From positions 573,068 through 637,067 of the forward strand of contig NZ_FREX01000001.1 in NCBI RefSeq assembly GCF_900143565.1: DNA of 64,000 nucleotides, read 5' to 3'. Within the stretch, counting starts at the first letter, position 1; every line of letters starts with the position of its first letter. This document shows positions 1 to 64,000 of the stretch, piece after piece. Under the pieces are notes generated by a model, which made no database searches, had not been told where the DNA came from, and saw nothing but the letters and a program-made list of their open reading frames with translations. The position numbers and the translations under genes are program-made. The DNA comes from Pseudovibrio sp. Alg231-02 (GTDB lineage: Bacteria > Pseudomonadota > Alphaproteobacteria > Rhizobiales > Stappiaceae).

Positions 1-417
1 GGCGAGCGCATCTTCCATAAGATCGCGGCGCACCAGTGCTCCAAGCTCTTCCTGCATTGCAAGCCGGAGCCGAAGCACCTTAAGCCATGTTTCCTGACGC
101 TTACCTTCGTTCAAGCTTTGCGGATCGGCACCGGGTGCTGCCGGCATACTCCCCTCTGTCGAGGGCTGGCTTGTTGGTGCCGTTGGAACAGCGGGGAGCT
201 TGGTGGTCGTTTTCAGCGGATTAGAAAATCGGGAGCGGATGTGATCATAGTGGGCAAGCGAAAAGCATGTGATCCGCCCGCGCCCATCCCGCTCAACTGG
301 CAAGTTATGATTGTCTGCGTAGTTGCGCACGTTTTTTGAAACAGCTGATTTGGAGACCCCATCCCGATCGGCAACCTGCACAAATGTTGCCATCACCAGT
401 GGTGCATCTTCGTGCAT
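1..417 (-). CDS. Phage DNA-packaging (small terminase-like) HTH protein, partial
   Basis: Reading leftward from the ATG at 417 gives at least 139 codons with no stop before the window edge, so the C-terminus is missing. The start is preceded by a strong GGAGG seven bases upstream. Residues about 10-60 form a winged-helix-like DNA-binding region (VADRDGVSKSAVSKNVRNY) followed by a charged strand (VERDGRGRITCFSL). A Pro/Thr/Ala-rich linker follows, and then a helical, Arg/Leu-rich segment near the edge (LRLRLAMQEELGALVRRDL). This resembles Nu1-type small terminase subunits, which recognise phage DNA for packaging. The neighbouring tail gene supports a phage origin. It could equally be another phage HTH protein, because the diagnostic C-terminus is outside the window. 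Confidence 0.55.
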   Translation of the reverse strand, partial: MHEDAPLVMATFVQVADRDGVSKSAVSKNVRNYADNHNLPVERDGRGRITCFSLAHYDHIRSRFSNPLKTTTKLPAVPTAPTSQPSTEGSMPAAPGADPQSLNEGKRQETWLKVLRLRLAMQEELGALVRRDLMEDALA

Positions 418-586
418 CTGAAAACCTCCACTTCTGGCAACCTTGGCAACCGGTTGCTGGCAACTCTAACAACCCTGACAACTCAATTTTTCAATCTGTA
501 AAACTGACGAAACCCCGGGAGCTGCGCCCCCCGCGGGGAAAGGGTGTTTTGTACGGTCCCTTTTTTTCTCAGCCGCCGCCGCGCCC

Positions 587-1123
587 TCAAAGGGATCGGA
601 GCAGCCGGTCGATTTCGTGTTCCAGACGAGGCCGCAGCTTTTCGTCAGCGACGCTTTCGAGCACGTCCATAAATTCATCTTCGTGGTTTTGAACATCGGC
701 GGCGGGGTTCGGGCCCCACAGCTCGCGAACTGGAAGGCGTGCTGCGCTTGATCGTTTGAATACTCCGGCATGACCAGAGGCCATCGTGGCAAGAAATGTG
801 CCTTGGTGTGTTCCCCAGTTGCGAACAGATACACCATCCCGTGTCTGGCGGACGCTCCCCAGCTGGTAGAGCGGTATCCAACCGGAGCGCATAATAACAC
901 TGGCGGTATCAGCTCCTGTGTTCACCGCAATGGTTACACTGCGAATATCCTTTTGCCGCATTCCTGTAGATGCTGCGGACTTTCGAATGACACGCGTTTT
1001 GGCAATTGCTGTCGTATGTTTGAGGGCGCGAGCAATGGCCTTTCCTTTGATATCACCGGGCAAGTTACCAAGCCCCCGTATGAGATCATCCAGGTCTCGT
1101 TTGTCGAAGTTGACGGTGAACAT
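587..1123 (-). CDS. Phage minor tail protein Z-like (GPZ family)
   Basis: This 178-residue protein starts as a short strand plus helix (VNFDKRDLDDLIRGL). An Ala/Lys/Arg-rich region follows (KAIARALKHTTAIAKTRVIRKSAASTGMRQKDIR), the pattern of lambda gpZ-like and prophage minor tail Z proteins of about 190 residues, which act at the tail-head end of the tail tube. The C-terminal part has VRELWGPNP followed by an acidic helix, as in the family. It lies downstream of a strong minus-strand terminator, so it probably has its own promoter or belongs with packaging genes beyond the left edge. Family assignment rests on sequence feel and context and is fairly firm; the exact tail role is inferred. Confidence 0.65.
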   Translation of the reverse strand: MFTVNFDKRDLDDLIRGLGNLPGDIKGKAIARALKHTTAIAKTRVIRKSAASTGMRQKDIRSVTIAVNTGADTASVIMRSGWIPLYQLGSVRQTRDGVSVRNWGTHQGTFLATMASGHAGVFKRSSAARLPVRELWGPNPAADVQNHEDEFMDVLESVADEKLRPRLEHEIDRLLRSL

Positions 1124-1168
1124 ATTGAGGCCTTAGGAAACAAGCGATGTGTCACTTCTCAATAAAAA

Positions 1169-1198
1169 ACCGCCCTGCAGGTTGTCCCTCAAGGCGGT
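1169..1198 (-). terminator. Rho-independent terminator after the 1239-1970 gene
   Basis: ACCGCC and GGCGGT form a six-base perfect stem. Read on the minus strand it is followed by TTTTTTATT. It lies about 40 bases past the stop of the unknown gene at 1239-1970 and upstream of the tail gene start at 1123. Confidence 0.75.
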
Positions 1199-1238
1199 CT
1201 TCTTTCCGCTGTCAGGCTGTCAAACGACGCGGGTCATT

Positions 1239-1970
1239 TCAAGTCGCGGAGCTCATTTGGAGCAATCTCACAGCCTTCCGATCAAACTCAGGTGCTTGAA
1301 ACTTCTTGAGTTTGTGAGTTTTCAACATCGGTAGCGCACCGCTTATGATTTCGAGCGCTGCGCACCAGTAGGTGTAGGTTTCCAGCAAAAACTCTTCCAA
1401 ATCACTCTCAACGGATACCACCTGCAGCTCACAGGCCTGCCCGACGCGGCAGCCCGGTCCGTCATAGTCGTGAGGCTTTGGCAGTTTTGTACCGGGACGA
1501 ACAAAGAGCTCCTCACCATCAACCCGCCAGTAGCTCATCACTGTGCGCCCGGTCCGATCGCGCTTTTCCTGCAGCTTGCTGCCACTCAGGGCTGGTTTCT
1601 CCGGCTGTGTCCGGTTTGCGCCGTAGTAGATCAGCAGGCCAGCGGCATAGGCGCAATCATCGGATTGAGCTGCAAACTCCTTCACCGCGCCATGCACGGC
1701 CTCGGCATCCGGATGCAGCTCCACACGTGAGCGCCCGCCGCCATCCACGAAGGTGCGCAGATGCAGCAGCTGCTCAAGTGAGTTCAACGCACACCGGACG
1801 TCGAAGTGCCGCGCCTCATCATCGCTCACGATATCCAGATGAGCCTTCTGCTCGCCGTAGGTCCAGTCCAGCAAGCTGACTAGATCAGTCCTGCGGACTT
1901 CGTTCTGCTGTGCCTGCTCTTGTTTGAGCCGGCCAATGTATTCCGGTGATGCGCGCAGCGTTTGAACCAT
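1239..1970 (-). CDS. Phage protein of unknown function
   Basis: I do not recognise this 243-residue soluble protein. The ATG at 1970 has AGGAG eight bases upstream. It is rich in charged residues, has no signal peptide or membrane segment, and contains several Leu-rich helical stretches, for example VRCALNSLEQLLHLRTF near residues 60-75 and EEFLLETYTYWCAALEIISG near 190-210. A Lys/Arg-rich segment (GSKLQEKRDRTGRTVMSYWRV) lies in the middle. It sits between the tail gene and the primase-helicase, separated from the latter by a repeat-rich 312-base gap, and ends at its own terminator. It may be expressed alone. No function is proposed. Confidence 0.75.
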   Translation of the reverse strand: MVQTLRASPEYIGRLKQEQAQQNEVRRTDLVSLLDWTYGEQKAHLDIVSDDEARHFDVRCALNSLEQLLHLRTFVDGGGRSRVELHPDAEAVHGAVKEFAAQSDDCAYAAGLLIYYGANRTQPEKPALSGSKLQEKRDRTGRTVMSYWRVDGEELFVRPGTKLPKPHDYDGPGCRVGQACELQVVSVESDLEEFLLETYTYWCAALEIISGALPMLKTHKLKKFQAPEFDRKAVRLLQMSSAT

Positions 1971-2282
1971 AATTGATCTCCTGCGAGTGTTCCGAGGGTA
2001 CCGCGAGTGTTAAAATCAGACCCTCGCGGCCATTTTATCTTTTAATATCAATTGTTTTTATAACCCTCCGCGAGGGTTCAAGGGTTAGTTGACTAATTAC
2101 GCATATGAGAAGTCTTTTCCTTAAAAGCTATTCCCCATTCCCCTATATATGCGCAGGCGCGCGATATACCCTCGCGCCCTCGCGGCTATCCTCTAACCCA
2201 TTCACGGCTTTACGAAATCCGGCGCGAGGCACACGGCGCAACCCTCGCGCATACCCTCGCACCCTCGCGGGCTCAGATACAC
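1971..2282. repeat. Cluster of ACCCTCGCG repeats, candidate replication origin
   Basis: This gap holds no convincing gene. It carries at least seven copies of ACCCTCGC(G) on one strand or the other, at 2020-2028, 2062-2068 and 2070-2077 (opposed arms), 2168-2176, 2177-2185, 2241-2249, 2253-2260 and 2261-2269. Two of these form a perfect 7+3+7 palindrome at 2062-2078 (AACCCTC/GAGGGTT). Related GAGTGT/GAGGGT words occur at 1983-2010. The AT-rich stretch 2030-2060 lies beside them. Iterated repeats plus an AT-rich block directly next to an SF3 primase-helicase gene are typical of phage and satellite origins. The origin role is inference. Confidence 0.55.
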
Positions 2283-3941
2283 TCATCCCATAGGCTCCCA
2301 ACTCATCGTTTCAGAACACATCTCGGCTGGCAGGTTGAAGCGCACATTGGCGTACTTGCGGATGCGGGTCATCACCTTGCGCATGCCCGGTTTCTTCGGT
2401 AGTTCGCGCCCTAAAGCTGTTTCCGTAAAAGGCTTTAGGCCGGAGATTTCAGACCACTTCTTATAGGTGTCATACATGGCGCGGCCAGTGATGGAGGGCT
2501 CGTTCGGGTCCTCTCCCGGCGGCTCGGCAAACTCCAGACAGGCATCCACAAATTGCTGTATCGGGTCCAGCTCGGTCTTGTAATCCTGCGTCAGGCCTTC
2601 CACGGCTGGAGGCACATCCAGCCCTTCCTCCATGTAGATCTGCAGCCCCTTCAGCATCCAGTTGAGAATGCCCGATCGCTCAGCCTCAAACTCGGCCAGC
2701 ACCTCGGCCATCGGTCGCTTCTGCTCTTCGCTGATGCGCACCGACCACGGCACGATCAGCAAACGCCGCCAGATGCCATAGTCATTGCCTTTGATGAAGG
2801 GCTTGTCGTTACCACTCATGATCGCCTTGAAGATCGGCGTCATATCAAAGAAGCCCTGATGCAGCCGGCGCACCTGCATGGGCTCACCACCCGTTAGCGC
2901 CTTGATCAGCTCTTCCTTCACCGCCTCACCCTTTGGCAGCTCGGAGACACGCACCAGCCGTTTGCCCACCAGCGTTGCCAGATCCGGCGTGGCCTGGTCA
3001 CCGCGCCGCTGTCCTGTGCCCGTCACACTTTCCGGGTTCAGCTGACCGGCATAATCACCCATCAGCCCGCAGATCGCCTCCACAAAGGTGGATTTGCCAT
3101 TGGCTCCATCCCCATAGAAGAACAGCAGCTTTTGCTCTGCTGTCAGCCCGGTCAGGCAATAGCCGGCATACACCTGCAAAAAGCGCTGCACGCCAACATC
3201 GGGCTGGAAGAAATCCAGAAACGCCTGCCACTGCGGGCATTCTGCTTTGGGGTCAAAGTTCACCGGTGCGCATTTGGAAAGCCGCATGGCTCTGTCGTGG
3301 GCCACAGAGTCCGGCACCATCACCTGCCCGCCTTCTCCATCAGGTTCAGGATGCAGCTGCAGCGTGGCCGTGCGCGTGTTGAACACAAGGTCGTCTTCGT
3401 CCATTTCCTCTGGCGCATAGGTCACATGCGGCAGGGCCTGTACAATCATACCTTTGATCTTGTTGGAATTGCCGCTGGAAACTGCAAATTTTTTACGCGC
3501 AGTCCGCCTGCCGGAGCGGGCCTTTTTCACGTCCTCCGCATCCTTCAGCAGGGCTTCCTGCTCTTTGGTCAGCGCCGCTTCTTCTGCCAGACGAGGCACC
3601 GCCTTGGCTTTTTCCAGCACCAGCTCCTCCCAGGGCTCATAGCCAAGGTAGTCGAGCTCTTCTTTGATCAGCTCTGCCGTACGCTGCGCATAGCGGGTCA
3701 TCACTTCCTCGCCGCCGGTCAAATCCCAGTGGGTGCCTTTGAAGGTGTAAAACCCCACCTCCCGCACATGCAAAAACTCCTCGCCAAAATGCTCCCGCAG
3801 CCGCTTGGCATTGCCCGTATCATTCTGGTCATACAGGGCGCAGCGCGAGAGTTTTTCGGCAAACTCGGTTGAAAGTGGGGTGATGAGGGGATCGTCGCTT
3901 GGCTGCATCGCACCCTCAATCGCCTGGCTCATGGTGCTCAT
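2283..3941 (-). CDS. Phage/satellite primase-associated SF3 helicase (D5/P4 alpha type)
   Basis: This 552-residue protein matches the D5/P4-type replicative helicase. The N-terminal D5_N-like region covers about residues 40-260. The SF3 ATPase follows, with Walker A GDGANGKST near residues 277-285, a Walker B-like segment (RLVRVSELPKGE) near 330-340 and sensor motif MSGNDKP near 373-380. A C-terminal winged-helix domain (about 470-545: ITGRAMYDTYKKWSE..FTETALGREL) completes the family layout. The enzyme unwinds the phage origin as a hexamer. Its start (ATG 3941, GGGAGG upstream) overlaps the stop of the primase gene by the ATGA at 3938-3941, so the two are translationally coupled. A related C-terminal domain recurs in the BRO protein at 7172-7930. 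Confidence 0.92.
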   Translation of the reverse strand: MSTMSQAIEGAMQPSDDPLITPLSTEFAEKLSRCALYDQNDTGNAKRLREHFGEEFLHVREVGFYTFKGTHWDLTGGEEVMTRYAQRTAELIKEELDYLGYEPWEELVLEKAKAVPRLAEEAALTKEQEALLKDAEDVKKARSGRRTARKKFAVSSGNSNKIKGMIVQALPHVTYAPEEMDEDDLVFNTRTATLQLHPEPDGEGGQVMVPDSVAHDRAMRLSKCAPVNFDPKAECPQWQAFLDFFQPDVGVQRFLQVYAGYCLTGLTAEQKLLFFYGDGANGKSTFVEAICGLMGDYAGQLNPESVTGTGQRRGDQATPDLATLVGKRLVRVSELPKGEAVKEELIKALTGGEPMQVRRLHQGFFDMTPIFKAIMSGNDKPFIKGNDYGIWRRLLIVPWSVRISEEQKRPMAEVLAEFEAERSGILNWMLKGLQIYMEEGLDVPPAVEGLTQDYKTELDPIQQFVDACLEFAEPPGEDPNEPSITGRAMYDTYKKWSEISGLKPFTETALGRELPKKPGMRKVMTRIRKYANVRFNLPAEMCSETMSWEPMG

Positions 3942-5080
3942 GCCGCATCCCTCCCGTTCGCCAGTATCCAGTCATTCATGTCCATGCCCAATGGCGGCCA
4001 TAAGATTTGCGCTGAACGCTCCTCAAAGCGCAGGCGCCGCACAGCGCGTTCCAGCTGAGCTTTCAGCGCCTCAAGGTCTTTGGTGTCACTGTCGGCCAAA
4101 ACAATCATGGACCGCGCCTCAAATGGTAAAAACGCCCGGGCGCTGGCCATGTCCGGTTGCCGTGATGGCAACAGGTGGCCAGTACGCACCGGATGCGGCT
4201 CGCAAATCCCGTCTGGTTTGCCAGAGCCCACCAGATTGCCAAGCGAGCCCGCACACCAGCACGAAAGGCCAAAGGGCGCACAGGACAGGCAGGTCTCAAT
4301 GCCCTCACCCACGCCCATCACAGGCGCAGGCGGGCCAAGCCGCAAACTGGTGCCCATATACGGTCCGCGGATCTTTTTGGCCGGCAACCGCAGCCCATCC
4401 TCAAGGCTTAGTTTAATTTTGCCGCTTCCATCTGCATTCAGCCAGGTCTGGTGCACTGCTGCAAACCGGCCCTGCTTGTTTTGAAAGGCCGCCAGCAGCG
4501 CAGGTCCGTGATGGATGATCTCGAAGCGCCCCTTCGCAGTCTCTGCCCAATACGGCAGATCCGCAGCAAACCGCAGCACCGCGCCGGGCAACGGGATGTC
4601 ACCCAGCCCCCGCGCCTCGCGCAGGTAGGTTTCCGCTACACTGCCGGAAAGCTCTGTCCCCGCTGAAAAGATTTTGTAGGCCGCCTGACGCGCTTTTTCC
4701 TGTGTGGTGGCTGTGCGCGCAGCCGCAAGCACCTTGTTGTCCTGCACCAACTTTTGCTGTTTGTCCTGCCAGCGCTGATCACGGGCAATCTGTGCCCCGC
4801 CCAAGGCTTCAACCGCATCAGCAAAGCTGGAAAAGCCCTCAAACTCCATCATCCAGTCGATGATGGATCCGGAGCGGCCACAGGCGGTGGAATAGCAACG
4901 GAAACTGTTGCTGACAGGATCAAGCACAAAGCTGGCATTGCGATCGTCATGGTCGGGAAACGGACATTTACCGGAATACAGACGACCAGATTTGCGCAGC
5001 GTGGTATGGCGGCAAATGCGTCCATAAAGATCCGCAGATTGCTTCAACCGCAACAATTCGAGAGTGGAATACCGCATCAC
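3938..5080 (-). CDS. CHC2 zinc-finger / Toprim primase
   Basis: This 380-residue protein has an N-terminal zinc finger with C39, H43, C62 and C67 (KCPFPDHD..FRCYSTACG), the CHC2 pattern of DnaG-type and P4-type primases. The downstream Toprim-like half contains GEGIET near residue 258 and VLADSD near residue 325, the acidic motifs that bind catalytic magnesium. It makes RNA primers for phage DNA replication. It is followed, with a four-base overlap, by the SF3 helicase, a split version of the single P4 alpha polypeptide. The start at 5080 has GGGAGG eight bases upstream and overlaps the stop of the small zinc protein by four bases, giving a three-gene coupled operon. Confidence 0.88.
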   Translation of the reverse strand: MMRYSTLELLRLKQSADLYGRICRHTTLRKSGRLYSGKCPFPDHDDRNASFVLDPVSNSFRCYSTACGRSGSIIDWMMEFEGFSSFADAVEALGGAQIARDQRWQDKQQKLVQDNKVLAAARTATTQEKARQAAYKIFSAGTELSGSVAETYLREARGLGDIPLPGAVLRFAADLPYWAETAKGRFEIIHHGPALLAAFQNKQGRFAAVHQTWLNADGSGKIKLSLEDGLRLPAKKIRGPYMGTSLRLGPPAPVMGVGEGIETCLSCAPFGLSCWCAGSLGNLVGSGKPDGICEPHPVRTGHLLPSRQPDMASARAFLPFEARSMIVLADSDTKDLEALKAQLERAVRRLRFEERSAQILWPPLGMDMNDWILANGRDAA

Positions 5081-5319
5081 ACCAACCTCCCTTGTTTGGG
5101 TGGTCGTGGCGGCGGAGGCGTGCGTTTGGCAGCCTCAACATCCGCTTCATACTGCTTGGCATGCTCCGGACAAAACCACAACTGCTGACGCTTGCCAGCA
5201 TCATCCACGGTGTAACCACGGGAACCCCAGTTTGTGCAGCCCTCCGCCATGCAAGGATGCTCGGAGTGGCCTGCGACCGTTGTTCTGGGGGATTTACGGA
5301 GATCTATCTTGAGGGTCAT
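5077..5319 (-). CDS. Small putative zinc-binding phage protein
   Basis: This protein of about 80 residues has two pairs of metal-ligand candidates (CMAEGC and CPEH), a short basic N-terminus (LKIDLRKSPR) and a proline/lysine-rich tail. I chose the ATG at 5319 because GAGAGG lies eight bases upstream of it. The alternative GTG at 5328 would sit directly on that ribosome-binding site. It is the first gene of the coupled primase-helicase operon (four-base overlap at 5077-5080). A DNA- or RNA-binding accessory role in replication is possible but not shown. Confidence 0.65.
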   Translation of the reverse strand: MTLKIDLRKSPRTTVAGHSEHPCMAEGCTNWGSRGYTVDDAGKRQQLWFCPEHAKQYEADVEAAKRTPPPPRPPKQGRLV

Positions 5320-5396
5320 GCGGCACACCTCTCAACTGGAGCGTGCATGAGTGAAGAGACTCTGATAGAGCGACAACTGGCAAGATTGAGGGCTAA

Positions 5397-6284
5397 ATGG
5401 AAAATCAGCGTACGTGGAATATTATCATTTTCAGCATCTTGGGAGCAGCTGGTAGCGTCTTCCTCAGCATATTCATTTTGGATTTTCACATTAGTAGAGC
5501 TGGTCTTTGTGCAGGCATATCCATTGACGAACCATGGGCTTGTACCCGCGAATGGATCGGCGCGTTGAGTGGCTGGGCAGCTGCATTTGCAGCAATAGCA
5601 GCTGCCGCGTGGGCTGGATACAAGGTTCAAAAACAGATCACTGAAGCACAGAAGACAAACAGAATTGCTCTCCAACCAATCTTTGCTGAGAGTATCGGTT
5701 GGATGGCTCGCGAAAAGGAGATTTTGCTGAAACTGAATCGTGAAAGCTCCCTGCCTCACGAAGTTAAAACACAACTTGAAATTTTTCGCTCTGCGCTGGT
5801 TGCAATCTACTCTGTCACTTATCCCAACGACATTGCCCGCAACGAGGATCGGCTCAAACGCGTATGTGAAGAAGCTTGGACTAGACTCTCCAAAAGGCGT
5901 GACTGCTTTGTTAGAAACCAGCACTATTTTGATGCCGCAAAATTCCTTTCTATCGACTTGCAAGAAGCCAGAGATACCCTTGTAAAGGTTAGCGAGAGGG
6001 AATTTGAAGATTGCAAAGATTTTTTTGCGCGGGCGACAAAGTTGATAACTGATCCGGCGATCAAAAACTCTGAAGCGCCGCGATCCGCAAGCATTACTCA
6101 GGCTCATGATTTGATCAACTCGTTGGATGAGTTTTTGAGTTCGGAGGAGTTTGAGACAGCTGAAGATAAGAGAATTAAGTTTCTGAACGAGTATTGGCTT
6201 GGATTTAAAAAAGAATATGAGCCCATTAGAGAGAAAGCATATGGGATCATTCATCTTGTTCAAAACGTAGATGACAAAAAGTGA
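5397..6284 (+). CDS. Two-TM membrane protein with long cytoplasmic domain, prophage cargo, paralogue A
   Basis: This is a 295-residue protein of unknown family. A first membrane segment spans about residues 7-29 (IIIFSILGAAGSVFLSIFIL). A second, very alanine-rich one spans about 55-75 (IGALSGWAAAFAAIAAAAWAGY). A coiled-coil-like stretch (VQKQITEAQKTNRIA) and a long charged helical domain follow. GAGG six bases upstream supports the ATG at 5397. It runs against the minus-strand phage operons and is visibly more AT-rich than they are. Its organisation and the motif IGAxSGWAAAxAA...QIxEAQKxN are repeated in the next gene, so the two are tandem paralogues. A role as a cargo gene, such as superinfection exclusion, is inference. 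Confidence 0.7.
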   Translation: MENQRTWNIIIFSILGAAGSVFLSIFILDFHISRAGLCAGISIDEPWACTREWIGALSGWAAAFAAIAAAAWAGYKVQKQITEAQKTNRIALQPIFAESIGWMAREKEILLKLNRESSLPHEVKTQLEIFRSALVAIYSVTYPNDIARNEDRLKRVCEEAWTRLSKRRDCFVRNQHYFDAAKFLSIDLQEARDTLVKVSEREFEDCKDFFARATKLITDPAIKNSEAPRSASITQAHDLINSLDEFLSSEEFETAEDKRIKFLNEYWLGFKKEYEPIREKAYGIIHLVQNVDDKK

Positions 6285-6359
6285 AGTTGCATTTTGATAA
6301 CGCTGCCTCAAAAGAAGACATAAGACATTGTTTGCCTTCACATTAACGGAACAGATCGC

Positions 6360-7205
6360 ATGGAACGGAAAGTTTGGAACCACTTGATCGCTATTACATG
6401 CGGCACCTTCATGAGTGTTGTATTTCTTGCGTGCTTTTGGTCTCAGAACCTCACCCACATCTTGAGCGATAATGTTCTTATTTTTTTCGAACCACTGCAC
6501 ATCGCTGACGCTGAGTTGATTGACTGGATCGGAGCGACAAGTGGTTGGGCAGCCGCTTGTGCGGCTGCAGTAGCGGCATACTTTGCCTACAATGGGGCTG
6601 TTACTCAAATTCAAAAGCTCGAGAAGCAAATAGGAGAAGCGCAAAAAGCAAATAAGATTAACCAAGCACAACATGTGCCAGATGTAATGCAATACTGCTC
6701 TCAAGAACTTAGATCGATTGACTTTGTGACACGCTGGTTGAAAGACATGAGAGATGTTGGTTGGAGAGATGACCAACAGAAACAGTTGCTTTCGAACTAT
6801 AACAATATTTGGTTCCTGTTCTTTGAGCAAAACGAGAATGCGGCAAAGTATAACCCTGGGGCTTCCTATCAAAAGAGACAAGAATTCATTCAGAAATACC
6901 AGTTTTTGTGGGCGTATCATTTGATGATTTCTGAAGCGTATAATGGAGCTCCAATTCCTGACCATGATGTTGCCATCGATGCTTTCTCGAGTGTTCAGGC
7001 TGAATACGCTAAATGTCTCAAATCGAAACAGAAAGATCCATTTGCAAAGGAGATTCAGGAACTGGAAGACATGTTGATTGCTTATAAGAACAGTCTCCCT
7101 GACAATTGGATTGAACAGTTGCATGAATGGCGAGAGAGTGTGGTCATTAAGTATCCTGATGGGAGCAAGCATCACCCCACCTCCTTCACCCGAAGCCCAC
7201 GATAA
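6360..7205 (+). CDS. Two-TM membrane protein with long cytoplasmic domain, prophage cargo, paralogue B
   Basis: This 281-residue protein has the same plan as the preceding gene. A first membrane segment lies near residues 8-28 (LIAITCGTFMSVVFLACFW). An Ala-rich second one lies near 55-75 (DWIGATSGWAAACAAAVAAYFAY). A coiled coil (QIQKLEKQIGEAQKANKIN) and an aromatic-rich helical cytoplasmic domain (NIWFLFFEQNENAAKYNP) follow. The cytoplasmic domains of the two paralogues differ greatly while the membrane and coiled-coil parts are conserved. That would suit a shared membrane anchor with different sensing or effector ends. The gene follows 75 bases after its paralogue, and its 3' end overlaps the convergent BRO gene by 34 bases. 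Function is unknown. Confidence 0.7.
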   Translation: MERKVWNHLIAITCGTFMSVVFLACFWSQNLTHILSDNVLIFFEPLHIADAELIDWIGATSGWAAACAAAVAAYFAYNGAVTQIQKLEKQIGEAQKANKINQAQHVPDVMQYCSQELRSIDFVTRWLKDMRDVGWRDDQQKQLLSNYNNIWFLFFEQNENAAKYNPGASYQKRQEFIQKYQFLWAYHLMISEAYNGAPIPDHDVAIDAFSSVQAEYAKCLKSKQKDPFAKEIQELEDMLIAYKNSLPDNWIEQLHEWRESVVIKYPDGSKHHPTSFTRSPR

Positions 7206-7930
7206 GTCACAATGCGGGCTTTGTTTTTCAGGAAGTTGTAGTCCTGTGAGAGGTGGAGCATGGCGCGACCGAAGGCGGTCTCGGTGATGATGGGGTGGCC
7301 TTCTGTGTGGGCCCAGTCTTTGTAAGCCAGGAACATGGCTCGGGCGGTCTTGGTGTAGTCTGGATCCAGTTGGCATCCCTCCTCGATGAAGGTGCGCAGT
7401 TGCTCTGCTGAGGATGCGACAATGCCGGTTGGAATTTCGGTTTTGCGTGGGGTGAAGGATGAGACCATGGGCAGGTCCAGCTTCTCCCAAAGCTCGCAGG
7501 CAGCGCGTGGACCGGAGATTTTTGCTGCGATCTCCACCAATCTGGATTTGTTGGCAACCTCGGTCAGGCTTCCAAGATCAGCGCGATCAACCAGCCTTTC
7601 ATTGCTTACTGTGTATGCCCCAGTTTTGCGGATGCTCGGCAGAACGTCGTGTGCGAGCCAGCGCTTAAAGCGCTCTGCTTCTGGTTTGCGCGAACGGAAG
7701 ATCAAGCGATAGAGACCGGGTTCAGATATGATAGTCATCTGCTGATCTCCAGAGGGGGTGCCTACAGTATAGGTACCCCTCTCATCTTCATCGAGCAGAT
7801 CAATCGAGTTGCGGGCCTTCTTAATGTCTAGGCAGGTGCAAACATCTTTGCCTACGAACCATGGTTCTCCCTCCAGTTTCACAATGCGAACCAGATTATC
7901 TTCAAAGTCCATGTTGATCAGGTTACTCAT
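7172..7930 (-). CDS. BRO-N antirepressor-type protein with primase-like C-terminal domain
   Basis: The N-terminal half (about residues 5-110) is a BRO-N domain: DFEDNLVRIVKLEGEPWFVGKDVCTCLDIKKARNSIDLLDEDE, then SEPGLYRLIFRSRKPEAERFKRWLAHDVLPSIRKTGAY, which is diagnostic of phage BRO/antirepressor proteins. The C-terminal part (about 185-250: KTARAMFLAYKDWAHTEGHP..TETAFGRAML) resembles the C-terminal winged helix of the SF3 helicase at 2283-3941. I chose the ATG at 7930 because GAGGAG precedes it; an upstream in-frame start exists at 7945. It probably binds DNA and modulates the lytic/lysogenic decision or replication. It lies downstream of rha, with a perfect 25-base palindrome between them. 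Confidence 0.85.
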   Translation of the reverse strand: MSNLINMDFEDNLVRIVKLEGEPWFVGKDVCTCLDIKKARNSIDLLDEDERGTYTVGTPSGDQQMTIISEPGLYRLIFRSRKPEAERFKRWLAHDVLPSIRKTGAYTVSNERLVDRADLGSLTEVANKSRLVEIAAKISGPRAACELWEKLDLPMVSSFTPRKTEIPTGIVASSAEQLRTFIEEGCQLDPDYTKTARAMFLAYKDWAHTEGHPIITETAFGRAMLHLSQDYNFLKNKARIVTYRGLRVKEVG

Positions 7931-7969
7931 GAAACTGCTCCTCAATTTTGCTGTGCGATGGTTTCATCA

Positions 7970-7994
7970 AGGGGGCCCATACTATGGGCCCCCT
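7970..7994. repeat. Perfect 25-base GC-rich palindrome between rha and bro
   Basis: Two 12-base arms (AGGGGGCCCATA and its complement) flank a single central base. It lies 16 bases past the Rha stop and 40 bases before the BRO start. No T-run follows on the minus strand, so it is not a standard terminator. It may be an operator, or an RNA hairpin that sets relative expression. Confidence 0.7.
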
Positions 7995-8009
7995 CGGCAA
8001 TCAGATCAG

Positions 8010-8777
8010 TCATGCCGCTGCTCCCCGCTCGGCAGCTTCGATCAGCTGCATCAGGTCGTTGAAGGTGGAGATGTAGTAGAGAGGTTGGGTTTCGCGCGGG
8101 TTGTTGGGGCTGACTTGGTTTTTGCCGAAGGACAGGCCCTTTTCTGTCAGCAGTTTGAAGCGCTTTTCCTTGCCACTGGTGGAGGTGCGGGTGCGCTCCT
8201 CCAAAATGCCGAGGTCCAACAGCACCTTGTTGACGGTGCGGGCTGAGCGGGTTTCTCCAATTTCCTTAAGCAGAGTTGTGAGCGCCAGACAGGCTCTCTC
8301 ATTGACATAGTCTGGCAGCATGTTGGTTGCGCAGCCGTGGTTGTTGGCCACGGTTTCAATCATCTTCAGCTTGGAGCTGTCAGACATGGCAAGCGCCCGT
8401 CCTGCTGCTTCTGCAACAGCCATTTCCATTTCAATGGAGATGACCTGCGGAGCCCTGTCATAATTGCTGGAAATAAGCCGATCCCGATACTCCAGAAACG
8501 CTTCAACGAGCTTACGTTGACCTTCCTTTGATTTCCGGCCACCAATGAATGGCATTGCAATCAACGCCGCCTTTTCTGACAGCTGATACATCGGCTGCTC
8601 TTTGTTCTGTGCGTTGAGGTAAGAGGACGACGCAAATTCCCGGAGTCCTATTGTCCCCTCATTAATCAATCCCCGCACGCTTCTGAGCACTTCGTCATGC
8701 CGACGCGCAAACACCTCCGCAATCACCAGTGTGTCCGTTACAGGCTTACCATTTTCAATTTTGATCAGATGCTGCAT
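8010..8777 (-). CDS. rha: Rha-family phage regulatory protein
   Basis: Of 255 residues, the first 105 or so are a typical phage Rha (pRha) domain: IENGKPVTDTLVIAEVFARRHDEVLRSVRGLI, then SSYLNAQNKEQPMYQLSEKAALIAMPFIGGRKS and EAFLEYRDRL. The C-terminal half is helical and ends in a winged-helix-like region (ARTVNKVLLDLGILEERTRTS..RFKLLTEKGLSFG), a common fusion in phage antirepressors. The ATG at 8777 has AAGGAG seven bases upstream; an in-frame upstream extension to 8906 lacks a ribosome-binding site. Rha proteins interfere with phage growth in hosts lacking IHF in the founding lambdoid example. Here a regulatory role beside BRO is likely. Confidence 0.88.
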   Translation of the reverse strand: MQHLIKIENGKPVTDTLVIAEVFARRHDEVLRSVRGLINEGTIGLREFASSSYLNAQNKEQPMYQLSEKAALIAMPFIGGRKSKEGQRKLVEAFLEYRDRLISSNYDRAPQVISIEMEMAVAEAAGRALAMSDSSKLKMIETVANNHGCATNMLPDYVNERACLALTTLLKEIGETRSARTVNKVLLDLGILEERTRTSTSGKEKRFKLLTEKGLSFGKNQVSPNNPRETQPLYYISTFNDLMQLIEAAERGAAA

Positions 8778-9046
8778 TCCGAAACTCCTTTGACTGGCAA
8801 AAGCACGCGGGTGGAGTGCCACGCGGATTGGGTGTGGGTGAAAATCTCTTTGTGGTGGGTGAGAAGAAGGGATTGCAGGGTCACAATGGACTGCACCGCC
8901 TCGCACTGATGGGGAGGCAGGTTGTTGCCGAGCGCGTTCATGGCGTGCAAAAGCGCGCCAAACTGGGCCACAGCTAAATCAATACTTTCAAGGGAATTCC
9001 GTAATTCGCGGCACGCACGTGTCGCGTTATCTGCCAGTACTACCAT
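8765..9046 (-). CDS. Small helical phage protein of unknown function
   Basis: A 93-residue reading frame starts at the ATG at 9046, six bases after a very strong GAGGAGG, and ends at 8765, overlapping the rha start by 13 bases. The protein is mainly helical (ATRACRELRNSLESIDLAVAQFGALLHAMNALG, then CEAVQSIVTLQSLLLTHHKEIF), which looks like a genuine small phage protein. It lies inside a much longer open frame that continues leftward against the pentapeptide gene and is otherwise spurious. It is probably the first gene of the minus-strand rha-bro operon. I do not recognise the family. Confidence 0.65.
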   Translation of the reverse strand: MVVLADNATRACRELRNSLESIDLAVAQFGALLHAMNALGNNLPPHQCEAVQSIVTLQSLLLTHHKEIFTHTQSAWHSTRVLLPVKGVSECSI

Positions 9047-9388
9047 GGCAAACCTCCTCGAGTCAGAATATTTCCGACCGCTGGAGGTACCAATCTCTGG
9101 CGGCCAGACGAACAGGATTGGTACTACCACCCTCAAGGCAAGTGGCGCGCGTAAGCGCTCCCGCCCGTCTGACCATGAAAAAGCCGCGATCCAACAGGAA
9201 ACGCGGCGCACGACGAGCGCCAAGAGTTCGGAAGGGGTACCAATCCCCGCACGCCTTTGTGTGACGCGCTCACTGGCAAACCACCAGCTGAGCGGAATCA
9301 TGACCTGATTTGTACCTGTTGTCAACGAGCTCGGAATCGCGGATAGGTTGCGGATGTAATAAGAATACTGATCCAGAGGCGCTTGTAG
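9047..9388. promoter_or_regulatory. Intergenic control region with repeated GGTACCAATC words
   Basis: I see no convincing gene here. The word GGTACCAATC occurs at 9086-9095 and 9236-9245 (inside GGGGTACCAATCCCC, 9234-9248), and its complement GATTGGTAC at 9116-9124. A weaker GATTTGTACC lies at 9307-9316. The region separates the divergently transcribed rha operon and the pentapeptide gene, so the repeats are candidate operators for a phage regulator. That role is inferred only from position and repetition. Confidence 0.45.
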
Positions 9389-11008
9389 ATGTATAGTAGA
9401 CAGGTTGTTACACCAGAAACGTTGGATTTCCGTGACTACGATGAAGCGCAGTGGAACTCTTGGGTCGAGCAAACTCAAGGAGGTTTCCCGAATATTTGGA
9501 TTGATTTGAGTAATGCAAATTTTGAAAAAGCAATAATATCCGGTGCGTCTCTCGTCCGAACAATTATCAGCAAGTCTGAGTTCATGCAGACCAGCTTCGT
9601 CAAAACTGACATGAGTGAAGCCAGTCTCGATTTCTCCACTTTCTTGAACGTCTCTTTGGAAAACGTCAGTCTTGAGCGCGCTAACTTGGAGGCTTTTCAA
9701 TTTAGAAGTGGGCGAGGTTATCAGGTTAAGTTCACCGACGCAGACGCGAGGCGGGCTGAGTTTGATGACGTGACCTTTGAAGACGTCGATTTTACTAAAG
9801 CAAACCTCGAAGCCACGACATTCTTGCTTTGCAGACTTCGTTCGCCTGTTTTTACTCAAGCACGATTGGCCAATGCCGTGTTTGAAGATTGCACTGGAGT
9901 TGAAGCCAAGTTTCGCATGGCTAAATTGCAGAATGCACGTATCGTTTCCTGTAACTTCGTAAAGGCAAATTTTAACCGCGCTCGGCTTAAAGGTGCCAAC
10001 CTTTCGGCAACAAATTTTGAAGGCGCAAACTTCAGATTTGCCAATCTCCAAAACACAACATGCACTGATACCAATTTTAAAGATGCAGATCTCAGAAACG
10101 CGATTTTGACCGATACCAATCTGCTCGATACAAATCTGACTAACGCCGATCTGCGCGGTGCAAATCTCGTCGGCTCCATTTATCAACGAAGTCAACTCAG
10201 AGCCGCAATTACTGATGAGACAACGGTTTTGAATGACGAACAAAGCCCTGAGCAAAAACCGAGCGTATTGGGAGTAGATAAATTTCCGCTGGTTTTTGGC
10301 AGCGAAGAGGACCCTAGCACGTCTAATAAAAGCAAAACCAAAGAGACGATTGCAGAAGCTGCATCCTCTGAGGCTGTGTCCGAAAGCGTAATTGCACCCG
10401 CTGATACACCAGATGCAATCTCCGAGAGTTACGCAGTAGATCCACGCGCGAGCTCCCCAGAAGAGCCCGATGACTTCCACAAAAACTATCAAATTATGCG
10501 AGTTACCACACCGATCTCGTTCACTAAAGCTGATGGAAGCGAACAAAGGGTCATCCTTGAAAGTGTTGCAATCGCAATGAGAGGCAAAGGAAACAGCCTG
10601 AGTTTGCTTTTTGACCAAATTCGAGATGACTTGTTTAAAGACGAAGATTTTGAGGTGGATATAACCGGCAAGACTTGGTTTGAAGGTCTTACTAAGGATT
10701 GGCTCTCCAAAGATGAGATGAATGACTGCTACAATGCTGTTCGGAGTTCGATGGAGTTTGAAAATGCCGTTCCGTATTTTGGTAGTTTGAAAAACCTGAC
10801 ACCCAAACAGATGGCGGGCCTCGTCACGTTTGTCTCTACAGTTGGCTTGAAAGCATACACGATCGGTGTCTTGGCACTGGGGTCTTCCATTATTTTCCTT
10901 AGGGTTTGCGAAGCATCGGGAGAAGGACTTGCGGACATAATTCGAGCGAAGTGTCAGCAAGTTGTTAGACGTATCGAGGCTAAGGACAAGGAGCTGGAAG
11001 ACAACTAG
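9389..11008 (+). CDS. Pentapeptide-repeat protein with C-terminal membrane segment, prophage cargo
   Basis: The 539-residue protein contains a long run of A(D/N)LXX-type pentapeptide repeats from about residue 40 to 270 (for example DLRNAILTDTNLLDTNLTNADLRGANL), predicting a right-handed quadrilateral beta-helix. An acidic Ser/Pro-rich linker follows (about 280-360), then a globular domain (about 365-490: YQIMRVTTPISFTKADGSEQRV). Near the end is a hydrophobic segment (about 498-518: TIGVLALGSSIIFLRVC). It is plus-strand and AT-rich inside a minus-strand phage module. The next gene starts directly after its stop. The family is functionally broad (DNA-gyrase mimicry, scaffolds, unknown membrane roles), so phage exclusion or defence is only a hypothesis. 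Confidence 0.75.
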   Translation: MYSRQVVTPETLDFRDYDEAQWNSWVEQTQGGFPNIWIDLSNANFEKAIISGASLVRTIISKSEFMQTSFVKTDMSEASLDFSTFLNVSLENVSLERANLEAFQFRSGRGYQVKFTDADARRAEFDDVTFEDVDFTKANLEATTFLLCRLRSPVFTQARLANAVFEDCTGVEAKFRMAKLQNARIVSCNFVKANFNRARLKGANLSATNFEGANFRFANLQNTTCTDTNFKDADLRNAILTDTNLLDTNLTNADLRGANLVGSIYQRSQLRAAITDETTVLNDEQSPEQKPSVLGVDKFPLVFGSEEDPSTSNKSKTKETIAEAASSEAVSESVIAPADTPDAISESYAVDPRASSPEEPDDFHKNYQIMRVTTPISFTKADGSEQRVILESVAIAMRGKGNSLSLLFDQIRDDLFKDEDFEVDITGKTWFEGLTKDWLSKDEMNDCYNAVRSSMEFENAVPYFGSLKNLTPKQMAGLVTFVSTVGLKAYTIGVLALGSSIIFLRVCEASGEGLADIIRAKCQQVVRRIEAKDKELEDN

Positions 11009-11431
11009 ATGACCACCTTGCCCCCTGCTCCACCGAAACCTTTCCGCTCCTATTTGCCAGGACAACTGCGTGGGTTTGGGTTTGTTTTTGCGGGTAATTT
11101 GTGGAGCCTGGGCGTCTATCTGATTTATCAGGGTAGCGCGTTGCGGGACTGGTTTCTGGCCGGGTTTCTCTGGATTGTTGGGGCGGTTCTCGTTTACTGG
11201 CTGGCAACACGGATAAACCCCGTTTTCAGCCCGCTCAAAGCCCTGCTGGTCACCCTGTTCTTTCAAGTGCAGATGTTCGCCGCCATCGCGTTCATCCGCA
11301 TTAGTCTGGCGGATTTCAAGATTGAGGCCCTCAACCAGCTGACCATCACCCAAATGGTTCTGGCCGTCTACATCCTCATGATCCCCATAACCCTCCTCAC
11401 CGCCTTCATAAGCTGGGTGAGGCAGAGTTGA
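11009..11431 (+). CDS. Small multi-pass membrane protein
   Basis: This is a 140-residue protein with about four hydrophobic segments (near residues 22-42, 46-66, 72-95 and 112-135). A proline-rich N-terminus (TTLPPAPPKPFRSYLPG) precedes them. Its ATG immediately follows the stop codon of the pentapeptide gene (TAGATG), suggesting translational coupling. It is more GC-rich than both flanking pentapeptide genes, which hints at a different origin for each part of the insert. I recognise no family. It may form a membrane complex with the neighbouring membrane-anchored pentapeptide proteins. Confidence 0.6.
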   Translation: MTTLPPAPPKPFRSYLPGQLRGFGFVFAGNLWSLGVYLIYQGSALRDWFLAGFLWIVGAVLVYWLATRINPVFSPLKALLVTLFFQVQMFAAIAFIRISLADFKIEALNQLTITQMVLAVYILMIPITLLTAFISWVRQS

Positions 11432-11571
11432 CCCTGCTCTGAGCGCCTGACCCATCACGCAGCAACCCTCCAATTGCCATTGGACGACCAGCATCCTCTG
11501 GTTGAAGACTCAGGGACGCACAGCCTAGTGTGCAACGCAGTTACTTTATGCAGTTTTGAGAGCTGAGATTG

Positions 11572-12657
11572 ATGTCTACATTTGGCAATAACCATCTTAC
11601 TGGCGTTGACATTGTGAAGGTCACACTGATCTGTTTTGTTGGCATTATTTTTTTGGCGGTACTCTTCTTCGTGATCTTTCCGCCAGGCGGTTTCTTTCCT
11701 TTTTGGGGAGGCCCAGAAGCTAACCGAGCTGAAGTTCTTAGAAATATTGGATTGTCTCTTCTCGGTGCAGTTGGTCTGCCGTTCGTTATTTGGCGTAGCA
11801 TAACCGCTCACAGAGAAGCCCTGCATTCTGCTGAAAATCTTCGGCTGTCTGAGCGAGGTCAAAATATCGATCGAATGAAAAATGCATTTGAGTTGTTGAA
11901 CTCTGAACTCAGGTTCAGCAGAGAAACTGGCATAATTATTCTGAAAGAAGTTTTCGCAAGCGCTGATGAACTTAGCAAGCTTAGCAACATTCAGGTTATG
12001 ACTAGCTACTTCAACGACAAATGCAGAGTTGAAAAGAATAAATGGCTGCGAGAGATCGATGGAATTGATAATGAAGGCGAAATTACACGGATGAAAAATA
12101 GTCGTGTCCTGCGGCAAGACATTACTCTCGCACTGGAAACGCTGAGCTTTCTTAATAGAAGCCTTCACACTGAGCTGACAAAATCGGTTTCTTTGCAGCT
12201 GCAAAAAGCTTATCTTTGCAACTACCCAGGTAGTCAGAGCACCCTCTTCCTCTCCAATGCAGACTTGACCCAAGCAGACATGGAAAATGGACAGTTTGCG
12301 GGTACCTATTGGACTAAGGCGACATTGAGTGGAGCAGATTTGCGATCTGCTAACCTGAGGGGTGGCTTCTTCGAAGAAGCTAAGTTGATACAGGCGCTTA
12401 TGCAGCGCACTGATTTTAGAAACGCTAAGCTGCATTATGCTAACTTCGAAAATGCCATACTTGTCGATGCCTGCTTTGTGGGTGCTGATCTTTCGGAAGC
12501 CAATTTCACTGACGCGGTAGTTGTAGGCGCGCTTGTGGAGGAGCAATGGATGCACCTGTTTACTGAGGTTCAACGACGCTCTCTCAATATCGTAGATCAC
12601 GTTGGAAATATTATCCGACCATCCTCTAGTGAAGATCTTCGCTCGCAATCCGCCTAA
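11572..12657 (+). CDS. Membrane-anchored pentapeptide-repeat protein, prophage cargo
   Basis: This protein of about 361 residues has two N-terminal membrane segments (about residues 17-38 VTLICFVGIIFLAVLFFVIF and 62-80 IGLSLLGAVGLPFVIWRS). A helical charged middle region follows (HREALHSAENLRLSERGQN, then RMKNAFELL) up to about residue 220. A C-terminal block of pentapeptide repeats completes it (about 225-325: LSNADLTQADMENGQF.., LSGADLRSANL). I preferred the ATG at 11572 over the TTG three bases before it. It is AT-rich and plus-strand like the other cargo, and its end is five bases from the convergent HTH gene. Together with 9389-11431 it forms a candidate three-gene membrane system. Confidence 0.72.
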   Translation: MSTFGNNHLTGVDIVKVTLICFVGIIFLAVLFFVIFPPGGFFPFWGGPEANRAEVLRNIGLSLLGAVGLPFVIWRSITAHREALHSAENLRLSERGQNIDRMKNAFELLNSELRFSRETGIIILKEVFASADELSKLSNIQVMTSYFNDKCRVEKNKWLREIDGIDNEGEITRMKNSRVLRQDITLALETLSFLNRSLHTELTKSVSLQLQKAYLCNYPGSQSTLFLSNADLTQADMENGQFAGTYWTKATLSGADLRSANLRGGFFEEAKLIQALMQRTDFRNAKLHYANFENAILVDACFVGADLSEANFTDAVVVGALVEEQWMHLFTEVQRRSLNIVDHVGNIIRPSSSEDLRSQSA

Positions 12658-12662
12658 CCCCC

Positions 12663-13181
12663 TCACGCCACAGCCCTCCGTGCATTCAGCAGTTCGCTTG
12701 GGCGTGGTGCGCCTACCTGAGTGCAGTAGCGGTTGACCGCTCGGCAGACGACGTGGACGCTGACGCCGGAAGCGTGTGCGATGCGCTCATAGTTCCAGTC
12801 GAACTGGCAGCTGAGGCCGTAGTAGAAGCAGCCGCGGCAGAAGACATCCTGCTTTCGTTTGCTGTTTGAGGTGAACAGGCGGCCCACGGGCACCTTGCAG
12901 GTTTTAGCTACACCGGATGCAAAGGTCCGGACGTCCTCCGGCAAGGCCTTAAACAGTCGGATTTGCGGGGGGAGGTCGGCATCCCTGCTCTGCACCGGAT
13001 AGAGCGCCACACCGCCCGAAACAGGCACACCAGACAGGATGATCCGTTCAGCTGTCTCTGTCTTGATAACGTTCTCCACGTCACCCTCTGAGCAACCATA
13101 GATGCCTGCGATGGCGCGGAGGCTCATGTTGTTGAGGTGGTGCTGCACAATTCTGCGCCGGATTTTGGGGGACTGGATCAT
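12663..13181 (-). CDS. Phage HTH protein
   Basis: The 172-residue protein has an N-terminal helix-turn-helix (HLNNMSLRAIAGIYGCSEGDVENVI, about residues 15-40). A second one lies near the C-terminus (YERIAHASGVSVHVVCRAVNRYC, about 132-155), the latter resembling a DnaA domain IV-like fold. Three cysteines near residues 115-125 (CRGCFYYGLSC) might bind metal. Its start overlaps the stop of the CII-like gene by four bases, so the two are co-expressed early. It could act in replication initiation or transcription control; the sequence alone does not decide. Confidence 0.65.
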   Translation of the reverse strand: MIQSPKIRRRIVQHHLNNMSLRAIAGIYGCSEGDVENVIKTETAERIILSGVPVSGGVALYPVQSRDADLPPQIRLFKALPEDVRTFASGVAKTCKVPVGRLFTSNSKRKQDVFCRGCFYYGLSCQFDWNYERIAHASGVSVHVVCRAVNRYCTQVGAPRPSELLNARRAVA

Positions 13182-13672
13182 CTGGCCGGCTCCCTCTCAA
13201 TGGCTTCGCAGGTTTTGTCCAGCTTGACGGCCACGCTGATCAGCTCGGCAATTTCTCTGCGCAGGTGGTGGCGTTTCACTTCATCGGCTGTGACTTTGCC
13301 ATCATCCTTCAGGCATTCAGCCACGCGGGAGAGAACATCTGAGAATTCCTTTGAGAGCTGACCCATGTTGCCGACCCAATCCGGCTCTGCCGCTTCCCGT
13401 GGGAGTTTGACCAGCGTGTGGCCGCTCATGCGTGCCAGGATGCGGGTGAGCACGGGATCTGCGGCCTCGTGTTCCAGATCGGCAATCACGTCCACCGGCA
13501 TGGCGTCATGGCTCTGCTGGTTGCCATAGCGGGAGAGCTGGCACGGTGCGACGCGGGTGACCATACTGGCAGCTTCCACACCGCCATTCAGCTTCACCAG
13601 AGCTTTGGAGTAGGCAAACAGGCGGGAATAGTCAGATTCCGGCAGGGTGCGACTGGTTTGTGAGCGGGACAT
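13178..13672 (-). CDS. CII-like phage regulatory protein (CP76 family)
   Basis: The 164-residue protein carries the typical phage CII/CP76 pattern: a helical N-terminus, then QLSRYGNQQSHDAMPVDVIADLEHEAADPVLTRILARMSGHTLVKLP at about residues 45-95. A helical C-terminus (FSDVLSRVAECLKDDGKVTADEVKRHHLRREIAELI) follows. Such proteins control the lytic/lysogenic switch. It sits between the Cro-like gene and the HTH gene on the minus strand, and overlaps the latter by ATGA. The position in the early operon agrees with the family. Confidence 0.8.
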   Translation of the reverse strand: MSRSQTSRTLPESDYSRLFAYSKALVKLNGGVEAASMVTRVAPCQLSRYGNQQSHDAMPVDVIADLEHEAADPVLTRILARMSGHTLVKLPREAAEPDWVGNMGQLSKEFSDVLSRVAECLKDDGKVTADEVKRHHLRREIAELISVAVKLDKTCEAIEREPAR

Positions 13673-13880
13673 GCAAAACTATCCTCAAGTGTTTCGCTGA
13701 CAGCGCCGGGGCAGTCTTGCAGACTGCCGATCCAAAGCAGCGGAGCTGAGCTGATGCAGGCAAAGAAATGGAATTTGGAAAAACTGGAGCGCGATGCTGA
13801 ACGGCAGCAAGGCCATGGCCGGCGACAGATGCAAAGCGCCCTCGCCGCCTGCCGGTTCGCTCGTTGTTTTGCCGGAAGGA

Positions 13881-14135
13881 TCAGAGCTCGATCTCATGAA
13901 TCCGCTCCTGACGGCAAAACTTGATGAACAGCACCAGGCCTCTGAGTGAGGAAAGCCGGATATCGGCTCCGGTGCGCAATCGCAAATGCAGATGAGGATT
14001 GCCGACAGCCCGCTGACCCAGCTGCGCAGGCGTCATGTCAAACTCGTTACAAGCCATGTCGATGAGCTTGATAATGTCGGCTCTGGTGGGAAGTTTGAAG
14101 TCCGCTTCGCTGATCTCGGATCTTTCCGTCTGCAT
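13881..14135 (-). CDS. Cro-like small HTH regulator
   Basis: This 84-residue protein is the first minus-strand gene next to a divergent XRE repressor. The HTH region is DMTPAQLGQRAVGNPHLHLRLRTGADIRLSSLRGLVLFI (about residues 32-72). It is preceded by GGAGGTGA at an ideal distance from the ATG at 14135. The CAGTAT operator and a leftward promoter lie just upstream. By position it is the Cro-type counterpart of the repressor. The HTH is divergent from classical XRE, so the exact DNA-binding mode is uncertain. Confidence 0.7.
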   Translation of the reverse strand: MQTERSEISEADFKLPTRADIIKLIDMACNEFDMTPAQLGQRAVGNPHLHLRLRTGADIRLSSLRGLVLFIKFCRQERIHEIEL

Positions 14136-14163
14136 ACCAAATCACCTCCAATGAAATCGAGGT

Positions 14164-14200
14164 CAGTATGGAGTATACTGCGAACAAGTCAACGCAGTAT
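14164..14200. promoter_or_regulatory. CI/Cro-type operator and leftward promoter
   Basis: Between the divergent regulators lies an inverted repeat with perfect 8-base arms ATACTGCG (14175-14182) and CGCAGTAT (14193-14200), 10 bases apart. An extra CAGTAT half-site lies at 14164-14169. A leftward promoter overlaps it: TTGACT (complement of 14187-14192) and CATACT (complement of 14165-14170) with a 16-base spacer, placed to transcribe the Cro-like gene. Repressor binding would block this promoter. Confidence 0.7.
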
Positions 14201-14224
14201 TGTGCGCTAGACGAAACGAAATGC

Positions 14225-14539
14225 ATGGATTATTATCCGCGTATGGAAACTTGGCGTAAAAACCTTAAAGATCAGATGGATAAGAAGGGCGTAACTGCAC
14301 GCGCCCTCTCCTTGGCCATTGGAAAAAGTCCTGATTACGTCAATAAAATGCTGAAGAACTTCACGCCGACCATCGAAGTATTCTCCGCAATTTCGCATGA
14401 GCTGGGCAGCAATGTCGGTGATTTGTTTTATGGCTCCGATGGGCCGGATCACTCTCAGCTTATCAAGGATTTCAATCAGTTAAGCGACGATGACAAGAAG
14501 GTCATTCTCCGCATGATTGACGGCTTCTCCCAAAAGTAA
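14225..14539 (+). CDS. XRE-family phage repressor (CI-like)
   Basis: From the ATG at 14225 the protein has 104 residues; other in-frame starts are at 14168 and 14243. None of the three has a strong ribosome-binding site, and a start at 14168 would lie inside the operator. The HTH spans about residues 10-60 (WRKNLKDQMDKKGVTARALSLAIGKSPDYVNKMLKN..TIEVFSAISHELGSNVGDLFYG). A short C-terminal region (QLIKDFNQLSDDDKKVILRMIDGF) lacks the LexA-like Ser/Lys protease, so induction would not be by RecA-stimulated self-cleavage. It is the only plus-strand gene of the switch region and faces the Cro-like gene. Confidence 0.82.
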   Translation: MDYYPRMETWRKNLKDQMDKKGVTARALSLAIGKSPDYVNKMLKNFTPTIEVFSAISHELGSNVGDLFYGSDGPDHSQLIKDFNQLSDDDKKVILRMIDGFSQK

Positions 14540-14544
14540 GCACT

Positions 14545-14781
14545 TTAAGACTGCCCGTCAGCCCTTGATCTTTCCCTCAGGCGCTCAATTTCTATCGCTA
14601 CCTTCACAAGCTCAATGGATGACAAGGTCCTGATTTTCTCAGCGAACTTAGCGTCCTTGTTTTTGGTGTCTTCCTGTAGTCCAGCCAATGCCTTCACAGC
14701 CCCAGTGCTAATTCCACTAATCCAATGAATGGATCTCTCATTGCACAGGCTATCTACCGATTTGCAGGGAACACAAGTCAA
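14545..14781 (-). CDS. Possible small protein or remnant
   Basis: This open frame encodes up to 78 residues. The C-terminal half looks protein-like (KNKDAKFAEKIRTLSSIELVKVAIEIERLRERS). However, the only start is a TTG at 14781 without a ribosome-binding site, and the N-terminus is unusual (TCVPCKSVDSLCNERS). It ends five bases from the convergent repressor gene. It may be a degraded gene or have an unseen start. Confidence 0.35.
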   Translation of the reverse strand: MTCVPCKSVDSLCNERSIHWISGISTGAVKALAGLQEDTKNKDAKFAEKIRTLSSIELVKVAIEIERLRERSRADGQS

Positions 14782-15068
14782 AGGGCGAAAAATTGAAGAG
14801 CAGCGAATTTTAATTGATAATCAGTAATTTGAGCGATTTCTACATTCAGGCTGAATTGATTTCATTTAAGAGCGCCCCACTTAACCTATTCCCTTCCACT
14901 GAAAGGCTAACTTCCCGTCTGGGCGGGTAGTCCATGCACGATTGCGCTCAGCTAAATGATTATTGGTTATGCGCCCCTGGGCGCAGTGCTTGTCCACAAA
15001 TCATGTGCACAATTTTCCATACCGCGCCGCTCCATCTGAACGATCGAGATACTGATTCACACCCATGA

Positions 15069-15118
15069 ATGCGTATTATAATCCATTTTGATATTGACAT
15101 AGGGATTATAATACGCAT
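15069..15118. promoter_or_regulatory. Perfect 16-base inverted repeat, candidate operator
   Basis: The arms ATGCGTATTATAATCC (15069-15084) and its exact complement (15103-15118) are separated by 18 bases. Each arm contains the self-complementary ATTATAAT, which also reads as a TATAAT -10 element. The spacer contains TTGACA (15094-15099). The symmetry and size suggest cooperative binding of a dimeric regulator over a promoter. Confidence 0.65.
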
Positions 15119-15199
15119 CAATTGGCGTACTTAATTGATCTGATTTGGGTGTAATGAAGCGCCTCTAATATGGATCACAGCATTCATTTTCAAACTGAT

Positions 15200-15275
15200 A
15201 GTCACCTGTCCTGCAGAACCCCTCATGTGGCAGGTGACTGGCGCGGGTGCTGCCACCAACACATGCACCCGCGCC
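15200..15275 (+). ncRNA. Two adjacent hairpins, structured leader or small RNA candidate
   Basis: Hairpin 1 pairs AGTCACCTG (15200-15208) with CAGGTGACT (15231-15239). Hairpin 2 begins at the very next base and pairs the 11-base GGCGCGGGTGC (15240-15250) with GCACCCGCGCC (15265-15275), followed by ATCCTTTTC. It lies 33 bases before the start of the gene at 15308. It could be a small RNA with a terminator, or an attenuating leader of the PrtN operon. Confidence 0.45.
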
Positions 15276-15307
15276 ATCCTTTTCACGGTGGTTCAGGAGA
15301 TATCTAC

Positions 15308-15592
15308 ATGAGCTCTCATCTGAGGCTGATTACTCAAGATCCCGTTGCGCCGCTTCAACCAGGTCAAGCAACATCAGCCAGCGCTGCAGAGCAACAAGGC
15401 CACAAACTGCTCGACCAGATCTCTCCAAGCTTTGGAGAGATCGCCCTGAAGCGCGAGGACCTGAAGCTGGTTTTGAAGGATACGCCGGATGATGGACCAG
15501 CGATCGTTGCACAGATCCGCAACCTGCAGGATTTTTACCGCGACGGCTGGCAACTCTGCCAGCAAACGCTGAACAAGATGGGGCGGGGTTAG
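15308..15592 (+). CDS. Small phage-region protein of unknown function
   Basis: The 94-residue protein starts at the ATG at 15308, eight bases after CAGGAG; longer in-frame starts lie within the hairpin region and are unlikely. It is soluble and mostly helical (HKLLDQISPSFGEIALKREDLKLVLKD, DGPAIVAQIRNLQDFYRDGWQLCQQTLNKM). It is the first gene of a three-gene plus-strand group ending in a PrtN-like activator, with only two bases before the next start. I do not recognise the family. Confidence 0.6.
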   Translation: MSSHLRLITQDPVAPLQPGQATSASAAEQQGHKLLDQISPSFGEIALKREDLKLVLKDTPDDGPAIVAQIRNLQDFYRDGWQLCQQTLNKMGRG

Positions 15593-15594
15593 AA

Positions 15595-16167
15595 ATGACG
15601 GACACAACATGCCTCATTCCATTGCCAGAGCGGTGCTACATCAATCTGCAACACCCAGCCTCATCAAAGCTGACTTGGCGTTCAGTGGGCGTTGTTTTGG
15701 GCCGCGTGGCAGCCCTACCCAATCTTACAGATGTTTTTATCTCTCAGGCGCAGTTCAATCTACTGGCCTCCCGCTTCACACCGCGTCCGTTGCGCCCGCT
15801 GATGATGACCTCCGGCCTTCAGGTCATTCTTGCCAACCTTGCCTATGTGGAAACGGACTGCGACAGCGGCCAGACCACACTCCAGAGACCGCAAGGCGGC
15901 CTGTGTGAGCTTGCAAAAGCGCTTGGAGCACTCATTCCGCGACCGCGGCAGATCAGCATGGTTGAAACCGCCAAGCTGGAGGAGATCCGCCGAGCCGCGG
16001 TGACAACCACCCTCAACCAACTCTCTCGCAGATGCGTATCAGGCCCAACCTTGCCTCTCGCCTCCACCATCAAACCCAAGAGCCCCGAAATGGCAGCAAT
16101 GGATTGGGCGGACGCGATGGAAGAAAGCTGCAGGCATCCCTCATTGAAGCAGCCCTGTGCAGCATGA
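15595..16167 (+). CDS. Phage-region protein of unknown function
   Basis: The 190-residue frame follows the previous gene by two bases. It has no signal peptide or clear membrane segment; the hydrophobic stretch LRPLMMTSGLQVILANLAYVE (about residues 66-86) is probably a buried helix. A basic C-terminal third contains RQISMVETAKLEEIRRAAVTTTLNQLSRR. The arrangement with the preceding and following genes suggests one operon. No family or function is recognised. The last part overlaps another open frame upstream of the PrtN start that I consider non-coding. Confidence 0.55.
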   Translation: MTDTTCLIPLPERCYINLQHPASSKLTWRSVGVVLGRVAALPNLTDVFISQAQFNLLASRFTPRPLRPLMMTSGLQVILANLAYVETDCDSGQTTLQRPQGGLCELAKALGALIPRPRQISMVETAKLEEIRRAAVTTTLNQLSRRCVSGPTLPLASTIKPKSPEMAAMDWADAMEESCRHPSLKQPCAA

Positions 16168-16202
16168 CTGAAGTTGAAATTCGAACTCTGGAAGGCAATC
16201 CT

Positions 16203-16466
16203 ATGAACACCCAGTTTCTCTTGCTGGCTCAGTATTCTGGAAAAACAATCATACCCGTACAGGAAGTATGCAAAGACTTCTTCGGGCACCTGACGCTGCA
16301 AAAATTCCTTCGCAAGCACAACAGCGGCGAGATTGACCTTCCAATTGTCCGGATCGAAGACAGCCAAAAATGCGCCAGAGGCGTCCACCTCGTGGATCTG
16401 GCTCATTACCTGGACAAAAAGAGGGAAGAGGCTACGAAAGAAAACAATGCGATGTTCGGAAGATAA
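16203..16466 (+). CDS. prtN: PrtN-family pyocin/phage activator
   Basis: From the ATG at 16203 (GGAAGG seven bases upstream) the 87-residue protein matches the PrtN family along its length: FLLLAQYSGKTIIPVQEVCKDFF, LQKFLRKHNSGEIDLPIVRIEDS, CARGVHLVDLAHYLDKKRE. In Pseudomonas, PrtN switches on pyocin genes after DNA damage when the repressor PrtR is inactivated. In phage elements relatives act as small DNA-binding activators. Here it ends the plus-strand operon behind the 16-base inverted repeat. The family is clear; the target promoters are not known. Confidence 0.85.
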   Translation: MNTQFLLLAQYSGKTIIPVQEVCKDFFGHLTLQKFLRKHNSGEIDLPIVRIEDSQKCARGVHLVDLAHYLDKKREEATKENNAMFGR

Positions 16467-16468
16467 GA

Positions 16469-16498
16469 CCATCCCGGCAATGTAGACTACCGGGATGG
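16469..16498. terminator. Hairpin between prtN and the RTX gene
   Basis: Nine-base perfect arms CCATCCCGG (16469-16477) and CCGGGATGG (16490-16498) flank a 12-base loop between two convergent genes. The T-tract is poor on both sides, but position and stem strength suggest shared termination. Confidence 0.55.
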
Positions 16499-16520
16499 CT
16501 AGAGGAGTTGTTATCTTTTA

Positions 16521-19500
16521 TCAGACGAACTGGAAGTCATCAATCAGGAGATCTTCTTTCAGCACACCGAGTAAGGTGATGCTGCTATTTTCGTCCAGCA
16601 TGATGACTGTGCCAGTGCCTTCATTACTGGCAGCTTCAATCACACTTTCAAAATCTGCAAAGACATCGCTATCTAGGCGAATGATGTCATCCGACCCACC
16701 TCCAACTACAAAGTCAGTAATCACATCATTGCCAAAATCATCGCCTGAGAAATCGAAGGTGTCAGAACCTGAACCGCCGGTTAAGCGGTCGTTTCCGCGT
16801 CCACCGTTTAGCTGATCATCCCCTCCATAAGCCCAGATACTGTTGTCACCGGCATCACCTGTGAGGACATCACCGTAAGCATCCGTGCCCTTGATATTTT
16901 CGATGGAGATATATTCATCTCCAGCCGCATCACCTGCATTTTGAGACTGATCGGAGAGGTTAACGGTGACAGCAGTCTTCGACCAGTAGTATCTGACCGT
17001 ATCGGTTCCTTCACCACCATCAAGATAGTCCGCTCCTGAACCGTAACCATTAAGCGTGTCATTTCCTTCGCCACCATAAAGGCGGTCAATGCCACTTTGG
17101 GCATAAAGGGCGTTATCGTTGCTGTCACCGATCAGCAGATCATCGTAATGAGAGCCCGAAACATGTTCTATATTGACAAGGACATCTCCGGTAGCATGGC
17201 CACCACTGGCAGTATTTTCGGCGAGGTTGATCGTTACTCCTGCATCTGATTCACGATAGAAGGCAATGTCAGAACCAGAACCACCATCAAGGCGATCTGC
17301 GCCGGCCCCGCCAAACAGATAATCATTTCCTTCACCGCCGTTGAGCTGATCATCTCCTCCAAAACCCCAGAGCTCATTGTTACCAGCGTCACCTGTGAGG
17401 GTATCACTATAAGCTTCTGTACCTTTGATGTTTTCTATGGAGAAGTATTCATCGCCGACAGCATCACCTGCATTCTGAGACTGGTCGGAGAGATTAACGG
17501 TGACGGCAGCCTGCGACCAGCGGTATTTTACCGTATCACTTCCTTCCCCACCATCAAGATAGTCTGCTCCCGAACCGGACGCATTAAGTGTGTCGTTTCC
17601 CTCTCCGCCATAGAGAGCATCATCACCACCATAGCCCCAGATCTCATTGTCACCTGCATCACCTATGAGAGTATCCCCGTAAGCATCCGTGCCCATGATA
17701 TTTTCGATGGAGATGTATTCATCGCCTGCCGCATCACCTGCATTCTGAGACTGGTCGGAGAGATTGACGGTAACTGCTGCGTGCGACCAGCGGTATCTTA
17801 CCGCATCGGTCCCTTCACCACCATCAAGATAGTCCGCCCCTGAACCATAAGCATTGAGCGAGTCATTTCCTTCGCCACCATAAAGGCGGTCAATGCCACT
17901 TTGGGCATAAAGGGCGTTATTGTTGCTGTCACCGATCAGAAGATCATCGTAATGAGAGCCCTCAACATGTTCTATATTGACAAGGACATCTCCGGTAGCA
18001 TGGCCACCACTGGCAGTATTTTCGGCGAGGTTGATCGTTACTCCTGCATCTGATTCACGATAGAAGGCAGTGTCAGAACCAATGCCCCCGTCAAGATGAT
18101 CGGCACCGGCCCCGCCAAACAGATAATCGTTACCTTCTCCGCCGTTTAGCTGATCATCACCTCCCAACCCCCAGAGTTCATTGTTGCCAGCGTCGCCTGT
18201 GAGGATATCGCCATAAGCATATGTACCTTTGACGTTTTCAATGGAGATGTATTCATCGCCTGCGGCATCACCTGCATTCTGAGACTGATCGGAGAGATTG
18301 ACAGTGACAGACGCATTTGAAAGCAGATAGCGAACGGTATCTTTTCCTTCACCACCGTTAATACGTTCCGCCAGATCTCCGGCAGAAATCTTGTCGTTGC
18401 CATCAGTACCAGTTAACTCAACACGGACATCATTCAACACCTCAATCTTGCTGAGCGTCGTCCCGTCAGCAAACTCAAATCGTTCAACTTGCTCGCCTAT
18501 GTTGGCGATCTGGAGCTGACCGGCAGGCCTATCGCCTAATGCATGCCAAGAGAGTTTTAGTGCGGTACCGTTGTCGTCATTGTGATCAATTATTGTAATT
18601 GTAAGGTCAAGAAAAGACAGATCCTCAAAGACAACCGTATCATACCCTCCGTCATCGACTTCAGTAGTATAGTCAATCATCGTTGATCCACTATCTGCCC
18701 GGATCAAATATGTATCATCTCCTAGACTCCCGGTCAGTACTTCGCTGTCTCCTGTAACTGTCACAATGGCTGTTGCAGCTGAGCTTTCTCCGGCGCTGTC
18801 TGTAACCGTATAAGTGAAGGTATCAGTGATAGATTCACCAAGACCTAGAGAGCCAACCAGATTTGTCGGATCATAAGAGAATGTATCATCATCATTCACG
18901 GTCACTGAACCGAGAGCGTTGGTGGTATCCACACTGAAGCTGTGTGTATCTGAGGTATCTGCATCAGAGTAAGACGGCGTAATGACAACAGAACTGTCTT
19001 CGTTAGTCTCGCTAAAAACTTCAGCTGCTACAGGAGCGTCATTAGTTCCGGTGATCGTCATAGTCACTGTCTTTGTGACGACACCGCCATTGCCATCATT
19101 CACTGTATAGGTGAAAGTATCAGTCGCACTCTCTCCTACAACAAGATGCTCAAATTGGCCATTTGGATTGTATTGGAAGCTTCCATCAACCAGAGTGACC
19201 TGCCCAGTGGTTTCACTGGCATCTACGGTGACGGTATGAGTGTCTGAGACCTCAGCATCTGAGAAAGCTGGTTCTATAAAGACGCTTTCACCCTCAGAAG
19301 TTGTTGCTGCGATATCATCAACAACGGGTGCATCGTTCACACCGCTGATTTTAATCGTAACAGTTTCCGTGGAGGTCGCACCGGAACTGTCGGTAACGGT
19401 ATAAGTGAACGTATCGGTGGCAGTTTCATCAGCTGTAAGGCCATCAAACTGGCCCTGCGGATGATAGGAGAATGTACCGTCATCATTCACGGTAACCGAG

Positions 19501-20867
19501 CCACGTGTATTGGTGGTATCCACACTGAAGCTGTGAGTGTCTGAAGTATCTGCATCAGAATAAGACGGCGTAATGACAACAGAACTGTCTTCGTTAGTCT
19601 CAGCAGAGACTTCAGCTGTTACAGGAGCATCATTAGTTCCGTTGATTGTCACAGTCACAGTCTTTGTGACCACGCCACCATGGCCATCATCAACGGTATA
19701 AGTGAAAGTATCGATCTTGCTTTCACCTATGCTCAGATATTCAAACTGTCCATTCGGGTTATATTGTAAGCTACCATCAACCTGAGTGACCTCACCGATG
19801 GTTCCGCTGGTATCAACTGTGATGATGTGAGTATCTGAGGTATCAGCGTCTGAGAAAACCGGTTCGATCAGAACGCTTTCTTCCTCAGAAGTTTCCGCTG
19901 CAAGCTCAGAAACAACAGGCACATCATTCAAGCCGCTGATTGTAATCCTAACAGTTTCCACTGAGGTAGCACCAGAACTGTCCGTGACAGTATAGGTGAA
20001 ACTATCAGTTGCAGTCTCACCAGCTGTAAGGCCGTCAAACTGGCCTTGCGGATGATACGAGAATGTACCATCATCATTAACGGTAACCGAGCCAAGAGTG
20101 CTGGTGGTATCCACGCTGAAGCTATGAGTATCTGAGGCGTCTGCATCAGAGTAGGAAGGCGTGATGATAACGGAACTGTCTTCGTTAGTCTCACCAGAAA
20201 CTTCTGCAGCTATAGGGGCATCATTTTCACCAGTAATGGTGATGGTAACCTGCGCTCCTGCACTGGCCCAAGAGCCATCAGTAACAACATAAAAAAAGCT
20301 GTCTGTCGCCGTTTCGCCAGCACCTAAATGATCGAACTTCCCATCAGTGTCATAGCTGAATGTGCCGTCAGCGTTTGTTATGACTGCACCTGCAGTGTTT
20401 GTATTAATGATACTAACGATATGCGTATCCGATGCGTCTACATCAGAATAGGAAGGGGTTATAGTAACTGCACTGCCTTCACCTGTGGTTTCGCTCGAAG
20501 CAAAAGCTACAGGACCATCGTTAGAACCAAAGAGCTCTATAGTGACTGTCGCTGATGAACTGGCCCCGGAACTATCGATCACTGTATATGTAAACGTATC
20601 TGTCGTTTTCTCGCCCAAAGCCAGATACTCAAACCGCCCTGCTGGATTGTAAGAGAACGTACCATCATCATTGATTGTGACCGAGCCAAGCGTGTTGGTG
20701 GTATCTACGGTGAAAGTGTGTGTATCGGCAGAATCGCTATCGTAAAAAGCAGGTGTGATTTTATGAGAAGAGCTTTCGCCCCCTCCTATTGCGACAGGAA
20801 AGGCAGAGGGTACAAAATTTGTCATTTGAGATACCATAGATTCATCATGCATAATTGCATCATGCAT
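16521..20867 (-). CDS. Large VCBS/cadherin-like and RTX calcium-binding secreted protein
   Basis: The protein has 1,448 residues. After a short N-terminus come seven VCBS/cadherin-like repeats of about 98 residues (about 30-720), each with a DTxSDTHxFxVD..GSVTxNDDGTFSY..TDTFTYTVTDSxGA core. Two subtypes partly alternate (3, 5, 7 versus 4, 6). A linker follows, then many RTX nonapeptides (GGEGNDxLxG, about 850-1400) and a C-terminal region ending in DDFQFV. This is the plan of adhesins or biofilm proteins exported by type I secretion through an uncleaved C-terminal signal, with calcium bound by the RTX turns. No secretion genes lie nearby. Starts are ambiguous (ATG at 20867, 20852, 20837 or 20825); none has a good ribosome-binding site. 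Confidence 0.9.
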   Translation of the reverse strand: MHDAIMHDESMVSQMTNFVPSAFPVAIGGGESSSHKITPAFYDSDSADTHTFTVDTTNTLGSVTINDDGTFSYNPAGRFEYLALGEKTTDTFTYTVIDSSGASSSATVTIELFGSNDGPVAFASSETTGEGSAVTITPSYSDVDASDTHIVSIINTNTAGAVITNADGTFSYDTDGKFDHLGAGETATDSFFYVVTDGSWASAGAQVTITITGENDAPIAAEVSGETNEDSSVIITPSYSDADASDTHSFSVDTTSTLGSVTVNDDGTFSYHPQGQFDGLTAGETATDSFTYTVTDSSGATSVETVRITISGLNDVPVVSELAAETSEEESVLIEPVFSDADTSDTHIITVDTSGTIGEVTQVDGSLQYNPNGQFEYLSIGESKIDTFTYTVDDGHGGVVTKTVTVTINGTNDAPVTAEVSAETNEDSSVVITPSYSDADTSDTHSFSVDTTNTRGSVTVNDDGTFSYHPQGQFDGLTADETATDTFTYTVTDSSGATSTETVTIKISGVNDAPVVDDIAATTSEGESVFIEPAFSDAEVSDTHTVTVDASETTGQVTLVDGSFQYNPNGQFEHLVVGESATDTFTYTVNDGNGGVVTKTVTMTITGTNDAPVAAEVFSETNEDSSVVITPSYSDADTSDTHSFSVDTTNALGSVTVNDDDTFSYDPTNLVGSLGLGESITDTFTYTVTDSAGESSAATAIVTVTGDSEVLTGSLGDDTYLIRADSGSTMIDYTTEVDDGGYDTVVFEDLSFLDLTITIIDHNDDNGTALKLSWHALGDRPAGQLQIANIGEQVERFEFADGTTLSKIEVLNDVRVELTGTDGNDKISAGDLAERINGGEGKDTVRYLLSNASVTVNLSDQSQNAGDAAGDEYISIENVKGTYAYGDILTGDAGNNELWGLGGDDQLNGGEGNDYLFGGAGADHLDGGIGSDTAFYRESDAGVTINLAENTASGGHATGDVLVNIEHVEGSHYDDLLIGDSNNNALYAQSGIDRLYGGEGNDSLNAYGSGADYLDGGEGTDAVRYRWSHAAVTVNLSDQSQNAGDAAGDEYISIENIMGTDAYGDTLIGDAGDNEIWGYGGDDALYGGEGNDTLNASGSGADYLDGGEGSDTVKYRWSQAAVTVNLSDQSQNAGDAVGDEYFSIENIKGTEAYSDTLTGDAGNNELWGFGGDDQLNGGEGNDYLFGGAGADRLDGGSGSDIAFYRESDAGVTINLAENTASGGHATGDVLVNIEHVSGSHYDDLLIGDSNDNALYAQSGIDRLYGGEGNDTLNGYGSGADYLDGGEGTDTVRYYWSKTAVTVNLSDQSQNAGDAAGDEYISIENIKGTDAYGDVLTGDAGDNSIWAYGGDDQLNGGRGNDRLTGGSGSDTFDFSGDDFGNDVITDFVVGGGSDDIIRLDSDVFADFESVIEAASNEGTGTVIMLDENSSITLLGVLKEDLLIDDFQFV
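17081..18130. repeat. Near-identical 804-bp duplication inside the RTX gene
   Basis: The segment beginning at 17081 (GGCGGTCAATGCC...) recurs from 17885 with only scattered differences for at least 240 bases. The offset is 804 bases, that is 268 codons, so the frame is kept. It encodes the repeated RTX block from the AVTVNLSDQSQNAGDA unit through the ADYLDGGEG unit. Third-position identity indicates a recent duplication or gene conversion. Confidence 0.75.
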
Positions 20868-20879
20868 CTATGCATGCAT
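20847..20879. repeat. Four ATGCAT palindromes at the RTX gene start
   Basis: ATGCAT occurs at 20847-20852, 20862-20867, 20870-20875 and 20874-20879. It creates several overlapping start codons and a possible binding site for a dimeric regulator. Confidence 0.5.
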
Positions 20880-21643
20880 ATTTGAGATTGTAAACATTAA
20901 TTAAAAAAACCCAGAGTTGTAAAAACAAACTTCTGGTTAGGACAAACTTAAGGCGCAAGGGATGGGCGTGAATTAGTTGGATTTCCTAGAGACTATCCGA
21001 ATGGCTGTATTCTCATGGAGGAGCCGAACTTGGACCACTTCCCTGTTCCACGTCCTGCATCAAGATTTGATAGGGAACCAGAAGAGAAACAGCTACAGCC
21101 TCCAAGGGGACGTTGATCCAACTACTGATGAGTTGATTGATCGACAACTAACGGCTGTGGTTGTTAGACTTAGATCTGAAACGCCCGCTGTCTATAACGT
21201 AATTTTATTTTCAGGCCTCACTAATATCTATCTCAAATTCAGATATTAGTACGAATATCAGTACGACTGACAACGCCATCAGCTGACAACACATTGTAGT
21301 ATATAAATAAACTTTAAGTATCGATCCCATCAAGCATCGGCGCGACCGCGAAGACGGGTTGGTTGATATTATAGAGTTTTTTTGTTGCTTCAGTCATTCA
21401 CGACGGTCTCAAACTGCCTCAAGTCGCAGTCTTTTGCCCTTTCTGCACCAAATTGGCAAGTCAGCCCAACCAGAAACGTAGGAATAGACTGCTATGACGG
21501 AATGAATGAGGCATCACTTTTGGGCTGCCGTCCTTATCAAACATCACCGGGTCCTACCCTCTCCACACACAACATTGTGGGGTGTGAGTGATTGTGGGAT
21601 CTGGTAGGGTTTTGGGTGTGATTTGAATGGAGAGAGCTGAGAT
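20880..21643. other. Long gene-poor stretch
   Basis: I see no well-supported gene. One open frame (20977-21249, 90 residues, ending VYNVILFSGLTNIYLKFRY) lacks a ribosome-binding site and family resemblance and could be a remnant. The stretch 20908-20940 can form an imperfect hairpin on the minus strand followed by a T-run (AACCAGA...TCTGGGTT TTTT), which would lie in the leader of the RTX gene. The stretch 21550-21615 is repeat-like (CCTACCC...GGTAGGG). Confidence 0.4.
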
Positions 21644-21889
21644 ATGGGTGGTGGTGTGACGCAACCGGAGGCTTCGCGGTCTTTTCAGGAGTTGGTGATC
21701 CTGGGCGTGCAGGTGCTGCTCGGGGTTGGGTTTATGGTGTTTAGTGCCTACGTGTTTTATGAGGCGGCGCTGGCGCTTTATAAGCTGGATCTGGTGCGCA
21801 TGGTTGGTGCTTACTTCCTGTTTTTCTGTACAGTTGGGCTTGGGCCGTTTTTCTGGCCATTTTCATGGCCGTTTGGTGAGGGCCATTAA
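21644..21889 (+). CDS. Small two-pass membrane protein
   Basis: The 81-residue frame has a polar N-terminus (MGGGVTQPEASRSFQEL) and two hydrophobic segments (about residues 18-42 and 50-75, the latter ending FFWPFSWPF). Its size and composition resemble unannotated inner-membrane proteins; I recognise no family. The start is supported only weakly (GAGAGCTGAGAT before the ATG). It is isolated, convergent with the HxlR gene. Confidence 0.5.
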   Translation: MGGGVTQPEASRSFQELVILGVQVLLGVGFMVFSAYVFYEAALALYKLDLVRMVGAYFLFFCTVGLGPFFWPFSWPFGEGH

Positions 21890-21990
21890 AGAAGCCAGAT
21901 TACCCCCACGCCATATTATGTCTTATCTTTTGAGCGTATCCCGGCTTGAACGCTATGTTCATTCTGGTTGATACGCTCCTTCTTCGTCGT

Positions 21991-22347
21991 TCAGGCCTCT
22001 TCCTTTTCCCGTACAGCATGATCGATGCCCCAATCGCGCAGTGCGGTGATAATAGGGCGTAGAGTTTCGCCCTTTGGTGTGAGTGAGTATTCTACGTGAG
22101 GCGGAACCACAGCGAAGACTTTGCGGGAGACCAGACCATCGGTTTCCAGCTCTCTCAATTGTTTGGTCAACATGCGCTGAGTGACTGTTCCGACTTGTTT
22201 TTTCAGCTCGCCAAAGCGCTGTGTCCCTTCCATCAGGTGGTAGAGAATAACGCCCTTCCATTTGCCGCCAATCAGCTCCAGTGCAGCTTCTACTGGACAT
22301 CCCTGACTGCAATTGTATTGCTCGAAGCGTTGGTTTTTATCACTCAT
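21991..22347 (-). CDS. HxlR-family transcriptional regulator
   Basis: The 118-residue protein is a typical HxlR winged-helix regulator: CPVEAALELIGGKWKGVILYHLMEGTQRFGELKKQVGTVTQRMLTKQLRELETDGLVSRKVFAVVPPHVEYSLTPKGETLRPII. Cys residues near position 13 (NCSQGCPVE) occur where redox- or quinone-sensing members of the family have their reactive cysteine. I chose the ATG at 22347, with AGGAGATA upstream. It is divergent from the YgiN-like monooxygenase across a 214-base gap, so it probably controls that gene. The effector is unknown; quinone or aldehyde stress is a reasonable guess from the pair. Confidence 0.88.
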   Translation of the reverse strand: MSDKNQRFEQYNCSQGCPVEAALELIGGKWKGVILYHLMEGTQRFGELKKQVGTVTQRMLTKQLRELETDGLVSRKVFAVVPPHVEYSLTPKGETLRPIITALRDWGIDHAVREKEEA

Positions 22348-22561
22348 ATTATCTCCTGAGAGCAGGTTGCTTTCATATGCATTCAAGCAACAGACTCTAA
22401 GTCTTTTTTTGCACGTACTCTTATCCGAAAACCGAAACTACTTTTCTGGAGTAAGCCTTAGTATACTTCTTGTACCTATAGGCCAAAATTGTGCGTACTT
22501 GTTATTGATATAGCGTCTATATAGGTTCTCTGCCAGCAAAACAAAAGAGAGGATTGCTCCT

Positions 22562-22846
22562 ATGACTTTGACCATCGTCGCCAATATCCATGCCGCTAAG
22601 GGCAAAGAAGATCTTGTGAAGGCAGAGCTTGAGAAGCTGATTGCGGTAACGCGCGCTGAAGCTGGTTGCCTGCAATATGACCTGCACGTGGACAATGAAA
22701 ATTCTGGTCACTTCATGTTCTATGAAAACTGGGAGACCCGTGAGCTGTGGCAGGAGCACATGAATGCCCCGCATCTGGCTGCTTACATGGTGGCAACAGA
22801 GGGCGCCGTTGACGCGTTTACTGTGAACGAGATGACACGCATCTAA
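22562..22846 (+). CDS. Antibiotic biosynthesis monooxygenase-domain protein (YgiN-like)
   Basis: The 94-residue protein is a single ABM ferredoxin-like domain: LTIVANIHAAKGKEDLVKAELEKLIAVTRAEAGCLQYDLHVDNENSGHFMFYENWETRELWQEHMNAPHLAAYM. This matches YgiN-type dimeric quinol monooxygenases in length and in the conserved E.GC..Y, F..YE.W and H..H/HL positions. It may oxidise quinols or other small aromatics without cofactor. GAGAGGA precedes the ATG. The divergent HxlR regulator supports inducible expression against an electrophile or quinone; the substrate is not shown. Confidence 0.85.
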   Translation: MTLTIVANIHAAKGKEDLVKAELEKLIAVTRAEAGCLQYDLHVDNENSGHFMFYENWETRELWQEHMNAPHLAAYMVATEGAVDAFTVNEMTRI

Positions 22847-22995
22847 CAGCTGCTACGAGTATTTTGCAGAGTCTTTCCAATGTTGTGAGGGCTCTGCATA
22901 ATTTTATCGTACATTGTAAAAACCGAAACCTTCTCAGACGAATCCCAGCAAATCCCGCTGGTTACCTCCTTCCCTATGCGTTCTACACTTTTCAT
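22843..22995 (-). CDS. Candidate 50-residue protein
   Basis: A short minus-strand frame starts at the ATG at 22995, five bases after a good GGAGG, and ends four bases inside the convergent YgiN-like gene. The protein (MKSVERIGKEVTSGICWD...) has normal amino-acid composition, and I recognise no family. The good ribosome-binding site is the main support. Confidence 0.35.
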   Translation of the reverse strand: MKSVERIGKEVTSGICWDSSEKVSVFTMYDKIMQSPHNIGKTLQNTRSSC

Positions 22996-23273
22996 TTCAT
23001 CCTCCAAAATCGATAGTTTGTAGAGCCCCATAACATTTTAAGCTTGAACTATCTCCCTTCGCAGATATCATTGTTTTAAGTTTAAAAAAGAATCTATCCA
23101 GACTAGGTAAATATTTATCTCGCAGATGCGAGATAAACCTGACCAACGCCGCCTGAGTGCCTAGTATTTCTATGTATTCATGACGGAGGTATTGCGGAGA
23201 TAGATTGATAATTTTTCAAAATAAATAATCAGAGCTAAGCAGCCACTTTATTCTATTGATGAGGAGGGAAATT
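22996..23273. promoter_or_regulatory. Control region with a perfect palindrome upstream of the cupin gene
   Basis: TTTATCTCGCA (23114-23124) and TGCGAGATAAA (23127-23137) form perfect 11-base arms around two bases. Related words occur at 23047-23065 (CTATCTC...GCAGATAT) and 23193-23201 (GCGGAGATA). This is a strong candidate operator for the cupin/monooxygenase operon; no regulator gene adjoins it on that side. Confidence 0.6.
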
Positions 23274-23744
23274 ATGTCTGATCAAGTCTTGATGCCGGAA
23301 GGTGCTTTGCAAGGTGTGACGCTTGTGGGGGAAGGCCTTAATGACAACACCAGCTGGAATGTTGTTGGCCATACATACACACCTAAAGTACTGACCGAGA
23401 ACGTGTTTATCTGGCATGCAACTATTCCGGACGGGACCTTTGTGCCACCGCACATTCATCCAACACAGGATGAGTGGATCACAGTTTTGACTGGTGCGCT
23501 TGAGGTGGAGTTTGGGGAAGCTTGCCACAAAGCGGGACCGGGAGACACAATCAGAATGCCACGCGGAATTGCGCATGGGATCTTCAACCGCTCCGGCGAT
23601 GAAGCAACCTGTGTGTTTGGCGTGGCCCCTTCCCGCAAGCTTTATGATCTGTTTGAGGCCCTGGACGGCGTAACAGATCCAGAAGAGCTTGTGCGCATCT
23701 CTGCCTTGCATGAAGTCGACTTTTTACCGCCACCAGCGGAATAA
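23274..23744 (+). CDS. Cupin-domain protein
   Basis: The 156-residue protein contains one cupin barrel with the metal-binding first motif HIHPTQDEWITVLTGALEVEFG (about residues 63-85) and second motif GDTIRMPRGIAHGIFNRSGDE (about 93-113). H63, H65, E70 and H105 are the likely metal ligands. The ATG at 23274 has GAGGAGGG upstream. The next gene, a flavin monooxygenase, starts 11 bases after its stop, so both form one operon. Cupins of this kind act as dioxygenases, isomerases or ligand binders. In this setting it probably acts on the same pathway as the monooxygenase, but the substrate is not known. Confidence 0.8.
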   Translation: MSDQVLMPEGALQGVTLVGEGLNDNTSWNVVGHTYTPKVLTENVFIWHATIPDGTFVPPHIHPTQDEWITVLTGALEVEFGEACHKAGPGDTIRMPRGIAHGIFNRSGDEATCVFGVAPSRKLYDLFEALDGVTDPEELVRISALHEVDFLPPPAE

Positions 23745-23755
23745 AGGTGGCTGAC

Positions 23756-25243
23756 ATGGTGAAGAAGAAGAAAGTTGCTGTCATTGGCGGCGGCGTGAGT
23801 GGTCTTGCAGCTGCCAAAGCCTTTGACGAACGTGGGCACCGGGTGTTTGGCTATGAGCGCACCCACGATTTTGGCGGGGTCTGGGAGCTTTCCAGATCCT
23901 ATCCGGGGGTGCAGACCCAGTCTCCAAAAGATCTGTATTGTTATACGGATCATCCTATGCCCAAGGAGTATCCGGAATGGCCCAAGGGGCCGCAAGTGCA
24001 TGCTTATCTGCATTCCTATGCTCGCAAGCACAAGCTGCATCGGTTGTTTCAGCTGAATACGTCGGTCCTTTCCATGGACCGCCGGGAGGACGGCCAGCCA
24101 GGATGGACACTTACGCTCGATGCTGCGGGGCAGGTTCGCAAAGAAGACTTCGATTTTGTCGTCATCTCAACGGGACAGTTTTCTGAAAAGAACATTATCA
24201 GCCATCCGGGACAGGACAGCTTTGAGGCGCAGGGCGGACATGTCATGCACTCATCCGACTATACCGACCCTTCCCTTGCTAAAGGCAAACGGGTGGTGGT
24301 GCTGGGCGGGTCCAAGTCAGCAACAGATGTGGCGGTGAACGCGGCGAAAAACGGGGCCTCTCAGGTGACATTGGTGTATCGTGAGCCAGTGTGGCGGGTG
24401 CCGTATTTTGTGGGTGGCATCAACTTCAAACGGCTGCTTTACATGCGGGCACAGGAGTTGCAGTTCAACAGCTGGGGCAGAAATCCGCTGCAAAAGGCAA
24501 TGGCTGCGATTGCTAAACCGTTGATCTGGGCGAATTTCCGCGGTCTTGAAATGTTGCTGAAGCTTCAGTTGGGGCTGAAGAAGTGGGATATGGTGCCGAA
24601 GGTGCCGATTGAGAAGGACATTTCCTGCTCTATTCCCATTGTCACCCCCGGGTTGTTTGAAGGGTTCAAGAGCGGCGTTATCAAGCCGGTTCAAGGCACG
24701 ATTGATCATTATGAAGATGGTCAGGCAGTACTGACGAGCGGCGATAAAGTGGGCTGTGATGTTTCGGTGCTTGCTGTGGGGTGGAAGCTGGGCATTCCGT
24801 ATCTGGCAAAAGGGTATCGTGACAAGCTGATTGAAGAGGACGGGCAGTATCGGACCTACCGTCTTTCTGTAAACCCTGACCTGCCAGAAATGGGGTTTGT
24901 GGGCTTCAATTCCAGCTTCTGCACGGTGCTTTCTGCAGAGATGATTGCCAACTGGCTGGTACGCTATGCGGATGGGCAGCTGGAGAAGCAACCAACGGAT
25001 GGACAGATGCGTCAGAACATTGATGAGATGCTGGACTGGCGGCGCGATGACCGACCAGCAGCTCAGGTTTATGGCGGATTGTGCTCAGCTCCATTCCACT
25101 TCAAGCATTTTGATGAACTGCTGGAAGATATTGGAGCGGCCAAACGCAAGCGCAGTAACCCTGTTGCGGAGCAGTTCTCTTATCCAAATGCACAGGCCTA
25201 TGGGAGTTACCTTAAGTCAGCTCCGCAGTATCTTGCACAATAA
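23756..25243 (+). CDS. Flavin-containing monooxygenase-like protein
   Basis: The protein has about 495 residues. An N-terminal FAD site (KVAVIGGGVSGLAAAKAFDERGH, about residues 5-28) and the FMO feature FGGVWELSRSYPGVQTQSPK show the family. So do an NADPH-binding Rossmann motif (VVVLGGSKSATDVAVNAAK, about 180-200) and a FMO/BVMO-like fingerprint (FEAQGGHVMHSSDY). Such enzymes oxygenate N or S atoms, or ketones in Baeyer-Villiger reactions, with NADPH and O2. I prefer the ATG at 23756 over the GTG at 23747 because of the AAAGGTGG spacing. It is coupled to the cupin gene. It may oxidise a plant- or animal-derived aromatic or sulphur compound; the substrate is not evident. Confidence 0.85.
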   Translation: MVKKKKVAVIGGGVSGLAAAKAFDERGHRVFGYERTHDFGGVWELSRSYPGVQTQSPKDLYCYTDHPMPKEYPEWPKGPQVHAYLHSYARKHKLHRLFQLNTSVLSMDRREDGQPGWTLTLDAAGQVRKEDFDFVVISTGQFSEKNIISHPGQDSFEAQGGHVMHSSDYTDPSLAKGKRVVVLGGSKSATDVAVNAAKNGASQVTLVYREPVWRVPYFVGGINFKRLLYMRAQELQFNSWGRNPLQKAMAAIAKPLIWANFRGLEMLLKLQLGLKKWDMVPKVPIEKDISCSIPIVTPGLFEGFKSGVIKPVQGTIDHYEDGQAVLTSGDKVGCDVSVLAVGWKLGIPYLAKGYRDKLIEEDGQYRTYRLSVNPDLPEMGFVGFNSSFCTVLSAEMIANWLVRYADGQLEKQPTDGQMRQNIDEMLDWRRDDRPAAQVYGGLCSAPFHFKHFDELLEDIGAAKRKRSNPVAEQFSYPNAQAYGSYLKSAPQYLAQ

Positions 25244-25545
25244 CAACATCGTGAGACACCGTCATCTGTTAAGCCTGTAGCGCTAAATGGTTGTTTCTCG
25301 TGTATAATCTCTAAATGTCTCTCCAGTGCCTTCGGTTTTGCTGAAGGTGCTGGAGAACCACCTTTAAACGGTGATCAGCGGTGTTTTAATCAAACCACTT
25401 GCAACATAACAATGCCGATATAACCATTGTGATCTTTGTGAACGCTCCTCTCAATATTTTATCGATTATTTTAAACCCCATGCAACACGGCCCAGACATT
25501 GTCGTGAGATGAGAATAAATGGTCATCTGTCTGAGGAGTGTGTCG
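25244..25545. other. Intergenic region with a 14-base hairpin
   Basis: This 302-base gap holds no gene that I can see. TCTCCAGTGCCTTC (25320-25333) pairs with GAAGGTGCTGGAGA (25343-25356), 14 positions including two G-T pairs, with a 9-base loop. It probably ends transcription of the monooxygenase gene, though the T-run after it is poor. A TATAAT word lies at 25303-25308 without a clear -35. Confidence 0.45.
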
Positions 25546-27036
25546 ATGCTTGGTGGTGCACAACAACAACCTGAGAGTTCAGGAAATCAAGACGAGCTGA
25601 GCTGGGCGAAACGCGTATGTCAGCATCTTGGTATCGATTTTCCTGATAGTGTGCAGCAGGCTGAGCAAATAGAAGCCAGCATGCCCAAAGCTGATGTGCT
25701 GAGCGTTGCTGACAACAAGGCCGTTGAAGCATCGATGGCGCAGATTGCTTCTGATAGTCCGGCCGCACACAAGACAGCTGACAGTCTGATCAAGAGCATT
25801 GTGACCGTGTTCACGCGGCTTGAAGGTGACGACGAGCTCAAAGGCATGATGGATGCTATGCAGGCTTATACAGGCGACAATCCGAAATACGGTGTTGTCG
25901 GTCAGCTGGGTGCTGGTGGTTTTACCAAGATTGTCGATGGTGCCAAGAAGGGCAAAGAAGATAGCGATGTGACAATCCGCGAAAAAGGCACGGCCTATTT
26001 CGATTTGTCCAACTCCCCTGCTTTCCGAAAGGCTATGGAGAAGATCTATCACTCCCCTGAACTTCAGGAGAAGATGAAAGACATCATCGACATCGATTAC
26101 TTGCACAGCTTCAAGTTTGGCCGCCCTCGTGGCGCGGGACCGGACAGCACGGCTCCAGATGAGTTGAAGCTTTACACCTATCGGAATGAGAACAAGCAAA
26201 ACGCCTCGGAGAACCCAGAGCTCTACGGCGAAGTGCCGGGCAGTGAACAAGTTGACGGACCCATTCCGCAAAATGATGCACTGGCAGGTCAGAGCCTGAC
26301 GGCGAACCAGCGGAAGTATCGTGAGCGCAGCAAGAAAGGCGGCGATGGTGCGTGGGCAACGGCTGCTGATCTGGAAGCGAACAAACGCCTGACAGAACGC
26401 GAGATTAATTTTGCGAAGACTAATCCGCGTAACCGGCACGACAGAGAAGACTACCAGTTCAAAGAAAACAAACCTGTCAAAGCCGGTGAGATGCCGAAGG
26501 ACAAGGTTATTGTTGAACACCAGCCCGGTTTTTCTGTTTGGGATGTTAAAGACGGCACAGGCTTTGCCAAGGATGCGGACCTGCACAACAAACCAACCGT
26601 TGCTGGTCCGTCCGGTACCACAGACCGCTTTCTCACCGGTATTCGCTTGCTGGGTAAAGGGGTGATGAAGGAACTGGGGTTGGAAGGTGACAATGCCGAG
26701 AACCAGGTGAAGGAACTGGGCAGATGGCTGGCGACCGGATATCTGGTTGGCGATGAGCACCACTCTGCTGTTGAGGTAAACCTGGGTGCTGCCAACCACG
26801 GTTTGAAGCCTCAATGGGGGTCTAATCTTTATACCGAACCGTTCTCCGAGCCGATCAAGGGCAAGGGTTTTGAGATCTCCAGTGAGGCAGTTGTTGATCA
26901 GCTTGAGACTAAGCTGGAAACAGCCGAAGAGGATGCCGTGAACAGAGACGCCTACCGCTTCGATCTGGAAGGTGGTTCCAAAGGTACGGTCTCCCCAGAC
27001 GGTAAGGTCAAGGCACCACCAAAACCGAGTAGATAA
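25546..27036 (+). CDS. Large soluble protein of unknown function
   Basis: I do not recognise this protein of about 496 residues. The ATG at 25546 follows GAGGAG by eight bases, so the open upstream extension to 25519 is unlikely. It has no signal peptide and only one cysteine, and is rich in Lys, Asp, Glu, Gly and Asn. Segments include a repetitive Gly/Lys region (KYGVVGQLGAGGFTKIVDGAKKGKEDS), a charged hydrophilic middle (NRHDREDYQFKENKPVKAG) and a better-folded C-terminal third (TTDRFLTGIRLLGKGVMKELGL..NQVKELGRWLATGYLVGDEHHSAVEVNLGAANHGL). It is single-gene, with a terminator at 27107-27134. A secreted effector without cleavable signal is possible, but nothing in the sequence proves it. Confidence 0.8.
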   Translation: MLGGAQQQPESSGNQDELSWAKRVCQHLGIDFPDSVQQAEQIEASMPKADVLSVADNKAVEASMAQIASDSPAAHKTADSLIKSIVTVFTRLEGDDELKGMMDAMQAYTGDNPKYGVVGQLGAGGFTKIVDGAKKGKEDSDVTIREKGTAYFDLSNSPAFRKAMEKIYHSPELQEKMKDIIDIDYLHSFKFGRPRGAGPDSTAPDELKLYTYRNENKQNASENPELYGEVPGSEQVDGPIPQNDALAGQSLTANQRKYRERSKKGGDGAWATAADLEANKRLTEREINFAKTNPRNRHDREDYQFKENKPVKAGEMPKDKVIVEHQPGFSVWDVKDGTGFAKDADLHNKPTVAGPSGTTDRFLTGIRLLGKGVMKELGLEGDNAENQVKELGRWLATGYLVGDEHHSAVEVNLGAANHGLKPQWGSNLYTEPFSEPIKGKGFEISSEAVVDQLETKLETAEEDAVNRDAYRFDLEGGSKGTVSPDGKVKAPPKPSR

Positions 27037-27106
27037 TCTGTTTTTTTGTGCAAGACATCGCTTAAGACGTGGTGCTTGGGAACAGAAAATTTCATCAAAA
27101 AATGAG

Positions 27107-27134
27107 CAGCCCAACCCCGTGTTTGGGCTGTTTT
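27107..27134 (+). terminator. Rho-independent terminator after the unknown gene
   Basis: CAGCCCAA (27107-27114) and TTGGGCTG (27123-27130) form an eight-base stem followed by TTTT. It lies 70 bases past the stop at 27036. Confidence 0.8.
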
Positions 27135-27180
27135 CATGCCCTCTCAGATTTAATCCTTAACATCCGTTAGGAGAATTTTA

Positions 27181-27231
27181 ATGGAATCATTTCACAATGA
27201 GAACATAGGAAGAACATCGGGTGTTAGATAA
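27181..27231 (+). CDS. Possible 16-residue leader peptide
   Basis: An ATG eight bases after TTAGGAG opens a 16-codon frame (MESFHNENIGRTSGVR) that stops two bases before the next start at 27234. The following gene has no ribosome-binding site of its own. This suggests that translation of the leader delivers ribosomes to it by termination-reinitiation. Confidence 0.4.
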   Translation: MESFHNENIGRTSGVR

Positions 27232-27233
27232 CT

Positions 27234-27470
27234 ATGTCCAAGAAGTTTCAGTGGCGACAGCTTTGGAGAAATGTTCCGGATCACACTGTAGGGACAGGCG
27301 TTCTCAATACCGAGATGAGCATGCGGGTTCATCGCGAAGGTGATGATGAAGCCCGTAAGCCATGGCGGTGGGAGCTGCATCACAATGGTGTTGTGTGCAA
27401 AGGTGACGTCAACGACAAGGTTGAGGCCATGCAAAAAGCGCAGGATGCTTATATCGCTTACCTGCGCTAA
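27234..27470 (+). CDS. Small hypothetical protein
   Basis: The 78-residue frame encodes a basic, tryptophan-containing protein (MSKKFQWRQLWRNVPDHTV..RKPWRWELHHNGVVCKGDVNDKVEAMQKAQDAYIAYLR). Its mixed beta and C-terminal helix resembles small two-domain-swapped cytosolic proteins; no family is recognised. It is convergent with the EamA transporter and seems to be translated through the short leader just upstream. Confidence 0.5.
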   Translation: MSKKFQWRQLWRNVPDHTVGTGVLNTEMSMRVHREGDDEARKPWRWELHHNGVVCKGDVNDKVEAMQKAQDAYIAYLR

Positions 27471-27538
27471 TCCTTAGTTTTTCAATTTGGGGCGCTTATT
27501 CTTATCTGAAAATCAGAGTCTCTTTTCAGGAATACGCC

Positions 27539-28417
27539 CTAACTGGTTGCAGCCGCGTCTTTGGTTTGTGCTGCGACCTTTGCAGCGCTGGGAGCCTTCA
27601 GCGCGAACACGATACTTCCCAATACGATGAGAATGCCGACCCACTGGCGTAAGCCAAACTGCTCCCCAACCAACAGCTGACCGCACAAAACCGCGGATAC
27701 CGGATTGACCAGAGACAGGAAGCCAATGGTTGTTGGGTTGAGCTGCACGATCCCCTTCAGCCAGTTGACCGAAGCCAGACCCATTCCCAAAATGCCTATC
27801 CAGAAGAATGCCAGCACCATGTTCAGGTCCGGCACAGGAGCTGCGCCTTCCAAAACAAGTGCGATTGGTACGGCGTAGAGGCCGCCTAATGTGACGTGCC
27901 AGCCTGTGTACGTTACCATGCTGACATCTGGTCTGCCCCATTTGCCGCTGAGGTAAACGCCGGTGAAGGTGCTCAGGCAGGCGGCCATTGCGGCGCCGAT
28001 ACCAATCCAGTCCAGTTCAACAGCGCCGAGCAGCAGCATGCCGACGCCAAACAGACCGATGAGAGATGCTATGAGCTGGCGGGCAACCGGTGTCTTGCCG
28101 TCCAGAATCCAGATGTAAAAGATGATCTGCAAGGGCAGTGTTGCCATAAGAGTTCCGGCCATTCCGCTTGGAAGGCGGAAAGCAGCGATGAACACAAAGA
28201 AGATCATGGAGAGATTGGTCAGGCCGATGGTCATCGCTCTTTTGACCCAAGGACCTTTAAGCAAGCCCGGAGCAAACGCCAATAACAACAAGCCTGCAGG
28301 CAACAGGCGGTAGACCACCATCCAGACAGGGTCTTCTGCTGGCAAGAGCAACGTTGTAACGGCGTAGGTGGTGCCCCAAATTGCGGGCGTAAGCGCCGTG
28401 CGCAGCTGAACAAGCAT
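27539..28417 (-). CDS. EamA/DMT-family transporter
   Basis: The protein has about 292 residues with ten hydrophobic segments in two EamA repeats of five, the layout of drug/metabolite exporters. The first repeat begins ALTPAIWGTTYAVTTLLLPAEDPVWMVVYRLLPAGLLLLAF, and the second contains WVGILIVLGSIVFALKAP. I chose the ATG at 28417 with GAGG eight bases upstream. It is divergent from a MarR gene, with two TATCTTGATCTCAA repeats between them, so it is probably repressed by MarR and exports the molecule that releases it. The Lys/Ala-rich tail after the last segment is cytoplasmic. The transported compound is unknown. Confidence 0.87.
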   Translation of the reverse strand: MLVQLRTALTPAIWGTTYAVTTLLLPAEDPVWMVVYRLLPAGLLLLAFAPGLLKGPWVKRAMTIGLTNLSMIFFVFIAAFRLPSGMAGTLMATLPLQIIFYIWILDGKTPVARQLIASLIGLFGVGMLLLGAVELDWIGIGAAMAACLSTFTGVYLSGKWGRPDVSMVTYTGWHVTLGGLYAVPIALVLEGAAPVPDLNMVLAFFWIGILGMGLASVNWLKGIVQLNPTTIGFLSLVNPVSAVLCGQLLVGEQFGLRQWVGILIVLGSIVFALKAPSAAKVAAQTKDAAATS

Positions 28418-28433
28418 GTACTTCGACCTCAAT

Positions 28434-28506
28434 TATCTTGATCTCAAATTAATTCGATCTGATGCTTAGGATATATACGCAGATCCGTCAAGTATCTTGA
28501 TCTCAA
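28434..28506. promoter_or_regulatory. Two exact 14-base repeats, candidate MarR operator
   Basis: TATCTTGATCTCAA occurs at 28434-28447 and 28493-28506, 59 bases apart, each followed by a TAATTC-like word. The core TTGATCTCAA is an inverted repeat (TTGA/TCAA), the type bound by MarR dimers. The two sites bracket the promoter region between the transporter and MarR genes. Confidence 0.7.
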
Positions 28507-28563
28507 GTAATTCCTCTGCAATATACCTCTGTATTGCTGCAAGCCAGATTATTGAGAGTGACC

Positions 28564-29064
28564 ATGACTGATCACGTTGCGCGCGTCGTGCGCCAGTGGA
28601 AGAGCGAATATCCTGAAGTCGATGCCAGCCCGATGTATGTGCTGGCCCGGATGATGCGCCTCAACATGCAGATCAACAAAGATCTTTCTGCAAACTTTGC
28701 GAAGTTTGGTCTGGCAACGGGTGATTTTGATGTTCTGGCAACGCTGCGGCGAAGCGGTGAGCCCTACGCACTGCGCCCGACCGAACTGACCAAATCCAGC
28801 ATGTTGACTTCTGGCACCATGACCAGTCGCCTCGATAAGCTGGAAAAGCTGGGCCTGGTGTGCCGTAATCCCAATCCGGAAGATCGCCGGGCTCTGATGA
28901 TCCATTTAACGGACAAAGGCCGCGCACTGGTGGAGGAAGCAGCTGCCGCGCACTTTGAGATGGAAGCTGAGATGCTCAAGATTCTGGATCCAGAAGATCG
29001 GGACGCGCTTGAGGGTATTTTGGAAAGATGGAGCCACAGGCTGGAAGAAAACGGCACGATGTAA
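28564..29064 (+). CDS. MarR-family transcriptional regulator
   Basis: The protein has about 166 residues with a MarR winged helix in the centre: FGLATGDFDVLATLRRSGEPYALRPTELTKSSMLTSGTMTSRLDKLEKLGLVCRNPNPEDRRALMIHLTDKGRALVEEA. The DRRA wing loop and the N- and C-terminal dimer helices are complete. The ATG at 28564 is chosen over the upstream frame to 28534. It faces the EamA exporter across a control region with two identical operator-like words. It probably represses the exporter and itself until an export substrate binds. Confidence 0.9.
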   Translation: MTDHVARVVRQWKSEYPEVDASPMYVLARMMRLNMQINKDLSANFAKFGLATGDFDVLATLRRSGEPYALRPTELTKSSMLTSGTMTSRLDKLEKLGLVCRNPNPEDRRALMIHLTDKGRALVEEAAAAHFEMEAEMLKILDPEDRDALEGILERWSHRLEENGTM

Positions 29065-29200
29065 TCTGCCTTAAGCTTGGGGCAGGCAAACTGCTTTCGC
29101 ACGTTTCCTTCTAGCACATTCACTTGCTAAAACTGGCACTTGCTAAAACTGGTGAGGTCTTTGCAGTTGCGCTGGCCACCTGTGGCTGAGTTGGGGGTAT

Positions 29201-29239
29201 ACAAAACAGACAGTGCTCGTTCACACTGCACTGCCTGTT
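29201..29239 (-). terminator. Rho-independent terminator after znuA
   Basis: On the minus strand AACAGGCAGTGC pairs with GCACTGTCTGTT (one G-T pair), followed by TTTGT. It begins about 30 bases after the znuA stop. Confidence 0.8.
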
Positions 29240-29269
29240 CTGACCTATTGTTCTTGTTTTCTCTTAGAA

Positions 29270-30319
29270 TTATGAGTTGCCGGAGAGGCAGGTGTTGAAG
29301 GCACCACCCATTTGCTTAAGCAGCTCGGTGTAAAGCTGTGGGCCTGAATCCAGCGTTGATCCAAGAGGGTCGAGTTCTGCAGAGTTGACGCCTGTTCCCT
29401 CTTTCAGCACTGCAACCATGCGCGGATTGAACTGTACTTCAGAGAAGACACAGCTGACGCCCAGCCCTTCCAGTTTTTGGCGAACTTCAGACAGACGCTT
29501 TGCTCCCGGCAGCACTTCCGGGCTGACTGTGACTGAGCCGACCGCGTTGAGGTTATAGGCCTCTTCAAAATAACGGTAGGCATCGTGGAACACCACGAAA
29601 GGCTTGGTCCGATTGTTTTTCAGATCAGCCTTCAGCGTCTCGGAGACTTTGGTGATCTCCTCTGCTTCCGCCTTTGCATTGGCTGCATACTTGGCAGCAT
29701 TTGCAGGGTCGGCCTTGGAGAGGGCTTCCTCAATCTCATGCAGCATGGCGACCGCATTTTGCGGATCCAGCCAGATGTGCATGTCTACGGCTTCATCACC
29801 ATGCTCATCGTGCGCCTCATGGTCATGATCGGCATGCTCTTCATGCCCTTCGTCGGCGTGTTCTGCATGTTCTTCTGCAGTTTCACCAGCGTGCTTGGCA
29901 TGCTCTTCAGCGGTTTCGCCAGCATGATCACCGTGGTCGTGACCTTCAAAGTTGCCACCTTCACGGAAGTTCAGGAGTGTGAGACCATGGGCATCTTTCA
30001 GTGTCACGATGGTTGCGCCGTCGGCAAGGTTCTCAAGCGGGGTTTCAAGGAAACTTTCCAACTGAGGACCTACCCAGAACACCACATCTGCGTTGGCGAT
30101 CTTGCGGGCTGTTGACGGACGCAGGCTGTAAGTGTGCGGAGAGCCTGCCCCTTCCACCACCAGATCAGGCGTACCCACGCCTTCCATCACGCTTGCTACA
30201 AGAGAGTGAATTGGCTTGATAGATGCCACCACATTGACCTCGGCCTGAGCCAGAGCAGGAAAGGATACGCTTCCGGCAAGAAGACCGAGAATGCTTAGTG
30301 AACCTAAGAGATGCTTCAT
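29270..30319 (-). CDS. znuA: Zinc ABC transporter substrate-binding protein ZnuA
   Basis: The 349-residue precursor has a signal peptide (HLLGSLSILGLLAGSVSFPALAQA). The cluster A-I zinc-binding fold follows, with H residues in SIKPIHSLV, GSPHTYSLRP, MHIWLDPQN and VVFHDAYRYFE. A long His/Asp/Glu-rich loop (about residues 128-175, GHDHGDHAGETAEEHAKH...), typical of ZnuA, collects zinc. I chose the ATG at 30319; an in-frame ATG at 30334 lies close to the Zur box. It delivers zinc to ZnuBC, but those genes are not in this window; the gene is alone, ends in a strong terminator and is probably repressed by Zur. Confidence 0.93.
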   Translation of the reverse strand: MKHLLGSLSILGLLAGSVSFPALAQAEVNVVASIKPIHSLVASVMEGVGTPDLVVEGAGSPHTYSLRPSTARKIANADVVFWVGPQLESFLETPLENLADGATIVTLKDAHGLTLLNFREGGNFEGHDHGDHAGETAEEHAKHAGETAEEHAEHADEGHEEHADHDHEAHDEHGDEAVDMHIWLDPQNAVAMLHEIEEALSKADPANAAKYAANAKAEAEEITKVSETLKADLKNNRTKPFVVFHDAYRYFEEAYNLNAVGSVTVSPEVLPGAKRLSEVRQKLEGLGVSCVFSEVQFNPRMVAVLKEGTGVNSAELDPLGSTLDSGPQLYTELLKQMGGAFNTCLSGNS

Positions 30320-30336
30320 ACGTCCCACAACCATTT

Positions 30337-30372
30337 TGTTATAATATTACATTCGATTTGTTACTTTATAAC
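30337..30372. promoter_or_regulatory. Two Zur-like boxes upstream of znuA
   Basis: TGTTATAATATTACA (30337-30351) matches the alphaproteobacterial Zur consensus (GTTATA..TATAAC). A second, imperfect element GTTACTTTATAAC follows at 30360-30372. They lie 18-53 bases upstream of the znuA start, as expected for repression by zinc-loaded Zur. Confidence 0.75.
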
Positions 30373-30568
30373 GTCACATATTTTGGAGTGCAACGGCCTT
30401 TTTGCGATTTATGCAAGACTGGGCAAAACTCAAAATAACGGGGTAAATACCCTATTGATCTCAGCAGGTTCGCTCAGACCTCAGCCAGTAAACTGTTAGT
30501 TTTGCCTGATCCTACTGCCAAATTAACGAGATGCCTGTTATATTGCCGCAAAATTCAAAGGACTTTCT

Positions 30569-31048
30569 ATGGCCGAGATTAAGGATGAGCTGGACCGCAA
30601 GCTAATTGCCATCTTGCAGGGAAACGCTCGGGAACCGGTGTCTTCTATTGCACGGCGGTTGGACGTTGCCCGCTCAACGGTTCAAGAGCGCATTGCCCGG
30701 CTTGAGCGCAAAGGCATCATTATCGGCTATACGGCGATTTTGGGAGACCAAGAGGACCAGAAGCGGGTTCAGGCTCTTGTGATGCTTTCCGTAGCGCAGC
30801 AACGCTCACGCGAACTGATTGCGCAGTTGGAGTCCTACCCTGAAATCCGCAGCTGTCTGACGATTTCCGGTGAATTTGACCTCTGCCTGATTGTGGAGCC
30901 TGACCGTCTGGAAGAGCTGGATGCCGTGCTGGACGAAATTGCCGCCATTCCAGGTGTTGAGCGCACGCGGTCCTCTATCGTGCTGACGAAGAAGTTTGAG
31001 AGGCAACGGCCTTTCATGCCTCAAAATACCTATAGCCTTGAGAAATAA
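30569..31048 (+). CDS. Lrp/AsnC-family regulator
   Basis: The 159-residue protein has an N-terminal HTH (LDRKLIAILQGNAREPVSSIARRLDVARSTVQERIARLERKGIIIGYTA). An AsnC-type ligand-binding domain follows (VQALVMLSVAQQRSRELIAQLESYPEIRSCLTISGEFDLCLIVEPD). AAAGGA precedes the ATG at 30569. It lies 243 bases before a saccharopine dehydrogenase-like gene whose promoter region contains several inverted repeats. A role as a lysine- or amino-acid-responsive regulator of that gene is therefore likely. The ligand is not shown by sequence. Confidence 0.9.
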   Translation: MAEIKDELDRKLIAILQGNAREPVSSIARRLDVARSTVQERIARLERKGIIIGYTAILGDQEDQKRVQALVMLSVAQQRSRELIAQLESYPEIRSCLTISGEFDLCLIVEPDRLEELDAVLDEIAAIPGVERTRSSIVLTKKFERQRPFMPQNTYSLEK

Positions 31049-31138
31049 CAGCTCCTGCGCATTCGTATACTTCACCCATTCGATTTAATTGGCACTCCTC
31101 GTGTGTTTTCTCAAACACGAATCGTGTGAGCGCTGCAC

Positions 31139-31220
31139 GTAAATATCGTCATATTTACAATTTTAATGTCAATATGACATAGTTGCCGTCATTTACACGA
31201 AATAAAGCGTCATTTCGTCA
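31139..31220. promoter_or_regulatory. Cluster of Lrp-like sites
   Basis: Between the Lrp gene and the dehydrogenase gene lie two perfect palindromes, GTAAATAT-CGTC-ATATTTAC (31139-31158) and ATGTCA-ATA-TGACAT (31166-31180). Two CGTCATTT words follow at 31187-31194 and 31208-31215. Repeats phased in this way are typical of Lrp-type octamer wrapping. Confidence 0.55.
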
Positions 31221-31291
31221 AGTTGCCCCATAAACTCCGGCAGTGTTTTCACGTAGACTTCTCGTCAATCGAAACAAGCTTGGAGGGGCTT

Positions 31292-32413
31292 ATGAGCCGA
31301 CATCATGTTGCTGTTGTGGGTGCAGGTAAGATCGGTGGGATGATCGCTGCATTGTTACAAGGTTCAGGTGATTATCAGATCAAGGTACTGGACCAGAGTG
31401 TGGAAGTGCTGAGTGCGCTGGACGTGCCGCATGTGACAACAGAAGCACTGGATGTGAGTGATCTGGGAAAACTCACAGAAGCTCTTAAAGGATGCGACGC
31501 AGTTATTTCAGCTGCACCGTTTTTCCTGACGCCGGTGATTGCGCAGGCCGCGAAAGATGCAGACTGTCACTATCTTGACCTGACCGAAGATGTGGCCAGC
31601 ACTGCTGAAGTGGAGAAGATTGCAGAAGGCGCCAACAAGGCGTTTGCTCCGCAATGCGGCCTCGCACCCGGTTTTGTATCCATTGCTGGGTATGATCTGG
31701 CAAAGCAGTTTGACAGTCTTGAAGACCTGCATCTGCGTGTGGGCGCCCTGCCCCGCTATCCGACCAACAAGCTCAAGTATAATCTGACATGGTCCACTGA
31801 TGGCCTGATCAACGAGTACTGCAATCCATGCCTCGCCATCGAGAACGGTGAGTTGACCAAAGTGCCAGCTTTGGCCGGTCTGCAACATTTCTCTCTGGAT
31901 GGCGTTGATTATGAAGCCTTCAACACCTCTGGTGGCTTAGGCTCTCTTTCTGAGACGCTGAAGGACAAGGTGCAGAGCCTGCGTTATCTCTCCATCCGTT
32001 ATCCGGGGCACCGGGACATCATGGAGCTGCTGCTGAAGGATTTGGGCTTCATCAACAAGCGTGACTTGCTGAAAGAAGTGATGGAAGATTCCATTCCGGT
32101 CACCATGCAGGACCGCGTGCTCATCTTCATCACCGCCACAGGCATGAAAGATGGTCGGTTCCAGCAGAAGTCCTACTCTCACGTGGTCAATGACCGCGAG
32201 ATCATGGGCAAGCACTGGAGCGGTATTCAGATCACTACGGCAGCCAGCATCTGTGCCACGCTGGATCTGCTCATGGATGGTAGTTTGAACGCCAAAGGCT
32301 TTGTGAAGCAGGAGAGCATCAACCTGGATGACTTCCTCTCCAATCGCTTCGGTGGCCTTTATAACAACGGTGGGTCTGATCACGAAACACCGGGGCGTCA
32401 GATCGCAGCTTAA
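31292..32413 (+). CDS. Saccharopine dehydrogenase-like oxidoreductase
   Basis: This 373-residue protein has an N-terminal Rossmann NAD(P) site (HVAVVGAGKIGGMIAALLQGSG). Typical saccharopine dehydrogenase/LYS9-like motifs follow (SAAPFFLTPVIAQAAKDADCHYLDLTEDV, FAPQCGLAPGFVSIAGYDLAKQFD). It would form or cleave saccharopine, in lysine catabolism toward glutamate and 2-aminoadipate semialdehyde; other dehydrogenases with this fold act on related imino acids. The ATG at 31292 is chosen with GGAGGGG upstream. The adjacent Lrp gene fits amino-acid-induced control. It ends at a bidirectional terminator. Confidence 0.85.
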   Translation: MSRHHVAVVGAGKIGGMIAALLQGSGDYQIKVLDQSVEVLSALDVPHVTTEALDVSDLGKLTEALKGCDAVISAAPFFLTPVIAQAAKDADCHYLDLTEDVASTAEVEKIAEGANKAFAPQCGLAPGFVSIAGYDLAKQFDSLEDLHLRVGALPRYPTNKLKYNLTWSTDGLINEYCNPCLAIENGELTKVPALAGLQHFSLDGVDYEAFNTSGGLGSLSETLKDKVQSLRYLSIRYPGHRDIMELLLKDLGFINKRDLLKEVMEDSIPVTMQDRVLIFITATGMKDGRFQQKSYSHVVNDREIMGKHWSGIQITTAASICATLDLLMDGSLNAKGFVKQESINLDDFLSNRFGGLYNNGGSDHETPGRQIAA

Positions 32414-32454
32414 TGCTGTATATCTGATCCGTTCCGCAATCTTTGAGAGAACAA

Positions 32455-32488
32455 AAAAGCGCAGCTTCATTTCTGAGGCTGCGCTTTT
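32455..32488. terminator. Bidirectional terminator between the dehydrogenase and cydC
   Basis: AAAAGCGCAGC (32455-32465) and GCTGCGCTTTT (32478-32488) give an 11-base stem with A-rich and T-rich flanks, serving both convergent genes. Confidence 0.88.
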
Positions 32489-32510
32489 CTTTTAAACTCG
32501 GTTTCCCGGA

Positions 32511-34250
32511 TCAATCGTCGCGGAGGCGACCTTTGATCTCCTCAGACAATGGCAGGTTGACTTCCCCCAGCTTGCCGTCTTCAAGCACCAGAACCCGGTC
32601 AGCACCTTCCAGCTCGCTGGCGCGGTGGGAGACCATGAGGACTGTTTTACCTTTGGTCATGGCGCGGAAGGATGCGAGTACTTTGTCTGCAGTTGCGTGG
32701 TCCAGTCCTTCCGTCAGCTCATCCGCAATCCAGATTTCCGGATTACGCAAGTAGGCGCGGGCCAATGCCAGACGACGACCTTCACCACCAGACAGACCCA
32801 GACCACCTTCGCCCAGACGGGTTTCCAGTTTTTCCTGTCTGCCTTCGACAAGCTCCTTCAAACCAGCGTGGGCCAGTGCTTCCCAAAGCTCTGCGTCGGT
32901 TGCATCTTCACGGGCAACGCGCAGGTTCTCTGCGATGGTGCTGTGGAAGATCTGCGTGCGCTGACCGACAACAGTCAAGGCAGCACGCAGCTTGTCTTCT
33001 GCCATACCGCTCAGCTCGACGCCGCCAATCTGGATTGCACCAGATTGCGGAGTTTGCAGGCGTGCAACAATAGCTGCGAGCGTAGACTTACCAGCACCAC
33101 TTGGGCCGATCACGACTGTACGGCTGCCAGTTGGCAGAGCGAGGTCAACACCGTCCAGAATAGCAGCTGCCTTTGGAGTGTAGGCGAAGTGGATGTCTTT
33201 CAGGTTCAACGCATCTTTACCAACCTCAAAAGAGGGCGTTTCAGAATTGCTGCGGGCGTTCTGAAGTGCTTCGTTGTCCTGCCCTACTGTGAGCAGGGAG
33301 CGGACGCGATCAGCTGCCCCAGACATTTTACTCCAGCTGCCTGCGCTGTTGGCGAGGGAGATGAGCAGTTCTGGCAGAGCAAGAGCTACAAACGCGAACA
33401 GAGCGATATGCTTCAGTTCCATCTGGCCTTGCTGATAGGAATAAGCGGCGAACAGGAACGTAACAGCGACCATCACCTGGCTCATGGTGCTCACCACAGC
33501 CTGGTTTCGCATGTCTGTCAGTTCGTTCTGCTCTTGCACATCATCCAGCTGGTTCACTGCCTTGAGTGCAGCAACACGCTGCTGCTCAAGACCGCCGAAG
33601 ACGGAAAGGTCACGACGTCCTCGTACCAAATCCGACACACGAACGCGCAGAGCGTCACGGGCTGCATTGAGCTTGCGTGCCTGTGCCTTTTGGCGGTGAC
33701 CACCAGATTTTGCCAGAACAGTGAGGCCTGCTGCCTGAACAGCACCCAAAGCAATGGATGCCATTGGGGAGTATTGCCACAGGATGACCAGTGTCAGGCC
33801 AGTGATGATGGTTGCTGAGGCAAGAGGCACAACGAGACGCAGGAACAAGCCATCAAGCTGGTCCACATCACTCACCACGCGGGAGAGCGCTGTAGCAGAG
33901 CGTTGGCTCAGTGTGCCGTTGCTTTCGCGGGCTACAAGACCACGGAATACGCCGGAGCGCAGGTTTGCCAGAAAACGGAAGGTCGCATCGTGTGTGATCA
34001 CGCGCTCGATGTATCTACCGAAGATGCGCATGGAGGCATAAAGGCGGATGCTGCTTGCCGCTGAAGATGTGTTGAATGCAATTGCGCCTGCAGACAGGCC
34101 AGCGATTGCTGTTGCGGTGATGAAGTAACCAGAGACGGCGAGCAAGGCGATGCCAGCAGCGGCTGGTAGGAATGCCAGAAATAAGCCGCCCCAGAATGCG
34201 AGCGGCTCTTCTTTTTGCAAAAGCCAGATGATGCGAAGGGACGATCTCAT
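32511..34250 (-). CDS. cydC: Thiol reductant ABC exporter subunit CydC
   Basis: This is a 579-residue ABC exporter half with six N-terminal membrane segments and a C-terminal ATPase. Walker A GPSGAGKST lies near residue 368, signature LSGGEGRRLALARA near 477 and a Walker B region IWIADELTEGLDHA near 497. CydDC exports cysteine and glutathione to the periplasm and is needed for cytochrome bd oxidase maturation. The Walker B reads ADELTEGLD instead of the usual DEPTEGLD, a change of the conserved proline. Its start overlaps the cydD stop by ATGA, so the two are coupled. No cydAB genes are visible here. Confidence 0.92.
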   Translation of the reverse strand: MRSSLRIIWLLQKEEPLAFWGGLFLAFLPAAAGIALLAVSGYFITATAIAGLSAGAIAFNTSSAASSIRLYASMRIFGRYIERVITHDATFRFLANLRSGVFRGLVARESNGTLSQRSATALSRVVSDVDQLDGLFLRLVVPLASATIITGLTLVILWQYSPMASIALGAVQAAGLTVLAKSGGHRQKAQARKLNAARDALRVRVSDLVRGRRDLSVFGGLEQQRVAALKAVNQLDDVQEQNELTDMRNQAVVSTMSQVMVAVTFLFAAYSYQQGQMELKHIALFAFVALALPELLISLANSAGSWSKMSGAADRVRSLLTVGQDNEALQNARSNSETPSFEVGKDALNLKDIHFAYTPKAAAILDGVDLALPTGSRTVVIGPSGAGKSTLAAIVARLQTPQSGAIQIGGVELSGMAEDKLRAALTVVGQRTQIFHSTIAENLRVAREDATDAELWEALAHAGLKELVEGRQEKLETRLGEGGLGLSGGEGRRLALARAYLRNPEIWIADELTEGLDHATADKVLASFRAMTKGKTVLMVSHRASELEGADRVLVLEDGKLGEVNLPLSEEIKGRLRDD

Positions 34251-36100
34251 TGCTCTTCTCCTTCACGTTCATTCAACTCAACCAGCACGCCCTCTTTCAG
34301 GGTCAACACGCGGTCTGCTGAGCCAACAACGCGCGGATCGTGAGTTGCGACCAAAACTGGCTTGTTGTGTGCCAACTTTTTAAGAGCAGCAACAACCTTT
34401 TGTGCGGTTGCACCATCGAGATCGGCAGTTGGTTCATCTGCAATAATCAGTCTTGCGTCCTCACGCAGGGCAGCACGTGCCAACGCAAAGCGGCGACGCT
34501 CCCCTAATGACAAGCCCTTGCCGTCTTCACCAATTTGGCCTGAGAGGCCACCCGGGATTTTGGCGAGCAACTCATCAACTGCAGCAAGCTTCAAGGCTTT
34601 TGTAAGTGTTGCATCGTCTGCTGACTGATCAGCGCGGCGCAGGTTTGCCCGCAACGTGCCGTGGAACAGCTCAGGATTTTGCGAAAGGACGGAGATGGAC
34701 TGTTGCCAGTTGGTCAAGCCGTATGAGGTCAGCGGCAGTCCGCCATAAGCAATCTGGCCCTGATCAGCTGGCAAGAAGCCGAGAATGCAATCCATCAGGG
34801 TTGATTTACCGGTCCCACTCGGGCCTTTGACAACGACTAGCTCCGGTTCGCCCAACGACAAGTTGACGTCAGCGAGGATCTTGCGGTGACCGCGGGAAAC
34901 ACTCAGGTTTCGGATCGTCAGTGCACCGGTTGCAGGCAGTGGCACAACATCAAGCCCGGTCCCGATGATATCTGCCTGGCCGTCGTCCTCCAGCTGTTTT
35001 TGCAACTCAACGATATGATCTGCTGCCGCAATGCCTGCGGCGCGATCATGATACGCTGCCGCAAAAGCGCGAAGTGGTGCAAAATATTCAGGAACGATCA
35101 TCAGAACGAACAGGCCACCGGCCAGTGTGAGTGGTGAGCCATATGTGCCGAAGCTCCAGTCTCCAAGGAGAGAGAAGCCGACATAGATTGCGGTGATGGC
35201 GATTGCTGCGGCGCTGAACAGTTCCAGTGCAGTGCTGGAGAGGAAAGCAATACGCAATACACGCATGGTGGATGTGCGGAAGTCACCACCCAGTTTGCGG
35301 ATATCGTCCTCAGAGCGTTTCACCGCACCAAACAGACGCAGGGTTTCCATACCTCTGAGGCGGTCCAGCAGCAGCCCGCCCATATCAGCAAGGACGCCGA
35401 GCTGGCGGTCACTGGCCTTTTTGGCACGAATACCGACGATTGCCATGAAGACCGGCACTAGCGGGCCAAAGATCAACAGACACAGAGCTGCGAACCAACT
35501 CACATAGGCGACAGACGCAATCAAGACGAGAGGAACGAGTGAAAGGCGCGCCTGAATTGGAAGAAAACGGCCAAGATAAGGGCCGATTGCCTGAATGTGC
35601 TCCACTGCGATGGACGCGATCTTACCACTTGCAGGCAGCTCGGTTGCCGGTGACAGGTTGGTCAGATTGCTCAGCAGACTGGTTTCCAGTCTGTGGCGCG
35701 CCTTTGAGGCTGCGCGAACTGCAATCTCACCGCCTCTGATGCGCAGAAAATGGCGGATCACGGCTAAGATAAGTATAGAGGCTGTTGCATAGAATGGATC
35801 AAGGCCCGGTCCGTGTGGATCGATCAGGCCAGCGATTGCCAATGCCAATAATGCTGCCTGCGGAATCCAGAGGAGTTCCGAGAGGCCTTGTAACATTGCA
35901 CCGCGTTTCACCAGTTTCATTTCCGGGCGAACCGCATCCTGCAGCCAAACCTGACCCGCGGATTTTTTGCGTCCACGTTTCTTGGCGGGGGCATTTGCCT
36001 CCGCGACGTCTGCATCAGATAGCTCTGTTACGTTTGCTAGGTTTTCAGTCATTCCGCTTGTCCGGTTCCCTCTTCGCCGGGGCATCTGCCTGTAATTCAT
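34247..36100 (-). CDS. cydD: Thiol reductant ABC exporter subunit CydD
   Basis: This protein of about 617 residues has six membrane segments in the first 360 residues and an ATPase: Walker A GPSGTGKST, Q-loop, signature LSLGERRRFALARA and Walker B RLIIADEPTADLD. It pairs with CydC to form the heterodimeric exporter of cysteine and glutathione. It precedes cydC with a four-base overlap. The N-terminal 50 residues, including a basic KKRGRKKSAG stretch, are longer than in Escherichia coli. An alternative start at 36052 (MTENLANVTELSD) would shorten it. Neither start has a strong ribosome-binding site. Confidence 0.92.
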   Translation of the reverse strand: MNYRQMPRRRGNRTSGMTENLANVTELSDADVAEANAPAKKRGRKKSAGQVWLQDAVRPEMKLVKRGAMLQGLSELLWIPQAALLALAIAGLIDPHGPGLDPFYATASILILAVIRHFLRIRGGEIAVRAASKARHRLETSLLSNLTNLSPATELPASGKIASIAVEHIQAIGPYLGRFLPIQARLSLVPLVLIASVAYVSWFAALCLLIFGPLVPVFMAIVGIRAKKASDRQLGVLADMGGLLLDRLRGMETLRLFGAVKRSEDDIRKLGGDFRTSTMRVLRIAFLSSTALELFSAAAIAITAIYVGFSLLGDWSFGTYGSPLTLAGGLFVLMIVPEYFAPLRAFAAAYHDRAAGIAAADHIVELQKQLEDDGQADIIGTGLDVVPLPATGALTIRNLSVSRGHRKILADVNLSLGEPELVVVKGPSGTGKSTLMDCILGFLPADQGQIAYGGLPLTSYGLTNWQQSISVLSQNPELFHGTLRANLRRADQSADDATLTKALKLAAVDELLAKIPGGLSGQIGEDGKGLSLGERRRFALARAALREDARLIIADEPTADLDGATAQKVVAALKKLAHNKPVLVATHDPRVVGSADRVLTLKEGVLVELNEREGEEQ

Positions 36101-36503
36101 AAAGACAATTTCCGAAAAAACTCTTCAATTGCCTAGACTTGCTTGCGCAATGGAATCGACCCGTCCGGTCTGTGATTGCAACACGCTCGTTAGAATTACT
36201 CCAGTTTTTTAATAAATCGCAACAAACTCAGAGGCGAAGACCCCCCAATTTGTATGGGACATAAGCGCACAGGTACGCATATTGAGAGATCATAGGTGCC
36301 CCGCAGAGCGTTGCTTTGCCGAGGTTTACGGGGTTTTACCGAAGAGCTGCCACGATAAAAATCAAAATGGCTCATGGATCCCCGAGTTTTCGGGAATATT
36401 AACTGCTTTCCGCTAGGGTCCCCGAGTTCTCTTATAGCTCTCAGCCTACATCGAACTAACGAGTTGATATTGCTGAATAACAACAAAAAGGAGAGAACCT
36501 GCC
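36101..36503. other. Intergenic region upstream of cydD and the secreted protein
   Basis: No gene is supported here. It has a small hairpin CCCGA...TCGGG at 36380-36393 and a repeated CCCGAGTT word (36380-36387 and 36421-36428). CCCCG...CGGGG with TTTT follows near 36299-36336. It contains the divergent promoters for cydDC and the gene at 36504. Confidence 0.4.
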
Positions 36504-37004
36504 ATGTTTTGCTCTTTTCGCCGCCTGTGTCTGGCGGCAATTTGGGGCCTGGGCCTTGCCTCCTCATCCTTTGCCTCTGAAAAAGCCGGGTTTACTGCAG
36601 AACGGGATGATGTGATTCCGCCATTGGACATTTTCAAGACGATGGCTAGTGACCTGGAGCCTGAAGGCTGGATCACCTTCCAGACTCTGGACAACAAACA
36701 GATCATCAACTTTGCCCCCATCATGTCACTGCGCTGCAGGCTGAAAGAAATTAAGTATTCGATTGACTCCAAGGATCTGGATAAGAGCTTTCCTATTCCT
36801 GATTGCGATCCTGAATACCCCTTCCGCGTAGAAGCGCAGAGCATTCATAAGCCGTACGTCATGGAGTTCCCTAGCGGGACAGTGCAAGCCCTTGCAGTGC
36901 AACTGACGTGGGATGACGGAAGCACCAGCAACACTGTCTATTATGAACCCTGCCGCGCGGTTGGTGCCGCGCCTTGCGCCTATCCTCTTGGTAGCAACGA
37001 ATAA
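36504..37004 (+). CDS. Secreted/periplasmic protein of unknown function
   Basis: This 166-residue protein has a signal peptide (FRRLCLAAIWGLGLASSSFAS) with likely cleavage after about residue 24. The mature part has mixed strands with four cysteines (RCRLKEI, DCDPEYP, PCRAVGAAPC), which could form two disulphides. The ATG at 36504 has AAAGGAG nine bases upstream. It is monocistronic with a strong terminator at 37006-37029. I recognise no family. A periplasmic location next to the CydDC thiol exporter may not be accidental, since that transporter tunes periplasmic disulphide chemistry, but this is inference. Confidence 0.65.
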   Translation: MFCSFRRLCLAAIWGLGLASSSFASEKAGFTAERDDVIPPLDIFKTMASDLEPEGWITFQTLDNKQIINFAPIMSLRCRLKEIKYSIDSKDLDKSFPIPDCDPEYPFRVEAQSIHKPYVMEFPSGTVQALAVQLTWDDGSTSNTVYYEPCRAVGAAPCAYPLGSNE

Positions 37005-37005
37005 A

Positions 37006-37029
37006 AAAGGCGCTCAAAAGAGCGCCTTT
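37006..37029. terminator. Bidirectional terminator
   Basis: AAAGGCGCTC (37006-37015) and GAGCGCCTTT (37020-37029) form a perfect 10-base stem with an AAAA loop, directly after the stop of the secreted protein and 20 bases from the mmsA stop. Confidence 0.9.
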
Positions 37030-37049
37030 CAAACTGTTAACCCGAAGGT

Positions 37050-38549
37050 TTAGCCCATTGTTGGGATAGAGAATTCTGCACCTTCCTTCACACCTGAAGG
37101 CCAGCGGGATGTCACTGTCTTGGTGCGGGTGTAGAACTTGAAGCCATCTGGGCCGTGCTGGTTCAGATCGCCGAAGCCAGAACGCTTCCAGCCACCAAAG
37201 GTGTGGTATGCGAGCGGCACAGGGATTGGAACGTTGATGCCGACCATGCCGATGTTGATGCGGCTTGCAAAGTCACGTGCAGTGTCACCATCACGGGTGT
37301 AGATTGCAGTGCCGTTGCCGTACTCATGATCCATTGGCAGGCTCAGAGCTTCTTCATAGGTTTCTGCGCGTACAACAGTCAGAACCGGACCAAAGATTTC
37401 TTCTTTGTAGATGTCCATGTCTTTGGTTGCGTTGTCGAACAGGCAAGGGCCAACGAAGTTACCGTTTTCATAGCCCTGCAGTTTGAAGTCACGTCCGTCA
37501 ACAACAAGCTTTGCACCCTGCTCAACACCGGAGTTCACCAGACCGAGGATACGCTCACGTGCCTGTGGGGTGATGACCGGACCGAAGTCAACGTCGTCGC
37601 CTGCAGTGTAAGGGCCAACTTTGAGAGCTTCAACGCGTGGGATGAGTTTCTCGATGAGGCGGTCTGCAGTTTCCTGACCAACAGGAACAGCAACGGAGAT
37701 CGCCATGCAGCGTTCGCCAGCAGCACCGAAGCCTGCGCCAACCAGAGCGTCAGCAGCCTGATCCAGATCAGCATCCGGCATGATGAGCATGTGGTTTTTC
37801 GCGCCGCCGAAGCACTGTACGCGCTTACCGGAAGCTGTACCGCGGGTGTAAACGTACTCCGCAATCGCGGTGGAACCAACGAAGCCAACAGCCTGAATGA
37901 TTGGATCATCAAGGATTGCGTCTACGGATTCTTTGTCGCCGTTCACAACGTTCAGAACGCCGTCTGGCAGACCAGCTTCCTGCATCAGCTCAGCCAGCAT
38001 CATTGGCACAGACGGGTTGCGCTCGGACGGTTTGAGGATGAAGGAGTTACCAGCTGCGATCGCAACACAGAACTTCCACATCGGGATCATTGCAGGGAAG
38101 TTGAATGGCGTGATGCCAGCAACAACGCCCAGTGGCTGACGCATGGAGTACATGTCGATGCCAGGGCCTGCGCCCTCGGTGAACTCACCCTTCATCATGT
38201 GTGGTGCGCCGATGCAGAATTCTGCAACTTCCAGACCACGGATCACGTCGCCTTTAGCGTCCGGGTGTGTTTTACCGTGCTCAGCAGACAGCTTGGATGC
38301 CAGCTTGTCCATGTCGCGGTGAAGCAAAGTTACGAACTTCATCATTACGCGAGCGCGGCGCTGTGGGTTGGTTGCAGCCCATGCTGGCTGCGCTTTTTCA
38401 GCGACGGCGACAGCTTCCTGCATTTCTGCCGCAGTTGCCAAAGCAACCTTCGCAGTTACTTCGCCGGTTGCAGGGTTGAAAACGTCTGCAGTGCGGCCGG
38501 ACTTGCCAGCAACGCGCTTACCATTGATAAAATGACCGATCTCTTCCAT
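37050..38549 (-). CDS. mmsA: CoA-acylating methylmalonate-semialdehyde dehydrogenase
   Basis: The protein has about 499 residues and conforms to MmsA over its length: HFINGKRVAGKSGRTADVFNPATGEVTAKV, FNFPAMIPMWKFCVAIAAGNSFILKPSERNPS. The catalytic Cys lies in GAAGERCMAISVAVPVG, and GFGDLNQHGPDGFKFYTRTKTVTSRWP closes the protein. It converts (methyl)malonate semialdehyde to propionyl- or acetyl-CoA in valine and inositol catabolism. The ATG at 38549 has GGAGGACC upstream; an earlier in-frame start is poorly supported. It is divergent from a LysR-type regulator, probably its activator. Confidence 0.93.
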   Translation of the reverse strand: MEEIGHFINGKRVAGKSGRTADVFNPATGEVTAKVALATAAEMQEAVAVAEKAQPAWAATNPQRRARVMMKFVTLLHRDMDKLASKLSAEHGKTHPDAKGDVIRGLEVAEFCIGAPHMMKGEFTEGAGPGIDMYSMRQPLGVVAGITPFNFPAMIPMWKFCVAIAAGNSFILKPSERNPSVPMMLAELMQEAGLPDGVLNVVNGDKESVDAILDDPIIQAVGFVGSTAIAEYVYTRGTASGKRVQCFGGAKNHMLIMPDADLDQAADALVGAGFGAAGERCMAISVAVPVGQETADRLIEKLIPRVEALKVGPYTAGDDVDFGPVITPQARERILGLVNSGVEQGAKLVVDGRDFKLQGYENGNFVGPCLFDNATKDMDIYKEEIFGPVLTVVRAETYEEALSLPMDHEYGNGTAIYTRDGDTARDFASRINIGMVGINVPIPVPLAYHTFGGWKRSGFGDLNQHGPDGFKFYTRTKTVTSRWPSGVKEGAEFSIPTMG

Positions 38550-38739
38550 GAGGTCCTCCCTCTCCAGGTCTATTCTTGCGGCCCGCAAACACATGCGTTT
38601 TACAGGTCTGCGAGCGAATTTCTTTATGCCCCTAGCATGAACTATATTTTTCGCATATCAATGAGATAATATCCGAAACCGTTGTGCAAAAATTAAAGTA
38701 CGATCCGTGCAGCATGTGGACTGGGAGCTATCAAAAATC

Positions 38740-39630
38740 ATGAACTGGGATGATGCAAGAGTGTTTCTTGCTGTGGCGCGCTCCGGACAGATTTTGGGCG
38801 CTGCACAGCGGCTTGGCCTCAACCATGCAACTGTTGCCCGCCGCCTTTCTGCTCTTGAAACTGCACTGCAGGCCAAACTCATTGATCGGCGCACCACAGG
38901 ATGTGCGCTGACCAGCGAAGGCGAGCGGTTCTTTGAGTTTGCTGAATCGATGGAAACGGAGATGCTTTCCGCCCGCGCCGAGATCGGTGGGACGGATGTG
39001 GAGCTTTCCGGTGCTGTGCGCATTGGTGCACCCGATGGTTTTGGGGTGGCTTTTCTGGCACCGCGTCTGGGTGCACTGAATGAGCGCTATCCTGACCTTA
39101 CACTCCAGCTGGTGCCGCTGCACCGGGCTTTCTCTCTCTCCAAGCGCGAAGCTGATCTGGCAGTTACGGTTGGTCAGCCTGAACATGGGCGTCTGGTGAG
39201 CCGCAAGTTGACCGACTATTCATTGGGTCTTTATGCCTCTTGCGCTTATGTGGAACGCTACGGGCTGCCGGAGAACGAGGAAGAGCTGAAAGAGCATCGC
39301 CTGATTGGCTATGTGGACGACCTAATCTTTGCCTCTTCGCTCAACTACTCCGCAGAATTTTCCAAGGACTGGCAGTCTCGCCTGGAATGTGCCAGCGCAC
39401 TCGGCCAGACCGAAGCTGTGCGGGCAGGCAGCGGGATCGGAATCCTTCACGGGTTCATTGCAGATGGCAATGATGATTTCGTTCCAGTGCTTCCCAAACG
39501 TCGTATTTCGCGCAGCTATTACCTTGTCACCCATGAAAGCGCACGACATCTGCGCCGTATTAAAGCGGTTTCTGATTTCATTGGTGACTTGGTAAAGCAG
39601 GAGAAAGATCTCTTTAGAAATCATCTGTAA
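38740..39630 (+). CDS. LysR-family regulator, probably of mmsA
   Basis: This protein of 296 residues has an N-terminal LysR HTH (NWDDARVFLAVARSGQILGAAQRLGLNHATVARRLSALETALQAKLIDRRTTGCALTSEGERFFEFAESME). A substrate-binding domain follows (LSGAVRIGAPDGFGVAFLAPRLGALNERYPDLTLQLVP). I chose the ATG at 38740, which gives the normal family N-terminus; an extension to 38707 is possible. The gene is 190 bases from mmsA and divergent from it, the usual position of a LysR regulator controlling its neighbour. The inducer would be a valine or inositol degradation intermediate, which is inference. Confidence 0.85.
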   Translation: MNWDDARVFLAVARSGQILGAAQRLGLNHATVARRLSALETALQAKLIDRRTTGCALTSEGERFFEFAESMETEMLSARAEIGGTDVELSGAVRIGAPDGFGVAFLAPRLGALNERYPDLTLQLVPLHRAFSLSKREADLAVTVGQPEHGRLVSRKLTDYSLGLYASCAYVERYGLPENEEELKEHRLIGYVDDLIFASSLNYSAEFSKDWQSRLECASALGQTEAVRAGSGIGILHGFIADGNDDFVPVLPKRRISRSYYLVTHESARHLRRIKAVSDFIGDLVKQEKDLFRNHL

Positions 39631-39742
39631 CGCTTTGATTTGGAATCCGAATTAAGCCTTTAAAATTATAAATTGTCATTTTTGATAATTTATAATATAC
39701 AGTGCGGATCACTTCCCGACTGTAACTTGAAGGCAAAATGAG

Positions 39743-40582
39743 ATGATTGGTAAGCTTGCGGAGTTCGTTGGCGTTCCTATGATTGTTGTCGCGATTGTCG
39801 CGACCCTGCTTTACTTTGATTTTGGCGGATCCCTCACACAGGAAAGCCATGCAGCTGATGGCAAAGGTCAGCAGGCTCTCCTGGACACTCTTGCACCGGA
39901 TATCCCTTCCCTGCCTGTGATCAAGATTGAATTTCCGAATCTTTACAAGGACCTGCAGAGCCAGATTGAGAAAGAGATTCAATCAGGGGTAGATGAGCGC
40001 GGGCTGGCTAAGCGTCTGCATGACTTGCTTTACCGCGCACTTCAGGTTTATCGCCCACTGCTAAAATATGCTGATGACGATAAGATCATCACCGTCCTCA
40101 AGGCCAAACGTGCTCTCACCTTAAAACTGAAGAAAAGCAAAGGTGAGCTGGTTTGTGCTCAGGTTTTTTCCGGTTCCACTGGTGCGTTTCTGGACAGCTA
40201 CGCCGTGGTAGAGAGTGAAAGCACGCAGGAAGGGCTGGCGCTGTTCCAATTGCTCGCGGATGCTCAGGTTAAAGCCAAGGACGATGGGCTCGTGATCCAT
40301 TACACCGCTGAGCCTGCGCAGAAGAAAGTGCGTGTGATTGGCAAGCCTGCGGATAAGCCGACTGATGCAGATTTGTATCTGCCTGCGAACCCGGCATTTG
40401 ATGCGCTGATGAAGGTTTATCCAATGGATTCCCTAAGCCGCATTTTCGCTGCTGATCCAACCGATAAACAGCTGTGTGATAGTGAGGTCCGCCTTTACGA
40501 TGCTCTTGTTGGCCTACCCGCACCACATGGCCCTGCAATGCGCAAATACATCGTGGACCTGCTCTACTTCGCTGGCTACTAA
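39743..40582 (+). CDS. Membrane-anchored periplasmic protein of unknown function
   Basis: The 279-residue protein has one N-terminal membrane segment (FVGVPMIVVAIVATLLYF, about residues 8-26). A long soluble domain, probably periplasmic, follows (helical region QSQIEKEIQSGVDERGLAKRLHDLLYRALQVYRPLLKYADDDK, then a strand-rich second half). A Cys pair lies far apart (C138 region and DKQLCDSEVRLYD). I recognise no family. The start at 39743 is supported by AAGG ten bases upstream. It ends at a strong bidirectional terminator shared with the convergent phosphomannomutase. A role in envelope or exopolysaccharide biology is possible from context only. Confidence 0.65.
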   Translation: MIGKLAEFVGVPMIVVAIVATLLYFDFGGSLTQESHAADGKGQQALLDTLAPDIPSLPVIKIEFPNLYKDLQSQIEKEIQSGVDERGLAKRLHDLLYRALQVYRPLLKYADDDKIITVLKAKRALTLKLKKSKGELVCAQVFSGSTGAFLDSYAVVESESTQEGLALFQLLADAQVKAKDDGLVIHYTAEPAQKKVRVIGKPADKPTDADLYLPANPAFDALMKVYPMDSLSRIFAADPTDKQLCDSEVRLYDALVGLPAPHGPAMRKYIVDLLYFAGY

Positions 40583-40612
40583 CCTGCCCAAGGTAAGCAG
40601 AGCGCCTAAAGC

Positions 40613-40646
40613 AAAAAACGCCGGCCTTTTTGGACCGGCGTTTTTT
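40613..40646. terminator. Bidirectional terminator before manB
   Basis: AAAAAACGCCGG (40613-40624) and CCGGCGTTTTTT (40635-40646) form a 12-base stem. It serves the convergent membrane protein and manB genes. Confidence 0.92.
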
Positions 40647-40668
40647 AGTCTGTTTTTTAGGTGGTGTC

Positions 40669-42180
40669 TTAAGCGAGTTCTGCCAATGTCTGGTTGTAGT
40701 CACCGACCTCTGGATTCTCGCGAAGAACTGCATCCATTGCTTTGAACATCTCGTGCAGGCGCACTTCTGAGACCGGGCTTTCAACAACAACAACCAGTTC
40801 TGGTTTGTTGGAGGATGCACGGACAAGGCCCCATGTTCCATCTTCACACACAACACGGACACCGTTCACGGTGATCAGATCAGCTATATCCTGACCAGAT
40901 ACCTTCGCGCCGTCAGCATGCATGGATTTGAAGCGCGCAACCACACGATCAACCACATCGTACTTGATCTCGTCCGCGCATTTGGCGGCCATGGTTGGTG
41001 AGCCCCAGGTCTTTGGCAGATCACGGCGCAGGTCAGCCATACTCTTATCCGGATTGCGGTCCATCATATCCAGAATGGCAATCGCAGAGACAACACCGTC
41101 ATCATAACCACGACCGATTGGCGGGTTGAAGAAGTAGTGGCCGGACTTTTCAAAACCAGCAACAGCGCCAAGCTCAGTTACGCGGCGCTTGATGTAGGAG
41201 TGGCCTGTTTTGAAGTAATCAGTCTTTGCACCATTGGCCTTGAGGACCGGATCGGTGTGGTACAGACCGGTTGATTTTACATCAACCACAAACTGGCTTT
41301 CCGGATGAAGGGCGGAGATATCGCGAGCCAGCATGACGCCGACTTTATCCGCGAAGATCTCTTCGCCTTCGTTGTCGACCACACCACAGCGGTCACCATC
41401 ACCATCAAAACCCAGACCGACTTCAGCACCGGTTTCCAGCACTTTGTCACGGATCGCATGAAGCATCTTCATGTCTTCCGGGTTCGGGTTGTAGTTTGGG
41501 AAAGTGTGATCCAGCTCGCAGTCCAGCGGAATGACGTCAACACCCAACGCTTCCAGAATACGCGGTGCAAACGCGCCTGCGGTGCCGTTGCCACATGCGA
41601 CGACAGCTTTGATTGGACGCTTGAACTTTTCACGCTCTGTGAGGTCTGCGATATAGCGATCGGTCAAATCAGGATGGTATTCGTAAGCTCCGCCACCGCG
41701 TAGGTCACTGGCCCCTTCCAACACAATCTCTTTCAGGCGGCCCATTTCTTCCGGACCAAACGTCAGTGGACGGTTTGCGCCCATCTTCACACCAGTCCAG
41801 CCGTTGTCGTTGTGAGACGCGGTGACCATGGCAACGCATGGGACATCCAGATCGAACTGCGCGTAATAGGCCATCGGAGACATGGCGAGGCCGATGTCGT
41901 GCACTTTGATGCCTGCAGACATCAGGCCGGTGACCAGTGCCATCTTGATGGATGCGGAGTAGCCGCGGAAGTCGTGACCAGTAACGATCTCAGGACGTAC
42001 GCCAAGTTCATGAATAAGGGTTCCAAGTCCCTCGCCCAGCGCCTGAATGCCCTTCAGGTTGATCTCTTTTTCAAAGAGCCAGCGTGCATCGTACTCGCGA
42101 AAACCGGTCGGCTTGACCAACGGTGTCGTTTCATAGGCCAAGGTGTTTGGCGTTAGCTGTGAAACCGGCTTAACTGACAT
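40669..42180 (-). CDS. manB: Phosphomannomutase/phosphoglucomutase
   Basis: This 503-residue enzyme has the alpha-D-phosphohexomutase motifs in order. The phosphoserine loop is CVAMVTASHNDNGWTGVK near residue 115. The magnesium site is GFDGDGDRCGVVD near 265, the sugar-binding loop GAVAGFEKSGHYFF near 350, and a C-terminal phosphate-binding region RASSNKPELVVVVES near 460. It interconverts mannose-6-phosphate and mannose-1-phosphate, feeding GDP-mannose synthesis with the upstream manC, and may also act on glucose phosphates. AGGAGAAATT lies before the ATG at 42180. Only about 110 bases separate it from manC, so the two form an operon. Confidence 0.9.
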   Translation of the reverse strand: MSVKPVSQLTPNTLAYETTPLVKPTGFREYDARWLFEKEINLKGIQALGEGLGTLIHELGVRPEIVTGHDFRGYSASIKMALVTGLMSAGIKVHDIGLAMSPMAYYAQFDLDVPCVAMVTASHNDNGWTGVKMGANRPLTFGPEEMGRLKEIVLEGASDLRGGGAYEYHPDLTDRYIADLTEREKFKRPIKAVVACGNGTAGAFAPRILEALGVDVIPLDCELDHTFPNYNPNPEDMKMLHAIRDKVLETGAEVGLGFDGDGDRCGVVDNEGEEIFADKVGVMLARDISALHPESQFVVDVKSTGLYHTDPVLKANGAKTDYFKTGHSYIKRRVTELGAVAGFEKSGHYFFNPPIGRGYDDGVVSAIAILDMMDRNPDKSMADLRRDLPKTWGSPTMAAKCADEIKYDVVDRVVARFKSMHADGAKVSGQDIADLITVNGVRVVCEDGTWGLVRASSNKPELVVVVESPVSEVRLHEMFKAMDAVLRENPEVGDYNQTLAELA

Positions 42181-42289
42181 AATTTCTCCTAGACAAGCTT
42201 CAGGTCACTGGTAATGCAGAGACGTGACGCTTTTATCAAACTCCGTTTGGTTGTGAGACGTTTCTCACCCAACGGTTTTCAAATTCACG

Positions 42290-43693
42290 TTATACTCGCA
42301 GGATATCATCCTCGGCGATGTATGCGCCGGACTGGACTTCGATCATGCGAACCGGGATTTTTCCCGGGTTTTGTAGTTTGTGCCTTGCGCCAAGCGGGAC
42401 AAACACGGACTGATTTTCTGAAATCAGCTCATCTTTTCCATCAATGGTCACCTCCAGCGTGCCACTTACAACAACCCAGTGCTCAGCACGGTGGATGTGG
42501 CGCTGCAAGGTCAAGCCCTTGCCGGGCTCAATCATCATGGACTGGACGCGGAAGCGCTCACCTTCAGAGATGCGCTCGCTCCAGCCCCATGGACGGTACA
42601 CGCGGCGGTGCTGTACGGTTTCGGGCCTATTGGCCTTGTCCAGCTGTTCCACCACCTTCTTCACGTCCTGTGCCTTATCTTTTGCGGCAACCAGAAGCGC
42701 ATCCTTGGTGTTGACGACCACAACGTCTTCAAGCCCTACAACACTGACGAGGGCATCTTCAGAATAAACGAGGCAATTTTTGGACTGTTCGAAGATCGCT
42801 TCGCCCAAAGCCGAGTTACCCTCATCATTCTTCGCCATAGACTCCCAAATGGCAGGCCATGAGCCAAGATCGCTCCACCCCGGATCAGTTGGAACACAGG
42901 CGACGTTCTCTTCATTTTCCATAATCGCATAGTCGAAGGAGATGTTGCGCACCTGAGCGAAGGATTCTTCTTCAAGCCGCAGGAAGTCCAGATCGCGTCG
43001 TGCGTTTTTGGAGGCCTTAGCAACTTGCTCCCAGATGTCAGGCGCGTGTTTTAAGAAAGCATCGCGCATCGCAGCTGCGGAGTACATAAAGATGCCAGCA
43101 TTCCAAAGGTAGTTGCCGTCTTTGAGGAACTCTTCAGCCGTTGCCAGATCCGGTTTCTCGACAAAGGCATCAACTTTGCGGACAGATGCTGCCCCCTCGC
43201 AGAGTTTGATATAACCGTATCCGGTGTTGGGTTCGCTTGGCTCAATACCAAATGTGACGATCTGACCAGCTTCAGCAGCTGCATGAGCGGCATCGACAGC
43301 ACACAAGAACTCCTTGTCATCAGCGACCAGATGGTCCGATGGTAACAGGAGGACAATTGCGTTTTTATCTGTTTCAAGCGCCATGAGTGCAGCGAGTGCA
43401 GCGGGAGCAGCCGTGTTTCGTCCGCATGGCTCTAATACGATAGCCTGTGGCTCTATCCCAAGTTCGGCCATTTGCTCACCGATCAAGAAGCGATGGTCTT
43501 GATTTGAGATCACCAGCGGTGCACGGAACTGCTGGGAGCTGACACGCTCACATGTCTTTTGAAAGAGACTTTGACCTGAAAAGATTGGCAAGAATTGTTT
43601 TGGCCTTTCTCTACGGGACAGAGGCCAGAGGCGAGATCCAAACCCACCCGACAGAATCACAGGTGTGATTTTGCTTATGCTATTGCCAGTCAT
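42290..43693 (-). CDS. manC: Mannose-1-phosphate guanylyltransferase / mannose-6-phosphate isomerase
   Basis: This bifunctional protein has about 467 residues. The N-terminal nucleotidyltransferase (ILSGGFGSRLWPLSRRERPKQFL, then LEPCGRNTAAPAALAALMAL) makes GDP-mannose. The C-terminal type II cupin isomerase (GKGLTLQRHIHRAEHWVVVSGTLEVTIDGKDELISENQSVFVPLGARHKL) supplies mannose-6-phosphate. I chose the ATG at 43693, since the open frame before it begins with a rare TTG (43717). It precedes manB on the same strand. The product supports exopolysaccharide or glycan synthesis. A perfect 17-base palindrome at 43718-43734, just upstream, is a candidate operator. Confidence 0.92.
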   Translation of the reverse strand: MTGNSISKITPVILSGGFGSRLWPLSRRERPKQFLPIFSGQSLFQKTCERVSSQQFRAPLVISNQDHRFLIGEQMAELGIEPQAIVLEPCGRNTAAPAALAALMALETDKNAIVLLLPSDHLVADDKEFLCAVDAAHAAAEAGQIVTFGIEPSEPNTGYGYIKLCEGAASVRKVDAFVEKPDLATAEEFLKDGNYLWNAGIFMYSAAAMRDAFLKHAPDIWEQVAKASKNARRDLDFLRLEEESFAQVRNISFDYAIMENEENVACVPTDPGWSDLGSWPAIWESMAKNDEGNSALGEAIFEQSKNCLVYSEDALVSVVGLEDVVVVNTKDALLVAAKDKAQDVKKVVEQLDKANRPETVQHRRVYRPWGWSERISEGERFRVQSMMIEPGKGLTLQRHIHRAEHWVVVSGTLEVTIDGKDELISENQSVFVPLGARHKLQNPGKIPVRMIEVQSGAYIAEDDILRV

Positions 43694-43717
43694 ATTTTCA
43701 GGATCACTTTCAAACAA

Positions 43718-43734
43718 ACGAATAGACTATTCGT
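43718..43734. promoter_or_regulatory. Perfect 17-base palindrome upstream of manC
   Basis: ACGAATAG and CTATTCGT flank a single base, 25 bases upstream of the manC start. It has the dimension of a dimeric repressor site and could tie GDP-mannose synthesis to a regulator of exopolysaccharide. Confidence 0.65.
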
Positions 43735-43930
43735 AAACTTAGATGCTGTAGCCCAAAACCCTCAAAACACGTGGAGTTTCAGTGTTCCACACATTCTCTC
43801 GAAAATAATTAAGGCTTTTTACCAGTCTGCGTGCTCCGAGATACCCCATTATTTTTCAGGGGTATTCAGTCGTTTTGGGAACGGTCACGATATCACTTAA
43901 TTCATTTAAGCATTTGTTCTGGGGGGGAAG

Positions 43931-45244
43931 ATGCGGGAGGAATTAAGCCAGTCCGTAGAGCGGAAAGTGGATGAGCTTGTTGCGCTCACTCGTGACCTGA
44001 TAGCTTTTCCGACAATCAATCCTCCTGGAGAAGCTTATCGTCCTTGTGCAGAGTTCATCGGCGAGCGCTTGAAGCGTAAAGGCTTTGCTGTCGAGTATGT
44101 CAGAGGAGAGAGCACCCCCGGAGACTCTGACCGCTACCCGCGTATCAATGTCATTTGCCGCTATGAAGGTCGCGGTCCCGGTCCTTGTGTCCACTTCAAC
44201 TCCCATATCGATGTTGTCGAGGTGGGGTATGGCTGGACGGTTGATCCCTTTGCTGGCGTGGTAAAAGACGGAAAGGTCTTTGGGCGCGGTGCCTGTGATA
44301 TGAAAGGCGGGATGGCCTCTTCCATAATCGCGGCAGAGACTCTGATTGAATGTTTCCCAGAGTTTTGTGGTGCCATCGAGATATCTGGAACTGTTGATGA
44401 GGAATCCGGCGGCCTTGGCGGTGTGGCTTATCTTGCCAGACATGGCTACTTTTCCAAACCGCGTGTCGACCATGTGATCATCCCTGAACCTTTGCACAAA
44501 GATCAGGTTTGTCTTGGGCACCGAGGGGTGTGGTGGAGTGAAATTGAGACGCGTGGTTCGATTGCTCACGGCTCAATGCCGTTTTTGGGTGACAGTGCAA
44601 TTCGTCACATGAGTGCTTTCCTGAATGTGCTGGAAAACGAGCTTTACCCTGCGCTCAGCAAAAAACAAACACAAATGCCGGTTATTCCTAGAGGCGCCCG
44701 ATCATCCACGTTAAATATCAATTCTTTACATGGCGGGCAGGATGAAGGACACGATGGTCTTCCCTCCCCTTGCGTTGCAGATAGTTGCCGCATCATACTG
44801 GATCGTCGATTCCTGATTGAGGAACCGCTGGAGGATGTGAAACAAGAGATAGTTGAAATATTAGAAAATCTGCGTAAAACACGTAGAAATTTCGAATATG
44901 AACTTAAGGATCTCCTTGAAGTTCTCCCCGTGATGGCAGAGAAAGACTCCCCAGTCGCTCGCGCTGTTGCAGGCGGAATTAAAGACGTGCTTCAAAAGGA
45001 TGCATCATATGTTGTCTCTCCGGGGACTTATGATCAGAAGCACATAACACGATTGGGCCACTTGCACGATTGTATTGCGTATGGTCCAGGCAAACTTGAG
45101 ATGGCGCATAGGCCGGACGAATTTGTTGGAATTGAGGATCTCGTTGACAGCGCCAAAGTGATGGCGCTGGCCGCGTACTCTCTTTTGACGGAGCCTGATG
45201 CAAGACCAATAACAAGAACACTGTCTGATCACGTGCACTCTTAA
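43931..45244 (+). CDS. M20-family metallohydrolase (ArgE/DapE type)
   Basis: This 437-residue protein has the M20 metal-ligand motifs: HFNSHIDVVEVGYGW with metal His and catalytic Asp near residue 96, FGRGACDMKGG near 118, and DEESGGLGG with the catalytic glutamate near 153. An N-terminal domain precedes these, and a dimerisation lid domain is inserted after it. Such enzymes hydrolyse amide bonds of N-acyl amino acids, N-succinyl-diaminopimelate, carnosine or related substrates. It is preceded by a GGGGGGAAG ribosome-binding site and followed 20 bases later by the substrate-binding protein gene of an ABC importer. It heads a cluster that ends with a second deacetylase-like gene at 52280-53434. 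Confidence 0.85.
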   Translation: MREELSQSVERKVDELVALTRDLIAFPTINPPGEAYRPCAEFIGERLKRKGFAVEYVRGESTPGDSDRYPRINVICRYEGRGPGPCVHFNSHIDVVEVGYGWTVDPFAGVVKDGKVFGRGACDMKGGMASSIIAAETLIECFPEFCGAIEISGTVDEESGGLGGVAYLARHGYFSKPRVDHVIIPEPLHKDQVCLGHRGVWWSEIETRGSIAHGSMPFLGDSAIRHMSAFLNVLENELYPALSKKQTQMPVIPRGARSSTLNINSLHGGQDEGHDGLPSPCVADSCRIILDRRFLIEEPLEDVKQEIVEILENLRKTRRNFEYELKDLLEVLPVMAEKDSPVARAVAGGIKDVLQKDASYVVSPGTYDQKHITRLGHLHDCIAYGPGKLEMAHRPDEFVGIEDLVDSAKVMALAAYSLLTEPDARPITRTLSDHVHS

Positions 45245-45264
45245 AGTATAAGGGACGGAATGGA

Positions 45265-46776
45265 ATGCATGCAAAGTCATTAAAAAGCCGGCTGCTTTGC
45301 CTTGCCGGAGGCGCGGCCCTCGTCCTTGCTGCACTAACAGGTGCGCACGGTTCTGCTGAAGCCAAATCTTCCCTGTCTTTGGGAATGGTACTCGAACCAC
45401 CGCATCTTGATGCAACTGCAGGGGCTGCAGCTGCTATCGATGAAGTGGTCTATCAAAACGTTTTTCAAGGCCTGACACGTATTGGGCCAGACGGAAGTGT
45501 TCTGCCCTCTCTCGCCAAATCGTGGGATGTGAGCGAAGACGGCATGACCTATCGCTTCCATTTGCAGACAGGTGTCCTCTTTCATGATGGAACGCCGTTT
45601 TCTGCTGATGACGTAAAGTTTTCCTTGGATCGTGCACGCGCTGAAGGCAGCGTAAATGCCCAGAAGCCGCTCTTTGCAGCGATCTCTGATGTGGTTGTCG
45701 TAGATCCGCAAACCGTTGATATCAAGCTCACTACGCCAAGCGGCAATCTTGCTTACAATCTGGCTTGGGGCGATGCGGTAATTGTATCTCCTAAAACGGC
45801 TGAGACGAACAAGACGCAGCCTGTGGGCACCGGACCGTTCAAGTTTGACCGTTGGATGAAGGGGCAGGAAATTCGGATTTCCCGTTTCGACCAGTATTGG
45901 GGTGACCAACCAAAGCTAGATAAAGCCTCTTTCCGTTTCATCTCTGATCCTAATGCCGCCTTTGCTGCAATGATCTCTGGCGATCTGGATGCGTTCCCGA
46001 CATTTTCCGCTCCAGAAACCATTATTCAGTTTCAAGCGGACCCACGTTTTGAAGTTGCGATTGGCACGACTGAGGGTGAAACCATCCTTGCGATGAACAA
46101 CACCCGCGGTCCGCTTAAGAACAAGCTCGTGCGTCAGGCAATATCGCATGCGGTCAATAAGCAAGCCCTGATTGACGGGGCTATGTTTGGACTTGGTACG
46201 CCAATTGGAACGCACTTTGCTCCGCATCATCCCGCTTATAATGATCTAACAGGACTGTATCCTTACGATCCGGCGAAAGCGAAAGAACTTCTTGCCAAAG
46301 CTGGGTATCCAGATGGCTTCAGCGCAACGCTGAAACTGCCACCACCGACCTATGCCCGTCGTGGTGGTGAGCTGATTGCCTCTGATCTGAAGAAGATCGG
46401 CATTGATTTGAAGATCGTGCCTGTTGAATGGGCACAGTGGCTTTCCGAGGTCTTCAAGGAGACCAATTACGATTTCACAATCGTTTCTCATGTTGAGCCG
46501 ATGGATATTGGTATCTATGCGCGCGATAAGTACTACTTCAACTACAACAGTGATGCTTTCAAACAACTGATTGAAGAGCTGAATGTGACTGTTGACGAAG
46601 AGAAGCGGCATGAGCTTTTGAAGCAGGCGCAGCAAATCATCTCCGAGGATGCTGTGAACGTCTACCTGTTCCAGTTGGCGAAATCTGCTGTGTGGAATGC
46701 CAATGTGAAGGGGCTTTGGCGAAACTCCCCGACACCGGGTAACGATCTATCACAGGTCTATTGGGCGAATAACTAA
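45265..46776 (+). CDS. Dpp/Opp-type ABC importer substrate-binding protein
   Basis: This 503-residue precursor begins with a signal peptide (LKSRLLCLAGGAALVLAALTGAHGSAEA). The SBP_bac_5 fold follows (SLGMVLEPPHLDATAGAAAAIDEVVYQNVFQGLTRIGPDG, then GTGPFKFDRWMKGQEIRISRFDQYWG). It captures peptides or peptide-like compounds (opines, amino-acid conjugates) in the periplasm and delivers them to the permeases encoded next. Spacing to the M20 gene is 20 bases. A possible attenuating hairpin lies after it at 46811-46840, which would let it be made in excess over the membrane subunits, as is usual. The ligand is not evident. Confidence 0.9.
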   Translation: MHAKSLKSRLLCLAGGAALVLAALTGAHGSAEAKSSLSLGMVLEPPHLDATAGAAAAIDEVVYQNVFQGLTRIGPDGSVLPSLAKSWDVSEDGMTYRFHLQTGVLFHDGTPFSADDVKFSLDRARAEGSVNAQKPLFAAISDVVVVDPQTVDIKLTTPSGNLAYNLAWGDAVIVSPKTAETNKTQPVGTGPFKFDRWMKGQEIRISRFDQYWGDQPKLDKASFRFISDPNAAFAAMISGDLDAFPTFSAPETIIQFQADPRFEVAIGTTEGETILAMNNTRGPLKNKLVRQAISHAVNKQALIDGAMFGLGTPIGTHFAPHHPAYNDLTGLYPYDPAKAKELLAKAGYPDGFSATLKLPPPTYARRGGELIASDLKKIGIDLKIVPVEWAQWLSEVFKETNYDFTIVSHVEPMDIGIYARDKYYFNYNSDAFKQLIEELNVTVDEEKRHELLKQAQQIISEDAVNVYLFQLAKSAVWNANVKGLWRNSPTPGNDLSQVYWANN

Positions 46777-46810
46777 AAACACCTAGCAAATACACGTAGA
46801 TATTTGCACA

Positions 46811-46840
46811 GGACTGCGGTTGCAACCGCAATCGTAGTCC
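46811..46840 (+). terminator. Hairpin between the binding protein and permease genes
   Basis: GGACT...AGTCC with an inner palindrome TGCGGTTGCAACCGCA forms a hairpin followed by TTCTC, in the 197-base gap of the operon. Partial termination here is plausible; the T-run is weak. Confidence 0.45.
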
Positions 46841-46973
46841 TTCTCAATTGCTATTCCAAATTATATGGTTTAAGCGGTTGCCAAACTGACAGTTACTTTA
46901 GGGGTAACCCTTTTCTCTCATTGTGCAATTTGCTTGTGCAACGCAAGTTTGATTGGTTTAGCGGATTTGTCCG

Positions 46974-47921
46974 ATGCTCTGGTTTGCGTTCCTTCGTCTC
47001 ATAGGCTTACTGACAACTCTCCTGGCCGCAAGCCTCGTCATCTTCGTTGTGCTTGAGGTTATTCCCGGTGATCCGGCTGAAGTGATGCTTGGGCTGAATG
47101 CGCAGCCTGACACACTCGCAGCTCTGCGCGCTGAACTTGGCCTCAATGCTCCTTTATCCACCCGCTATGTGAACTGGTTGCTGGGCATGTTGCGGGGTGA
47201 ATTTGGTGTGAGCTACACATATTCAGTTCCGGTTTCTGAACTGATCGGCGAACGCATTCAGGTCAGCCTTCCACTTGCAACTGGCGCACTGATCCTCTCG
47301 ACAGTCATTGCTATACCGATCGGCGTTTACTCTGCCCGCTATCATGGCAAGGTCATCGACACAGGTATTATGTCCATTGCTCAGATCGGCATTGCTATCC
47401 CAAACTTCTGGATTGCCATTTTGCTGGTTTACGTGTTTGCGATCGTGCTGCGGGTTTTACCATCTGGTGGTTTCCCGGGCTGGGATGTGAGCTTTTTTGG
47501 CTCATTGCAGGCGCTCTTATTGCCTGTTATCGCGCTGGCTCTCCCCCAAGCGAGTATTCTGGCCCGCGTGATGCGCTCAGCCTTGCTGGATGTTTTACAT
47601 GAAGACTATATCCGTACAGCGCGCGCCAAGGGGCTTTCCAACAAAGCCACGCTTTGGAGACACGGCGTACGCAATGCTCTTATTCCGGTCCTGACTATTC
47701 TGGGTCTTCAGTTCTCTTTCCTGATCGCAGGTACGGTGATTATTGAAAACCTCTTTTACCTACCAGGCCTAGGGCGTCTGATTTTCCAAGGCATTACTCA
47801 GCGCGACCTGATCGTAGTGAAGAGCAGTGTCATGTTGCTCGTTGCTCTTACAATCTTTGTGACATTCCTAGTCGACATCGCCTACGCAGCCATTGATCCG
47901 AGACTGAGGCGACGTGCATGA
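46974..47921 (+). CDS. ABC importer permease, DppB type
   Basis: This 315-residue protein has six membrane segments and the permease EAA-type loop LHEDYIRTARAKGLSNKATLWRHGVRNALIPVLTILG near residues 205-240. The N-terminus (RLIGLLTTLLAASLVIFVVLEVIPGDPAEVMLGLNA) is diagnostic of the OppB/DppB family. It couples with the DppC-type permease encoded next (four-base ATGA overlap) and the double ATPase. It moves the ligand brought by the binding protein through the inner membrane. Confidence 0.93.
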   Translation: MLWFAFLRLIGLLTTLLAASLVIFVVLEVIPGDPAEVMLGLNAQPDTLAALRAELGLNAPLSTRYVNWLLGMLRGEFGVSYTYSVPVSELIGERIQVSLPLATGALILSTVIAIPIGVYSARYHGKVIDTGIMSIAQIGIAIPNFWIAILLVYVFAIVLRVLPSGGFPGWDVSFFGSLQALLLPVIALALPQASILARVMRSALLDVLHEDYIRTARAKGLSNKATLWRHGVRNALIPVLTILGLQFSFLIAGTVIIENLFYLPGLGRLIFQGITQRDLIVVKSSVMLLVALTIFVTFLVDIAYAAIDPRLRRRA

Positions 47922-48802
47922 ATCAGGAACTCCCAAGTTATCCGCCGCTTGCCAGTTTTGACGAAATCTCCATCTGGAAGAAAGCCTTTCACAGTCGTTC
48001 GTTCGTGATCGGGGCAGTGCTTGCTCTCGTTATTCTCATTGCCGGGGTTACTTCCGTCTTCTGGACACCCTATGCCATCGATGTTCTGGATGTTTCCAAG
48101 CGCCTTAAGCCGATGAGTTCTGAATTCTGGTTTGGGACGGATCAGTATGGTCGCGATATCTTCTCCATGTTGATGGTTGGCGCCCGCACCTCCATTATTG
48201 TAGCGCTGATTGCTGTTGGCATCGGCATGCTGATTGGCGTGCCATTGGGACTTCTGGCAGCGGCCCAAAAGGGTTTTCTTGAAGAACTGGTGATGCGCAC
48301 CAATGATCTGATTTTCGCATTTCCCTCTCTACTCTCTGCTGTGCTCATCACGTCCATCTTTGGGCCTGGAACAATCAACGCTGTAATTGCGATTGGCATC
48401 TTCAATATTCCAGTTTTTGCCCGCGTTGCTCGCGGTGGCGCCTTGTCTCTTTCAGGACGCGAGTTTTTGCTTGCCGCCCGTCTTTCCGGCAAGAGCTCGT
48501 TCTTGATCACTCTGGAACACGTTATTCCGAACATTGCCAACCTGCTGATTGTACAGGCGACCATTCAGCTTTCTCTTGCAATCCTTTCAGAGGCAGGTCT
48601 CTCCTATCTTGGTTTGGGGACGCAACCACCCATGGCGAGTTGGGGCCGCATGTTGTATGAGGCCCAGACCATGGTTGCTTTTGCACCGCAGCTGGCGCTT
48701 TATCCGGGATTTGCGATTATCTTTTCTGTTCTCGGCTTTAACCTTCTTGGCGACGGACTACGGGATTTACTGGATCCGAAGATGCGGAGGAGAGTTGCGT
48801 GA
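47918..48802 (+). CDS. ABC importer permease, DppC type
   Basis: This 294-residue permease has the OppC/DppC pattern: FHSRSFVIGAVLALVILIAGVTSVFWTPYAIDVLDV, FWFGTDQYGRDIFSMLMVGARTSI, and an EAA loop GREFLLAARLSGKSSFLITLEHVIPNIANLLIVQATIQL. It overlaps the DppB gene by four bases at its start and the ATPase gene by four at its end. This arrangement gives tight stoichiometry of the membrane complex. It makes the second half of the translocation pore of the importer. Confidence 0.93.
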   Translation: MNQELPSYPPLASFDEISIWKKAFHSRSFVIGAVLALVILIAGVTSVFWTPYAIDVLDVSKRLKPMSSEFWFGTDQYGRDIFSMLMVGARTSIIVALIAVGIGMLIGVPLGLLAAAQKGFLEELVMRTNDLIFAFPSLLSAVLITSIFGPGTINAVIAIGIFNIPVFARVARGGALSLSGREFLLAARLSGKSSFLITLEHVIPNIANLLIVQATIQLSLAILSEAGLSYLGLGTQPPMASWGRMLYEAQTMVAFAPQLALYPGFAIIFSVLGFNLLGDGLRDLLDPKMRRRVA

Positions 48803-50436
48803 CCTCTGTTTTTTCCGCCACTGACCTTTGCGTTTCCATTTCTGGCAAGCCGATCCTGCGCAATGTGAGTTTTGACCTTGAGCAGGGCAAAATCCTCGGT
48901 CTCGTTGGCGAAAGTGGCTCTGGTAAATCCATGAGTGCGCTCTCAGCCATGCAGCTTTTGCCGGAGGGTGCTCATCAGATTGGTGATCTGATGTTTGAGG
49001 GCAAGAACCTCACGCGCGCTACAGATACAGAGATGACCCATGTTCGTGGCAAAGACATCTCTATGGTCTTTCAGGAACCGCTGACCGCTCTCAATCCGAC
49101 CCGCACCATTGGCGAGCAAGTTGCTGAAGGCCTTCGCTGGCATCAGGGTCTTACACGCAAGGAAGCGATGGACCAAACCATCGATGTTCTGGAACGGGTT
49201 GGTCTTGGTCTTGAATATGGTTTGATTGATCGTTTCCCCCACCAGCTTTCCGGCGGACAGAGGCAGCGCGTTGTCATCGCCATTGCTATCGCCTGTAAGC
49301 CCAAGGTATTGATTGCTGATGAGCCGACCACTGCGCTTGATGTGACGGTTCAGGCGCAAATCCTGACATTGCTGAAAGACATCGTGCGCAAAGAACAGAT
49401 GGCCATGCTGCTCATTTCGCATGATCTGGCAGTTGTTGCTGACATGGCGGACACTGTTGCGATTATGAAAGACGGGGTGATTGTTGAGCGCGGCCCGACT
49501 TGCGAGCTGTTCGACAACCTTTCTCACCCCTATTCCAAAAAGCTGTTTGAAGCCTCCAATCACGTACCTGTTCCACGGCAAGAGCCAGTTGACGAGGTCA
49601 CACAGCCACTCTTGCAGGTGAGCAATGTGCTGCGGGAATATCCTCTCCCTCGTGCCAGCATCTTCACACGCAGACAATGGCACCGGGCCGTGCAGCATGT
49701 CTCCTTCCACGTCGCCCCTCGTCAGAGCATGGGACTGGTGGGTGAAAGTGGATGTGGCAAGTCCACCCTTGCGCGCACTATTTTGGGACTGACCCCTCCG
49801 AACGCAGGCCATATCCAATTTCTTGGCAAAGACCCCTACTCGGTTTCACGAAAAGACCGTCAGGATTTGCAGCTGGGCATTCAGGCCGTGTTCCAGGATC
49901 CTTATGGAAGCTTTGATCCGCGGCATACGGTTGAACGTACCGTGGGAGAGCCTTTGCACCTCATGCGCAACGAGCTGTCTCGTTCTCAACGTAAAAAACG
50001 CGTTCATGAGGTTTTGGAAAGCGTGGGGCTTTCTTCTGCAGATGCCAACAAATATCCGCACGAATTTTCTGGCGGACAACGGCAGCGTATCGCGATTGCT
50101 CGTGCGCTGGTCACCAATCCAAGCCTGATCGTCGCGGATGAACCCGTTTCTGCGCTTGATGTTTCCATCAGAGCACAAATTCTGGATCTCTTTGCAGATT
50201 TGCGTGATCGGCTAGGTATGGCTTATCTGTTCATTTCACACGATCTTTCTGTTGTGCAGGCTATCACTGACCGGGTGATTGTGATGAACGCAGGCCGTAT
50301 TGTTGAAGAAGGTCCAACCGGAGAAGTCTTTTCCAATCCCAAACATCCTTACACACGTATCCTTGTTTCCGCAGCGCCTGATCTCAATGAAGCCTTACGC
50401 AGGCGCAGAGAAAAAGAGAACAAAGATACGCATTGA
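48799..50436 (+). CDS. Fused double ABC ATPase, DppD-DppF type
   Basis: This 545-residue protein contains two ABC ATPase domains. The first has Walker A GESGSGKSM, signature LSGGQRQRV and Walker B VLIADEPTT. The second has Walker A GESGCGKST, signature FSGGQRQRI and Walker B LIVADEPVS. It replaces separate DppD and DppF subunits and powers the importer. The start is a GTG at 48799 that overlaps the permease stop (GTGA). The first Walker A ends in serine-methionine in place of serine-threonine, a tolerated difference. The next gene, a class II aldolase, follows after 72 bases. Confidence 0.93.
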   Translation: MTSVFSATDLCVSISGKPILRNVSFDLEQGKILGLVGESGSGKSMSALSAMQLLPEGAHQIGDLMFEGKNLTRATDTEMTHVRGKDISMVFQEPLTALNPTRTIGEQVAEGLRWHQGLTRKEAMDQTIDVLERVGLGLEYGLIDRFPHQLSGGQRQRVVIAIAIACKPKVLIADEPTTALDVTVQAQILTLLKDIVRKEQMAMLLISHDLAVVADMADTVAIMKDGVIVERGPTCELFDNLSHPYSKKLFEASNHVPVPRQEPVDEVTQPLLQVSNVLREYPLPRASIFTRRQWHRAVQHVSFHVAPRQSMGLVGESGCGKSTLARTILGLTPPNAGHIQFLGKDPYSVSRKDRQDLQLGIQAVFQDPYGSFDPRHTVERTVGEPLHLMRNELSRSQRKKRVHEVLESVGLSSADANKYPHEFSGGQRQRIAIARALVTNPSLIVADEPVSALDVSIRAQILDLFADLRDRLGMAYLFISHDLSVVQAITDRVIVMNAGRIVEEGPTGEVFSNPKHPYTRILVSAAPDLNEALRRRREKENKDTH

Positions 50437-50508
50437 GCGCTATTGCCTGCAGCAAACCAATGCAGCTAGCCTTGCATTTGCTCAGGCTACAGCTATCGGA
50501 GACATGTT

Positions 50509-51207
50509 ATGACAACAGCTGAGAACCAGCTTCGCCGGGAAGTTATAAGAACGGCGCGTGCTTTACAAAGCACTGGTTTGACACATGGAACCTCCGGCAA
50601 CGTGAGCGCCCGATATGAAAACGGTATGCTCATCACCCCTTCTGGCATTCCTTACGAAGACCTGGAGATCAAGAAGATTGTCTTCATGGATCTTGAAGGC
50701 GGATACTTTGGGGATTACTTGCCTTCGTCCGAGTGGCGCATGCATATGGACATCTACCGGCACTACAAAGAAGCAGAGGCGGTTGTTCACTGTCATTCAG
50801 CCAGAGCGACTGCGCTTTCAACCCATAACAAAGACATTCCGGCCTTTCATTATATGGTAGCTGTTGCTGGCGGTAATCAGATCAAATGCGCAGACTACGC
50901 AACATTCGGAACCAAAGCCCTTTCTCAAGCAATGATCGATGCGCTAGAAGACCGGAAGGCTTGCCTTTTGGCGCATCATGGACAAATTACTTTTGGCCCT
51001 TCACTGCACAAGGCGTTTGGGCTTGCCGGTGAAGTGGAAGCATTGGCTGATCAGTACTTGTCTGCGCTGGTTCTGGGAGAACCTGCACCTCTTTCTCCAA
51101 CTGAGATGAAAGAGATTTTAAGAAAATTTAAAAGCTACGGCAAACAGCTGGATGCATTGGATGGAAACGACGCGGGTGCTTTTGAAATGCCCCAGCGACG
51201 TGACTAA
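50509..51207 (+). CDS. Class II aldolase/adducin-family enzyme
   Basis: This 232-residue protein fits L-fuculose/L-ribulose phosphate aldolase-type enzymes: GLTHGTSGNVSARYENGMLITPSGIPYEDLEI, SEWRMHMDIYRHYKEAEAVVHCHSARATALST with the zinc ligands H-x-H, and LLAHHGQITFG with a third His ligand. The family cleaves phosphorylated sugars to a C3 or C2 aldehyde plus dihydroxyacetone phosphate or similar, or epimerises or decarboxylates sugars. It comes between the importer and a ROK kinase, so a kinase-then-aldolase pathway for an imported sugar-like unit is suggested. The true substrate is unknown. Confidence 0.85.
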   Translation: MTTAENQLRREVIRTARALQSTGLTHGTSGNVSARYENGMLITPSGIPYEDLEIKKIVFMDLEGGYFGDYLPSSEWRMHMDIYRHYKEAEAVVHCHSARATALSTHNKDIPAFHYMVAVAGGNQIKCADYATFGTKALSQAMIDALEDRKACLLAHHGQITFGPSLHKAFGLAGEVEALADQYLSALVLGEPAPLSPTEMKEILRKFKSYGKQLDALDGNDAGAFEMPQRRD

Positions 51208-51274
51208 TCCAGAAAAGAACAAAGAATACAGAGGCGGATGCCTTTTATGATTGTAACGGGGGAATGACTGGAAC

Positions 51275-52207
51275 ATGCGAATTGGACTTGACTGGGGTGG
51301 TACTAAAATTGAAGCGCTGGCACTTTCTAACGAAGGTGAAGAACTGTTTCGCAAACGTGTTCCAACTCCCAAGAACGATTATCAGGGTTGCGTAGAAGCT
51401 GTTATCGGACTGGTTGCTGCAACGGAGGCAGCCACTGGCGAAGTCGGCACAGTGGGCATTGGCATTCCGGGCTCCATCTCGCCTAGCACAGGGCTGGTTA
51501 AGAACGCAAACTCCACTTGGATGAACGGGAAACCTCTCGATAAAGATCTGACAGAGGCGCTTGGCCGTGAAATGCGCATTCAAAACGATGCCAATTGCAT
51601 GGCGGTTTCTGAAGCCATTGATGGAGCGGGTGCAGGATGCGGAGTTGTTCACGGCATCATCATTGGCACTGGCTGTGGCTCAGGCATTGCGATTAATGGA
51701 CGTCCCCATAAAGGCGCTAATGGCATTGGAGGCGAGTGGGGCAACGTTACTGTGCCGTGGATGCAGGAAGGCGAGTTCCCAGGGCCGCTCAATTGGACCG
51801 GACACCACGGCACGATTGACCTTTTGTGCTCTGGCACAGGTTTCCAGTGGGATTATGAGAATGCCACCGGCAAGGCTCTTAAGGGCAGTGAGATCATTGA
51901 GTTGATGCGCTCTGGTGATGAAGCTGCCATGGGCACCTATCAGCGTTATGTAAGCCGCTTGGGCCGCGCCTTGGCGATGGCAGCCAACATTTTAGATCCG
52001 GACTGTTTTGTACTGGCTGGTGGCATGTCCAACGTGGAGGAGATTTACAAGGATCTTCCTGCTGCAATGCGTCCTTACATTTTCTCTGATGGTTATGATT
52101 TTGATATCCGCAAGGCCAAACACGGCGACAGCTCTGGTGTGCGCGGAGCGGCATGGCTGTGGGGTAAAGGCGAAACAACGCTGCGGCATGTCAACGAAAG
52201 CTCGTAA
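51275..52207 (+). CDS. ROK-family sugar kinase without the usual zinc motif
   Basis: This 310-residue protein has the ROK phosphate-binding loop (RIGLDWGGTKIEALALSNEGEE), the second phosphate loop VGIGIPGSISPSTGLVKNANS, and the catalytic Asp in QNDANCMAVSEA. The GTGCGSGIAINGRPHKGANGIGGEWGN segment is also present. Typical ROK kinases then bind zinc through a CxCGxxGC cluster; here that place reads LNWTGHHGTIDLLCSGTGF, so the cysteines are lacking. Enzymes of the family phosphorylate glucose, N-acetylglucosamine, N-acetylmannosamine or fructose. It follows the aldolase gene by 67 bases. Missing zinc may mean relaxed or changed substrate recognition. Confidence 0.83.
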   Translation: MRIGLDWGGTKIEALALSNEGEELFRKRVPTPKNDYQGCVEAVIGLVAATEAATGEVGTVGIGIPGSISPSTGLVKNANSTWMNGKPLDKDLTEALGREMRIQNDANCMAVSEAIDGAGAGCGVVHGIIIGTGCGSGIAINGRPHKGANGIGGEWGNVTVPWMQEGEFPGPLNWTGHHGTIDLLCSGTGFQWDYENATGKALKGSEIIELMRSGDEAAMGTYQRYVSRLGRALAMAANILDPDCFVLAGGMSNVEEIYKDLPAAMRPYIFSDGYDFDIRKAKHGDSSGVRGAAWLWGKGETTLRHVNESS

Positions 52208-52279
52208 ACGTACTTTTCCTTATGGATTTCTCTTTCTATAGTCAGAACTCACGATTCCGATTTCCTGAAAGAAATTTCC

Positions 52280-53434
52280 ATGACAATGACAAGCCAAGAA
52301 ATCCTTGCAAAGCTGGTTAGCTTTGACACGGTCAGCGCAAAAACCAATCTCCCCCTGATCAAGTGGATCGAAGAGTATCTTAATGACCTGGGGGTCTCCT
52401 CTTCCATTCTACCAGACGAAACGGGGGAGAAGGCGAGCCTGTTTGCGACGATCGGCGGAGATGGCACCGATGGTTACATTCTTTCAGGTCACACAGATGT
52501 GGTGCCGGTTGAAGGGCAAGACTGGAGCAGTAACCCGTTCTCCCTTCGCAAAGAAGACGGTCTGCTATACGGTCGCGGTTCTTGCGACATGAAAGGCTTC
52601 GTAGCGTGCTCTCTTGCCAAAGTGCCAGAGATGCTTAAGGCGCCGCTGAACAAACCGTTTCACCTGATGTTCTCCTATGATGAAGAAACAGGCTGTACCG
52701 GCGTTCAGCCTGTGCTGTACAAACTTGCTGGCGAAGGCTTTCAGGCGGAAGCATGTTTCGTTGGTGAGCCGACTGAAATGCAGGTTGTGGTGGCACATAA
52801 ATCCAAAGCCTCCTACCGCGCTGTGTTTACCGGCCTTTCCTGCCACTCCTCCCTTGCACCACAGGGCGTAAACGCCGTGCATTATGGCGCTCGTCTTGTT
52901 GCAAAGCTGGAAGAGATGGCGCGGGAACTGGCATCGGGTCCCAGCGATGATCTGTTTGATTTGCCGTACTCCACGGCTCACACAGGTGTCATGAAGGGCG
53001 GCACTGCACTCAACATTGTGCCTGAACACTGCGAAGTCATATTTGAGTTCCGCGTGCTGCCAACTGAAAGCCTTCAGGCTTGCATGGATGAGATCAGGCG
53101 TTATGCCACGGAGGAGCTTCTTCCTGAAATGCGCAAAGTTTCTGAAAAGGCAGATATCGAGCTCATTCCTTACTCTGAGATCCCAGGACTGGATACGGAA
53201 GTTGAAGCGGATGTGACTGTTCTGGCAAAGAAACTGGCTGGTCGCAACGACCACGCAAAAGTTGCTTATGGCACAGAAGCTGGCCTGATCCAGACCATTT
53301 TGAAAGTCCCAACCGTGGTGTGTGGCCCAGGTAGCATCGAGCAGGCTCATAAACCGGACGAGTATATCAAACAGTCCGAACTCGACAAATGCGACGGTTT
53401 CCTAGACCGCCTTATCCAGCACGCGTGTGCTTAA
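52280..53434 (+). CDS. argE: Acetylornithine deacetylase-like M20 hydrolase
   Basis: This 384-residue protein resembles ArgE over its length. The metal-ligand motifs are GHTDVVPVEGQDWSS (near residue 70), LYGRGSCDMKGF (near 100), DEETGCTG with the catalytic Glu (near 133) and a late GPGSIEQAHKPDEYI (near 350). ArgE releases ornithine from N-acetylornithine; homologues deacylate other N-acyl amino acids. Position in a catabolic cluster with an importer, kinase and aldolase, rather than with arginine genes, makes a role on an imported acylated compound likely. Either ATG (52280 or 52286) could be the start. Confidence 0.82.
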   Translation: MTMTSQEILAKLVSFDTVSAKTNLPLIKWIEEYLNDLGVSSSILPDETGEKASLFATIGGDGTDGYILSGHTDVVPVEGQDWSSNPFSLRKEDGLLYGRGSCDMKGFVACSLAKVPEMLKAPLNKPFHLMFSYDEETGCTGVQPVLYKLAGEGFQAEACFVGEPTEMQVVVAHKSKASYRAVFTGLSCHSSLAPQGVNAVHYGARLVAKLEEMARELASGPSDDLFDLPYSTAHTGVMKGGTALNIVPEHCEVIFEFRVLPTESLQACMDEIRRYATEELLPEMRKVSEKADIELIPYSEIPGLDTEVEADVTVLAKKLAGRNDHAKVAYGTEAGLIQTILKVPTVVCGPGSIEQAHKPDEYIKQSELDKCDGFLDRLIQHACA

Positions 53435-53548
53435 GTTGATGATGGGGAGCTCTTCACGATGGGTTGAAGGGCTCTTCTTTTCATTGCTGGGTGCAATTTT
53501 GCTTCAGGAGTTGCACCTATGAGCTCCTTAGGTTATGAAAATCGCATG

Positions 53549-53593
53549 ATGACTATGCAAGTACAAAACATGCTGTGGTGGTGGCGCCGGTGA
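53549..53593 (+). CDS. trpL: Tryptophan leader peptide TrpL
   Basis: The 14-residue frame reads MTMQVQNMLWWWRR then stop (an ATG one codon earlier at 53546 may be used). Three consecutive Trp codons (53576-53584) make ribosome stalling sensitive to charged tRNA-Trp. It lies 128 bases before trpEG and is followed by a terminator at 53634-53661. This is the arrangement of Rhizobiales trp attenuation. In Sinorhizobium the attenuated leader RNA and the peptide also act in trans; whether that is true here is not known. Confidence 0.9.
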   Translation: MTMQVQNMLWWWRR

Positions 53594-53633
53594 CGGTGGC
53601 TGAACACGCATGTCTTGTTGACCTGTAATTTCC

Positions 53634-53668
53634 AAGCCGCCGCATTTTCTGCAGGCGGCTTTGTTGTA
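53634..53668 (+). promoter_or_regulatory. trp attenuator terminator
   Basis: AAGCCGCC (53634-53641) pairs with GGCGGCTT (53654-53661), with an additional GCA/TGC inside, followed by TTGTTGT. Preceding GC-rich segments (53585-53600, GCCGGTGACGGTGGC) could form the competing antiterminator when ribosomes stall at the Trp codons. Confidence 0.85.
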
Positions 53669-53721
53669 TCTACCGCCTCGCAAACATCGGAAACAGGTGT
53701 GCACGACCCGGAGGATTGACC

Positions 53722-55884
53722 ATGCCGATTACGGCAGAACGGACTTATAAGAGCAAAGGCGGCGTTATCATCCGCCGTAAAAGCCGAAATGCTGATTATG
53801 CCGCTGGTACAAGCGAATGGATGGACAGACTGGACCGTCAACGCGGTGCTGTGCTTTCCTCTTCCTACGAATATCCGGGCCGCTACACGCGCTGGGATAT
53901 GGCGTTGACCAACCCACCGCTGCTGATTGAATCCAACGATCGCAAGATTACCATTCAGGCGTTGAATGAGCGCGGGCGCGTGCTGATGCCTGCCGTTCAA
54001 GGCGCATTGGATGGTCACGAGGATATCGCAGATTTCAATGCAGATGAGTACCGCATTGATCTGACTATCAAGACGCCGGACAGAGCCTTTTCAGAGGAAG
54101 AGCGCTCCCGCCAGCCTTCAACCTTCTCCGTGGTGCGTACACTTGTCGATCTGTTTTCCTGTGATGACGATCAGCTCGGGCTGTATGGCGCATTCGGATA
54201 TGATCTGACGTTCCAGTTTGAGCCGATTAATCAGAAACTGCAGCGTCCTGAAGACCAGCGGGACATGGTGTTGTTTCTGCCCGATGAAATCCTGATCGTT
54301 GACCACTATGGCCGTAAAGCCCATGTGCTGGAATACGATTTCGAGTTCAATGCCAAAACGACAGACGGTTTGCCGCGTGATGGTGAAGAAACACCCTACA
54401 AAGCAGCGACTGAAACTCCAGCACGGGGTGACCATGAGCCGGGTGAGTACGCTGATCTGGTGCGCTCTGCAGTCGATTATTTCAAGCGCGGTGATCTGTT
54501 TGAGACCGTACCTGGTCAAGTGTTCTATGAGCCTTGCAAAAACCCACCATCCGCCGTTTCCCGACGTTTGCAGCAGATCAACCCTTCGCCTTATTCCTTT
54601 TTCATCAACCTAGGCAACGCCGAATATCTTGTTGGTGCCTCTCCTGAGATGTATGTGCGGGTGACTGGTGGTCGCCGTGTGGAGACATGCCCGATTTCCG
54701 GCACGATCCGCCGTGGCAAGAACGCGATTGAAGATGAAGCACAAATCCGCAAGCTGCTGAACTCCGCCAAAGACGAAGCAGAACTGACCATGTGTTCTGA
54801 CGTGGACCGGAACGACAAGAGCCGCATCTGTGTTCCTGAGTCTGTCCGTGTGATTGGTCGTCGTCAGATCGAGATGTATTCTCGTCTGATTCATACCGTG
54901 GATCACATCGAAGGCACTCTGCTTGATGGCAAGGATGCGCTGGATGCGTTCCTTTCTCATACATGGGCTGTAACTGTTACTGGTGCGCCGAAGCGTTGGG
55001 CCATGCAGTTTATCGAGGATCACGAAAGGAGTTCTCGTGCATGGTATGGCGGTGCGATCGGTGCTGTGCTGTTTAATGGCGATATGAACACAGGTCTGAC
55101 CCTGCGCACGGTTCGCATCAAGGATGGTGTAGCTCAGATCCGTGCAGGTGCGACGCTGCTTTATGACAGCATCCCAGAGGATGAAGAAGCTGAGACTGAG
55201 CTGAAAGCATCTGCGATGATTGCTGCTGTTCGCGAAGCTGGACTTGCGCTTACTTCTGAAGAGGAAGTGGTTAAGGCTAAACCGGGCAAAGGCAAGAAGA
55301 TTCTACTCGTCGACCACGAAGACAGTTTCGTGCACACACTGGCAAATTACTTCCGTCAGACAGGCGCTGAGGTTGTGACTTACCGTAGTCCAGTGCTGGA
55401 TGATGTCTTTGATCAGGTTCGTCCGGATCTGATCGTGTTGTCTCCTGGCCCAGGCTCTCCAAAGGACTTTGACTGCCGGGCTACCATCGAACGGGCCCGT
55501 GCACGCAAGCTGCCAATTTTTGGTGTGTGTCTTGGTCTGCAGGCGCTGACTGAAGCGTTTGGCGGTGAACTTGACCAGCTTGATGTGCCTGTGCATGGCA
55601 AGCCATCTCTTGTTTCCTTCAGTCACAGTTCCAAGCTGTTTGATGGGCTGAGTTCACCTGTCAGTGTTGGCCGTTATCACTCTTTGTTTGCAAAGCGGGA
55701 TGTGTTGCCAGATTGTTTTGAGGTAACCTCAGAGACCAAAGACGGTGTGATCATGGCAATTGAACACAAGAATGAGCCTATTGGCGCTGTTCAGTTCCAT
55801 CCAGAGTCTATCATGTCCCTCGATCAAGACGGTGGTCACAAGATTATTGAAAATGTGATGACCAAACTTCTTATCGGTGGCTAG
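53722..55884 (+). CDS. trpEG: Fused anthranilate synthase TrpE-TrpG
   Basis: This 720-residue protein joins two subunits. About residues 1-500 are the chorismate-binding TrpE domain ([72 protein letters not shown]). About 525-720 are the glutamine amidotransferase TrpG ([20 protein letters not shown], catalytic Cys in [10 protein letters not shown], His and Glu in QFHPES). It makes anthranilate from chorismate and glutamine, the first step of tryptophan synthesis. Fusion of both is typical of Rhizobiales and some relatives. The ATG at 53722 has GGAGG eight bases upstream; expression is set by the trpL attenuator. Confidence 0.96.
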
Positions 55885-55927
55885 ATCGACTCTCTGACCA
55901 AATTGAATTCATCAATTGGACTAAATT

Positions 55928-55961
55928 AAAGGCCGGGATTGAGCGATCACTTCCGGCCTTT
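55928..55961 (+). terminator. Rho-independent terminator after trpEG
   Basis: AAAGGCCGG (55928-55936) and CCGGCCTTT (55953-55961) form a nine-base stem followed by CTCC; it lies 43 bases past the trpEG stop. Confidence 0.82.
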
Positions 55962-56288
55962 CTCCTAGAATTTTGTATAGATGGTTTATCTGCACGAAAC
56001 CTAGAAGCATCTTTGGTCGCATTGTTGTGGAATTGCAGCATATAAATGCGCTGGATAGTGAAAGTGAACCTATTCAGATTGAGAATATTGCAAGTCTCAT
56101 GTGCGCCGGGTTGCGTTATATGACTAATCTATGCACGATTGAAGTGATTGACGCAGTCATTTTCCATAGGGATTTATAGACTGCAAAAGATTTTTACTGC
56201 GTATCTTTCCGGAGAACAGTTGCCACTTTTCGGGAATACGCTTTGATTGACGAGAGTTTGCTCTCAAGGTTCACTTAAGAGGATAAAG
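55962..56288. other. Intergenic region upstream of the NitT/TauT-type importer
   Basis: No supported gene or riboswitch is seen. A 68-residue open frame at 55973-56179 lacks a ribosome-binding site and sensible composition. I looked for the conserved words of a TPP riboswitch, since some NMT1-type importers carry thiamine precursors, and found none. Confidence 0.45.
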
Positions 56289-57308
56289 ATGAAGGTACGC
56301 GGTATTTTAAGCGGCGTTTTGATGGGCGCAGCAGTTCTAACAGGAACCTTTGCGACTACAGCAACTGCAGCAGAGAAGATCACTGTCGGCGCCTTGCGCT
56401 TCACTTCTCATGCGGCGAATTTTGTTGCGTTTGAAAAGGGTTATTTCGACGAAGCTGGTCTGGAAGTTGAGTTTAAGTTCTTTCAGGCTGCACAACCAAT
56501 GGCGCTTGCTATCGCCTCCGGCGATGTGGACTTCGGCCTTACCGCAATTTCCGGTGGCTTGATCAGTCTTGCCGATAAGGGCGCTGTGAAAGTGATTGGT
56601 GGCGCGCTACAGGAAGAAGCTGGCATTGACGGCCAGATGATCCTTGCCTCTAAAGCTGCGTTTGATGCAGGCCTGAAAACTCCTGCTGATCTGAAAGGCA
56701 AGAGCTTTGGTGTGACGACGGCAGGCTCGTCTTTCCATTACATGGCACATAAGATTGCGGATAAAGAAGGTTTTGAGCGCAAAGACATCAAGATTCGTCC
56801 GCTCCAAAAAGTAGGCGCTGTGATTGGTGCGCTGAAGAGTGGTCAGATTGATGCGTGGTCTATTGTTCCCCACATCGCAAAAGGCCTTGCCAAATCCCCA
56901 CAAGTGGAAATGATCGGTAAAGTTTCTGACTATGTACCGAATTATCAGGTGACCACTGTCTTTACCTCCGCGAAGAACATTAATAGTAATCCTGAGCTGG
57001 TGAAGACCTTCCTTGGTGCCTACTCCAAAGGCGCGGCTGACTTTAACGCGGCTTTGGTGGACAAATCCGCAGGAGATGCGGCAGCTGAGGACATGGTTAA
57101 GCTCATTCATAAGTACGTCTATGCTGATCGTCCATATGAGAAAGCTGCTCCATCCATTCGCAAGGGAGCGATGCGTCTTAACGAAGGTGCTGCGCTAAAC
57201 ATGGCGAGTGTTGAAGACCAGCTCAACTGGTTCAAGAGCGAGAAGTTGGTACCAGCAGGTGTAACACTCGACAAGTTGGTTGATGTGAAATTCGTCGAAA
57301 CCTTCTAA
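56289..57308 (+). CDS. NitT/TauT-type ABC importer substrate-binding protein
   Basis: This precursor of 339 residues has a signal peptide (VRGILSGVLMGAAVLTGTFATTATAAEK). The NMT1/TauA-like fold follows (ITVGALRFTSHAANFVAFEKGYFDEAGLEVEFKFFQAAQPMALAIASGDVDFGLTAISGGLISLADKGAVKVIGG). The family binds nitrate, sulphonates, riboflavin, thiamine precursors or aromatic acids; the sequence does not say which. I chose the ATG at 56289 with AGAGGA upstream. A hairpin terminator (57319-57350) separates it from the ATPase gene, consistent with surplus binding protein. Confidence 0.88.
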   Translation: MKVRGILSGVLMGAAVLTGTFATTATAAEKITVGALRFTSHAANFVAFEKGYFDEAGLEVEFKFFQAAQPMALAIASGDVDFGLTAISGGLISLADKGAVKVIGGALQEEAGIDGQMILASKAAFDAGLKTPADLKGKSFGVTTAGSSFHYMAHKIADKEGFERKDIKIRPLQKVGAVIGALKSGQIDAWSIVPHIAKGLAKSPQVEMIGKVSDYVPNYQVTTVFTSAKNINSNPELVKTFLGAYSKGAADFNAALVDKSAGDAAAEDMVKLIHKYVYADRPYEKAAPSIRKGAMRLNEGAALNMASVEDQLNWFKSEKLVPAGVTLDKLVDVKFVETF

Positions 57309-57318
57309 TCCAACTCAC

Positions 57319-57350
57319 GCATTGCCCGCTGCGGGTGGGCAATGCCTTTT
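57319..57350 (+). terminator. Terminator/attenuator between binding protein and ATPase genes
   Basis: GCATTGCCC (57319-57327) and GGGCAATGC (57337-57345) form a perfect nine-base stem followed by CTTTT. It sits inside the operon and probably lowers expression of the downstream subunits. Confidence 0.8.
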
Positions 57351-57371
57351 CTCATAATCCGGTTGGATTAC

Positions 57372-58139
57372 ATGCAAATTTCCATTGAAAATCTCTCACA
57401 CGCCTACGGCTCTGTCGAGGTTCTGAATGATATCAATCTGACCTTTGAGCCCGGCGAGATTGCCGTGATCATCGGTCCGTCCGGTTGCGGAAAATCTACG
57501 CTGCTGCGTCTGATGGGCGGACTTGAAGAGCCGAGCAAGGGCGCCGCTTATATCGCAGGTCAGGCGCCAGAAGGGTCTTTCAATCCCCTCACCTACATCT
57601 TTCAGGATTTTGCGTTGCTGCCATGGCGCTCTGTGGCCGGGAATATCTCTTTGGTGCTTGAAGATCACAAGCTTTCCAAACAGCAGAGCAAGGCGATCAT
57701 TGATGATGTGCTTGCACGCACCAACCTCTCAGAGTTTCATGATGCACTTCCACGTCAGTTATCCGGTGGGATGAAGCAGCGTGTGGCAATTGCGCGAGCG
57801 TTAGCAGTTCGCCCTGCCTTTCTGCTCATGGATGAGCCTCTGTCAGCTTTAGACAGCCAGACACGAGAACTTCTGATGGATGATCTAGTGGCTCTTTGGG
57901 CCCGTGAGGCATTCTCTGCTTGCTATGTGACGCATAATCTTGCTGAAGCTGTTCGCCTTGGCCATAAGGTCATTGTGTTGTCTCGCCGCCCGGGCAAGGT
58001 TCGCGATGTTGTTGAGATCTCGATCCCTCTTGAAGAGCGCCGGGAGCGAGCTGTGGAGCTTGAGGAGGTGCAGCAGCAGTTATGGCATATGATGCGCGAA
58101 GAAGCTCTTGCTGCAGATAGGGAGCTTGCCGATGTCTGA
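57372..58139 (+). CDS. NitT/TauT-type ABC importer ATPase
   Basis: This protein of 255 residues is a complete ABC ATPase: Walker A GPSGCGKSTLL near residue 39, Q-loop YIFQDFALLPW, signature QLSGGMKQRVAIARA near 133, Walker B LLMDEPLSALD near 155 and the H-loop in CYVTHNLAEAVRL. The family is TauB/SsuB-like. I chose the ATG at 57372; the open frame starts ten codons earlier without a better ribosome-binding site. It overlaps the permease gene by eight bases. Confidence 0.92.
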   Translation: MQISIENLSHAYGSVEVLNDINLTFEPGEIAVIIGPSGCGKSTLLRLMGGLEEPSKGAAYIAGQAPEGSFNPLTYIFQDFALLPWRSVAGNISLVLEDHKLSKQQSKAIIDDVLARTNLSEFHDALPRQLSGGMKQRVAIARALAVRPAFLLMDEPLSALDSQTRELLMDDLVALWAREAFSACYVTHNLAEAVRLGHKVIVLSRRPGKVRDVVEISIPLEERRERAVELEEVQQQLWHMMREEALAADRELADV

Positions 58140-58932
58140 TCAGATAAACCGCAAGAAAGTTCCGTTTCGTGGAGGCGGGTTCAAGCCACGTCCGATCCGT
58201 TTTGTTGCTCCATTTGTATTTTTGGCACTGGTGTTGTTCTGGGAGTTTGGCTCCCGCACAGGCATCATCAGCAATCTGGTTTTGCCAGCACCGTCGGAAG
58301 CGTTTCAGGCCTTCTTAGATCTCTATAATTCGGGTCTTTTCTGGAAACACGTGAGCACAAGTCTTTACCGGCTTGTCTTTGGCTGGAGCATTGGAACAGC
58401 ACTTGGCATTTTGGTGGGATTGCTGATTGGGCTGTTTTCATTGGCGCGATCCAGCCTATTGCCGCTTACCTCAGCGTTTTTCCCAATCCCGAAGATTGCC
58501 TTGCTGCCACTCTTCATCATCTGGTTCGGCATCGGGGAGGGTTCCAAAGTTGCGACAATCCTGTTTGGTACGTTTTTTCCTACAGTCATCGCCACTTATG
58601 GCGGCGTTGATAATGTGGAGCGTGGGTTGATCCGCATGGGACAGTCGTTCGGTATGAGCTGGCTTTCCATTGTGCGGAAGATCATTTTGCCAGGTGCTCT
58701 ACCAGCGATCCTTTCGGGTGCACGTATTTCCGCGAGCATAGCAATTATTTTGCTGGTCGCCGCAGAGATGATTGGCGCAGAATATGGCATCGGCGCTTAT
58801 GTGTTGATGGCAGGTTCCTTGTTCGCAACAGATCAGCTGATCGTCGGCGTTGCGATGCTTTCCATTTTGGGGCTGTGCGTCAGTTGGTTGATCGGGAAGG
58901 CGGAAAAGGCCCTACTGAACTGGCGGGGGTAA
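58132..58932 (+). CDS. NitT/TauT-type ABC importer permease
   Basis: This 266-residue permease has about six membrane segments and the family loop GVDNVERGLIRMGQSFGMSWLSIVRKIILPGALPAILSGARISASIAIILLVAAEMIGAEYGIG, typical of TauC/SsuC proteins. GGGAG eight bases before the ATG at 58132 decides the start over an earlier frame. With the binding protein and ATPase it completes an importer for a small anion, vitamin precursor or aromatic compound. It ends with a terminator at 58940-58970. Confidence 0.92.
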   Translation: MSDQINRKKVPFRGGGFKPRPIRFVAPFVFLALVLFWEFGSRTGIISNLVLPAPSEAFQAFLDLYNSGLFWKHVSTSLYRLVFGWSIGTALGILVGLLIGLFSLARSSLLPLTSAFFPIPKIALLPLFIIWFGIGEGSKVATILFGTFFPTVIATYGGVDNVERGLIRMGQSFGMSWLSIVRKIILPGALPAILSGARISASIAIILLVAAEMIGAEYGIGAYVLMAGSLFATDQLIVGVAMLSILGLCVSWLIGKAEKALLNWRG

Positions 58933-58939
58933 TAGACAG

Positions 58940-58970
58940 GCTTCGCTGGAGAATAAAACAGCGAAGCTTT
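58940..58970 (+). terminator. Terminator after the importer operon
   Basis: GCTTCGCTG (58940-58948) and CAGCGAAGC (58959-58967) form a nine-base stem followed by TTTGCTTT; on the other side it may also serve the convergent SRPBCC gene. Confidence 0.82.
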
Positions 58971-58975
58971 GCTTT

Positions 58976-59437
58976 CTAAGCAGAACTGGAGTTACACGCG
59001 TTTTTGAAATTCACTTCAAACACGCTGACCCAGCCATTGTTATAGCTTTCGCGCATTGTGGAGCCGATTTCGCCAAGCTTTTCCCAATCATGATGGCTTA
59101 AAACCACTCTGGTACCTTCGCCGTCCTTCTCAAACGTCACATCCACACAGGTTGCCATGCTCTCCGGGTTATTGATATGCCAAAGGATCGAAAGAGCTTT
59201 TGAGGGCTGATAGATTTTGAGCGTTCCCCAATCATGGCGTGTGCCATCTTTTGCGACTTCATATAGCTTGCCGCCCTCCTGCTGCTCACAAAAGACCTCG
59301 GGCAGTTCGCCGCCACTCATTGCTGTTACAGAATGGGTTTGAATTGGCCACCATTTGCTGAAATCACTTGTAAAAACCTCAAAGGCTCTTTCCGGACTGC
59401 AGTTCACCTTAATCGTTTTCACCACTGGTGTGATCAT
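58976..59437 (-). CDS. SRPBCC/AHSA1-domain protein
   Basis: This protein of 153 residues is a single SRPBCC (AHSA1-like) lipid/ligand-binding fold: TPVVKTIKVNCSPERAFEVFTSDFSKWWP, GGKLYEVAKDGTRHDWGTLKIYQPSKALSILWHI, VDVTFEKDGEGTRVVLSHHDWEKLG. The hydrophobic cavity of the fold binds small ligands or assists enzymes; many members are stress-linked with unknown ligands. The ATG at 59437 has AGGAGAT upstream; an in-frame start at 59485 is less likely. It is single-gene, convergent with the importer permease. Confidence 0.85.
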   Translation of the reverse strand: MITPVVKTIKVNCSPERAFEVFTSDFSKWWPIQTHSVTAMSGGELPEVFCEQQEGGKLYEVAKDGTRHDWGTLKIYQPSKALSILWHINNPESMATCVDVTFEKDGEGTRVVLSHHDWEKLGEIGSTMRESYNNGWVSVFEVNFKNACNSSSA

Positions 59438-59695
59438 GCTGATCTCCTGTTGTTTGGTGACTTCATAAGACAGATTTATAACCACGAACTGTCAAGTCAG
59501 AAGCTCAAACTTCTATACCCTCCCGTTTCGACACAGATTAGAACTTCTTCTGCCAAAAATTAAAGATGGCATGTTCCCACATTTTGCTTCTATTGTTTCA
59601 CTGAAAGCTAATCTGAACGAAGATGTTGGCAGGCCGAAAAAAGGCATATTGCAGTCTTATCTCAGTCTTAGTGCCATATCAGACGAGGACAAATC

Positions 59696-60346
59696 ATGGT
59701 TTTACGCATAAACGACACGATCCCTAATTTGACTGTTCCTACTGATCATGGAGAGATAAGTCTGCACGATTGGGTTGGAGACAGCTGGGCGATCATCTTC
59801 TCTCACCCTAAGGATTTTACACCTGTTTGCACGACTGAGTTCGGTGCTGTGGCCCAGCTTGGTAATGAATGGGCCAAGCGTAACACTAAAGTGCTTGGCG
59901 TTTCAGTTGATGGTGTTGAAGACCATAAGAAATGGAAAGTCGATATTGAATCTGTTGGCGGTGCAAAGCCCAATTTTGCGATTGTTGCAGATGCTGGGCT
60001 GGAGATGGCGAAGGCCTTTGACATGTTGCCAGCGGAATATGTCTTGCCTGATGGGCGGACACCAGCAGACTCTGCCACTGTGCGCTCAGTCTTCATCATT
60101 GGGCCAGACAAGCAAGTGAAGCTGATGATGACCTATCCAATGACCGTTGGACGAAATTTCGCAGAAATCCTGCGCGCGCTAGACGGGCTTCAGATGTCTG
60201 CCAAGGGCGTTGCAACGCCAGCGGACTGGACTGTTGGTCAGGATGTAATCGTGCCCCCAGCCGTCAGTACCGAAGACGCAGAAGTCAAATTTGGCTCTGT
60301 GAAAACAGTCCTGCCCTATCTGCGATATGTGAGCGCGCCGAGCTAA
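59696..60346 (+). CDS. 1-Cys (Prx6-type) peroxiredoxin
   Basis: This 216-residue protein has the AhpC/TSA fold with the peroxidatic Cys in HPKDFTPVCTTEFGAVAQLG (near residue 44) and the Prx6-type C-terminal domain (LDGLQMSAKGVATPADWTVGQDVIVPPAVSTEDAEVKFG). It detoxifies hydrogen peroxide and organic hydroperoxides in the cytosol with a thiol or ascorbate-like reductant. The only cysteine visible is the peroxidatic one, so a resolving thiol must come from a partner. Monocistronic, ending at the bidirectional terminator at 60376-60408. Confidence 0.93.
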   Translation: MVLRINDTIPNLTVPTDHGEISLHDWVGDSWAIIFSHPKDFTPVCTTEFGAVAQLGNEWAKRNTKVLGVSVDGVEDHKKWKVDIESVGGAKPNFAIVADAGLEMAKAFDMLPAEYVLPDGRTPADSATVRSVFIIGPDKQVKLMMTYPMTVGRNFAEILRALDGLQMSAKGVATPADWTVGQDVIVPPAVSTEDAEVKFGSVKTVLPYLRYVSAPS

Positions 60347-60375
60347 ACACTCAGAAAACACGCTCCTGCAATAGA

Positions 60376-60408
60376 AAGCCCCGCAGAGATGGTCTCTACG
60401 GGGCTTTT
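60376..60408. terminator. Bidirectional terminator between peroxiredoxin and ilvD
   Basis: AAGCCCCGCAGAGA and TCTCTACGGGGCTT pair over 14 positions with one mismatch around a TGG loop, with A- and T-rich flanks. Confidence 0.88.
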
Positions 60409-60431
60409 GAATGTCTTATTGAACCTGAGGC

Positions 60432-62279
60432 TTAGTCAACTTTACGAACTGCGCCTTTGGATGCGCTGGTGGTCATGGCAGCATAGGCTTTCAGCGCGGT
60501 GGTAACCTTGCGCTTACGCGTCTCAACAGGTTTCCATGCAGCATTCCCTTTTGCTTCCATCGCAGCGCGACGGGAGGCAAGCTCTTCATCAGAAACACGC
60601 ATCTCGATTTTACGGTTTGGAATGTCGATATCAATCATATCGCCTTCTTCCAACAGGCCGATATTGCCGCCTTCAGCTGCTTCCGGGGAGACATGGCCAA
60701 TGGACAAACCGGAAGACCCACCAGAGAAGCGGCCATCTGTGATGAGTGCGCAGGCTTTGCCGAGGCCTTTGGACTTGAGGTAGCTGGTTGGATACAGCAT
60801 TTCCTGCATGCCCGGACCGCCACGAGGGCCTTCGTAACGAATGAGAACGATGTCACCCTCTTTCACTTTACCTGTCAGGATCGCGCTGACTGCTGTGTCC
60901 TGAGATTCAAAGATGCGTGCTGGGCCGGAGAATGTGAGAATGCTCTCATCAACACCTGCGGTTTTAACGATACAGCCGTCTTCTGCCAGATTGCCGTAGA
61001 GAACTGCCAGTCCGCCATCCTGTGAGAAGGCATGTTCTTTGGAACGGATAACGCCGTTTTCACGATCCTCATCAACGCCTTCGGCATAGCGGGAGCTCTG
61101 AGAGAACGCGACCTGTGTCGGCACACCACCAGGCGCTGCGGAGAAGAACTCGCGTACGCTTGTGCTGTCTGTGCGTTTGATATCCCAGCGCTCAAGAGCA
61201 TCGGCTAAGTCTTTGGCATGTACTGATTTTACTGAGGTATCGATGAGACCTGCACGGTCCAGCTCGCCCAGAATACCGAGGATGCCACCTGCGCGGTGAA
61301 TGTCTTCCATGTGGACGTTGGCGATCGATGGAGCCACCTTACACAACACTGGTACAATGCGAGACAGACGGTCAATGTCTTCCATGGTGAAGTCCACTTC
61401 ACCTTCCTGTGCTGCGGCCAGCAAATGCAGAACGGTGTTGGTGGAACCACCCATCGCGATGTCCATAATCATTGCATTTTCAAAAGCTTTGAAGTTTGCA
61501 ATGTTACGCGGCAGTGCGCTCTCATCTTCCTGTTCGTAATAGCGTTTTGCCAAATCTACGATCAGGTGACCAGCTTCGATGAACAGGCGTTTACGGTCTG
61601 AATGCGTTGCCAGAGTTGAGCCATTGCCCGGAAGGGACAGGCCCAGAGCTTCTGTCAGACAGTTCATAGAGTTTGCGGTGAACATGCCAGAACAGGAGCC
61701 ACACGTCGGGCATGCGCTGCGCTCGATGCTTTCAACGTCGCTGTCAGAAACGTTGTCATCAGCTGCGGCGATCATTGCGTCGACAAGGTCAACTTTGCGT
61801 TTTTCACCGTTTGCGAGCGTTACTTTGCCAGCTTCCATCGGTCCACCGGACACAAACACGGTTGGAATGTTCAGGCGCAAAGACGCCATCAGCATGCCTG
61901 GAGTGATCTTGTCACAGTTGGAAATACAGACCATAGCATCTGCGCAGTGGGCGTTGACCATGTACTCCACGGAGTCGGCGATCAACTCACGAGAGGGCAA
62001 GGAGTAGAGCATGCCGTCGTGACCCATTGCGATGCCGTCATCGACTGCGATGGTGTTGAACTCTTTTGCGATGCCACCGGCCTGCTCGATTTCGCGAGCG
62101 ACGAGCTGACCAAGGTCTTTCAAATGCACGTGGCCTGGCACGAACTGCGTGAAGGAGTTGACGACAGCAATAATTGGCTTGCCGAAGTCATTTTCTTTAA
62201 CACCGGTTGCCCGCCACAGGCCTCTGGCGCCTGCCATGTTGCGGCCGTGTGTGGAAGTGCGCGAACGATAGTTTGGCAT
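60432..62279 (-). CDS. ilvD: Dihydroxyacid dehydratase
   Basis: This 615-residue protein is a full-length IlvD: N-terminal [25 protein letters not shown], Fe-S ligands in [16 protein letters not shown] and [31 protein letters not shown], and a C-terminal domain [19 protein letters not shown]. It converts 2,3-dihydroxy-isovalerate and -methylvalerate to the 2-oxo acids for valine, leucine, isoleucine and coenzyme A synthesis. I chose the ATG at 62279 (MPNYRS), the normal family N-terminus; an in-frame start lies four codons earlier. It is monocistronic. Confidence 0.95.
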
Positions 62280-62470
62280 CGAAAACCCCAATCTGGCGAA
62301 TATGTTATTTACGCGTTGCGGTATAGTTAGTTTTATCGGACTAATTTGGCAACTTTTCTTCAGCTTACACCACTAATGAGAAAAAGAGTACCCGCGGGTA
62401 CGCCTCTCCCCTTCTGATCGCTTGAGCATTTCTCGGGTGTCGTCTGCTCGTGCCTCAAGTCTTGCTGCTT

Positions 62471-63772
62471 TTAGAAGCGGTTAAAGGCAAAACTGGAGAG
62501 ATCGTGACCAGCTGGTATCCCTGTGAGCACATCTGCCATAAGACGTCCAATAGATGGGCCTATTCCAAACCCATGGCCTGAGAAACCCGTCACGATATGC
62601 AGGTTATCCAGATTTGGAGCTCTATCGATCACCGGCAAAAAGTCTGGCATGGCATCAATGAGGCCGCCCCAGGCGGATTGCAGTTTCGTTCCTTTGAGCT
62701 GAGGGAAGCGATCGACAAGAGCCTCAGTTAAAGCTCTCAGCTCTTTCTGATCAGGCATGGAGTTAAGAACGCGCATGGCTTCAAATGGTGTTATGTCCGC
62801 TCCGGTCCAGCTCCGTTTTTGCATCCAGTGGTCAGGGTAGTTTTTTGGAGACCACGGTTTGATGCTGGTGCCTTTTAAGTTTTCGGCCATGTTGGGCAGC
62901 CATTCTTTCAAGAACCTAAAAGAATCCAGACCGATATGGTGGGTCTGGTTGTTCTTGAGTGCCAGCGTGTAGCCACCATCCTGACGACGGCGCATGGCGA
63001 AGGTGTTGTCTGAGGCATTTGCCGGGAAGACATCCGGCACGGCTTGCGTTGCAGCAACAGTCAGCTCCACGGAAAGCTGAGGCAGTTTAATGCCTGCATT
63101 GGCGGCGAATAGAGAAGACCATGCCCCACCTGCCAGCATTACTTGCCCCGCCTTGATCTCGCCCTGCTCTGTGACAGCACCAACGACTTCACCGCCAGAT
63201 TTTACCAATGTACGAACAGCATTGTTTTCGCAGATGACAGCTCCAAGACGCTCTGCAGCCTTTGCAATGCCGAGTGTTGCTTGCCCGGGTTCAGCCCGAC
63301 CATCACTGGCAGTATGCATTCCGCCAATCCAACGCCCATCTTTACCTTTGATGTCTTCATGAACCTGCGCTCTTGAGATCATGCAGGTATCGAGATCATA
63401 TTTCCGGCCAAGCTCGACGAACTTTTCGAAATTTTCCAAGTCCTCATGCTTCTCAGCAAGGTAGTAGACGCCAGTCGCGCTGTAGCCAAGGTCTTCCCCT
63501 GTCTCTTTGCTGAGCTCGGCCCATAGGCGGCGTGCTTCAATCGAGAGCGGGATCTCCGGTTCATCACGTCCTTGCTGCCGAATCCAACCCCAATTGCGGC
63601 TGGACTGCTCTCCAGCAACACGCCCCTTTTCGCAAAGGGTGACGCTTACGCCCTTCTTAGCAAGGTAATACGCGGTGCAAACACCAGTGATGCCGCCGCC
63701 GATGATGAGCACGTCAGTTTCCTGCGGCTGTTCTCCATGGAACTGCTGCGGTGTATTTTCTGAATAAATCAC
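62471..63772 (-). CDS. FAD-dependent amino-acid/amine oxidoreductase (DAO family)
   Basis: This 433-residue protein has an N-terminal FAD site (DVLIIGGGITGVCTAYYLAKKGVSVTLCEKG). The DAO fold follows, with ENNAVRTLVKSGGEVVGAVTEQGEIKAGQVMLAGGAWSS and a C-terminal HIVTGFSGHGFGIGPSIGRLMADVLTG. Close relatives include gamma-glutamylputrescine oxidase and D-amino-acid dehydrogenases. The start is a GTG at 63772 with only a weak ribosome-binding site, 18 bases after the stop of a similar gene, so the two are co-transcribed. It would oxidise an amine or amino acid; the substrate is unknown. Confidence 0.88.
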   Translation of the reverse strand: MIYSENTPQQFHGEQPQETDVLIIGGGITGVCTAYYLAKKGVSVTLCEKGRVAGEQSSRNWGWIRQQGRDEPEIPLSIEARRLWAELSKETGEDLGYSATGVYYLAEKHEDLENFEKFVELGRKYDLDTCMISRAQVHEDIKGKDGRWIGGMHTASDGRAEPGQATLGIAKAAERLGAVICENNAVRTLVKSGGEVVGAVTEQGEIKAGQVMLAGGAWSSLFAANAGIKLPQLSVELTVAATQAVPDVFPANASDNTFAMRRRQDGGYTLALKNNQTHHIGLDSFRFLKEWLPNMAENLKGTSIKPWSPKNYPDHWMQKRSWTGADITPFEAMRVLNSMPDQKELRALTEALVDRFPQLKGTKLQSAWGGLIDAMPDFLPVIDRAPNLDNLHIVTGFSGHGFGIGPSIGRLMADVLTGIPAGHDLSSFAFNRF

Positions 63773-63790
63773 GTCACTTACTCAAGGAGG

Positions 63791-64000
63791 TTAGATAAAG
63801 GGTCCGAGCTTGATCTTGGAGCCATCGGAAAACCGCGAATAACGGAAGCGCGTCAGGTCGTAGCCAGCTGGTTTATCCATGAGCAAATCTGCCATTATGC
63901 GTCCTGCTGCAGGACCAATGCCAAACCCATGCCCGGAAAAACCCGTTGCGATAAACACGCCCTTTTGTGTCGGGACTTCATCCATGATCGGGACAAAGTC
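63791..64000 (-). CDS. FAD-dependent oxidoreductase, paralogue, partial (C-terminus only)
   Basis: The visible 69 residues include DFVPIMDEVPTQKGVFIATGFSGHGFGIGPAAGRIMADLLMDKPAGYDLTRFRYSRF. This matches the C-terminus of the neighbouring DAO-family gene (TGFSGHGFGIGPSIGRLMADVLTGIPAGHDLSSFAFNRF) almost residue for residue. It runs off the right edge. The tandem suggests a duplication with differing substrates, or two enzymes of one amine pathway. Confidence 0.85.
   Translation of the reverse strand, partial: DFVPIMDEVPTQKGVFIATGFSGHGFGIGPAAGRIMADLLMDKPAGYDLTRFRYSRFSDGSKIKLGPFI

What the first reader, a model, noticed from the sequence alone, without database searches (positions are those of the whole stretch)
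5397..12657. Two plus-strand cargo inserts in a minus-strand phage replication/control module, made mostly of membrane proteins
Seen: within 5.3-13.7 kb the phage genes run left, yet two blocks (5397-7205 and 9389-12657) run right and are visibly AT-richer. They encode five proteins, all with membrane segments, two of them carrying pentapeptide repeats. Known: phages and satellites carry such blocks at hotspots as exclusion or defence genes. Inference: these are moron loci, and the five proteins may form one or two undescribed membrane-based anti-phage systems.
Basis: partly seen in the sequence, partly recalled or inferred. Interest (0 to 1): 0.8.

Follow-up and report, generated by a model that had tools for sequence, protein, structure and literature searches.

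The report
Swappable membrane-gene cassettes in prophages
A prophage family of marine Pseudovibrio bacteria has two slots, read against the virus's own genes, where membrane and pentapeptide-repeat genes are exchanged singly around a constant small membrane gene; they may be tools that dormant viruses use to keep other viruses out, but this has not been tested.

Summary
Two plus-strand blocks (5397-7205, 9389-12657) interrupt leftward prophage genes. Three cassettes are AT-rich (GC 0.44-0.47; flanks 0.54-0.59), but the middle gene B2 (11009-11431) has phage-like GC (0.54). B1's single membrane stretch is borderline.
Twelve related prophages were compared, the window's included. The genes before and after B2 are exchanged, with edges within about 60 bp of start or stop codons (median 29% and 30% amino-acid identity), while B2 is kept (median 92%; in 10 of 12). 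Gene 1 and the last gene reassort independently. Up to four extra small membrane genes stand behind B2, the later ones preceded by B2 3' remnants. B1, B2 and B3 alleles are under purifying selection.
Site A of the window encodes a two-helix anchor family (W-[IV]-[SG]-A-x-S-G-W). Of 53 viral loci, all have lower GC than their surroundings; in 31 both neighbours, in 20 one neighbour, lie on the other strand.
Best reading: moron hotspots for membrane-based superinfection exclusion or abortive infection. B1/B2 resembles a RexAB-type sensor and 4-TM channel in layout only. No defence model matched convincingly; defence is inferred. New variant of a known kind.

The parts
5337..7173 (+). Site A cassette (exchanged DNA), GC 0.44
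   Evidence: DNA similarity stops at 5336-5362 and resumes at 7164-7174 in L021, L036, L037, L039/L033, L043
5397..6284 (+). A1, 295 aa; two N-terminal hydrophobic segments with the motif REWIGALSGWAA, variable remainder
   Evidence: ORF; hydropathy; motif in A9/A10; 38% identical allele in L027
6360..7205 (+). A2, 281 aa, same family (DWIGATSGWAAA); its 3' end overlaps the convergent Bro-N gene by 34 bp
   Evidence: ORF; alignments
9349..10984 (+). Site B left cassette (exchanged DNA), GC 0.457
   Evidence: Left edge 9348-9392, right edge 10985-11005 in L021, L035, L036, L039, L040, L043; in L037 and L041 similarity runs on to about 10536
9389..11008 (+). B1, 539 aa: pentapeptide-repeat solenoid, low-confidence linker about 284-360, C-terminal domain 366-539 found only in this phage lineage by the searches made; one borderline hydrophobic stretch
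   Evidence: Pfam PF00805 7.5e-36; AF2 model: solenoid well, C-terminal part poorly predicted; C-domain searches
11009..11431 (+). B2, 140 aa, four hydrophobic segments (22-40, 49-67, 78-96, 116-134); constant gene; its ATG follows the B1 stop directly
   Evidence: 86-98% aa identity among 10 prophages; dN/dS 0.19; hydropathy
11443..11574 (+). Conserved leader before the last gene, ending at the TTGATG start
   Evidence: All or part of it matches at 82-94% in L021, L037, L040, L041, L043 and twice in L044; no such match in the array prophages L035, L036, L039 and none visible for G005 in the alignment
11569..12657 (+). B3, 362 aa: TM helix 12-36, long helix 53-110 that includes TM2, helical connector to about 203, pentapeptide solenoid from about 215 to 324
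9297..9325 (-). Leftward sigma-70-like promoter TTGACA-17-CATGAT, inside the conserved stretch upstream of gene 1
   Evidence: 10 of 12 positions; 11 promoter-like sites found against 7.4 +/- 2.5 expected, so weak alone; upstream stretch nearly invariant in 10 alleles
5077..5328 (-). EsV-1-7-like Cys-rich protein, left flank of site A
   Evidence: E 0.0045, under the Pfam cut-off
7172..7945 (-). Bro-N antirepressor, right flank of site A
8010..8906 (-). Rha-family regulator
12663..13181 (-). HTH_23 protein, right flank of site B
13178..13672 (-). CII/CP76-like regulator used to find the related prophages

Best explanation
Sites A and B are accessory ('moron') hotspots of a temperate phage lineage of Pseudovibrio, expressed against the lytic transcripts, most likely in the lysogen, to stop other phages at the inner membrane. 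Gene 1 (B1 or its TM-pentapeptide alternative) and the last gene (B3 or alternatives) would be exchangeable recognition or trigger proteins: a pentapeptide solenoid held near the membrane. B2, the constant 140-residue 4-TM protein encoded directly behind gene 1, would be the common membrane effector (channel or depolariser) or anchor; the extra 142-149-aa genes behind B2 in some prophages would be modulators or spare specificities. Site A genes would be exclusion proteins with a conserved two-helix anchor and variable remainders. SHOWN by sequence: swap pattern, constancy of B2, arrays, orientation, selection on B1-B3. INFERRED: lysogen expression, co-translation, exclusion function, sensor and effector roles. 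My probabilities: accessory hotspot about 0.9; phage exclusion or defence about 0.6; gene 1 + B2 as a RexAB-like sensor-channel pair about 0.3.
For: Stretches adjoining the blocks in the G015 sister prophage (P. ascidiaceicola) are 86-89% identical in DNA while A1, A2, B1 and B3 are replaced and B2 stays 94% identical in protein. The same edges recur in other related prophages. Gene 1 median 29% (9 alleles, 36 pairs; the interrupted G005 copy left out), B2 median 92% (10, 45), B3-type last gene median 30% (7, 21; the two of L044, the one of G013 and the 106-aa alternatives left out); B3 of L030 and L031 are 96% identical although their gene-1 types differ, so the two positions reassort. Arrays of small TM genes separated by B2 3' remnants, including an exact 666-bp duplication. 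Purifying selection on B1-B3. No insert seen in L042. A-family: 53 of 53 loci below local GC; both neighbours on the other strand in 31, one in 20, none in 2; both opposite in 15 of 95 control ORFs. Antisense position is described as characteristic of moron loci (PMC7067206, passages). RexB, Sbash gp31 and Butters gp31 are 4-TM partners of soluble proteins in prophage defence (passages: PMC7542560, PMC12894663, PMC6426596). P2/P4 hotspots are ~1-5 kb variable loci between two conserved genes (PMC9122126, passages).
Against: No defence model matched convincingly. B1 shows no DUF4747, which RexA and Sbash gp30 share. The NCBIfam HalA match of B1 is 40 bits against a cut-off of 250, in repeats only. 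No expression data and no plus-strand promoter-like site in the gaps before A1 or gene 1. Relatives of B3's TM-helical part are not generally antisense: of 24 loci outside the lineage, both neighbours are opposite in 3, one in 15, none in 6, many away from obvious phage genes. A-type profile matches also occur in 8 of 101 related genomes, the window's included, whose context I did not check beyond the known prophages. B2 was found only in this lineage.
Confidence: 0.6

Rival explanations
1. Lysogenic-conversion morons that serve host fitness (membrane stress, envelope, life on invertebrate hosts), not phage exclusion.
For: Many morons do this (recalled); membrane and pentapeptide proteins are compatible with it; TM-pentapeptide relatives also lie outside phage-like regions; A-type matches in 8 of 101 related genomes.
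Against: Allelic diversification to about 30% identity within one phage lineage beside a constant gene fits an arms race better than a stable host benefit. The A-family anchor was found in 53 viral loci but, of 289 genomes drawn from the class, only in the window's own.
Confidence: 0.2
2. Polymorphic toxin or addiction module: gene 1 or B2 is toxic, the 142-149-aa genes are immunity genes and the array is an orphan-immunity array.
For: Arrays with truncated B2 ends and an exact tandem duplication; these genes evolve faster (mean dN/dS 0.43, one close pair about 1).
Against: The truncated gene in the array is the constant B2, not the variable gene 1; no such gene was found in the window, L037, L040, L041 and G005; gene 1 and the last gene reassort, so no fixed toxin-immunity pair is visible.
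Confidence: 0.12
3. Lytic-cycle functions (holin-like or replication-associated membrane proteins) that happen to lie on the other strand.
For: Small 4-TM proteins resemble holins in size (recalled); the sites lie in a replication/control module.
Against: Opposite strand to the lytic genes; no insert seen at either site in L042; no holin Pfam hit for the five window proteins (one L036 site A allele has a sub-threshold BhlA hit, E 0.036).
Confidence: 0.06

Closest known systems
[quoted passage not shown] passages read)
   Same: Small loci (about 1-5 kb) of high gene turnover between two conserved phage genes
   Different: There many different systems occupy the slot. Here most alleles belong to the same few families and one gene (B2) stays; no known system was recognised
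RexAB-type prophage systems: lambda RexAB, Sbash gp30/31, CarolAnn gp44/43, RexABpp, Butters gp30/31 (PMC6426596, PMC12894663, PMC7542560; passages read)
   Same: Two-gene unit of a larger, mainly soluble protein and a small 4-TM protein, carried by a prophage
   Different: B1 is a pentapeptide solenoid without DUF4747; B2 gave no significant family match; extra PPR-TM gene and arrays; not in the repressor operon
P22 SieA superinfection exclusion (PMC10883804; passages read)
   Same: Prophage inner-membrane exclusion protein existing in sequence types under 30% identical
   Different: SieA is a single 162- or 164-aa protein with three predicted TM segments
Hailong HalA (PDB 9nyi; NCBIfam NF051894)
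   Same: Pentapeptide repeats in an anti-phage effector, called an ion channel in PMC13275509 (passage read): precedent for PPR plus membrane
   Different: Match limited to repeats, far below cut-off; no HalB-like gene recognised beside the locus
MfpA/Qnr pentapeptide proteins
   Same: Solenoid fold of B1 and B3
   Different: Here fused to membrane or lineage-specific domains

Membership tests
Prophage accessory (moron) hotspot, P2/P4-like | Small locus of high turnover between two conserved phage genes | tested here: met
Prophage accessory (moron) hotspot, P2/P4-like | Antisense to lytic genes, deviating GC | tested here: met
   frequent for the A-family
Prophage accessory (moron) hotspot, P2/P4-like | Expressed in lysogens from an own promoter | not testable with these tools
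   No RNA data; no plus-strand promoter-like site in the gaps before A1 or gene 1
Prophage accessory (moron) hotspot, P2/P4-like | Contains known or validated anti-phage systems | tested here: not met
   PADLOC (2023 library): five window proteins and 10 proteins of sister loci, only weak hits. So an accessory hotspot, but not a proven anti-phage one
RexAB-type system | Small membrane partner with four TM segments | tested here: met
   B2, 140 aa, four hydropathy peaks, the first weak
RexAB-type system | RexA-like partner with DUF4747 | tested here: not met
   B1 has no DUF4747 hit at E up to 1. Not filed as RexAB
RexAB-type system | Infection-triggered membrane depolarisation | not testable with these tools
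   Needs experiment
Hailong (HalA/HalB) | HalA model above its cut-off | tested here: not met
   40 bits against 250 for B1; no HalA row for B3
Hailong (HalA/HalB) | HalB partner gene beside it | tested here: inconclusive
   None among the neighbours scanned, but HalB was not searched for with its own model
Pentapeptide-repeat proteins (PF00805) | Repeat model above cut-off; solenoid predicted | tested here: met
SieA-type exclusion proteins | Sequence similarity to SieA | not tested
   Compared from the paper's passages only

The most novel reading that the evidence does not exclude
A mix-and-match membrane defence locus: one constant 4-TM partner (B2) is served by interchangeable pentapeptide-solenoid proteins that reassort independently on either side of it between prophages, while a cassette array behind B2 grows by recombination at repeated B2 ends. 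B2 would then be a common effector that many evolved sensors can plug into, and the two-helix A-family a parallel set of anchored exclusion proteins spread through phage replication modules.
Probability: 0.3. Interest if true: 0.8.

Novelty: new variant of a known kind. Interest (0 to 1): 0.55.

Why it matters
It gives a compact natural set of alleles in which a constant membrane protein meets many interchangeable partners, so specificity could be mapped by swapping genes. It also points to a two-helix membrane-anchor family of phages that gave no convincing match in the PHROGs, PADLOC and Pfam searches made here (A1, A2 and up to nine relatives) and could be screened for exclusion activity. 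If only ordinary morons, it still shows prophage cassettes exchanged at near single-gene resolution around a fixed gene.

Tried and rejected
Rejected: (1) 'one or two coherent five-gene systems': exchange is per gene, and gene 1 and the last gene reassort. (2) Hailong member: repeat-only match. (3) RexAB member: no DUF4747. (4) Selfish or neutral insert: dN/dS well under 1 for B1, B2, B3 and type-2 gene 1 (the A2 comparison and the window pairs for B1's C-terminal part gave no value; A1 was not tried).

Led nowhere: tblastn of A1 and of two A-family relatives against 50,697 phage records, no match; B1 matched 12 records at repeat level only, none covering 80% of it. PHROGs: no hit for A1 or, at E 0.01, for eight A-family relatives; weak for A2 (best 0.009) and B2 (0.23); repeat-driven for B1 and B3. 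B1's C-terminal domain: no credible PDB or Pfam hit; its AF2 part is too poor to use. VIA-align lists were filled by solenoids, so the other parts of B1 and B3 were barely tested; plain Foldseek against PDB or viral models never ran. HalA was not among the rows shown; this excludes nothing. An A-type profile found no member among ORFs beside 24 TM-pentapeptide loci, so the like-looking two-helix genes following some of them (L097, L256, L257) are not claimed as A-family. A listing for an orphan-immunity precedent gave nothing usable.

Caveats: ORF choice uses a GC-by-codon-position heuristic. The 53 loci are not independent (they include members the profile was built on, several prophages of this genus and four look-alike contigs L191/192/194/197), so the Fisher p (2.3e-7) is descriptive. 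Hydrophobic genes may have skewed GC anyway. In one search at most 20 candidates per genome were scored. Two site A alleles (L036 227 aa, L039 253 aa) lack the motif, so site A is not filled by one family alone. The hosts of most IMG/VR prophages are inferred from similarity. The twelve prophages were found through B2 or the CII-like protein, which favours this lineage.
Full report
WHERE IT IS. The window is G000:C8:573068-637067 of a 5.96 Mb genome. Its same-genus relatives G015 and G005 have contigs of 159,194 and 397,502 bases, the lengths of NZ_FOSK01000013.1 (Pseudovibrio ascidiaceicola DSM 16392) and NZ_BAZK01000001.1 (P. denitrificans JCM 12308) that the B2 search returned, so the host is a Pseudovibrio (inference). 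The first 14 kb of the window are the right part of a prophage that continues left of the window.

THE OBSERVATION. Five plus-strand ORFs lie among minus-strand genes for a tail protein, primase, DUF7146/Toprim, Bro-N, Rha, HTH_23 and CII-like proteins. The blocks are AT-rich except B2. Four of the five have clear membrane segments by hydropathy; B1 has one borderline stretch. B1 and B3 carry pentapeptide repeats.

RELATED PROPHAGES. A primase search matched 14 of 101 genomes; the closest besides the own were G015 (96%) and G013 (64%), both of the genus. Scans of IMG/VR found B2 in 9 loci and the CII-like protein in 11; the best hit in each is the window's own prophage (same contig, L025/L034; 100% over 9955 bases). 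I compared 12 prophages: the window, L035-L044 (ten; L038 matches G015, L041 matches G009, L033 and L032 are other cuts of L039 and L043) and G005/L046. G013 is more distant and was used only for protein alleles. Ten of the 12 carry B2; L042 and L044 do not. In L042 no plus-strand insert was seen at either site, but several usual flanking genes (Bro-N, Rha) are missing there too and other minus-strand genes take the space. L044 has two B3-type genes and no B2. Site A holds one or two two-helix membrane genes in the window, L036, L037, L038, L039, L043 and L044; none was seen in L040, L041, L042 and G005, which also lack some flanking genes; in L035 the stored contig ends too early to tell.

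HOW IT VARIES. Flanking DNA shared with the window is 73-98% identical, mostly above 80%. Similarity stops at 5336-5362 and returns at 7164-7174 (site A); at site B it stops at 9348-9392, returns at 10985-11005, stops again after B2 or at 11568-11574, and returns at 12645-12663. These edges fall within about 60 bp of start or stop codons. Exceptions: in L037 and L041 similarity to the window runs on through the first 382 residues of B1 to about 10536, so there mainly the C-terminal part differs. Gene 1 is of two types: B1-like, or a 492-532 aa protein with two pairs of hydrophobic segments and two pentapeptide regions. All end directly before the ATG of B2. Median identities are 29% for gene 1 (range 19-87), 92% for B2 (86-98) and 30% for B3 (26-96). 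L030 and L031 share a B3 (96%) but have different gene-1 types. Behind B2, L035, L036, L039, L038 and L043 carry 3, 2, 4, 1 and 1 genes of a 142-149 aa TM family; later copies are preceded by a remnant of the B2 3' end (42, 36 or 18 codons), and L033 contains an exact 666-bp tandem duplication (shifted match exact over 705 nt). The last gene is B3-type or, in L035, L036 and L039, a 106-aa protein with two hydrophobic segments. About 100 bp upstream of gene 1 is nearly invariant in 10 alleles and holds a leftward promoter-like site, so its conservation may serve the leftward operon.

SELECTION. NG86 dN/dS: B2 0.19 (45 pairs), B1 first 382 residues 0.27 (3 pairs), B1 C-terminal part 0.18 (1 pair), B3 0.16 (1 pair), type-2 gene 1 0.195 (1 pair, dS saturated at 1.9), small array genes 0.43 on average with one close pair about 1. 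Apart from the array genes these look like constrained proteins. The G005 copy of gene 1 has an interrupted frame.

WIDER DISTRIBUTION. B2: 4 of 87 family genomes, all in the genus, own included, and 2 loci in the pattern scan of GTDB contigs. B1's C-terminal domain: 1 of 289 class genomes, the window's own, and 5 viral loci. The TM-helical N-terminal part of B3: 25 of 201 relatives and 16 of 190 class genomes, own included, a broad family seen in phage-like (by eye: L094, L096, L097, L098) and other contexts; of 24 loci outside the lineage both neighbours are opposite in 3, one in 15, none in 6. The A-family: an early profile matched 8 of 101 relatives and 15 viral loci; the anchor profile matched 53 viral loci but, among 289 class genomes, only the window's own. 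In the 12 viral loci L133-L144 (two of them near-identical) the right neighbour is on the opposite strand in 12 and the left in 11. In all 53: both neighbours opposite 31, one 20, none 2, against 15 of 95 control ORFs with both opposite; GC below the locus in 53. Parts beyond the anchor fall into 23 similarity clusters, the largest of 28. Nine nearby genes scanned include DnaB helicases (3), methyltransferases (2), Toprim/DUF7146, FtsK gamma, PAPS reductase and HTH_36.

WHAT IT WORKS LIKE. Orientation against the lytic genes is described as characteristic of moron loci (PMC7067206, passages). The gene-1/B2 pair has the layout of RexAB-type systems (PMC7542560, PMC12894663, PMC6426596; passages). 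P22 SieA shows that prophage membrane exclusion proteins can exist as types under 30% identical, and the two types compared did not differ in targets (PMC10883804, passages); so allelic diversity here need not mean different targets. HalA shows that pentapeptide repeats can belong to a defence membrane effector (passage). Membership in RexAB or Hailong was tested and not met.

NOT IN PRINT? Searches (listings only, apart from the papers named with passages) showed no description of this locus; most subscription papers are not held, so this is weak.

VERDICT. A real, unusually clean accessory hotspot with near single-gene exchange around a constant 4-TM gene; defence is the likeliest function but unproven.

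Noticed in passing
16521-20867 (-): Large 1448-aa ORF with VCBS-like and RTX-like repeats just beyond the CI-like gene; families named from memory, not searched.
   Followed up: no
L033 6411-7781; also arrays in L035, L036, L039: Small TM-gene arrays with repeated B2 3' ends, including an exact 666-bp tandem duplication: recent array growth.
   Followed up: partly
L099 (G005) about 8081-9594: Gene 1 of the P. denitrificans prophage has an interrupted reading frame between its repeat half and its C-terminal half.
   Followed up: partly
L254, L256, L257, L096, L097: TM-pentapeptide genes outside this lineage are followed on the same strand by a second membrane gene: another protein of that kind (L254, L096) or a two-helix protein not significantly related to the A-family (L256, L257, L097).
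   Followed up: partly
9297-9325 (-): Promoter-like site for the leftward operon (TTGACA-17-CATGAT), conserved upstream of gene 1.
   Followed up: partly
L023 18094-18885: The G013 prophage carries a plus-strand gene with weak BRCT and DUF533 Pfam hits near the corresponding site.
   Followed up: partly
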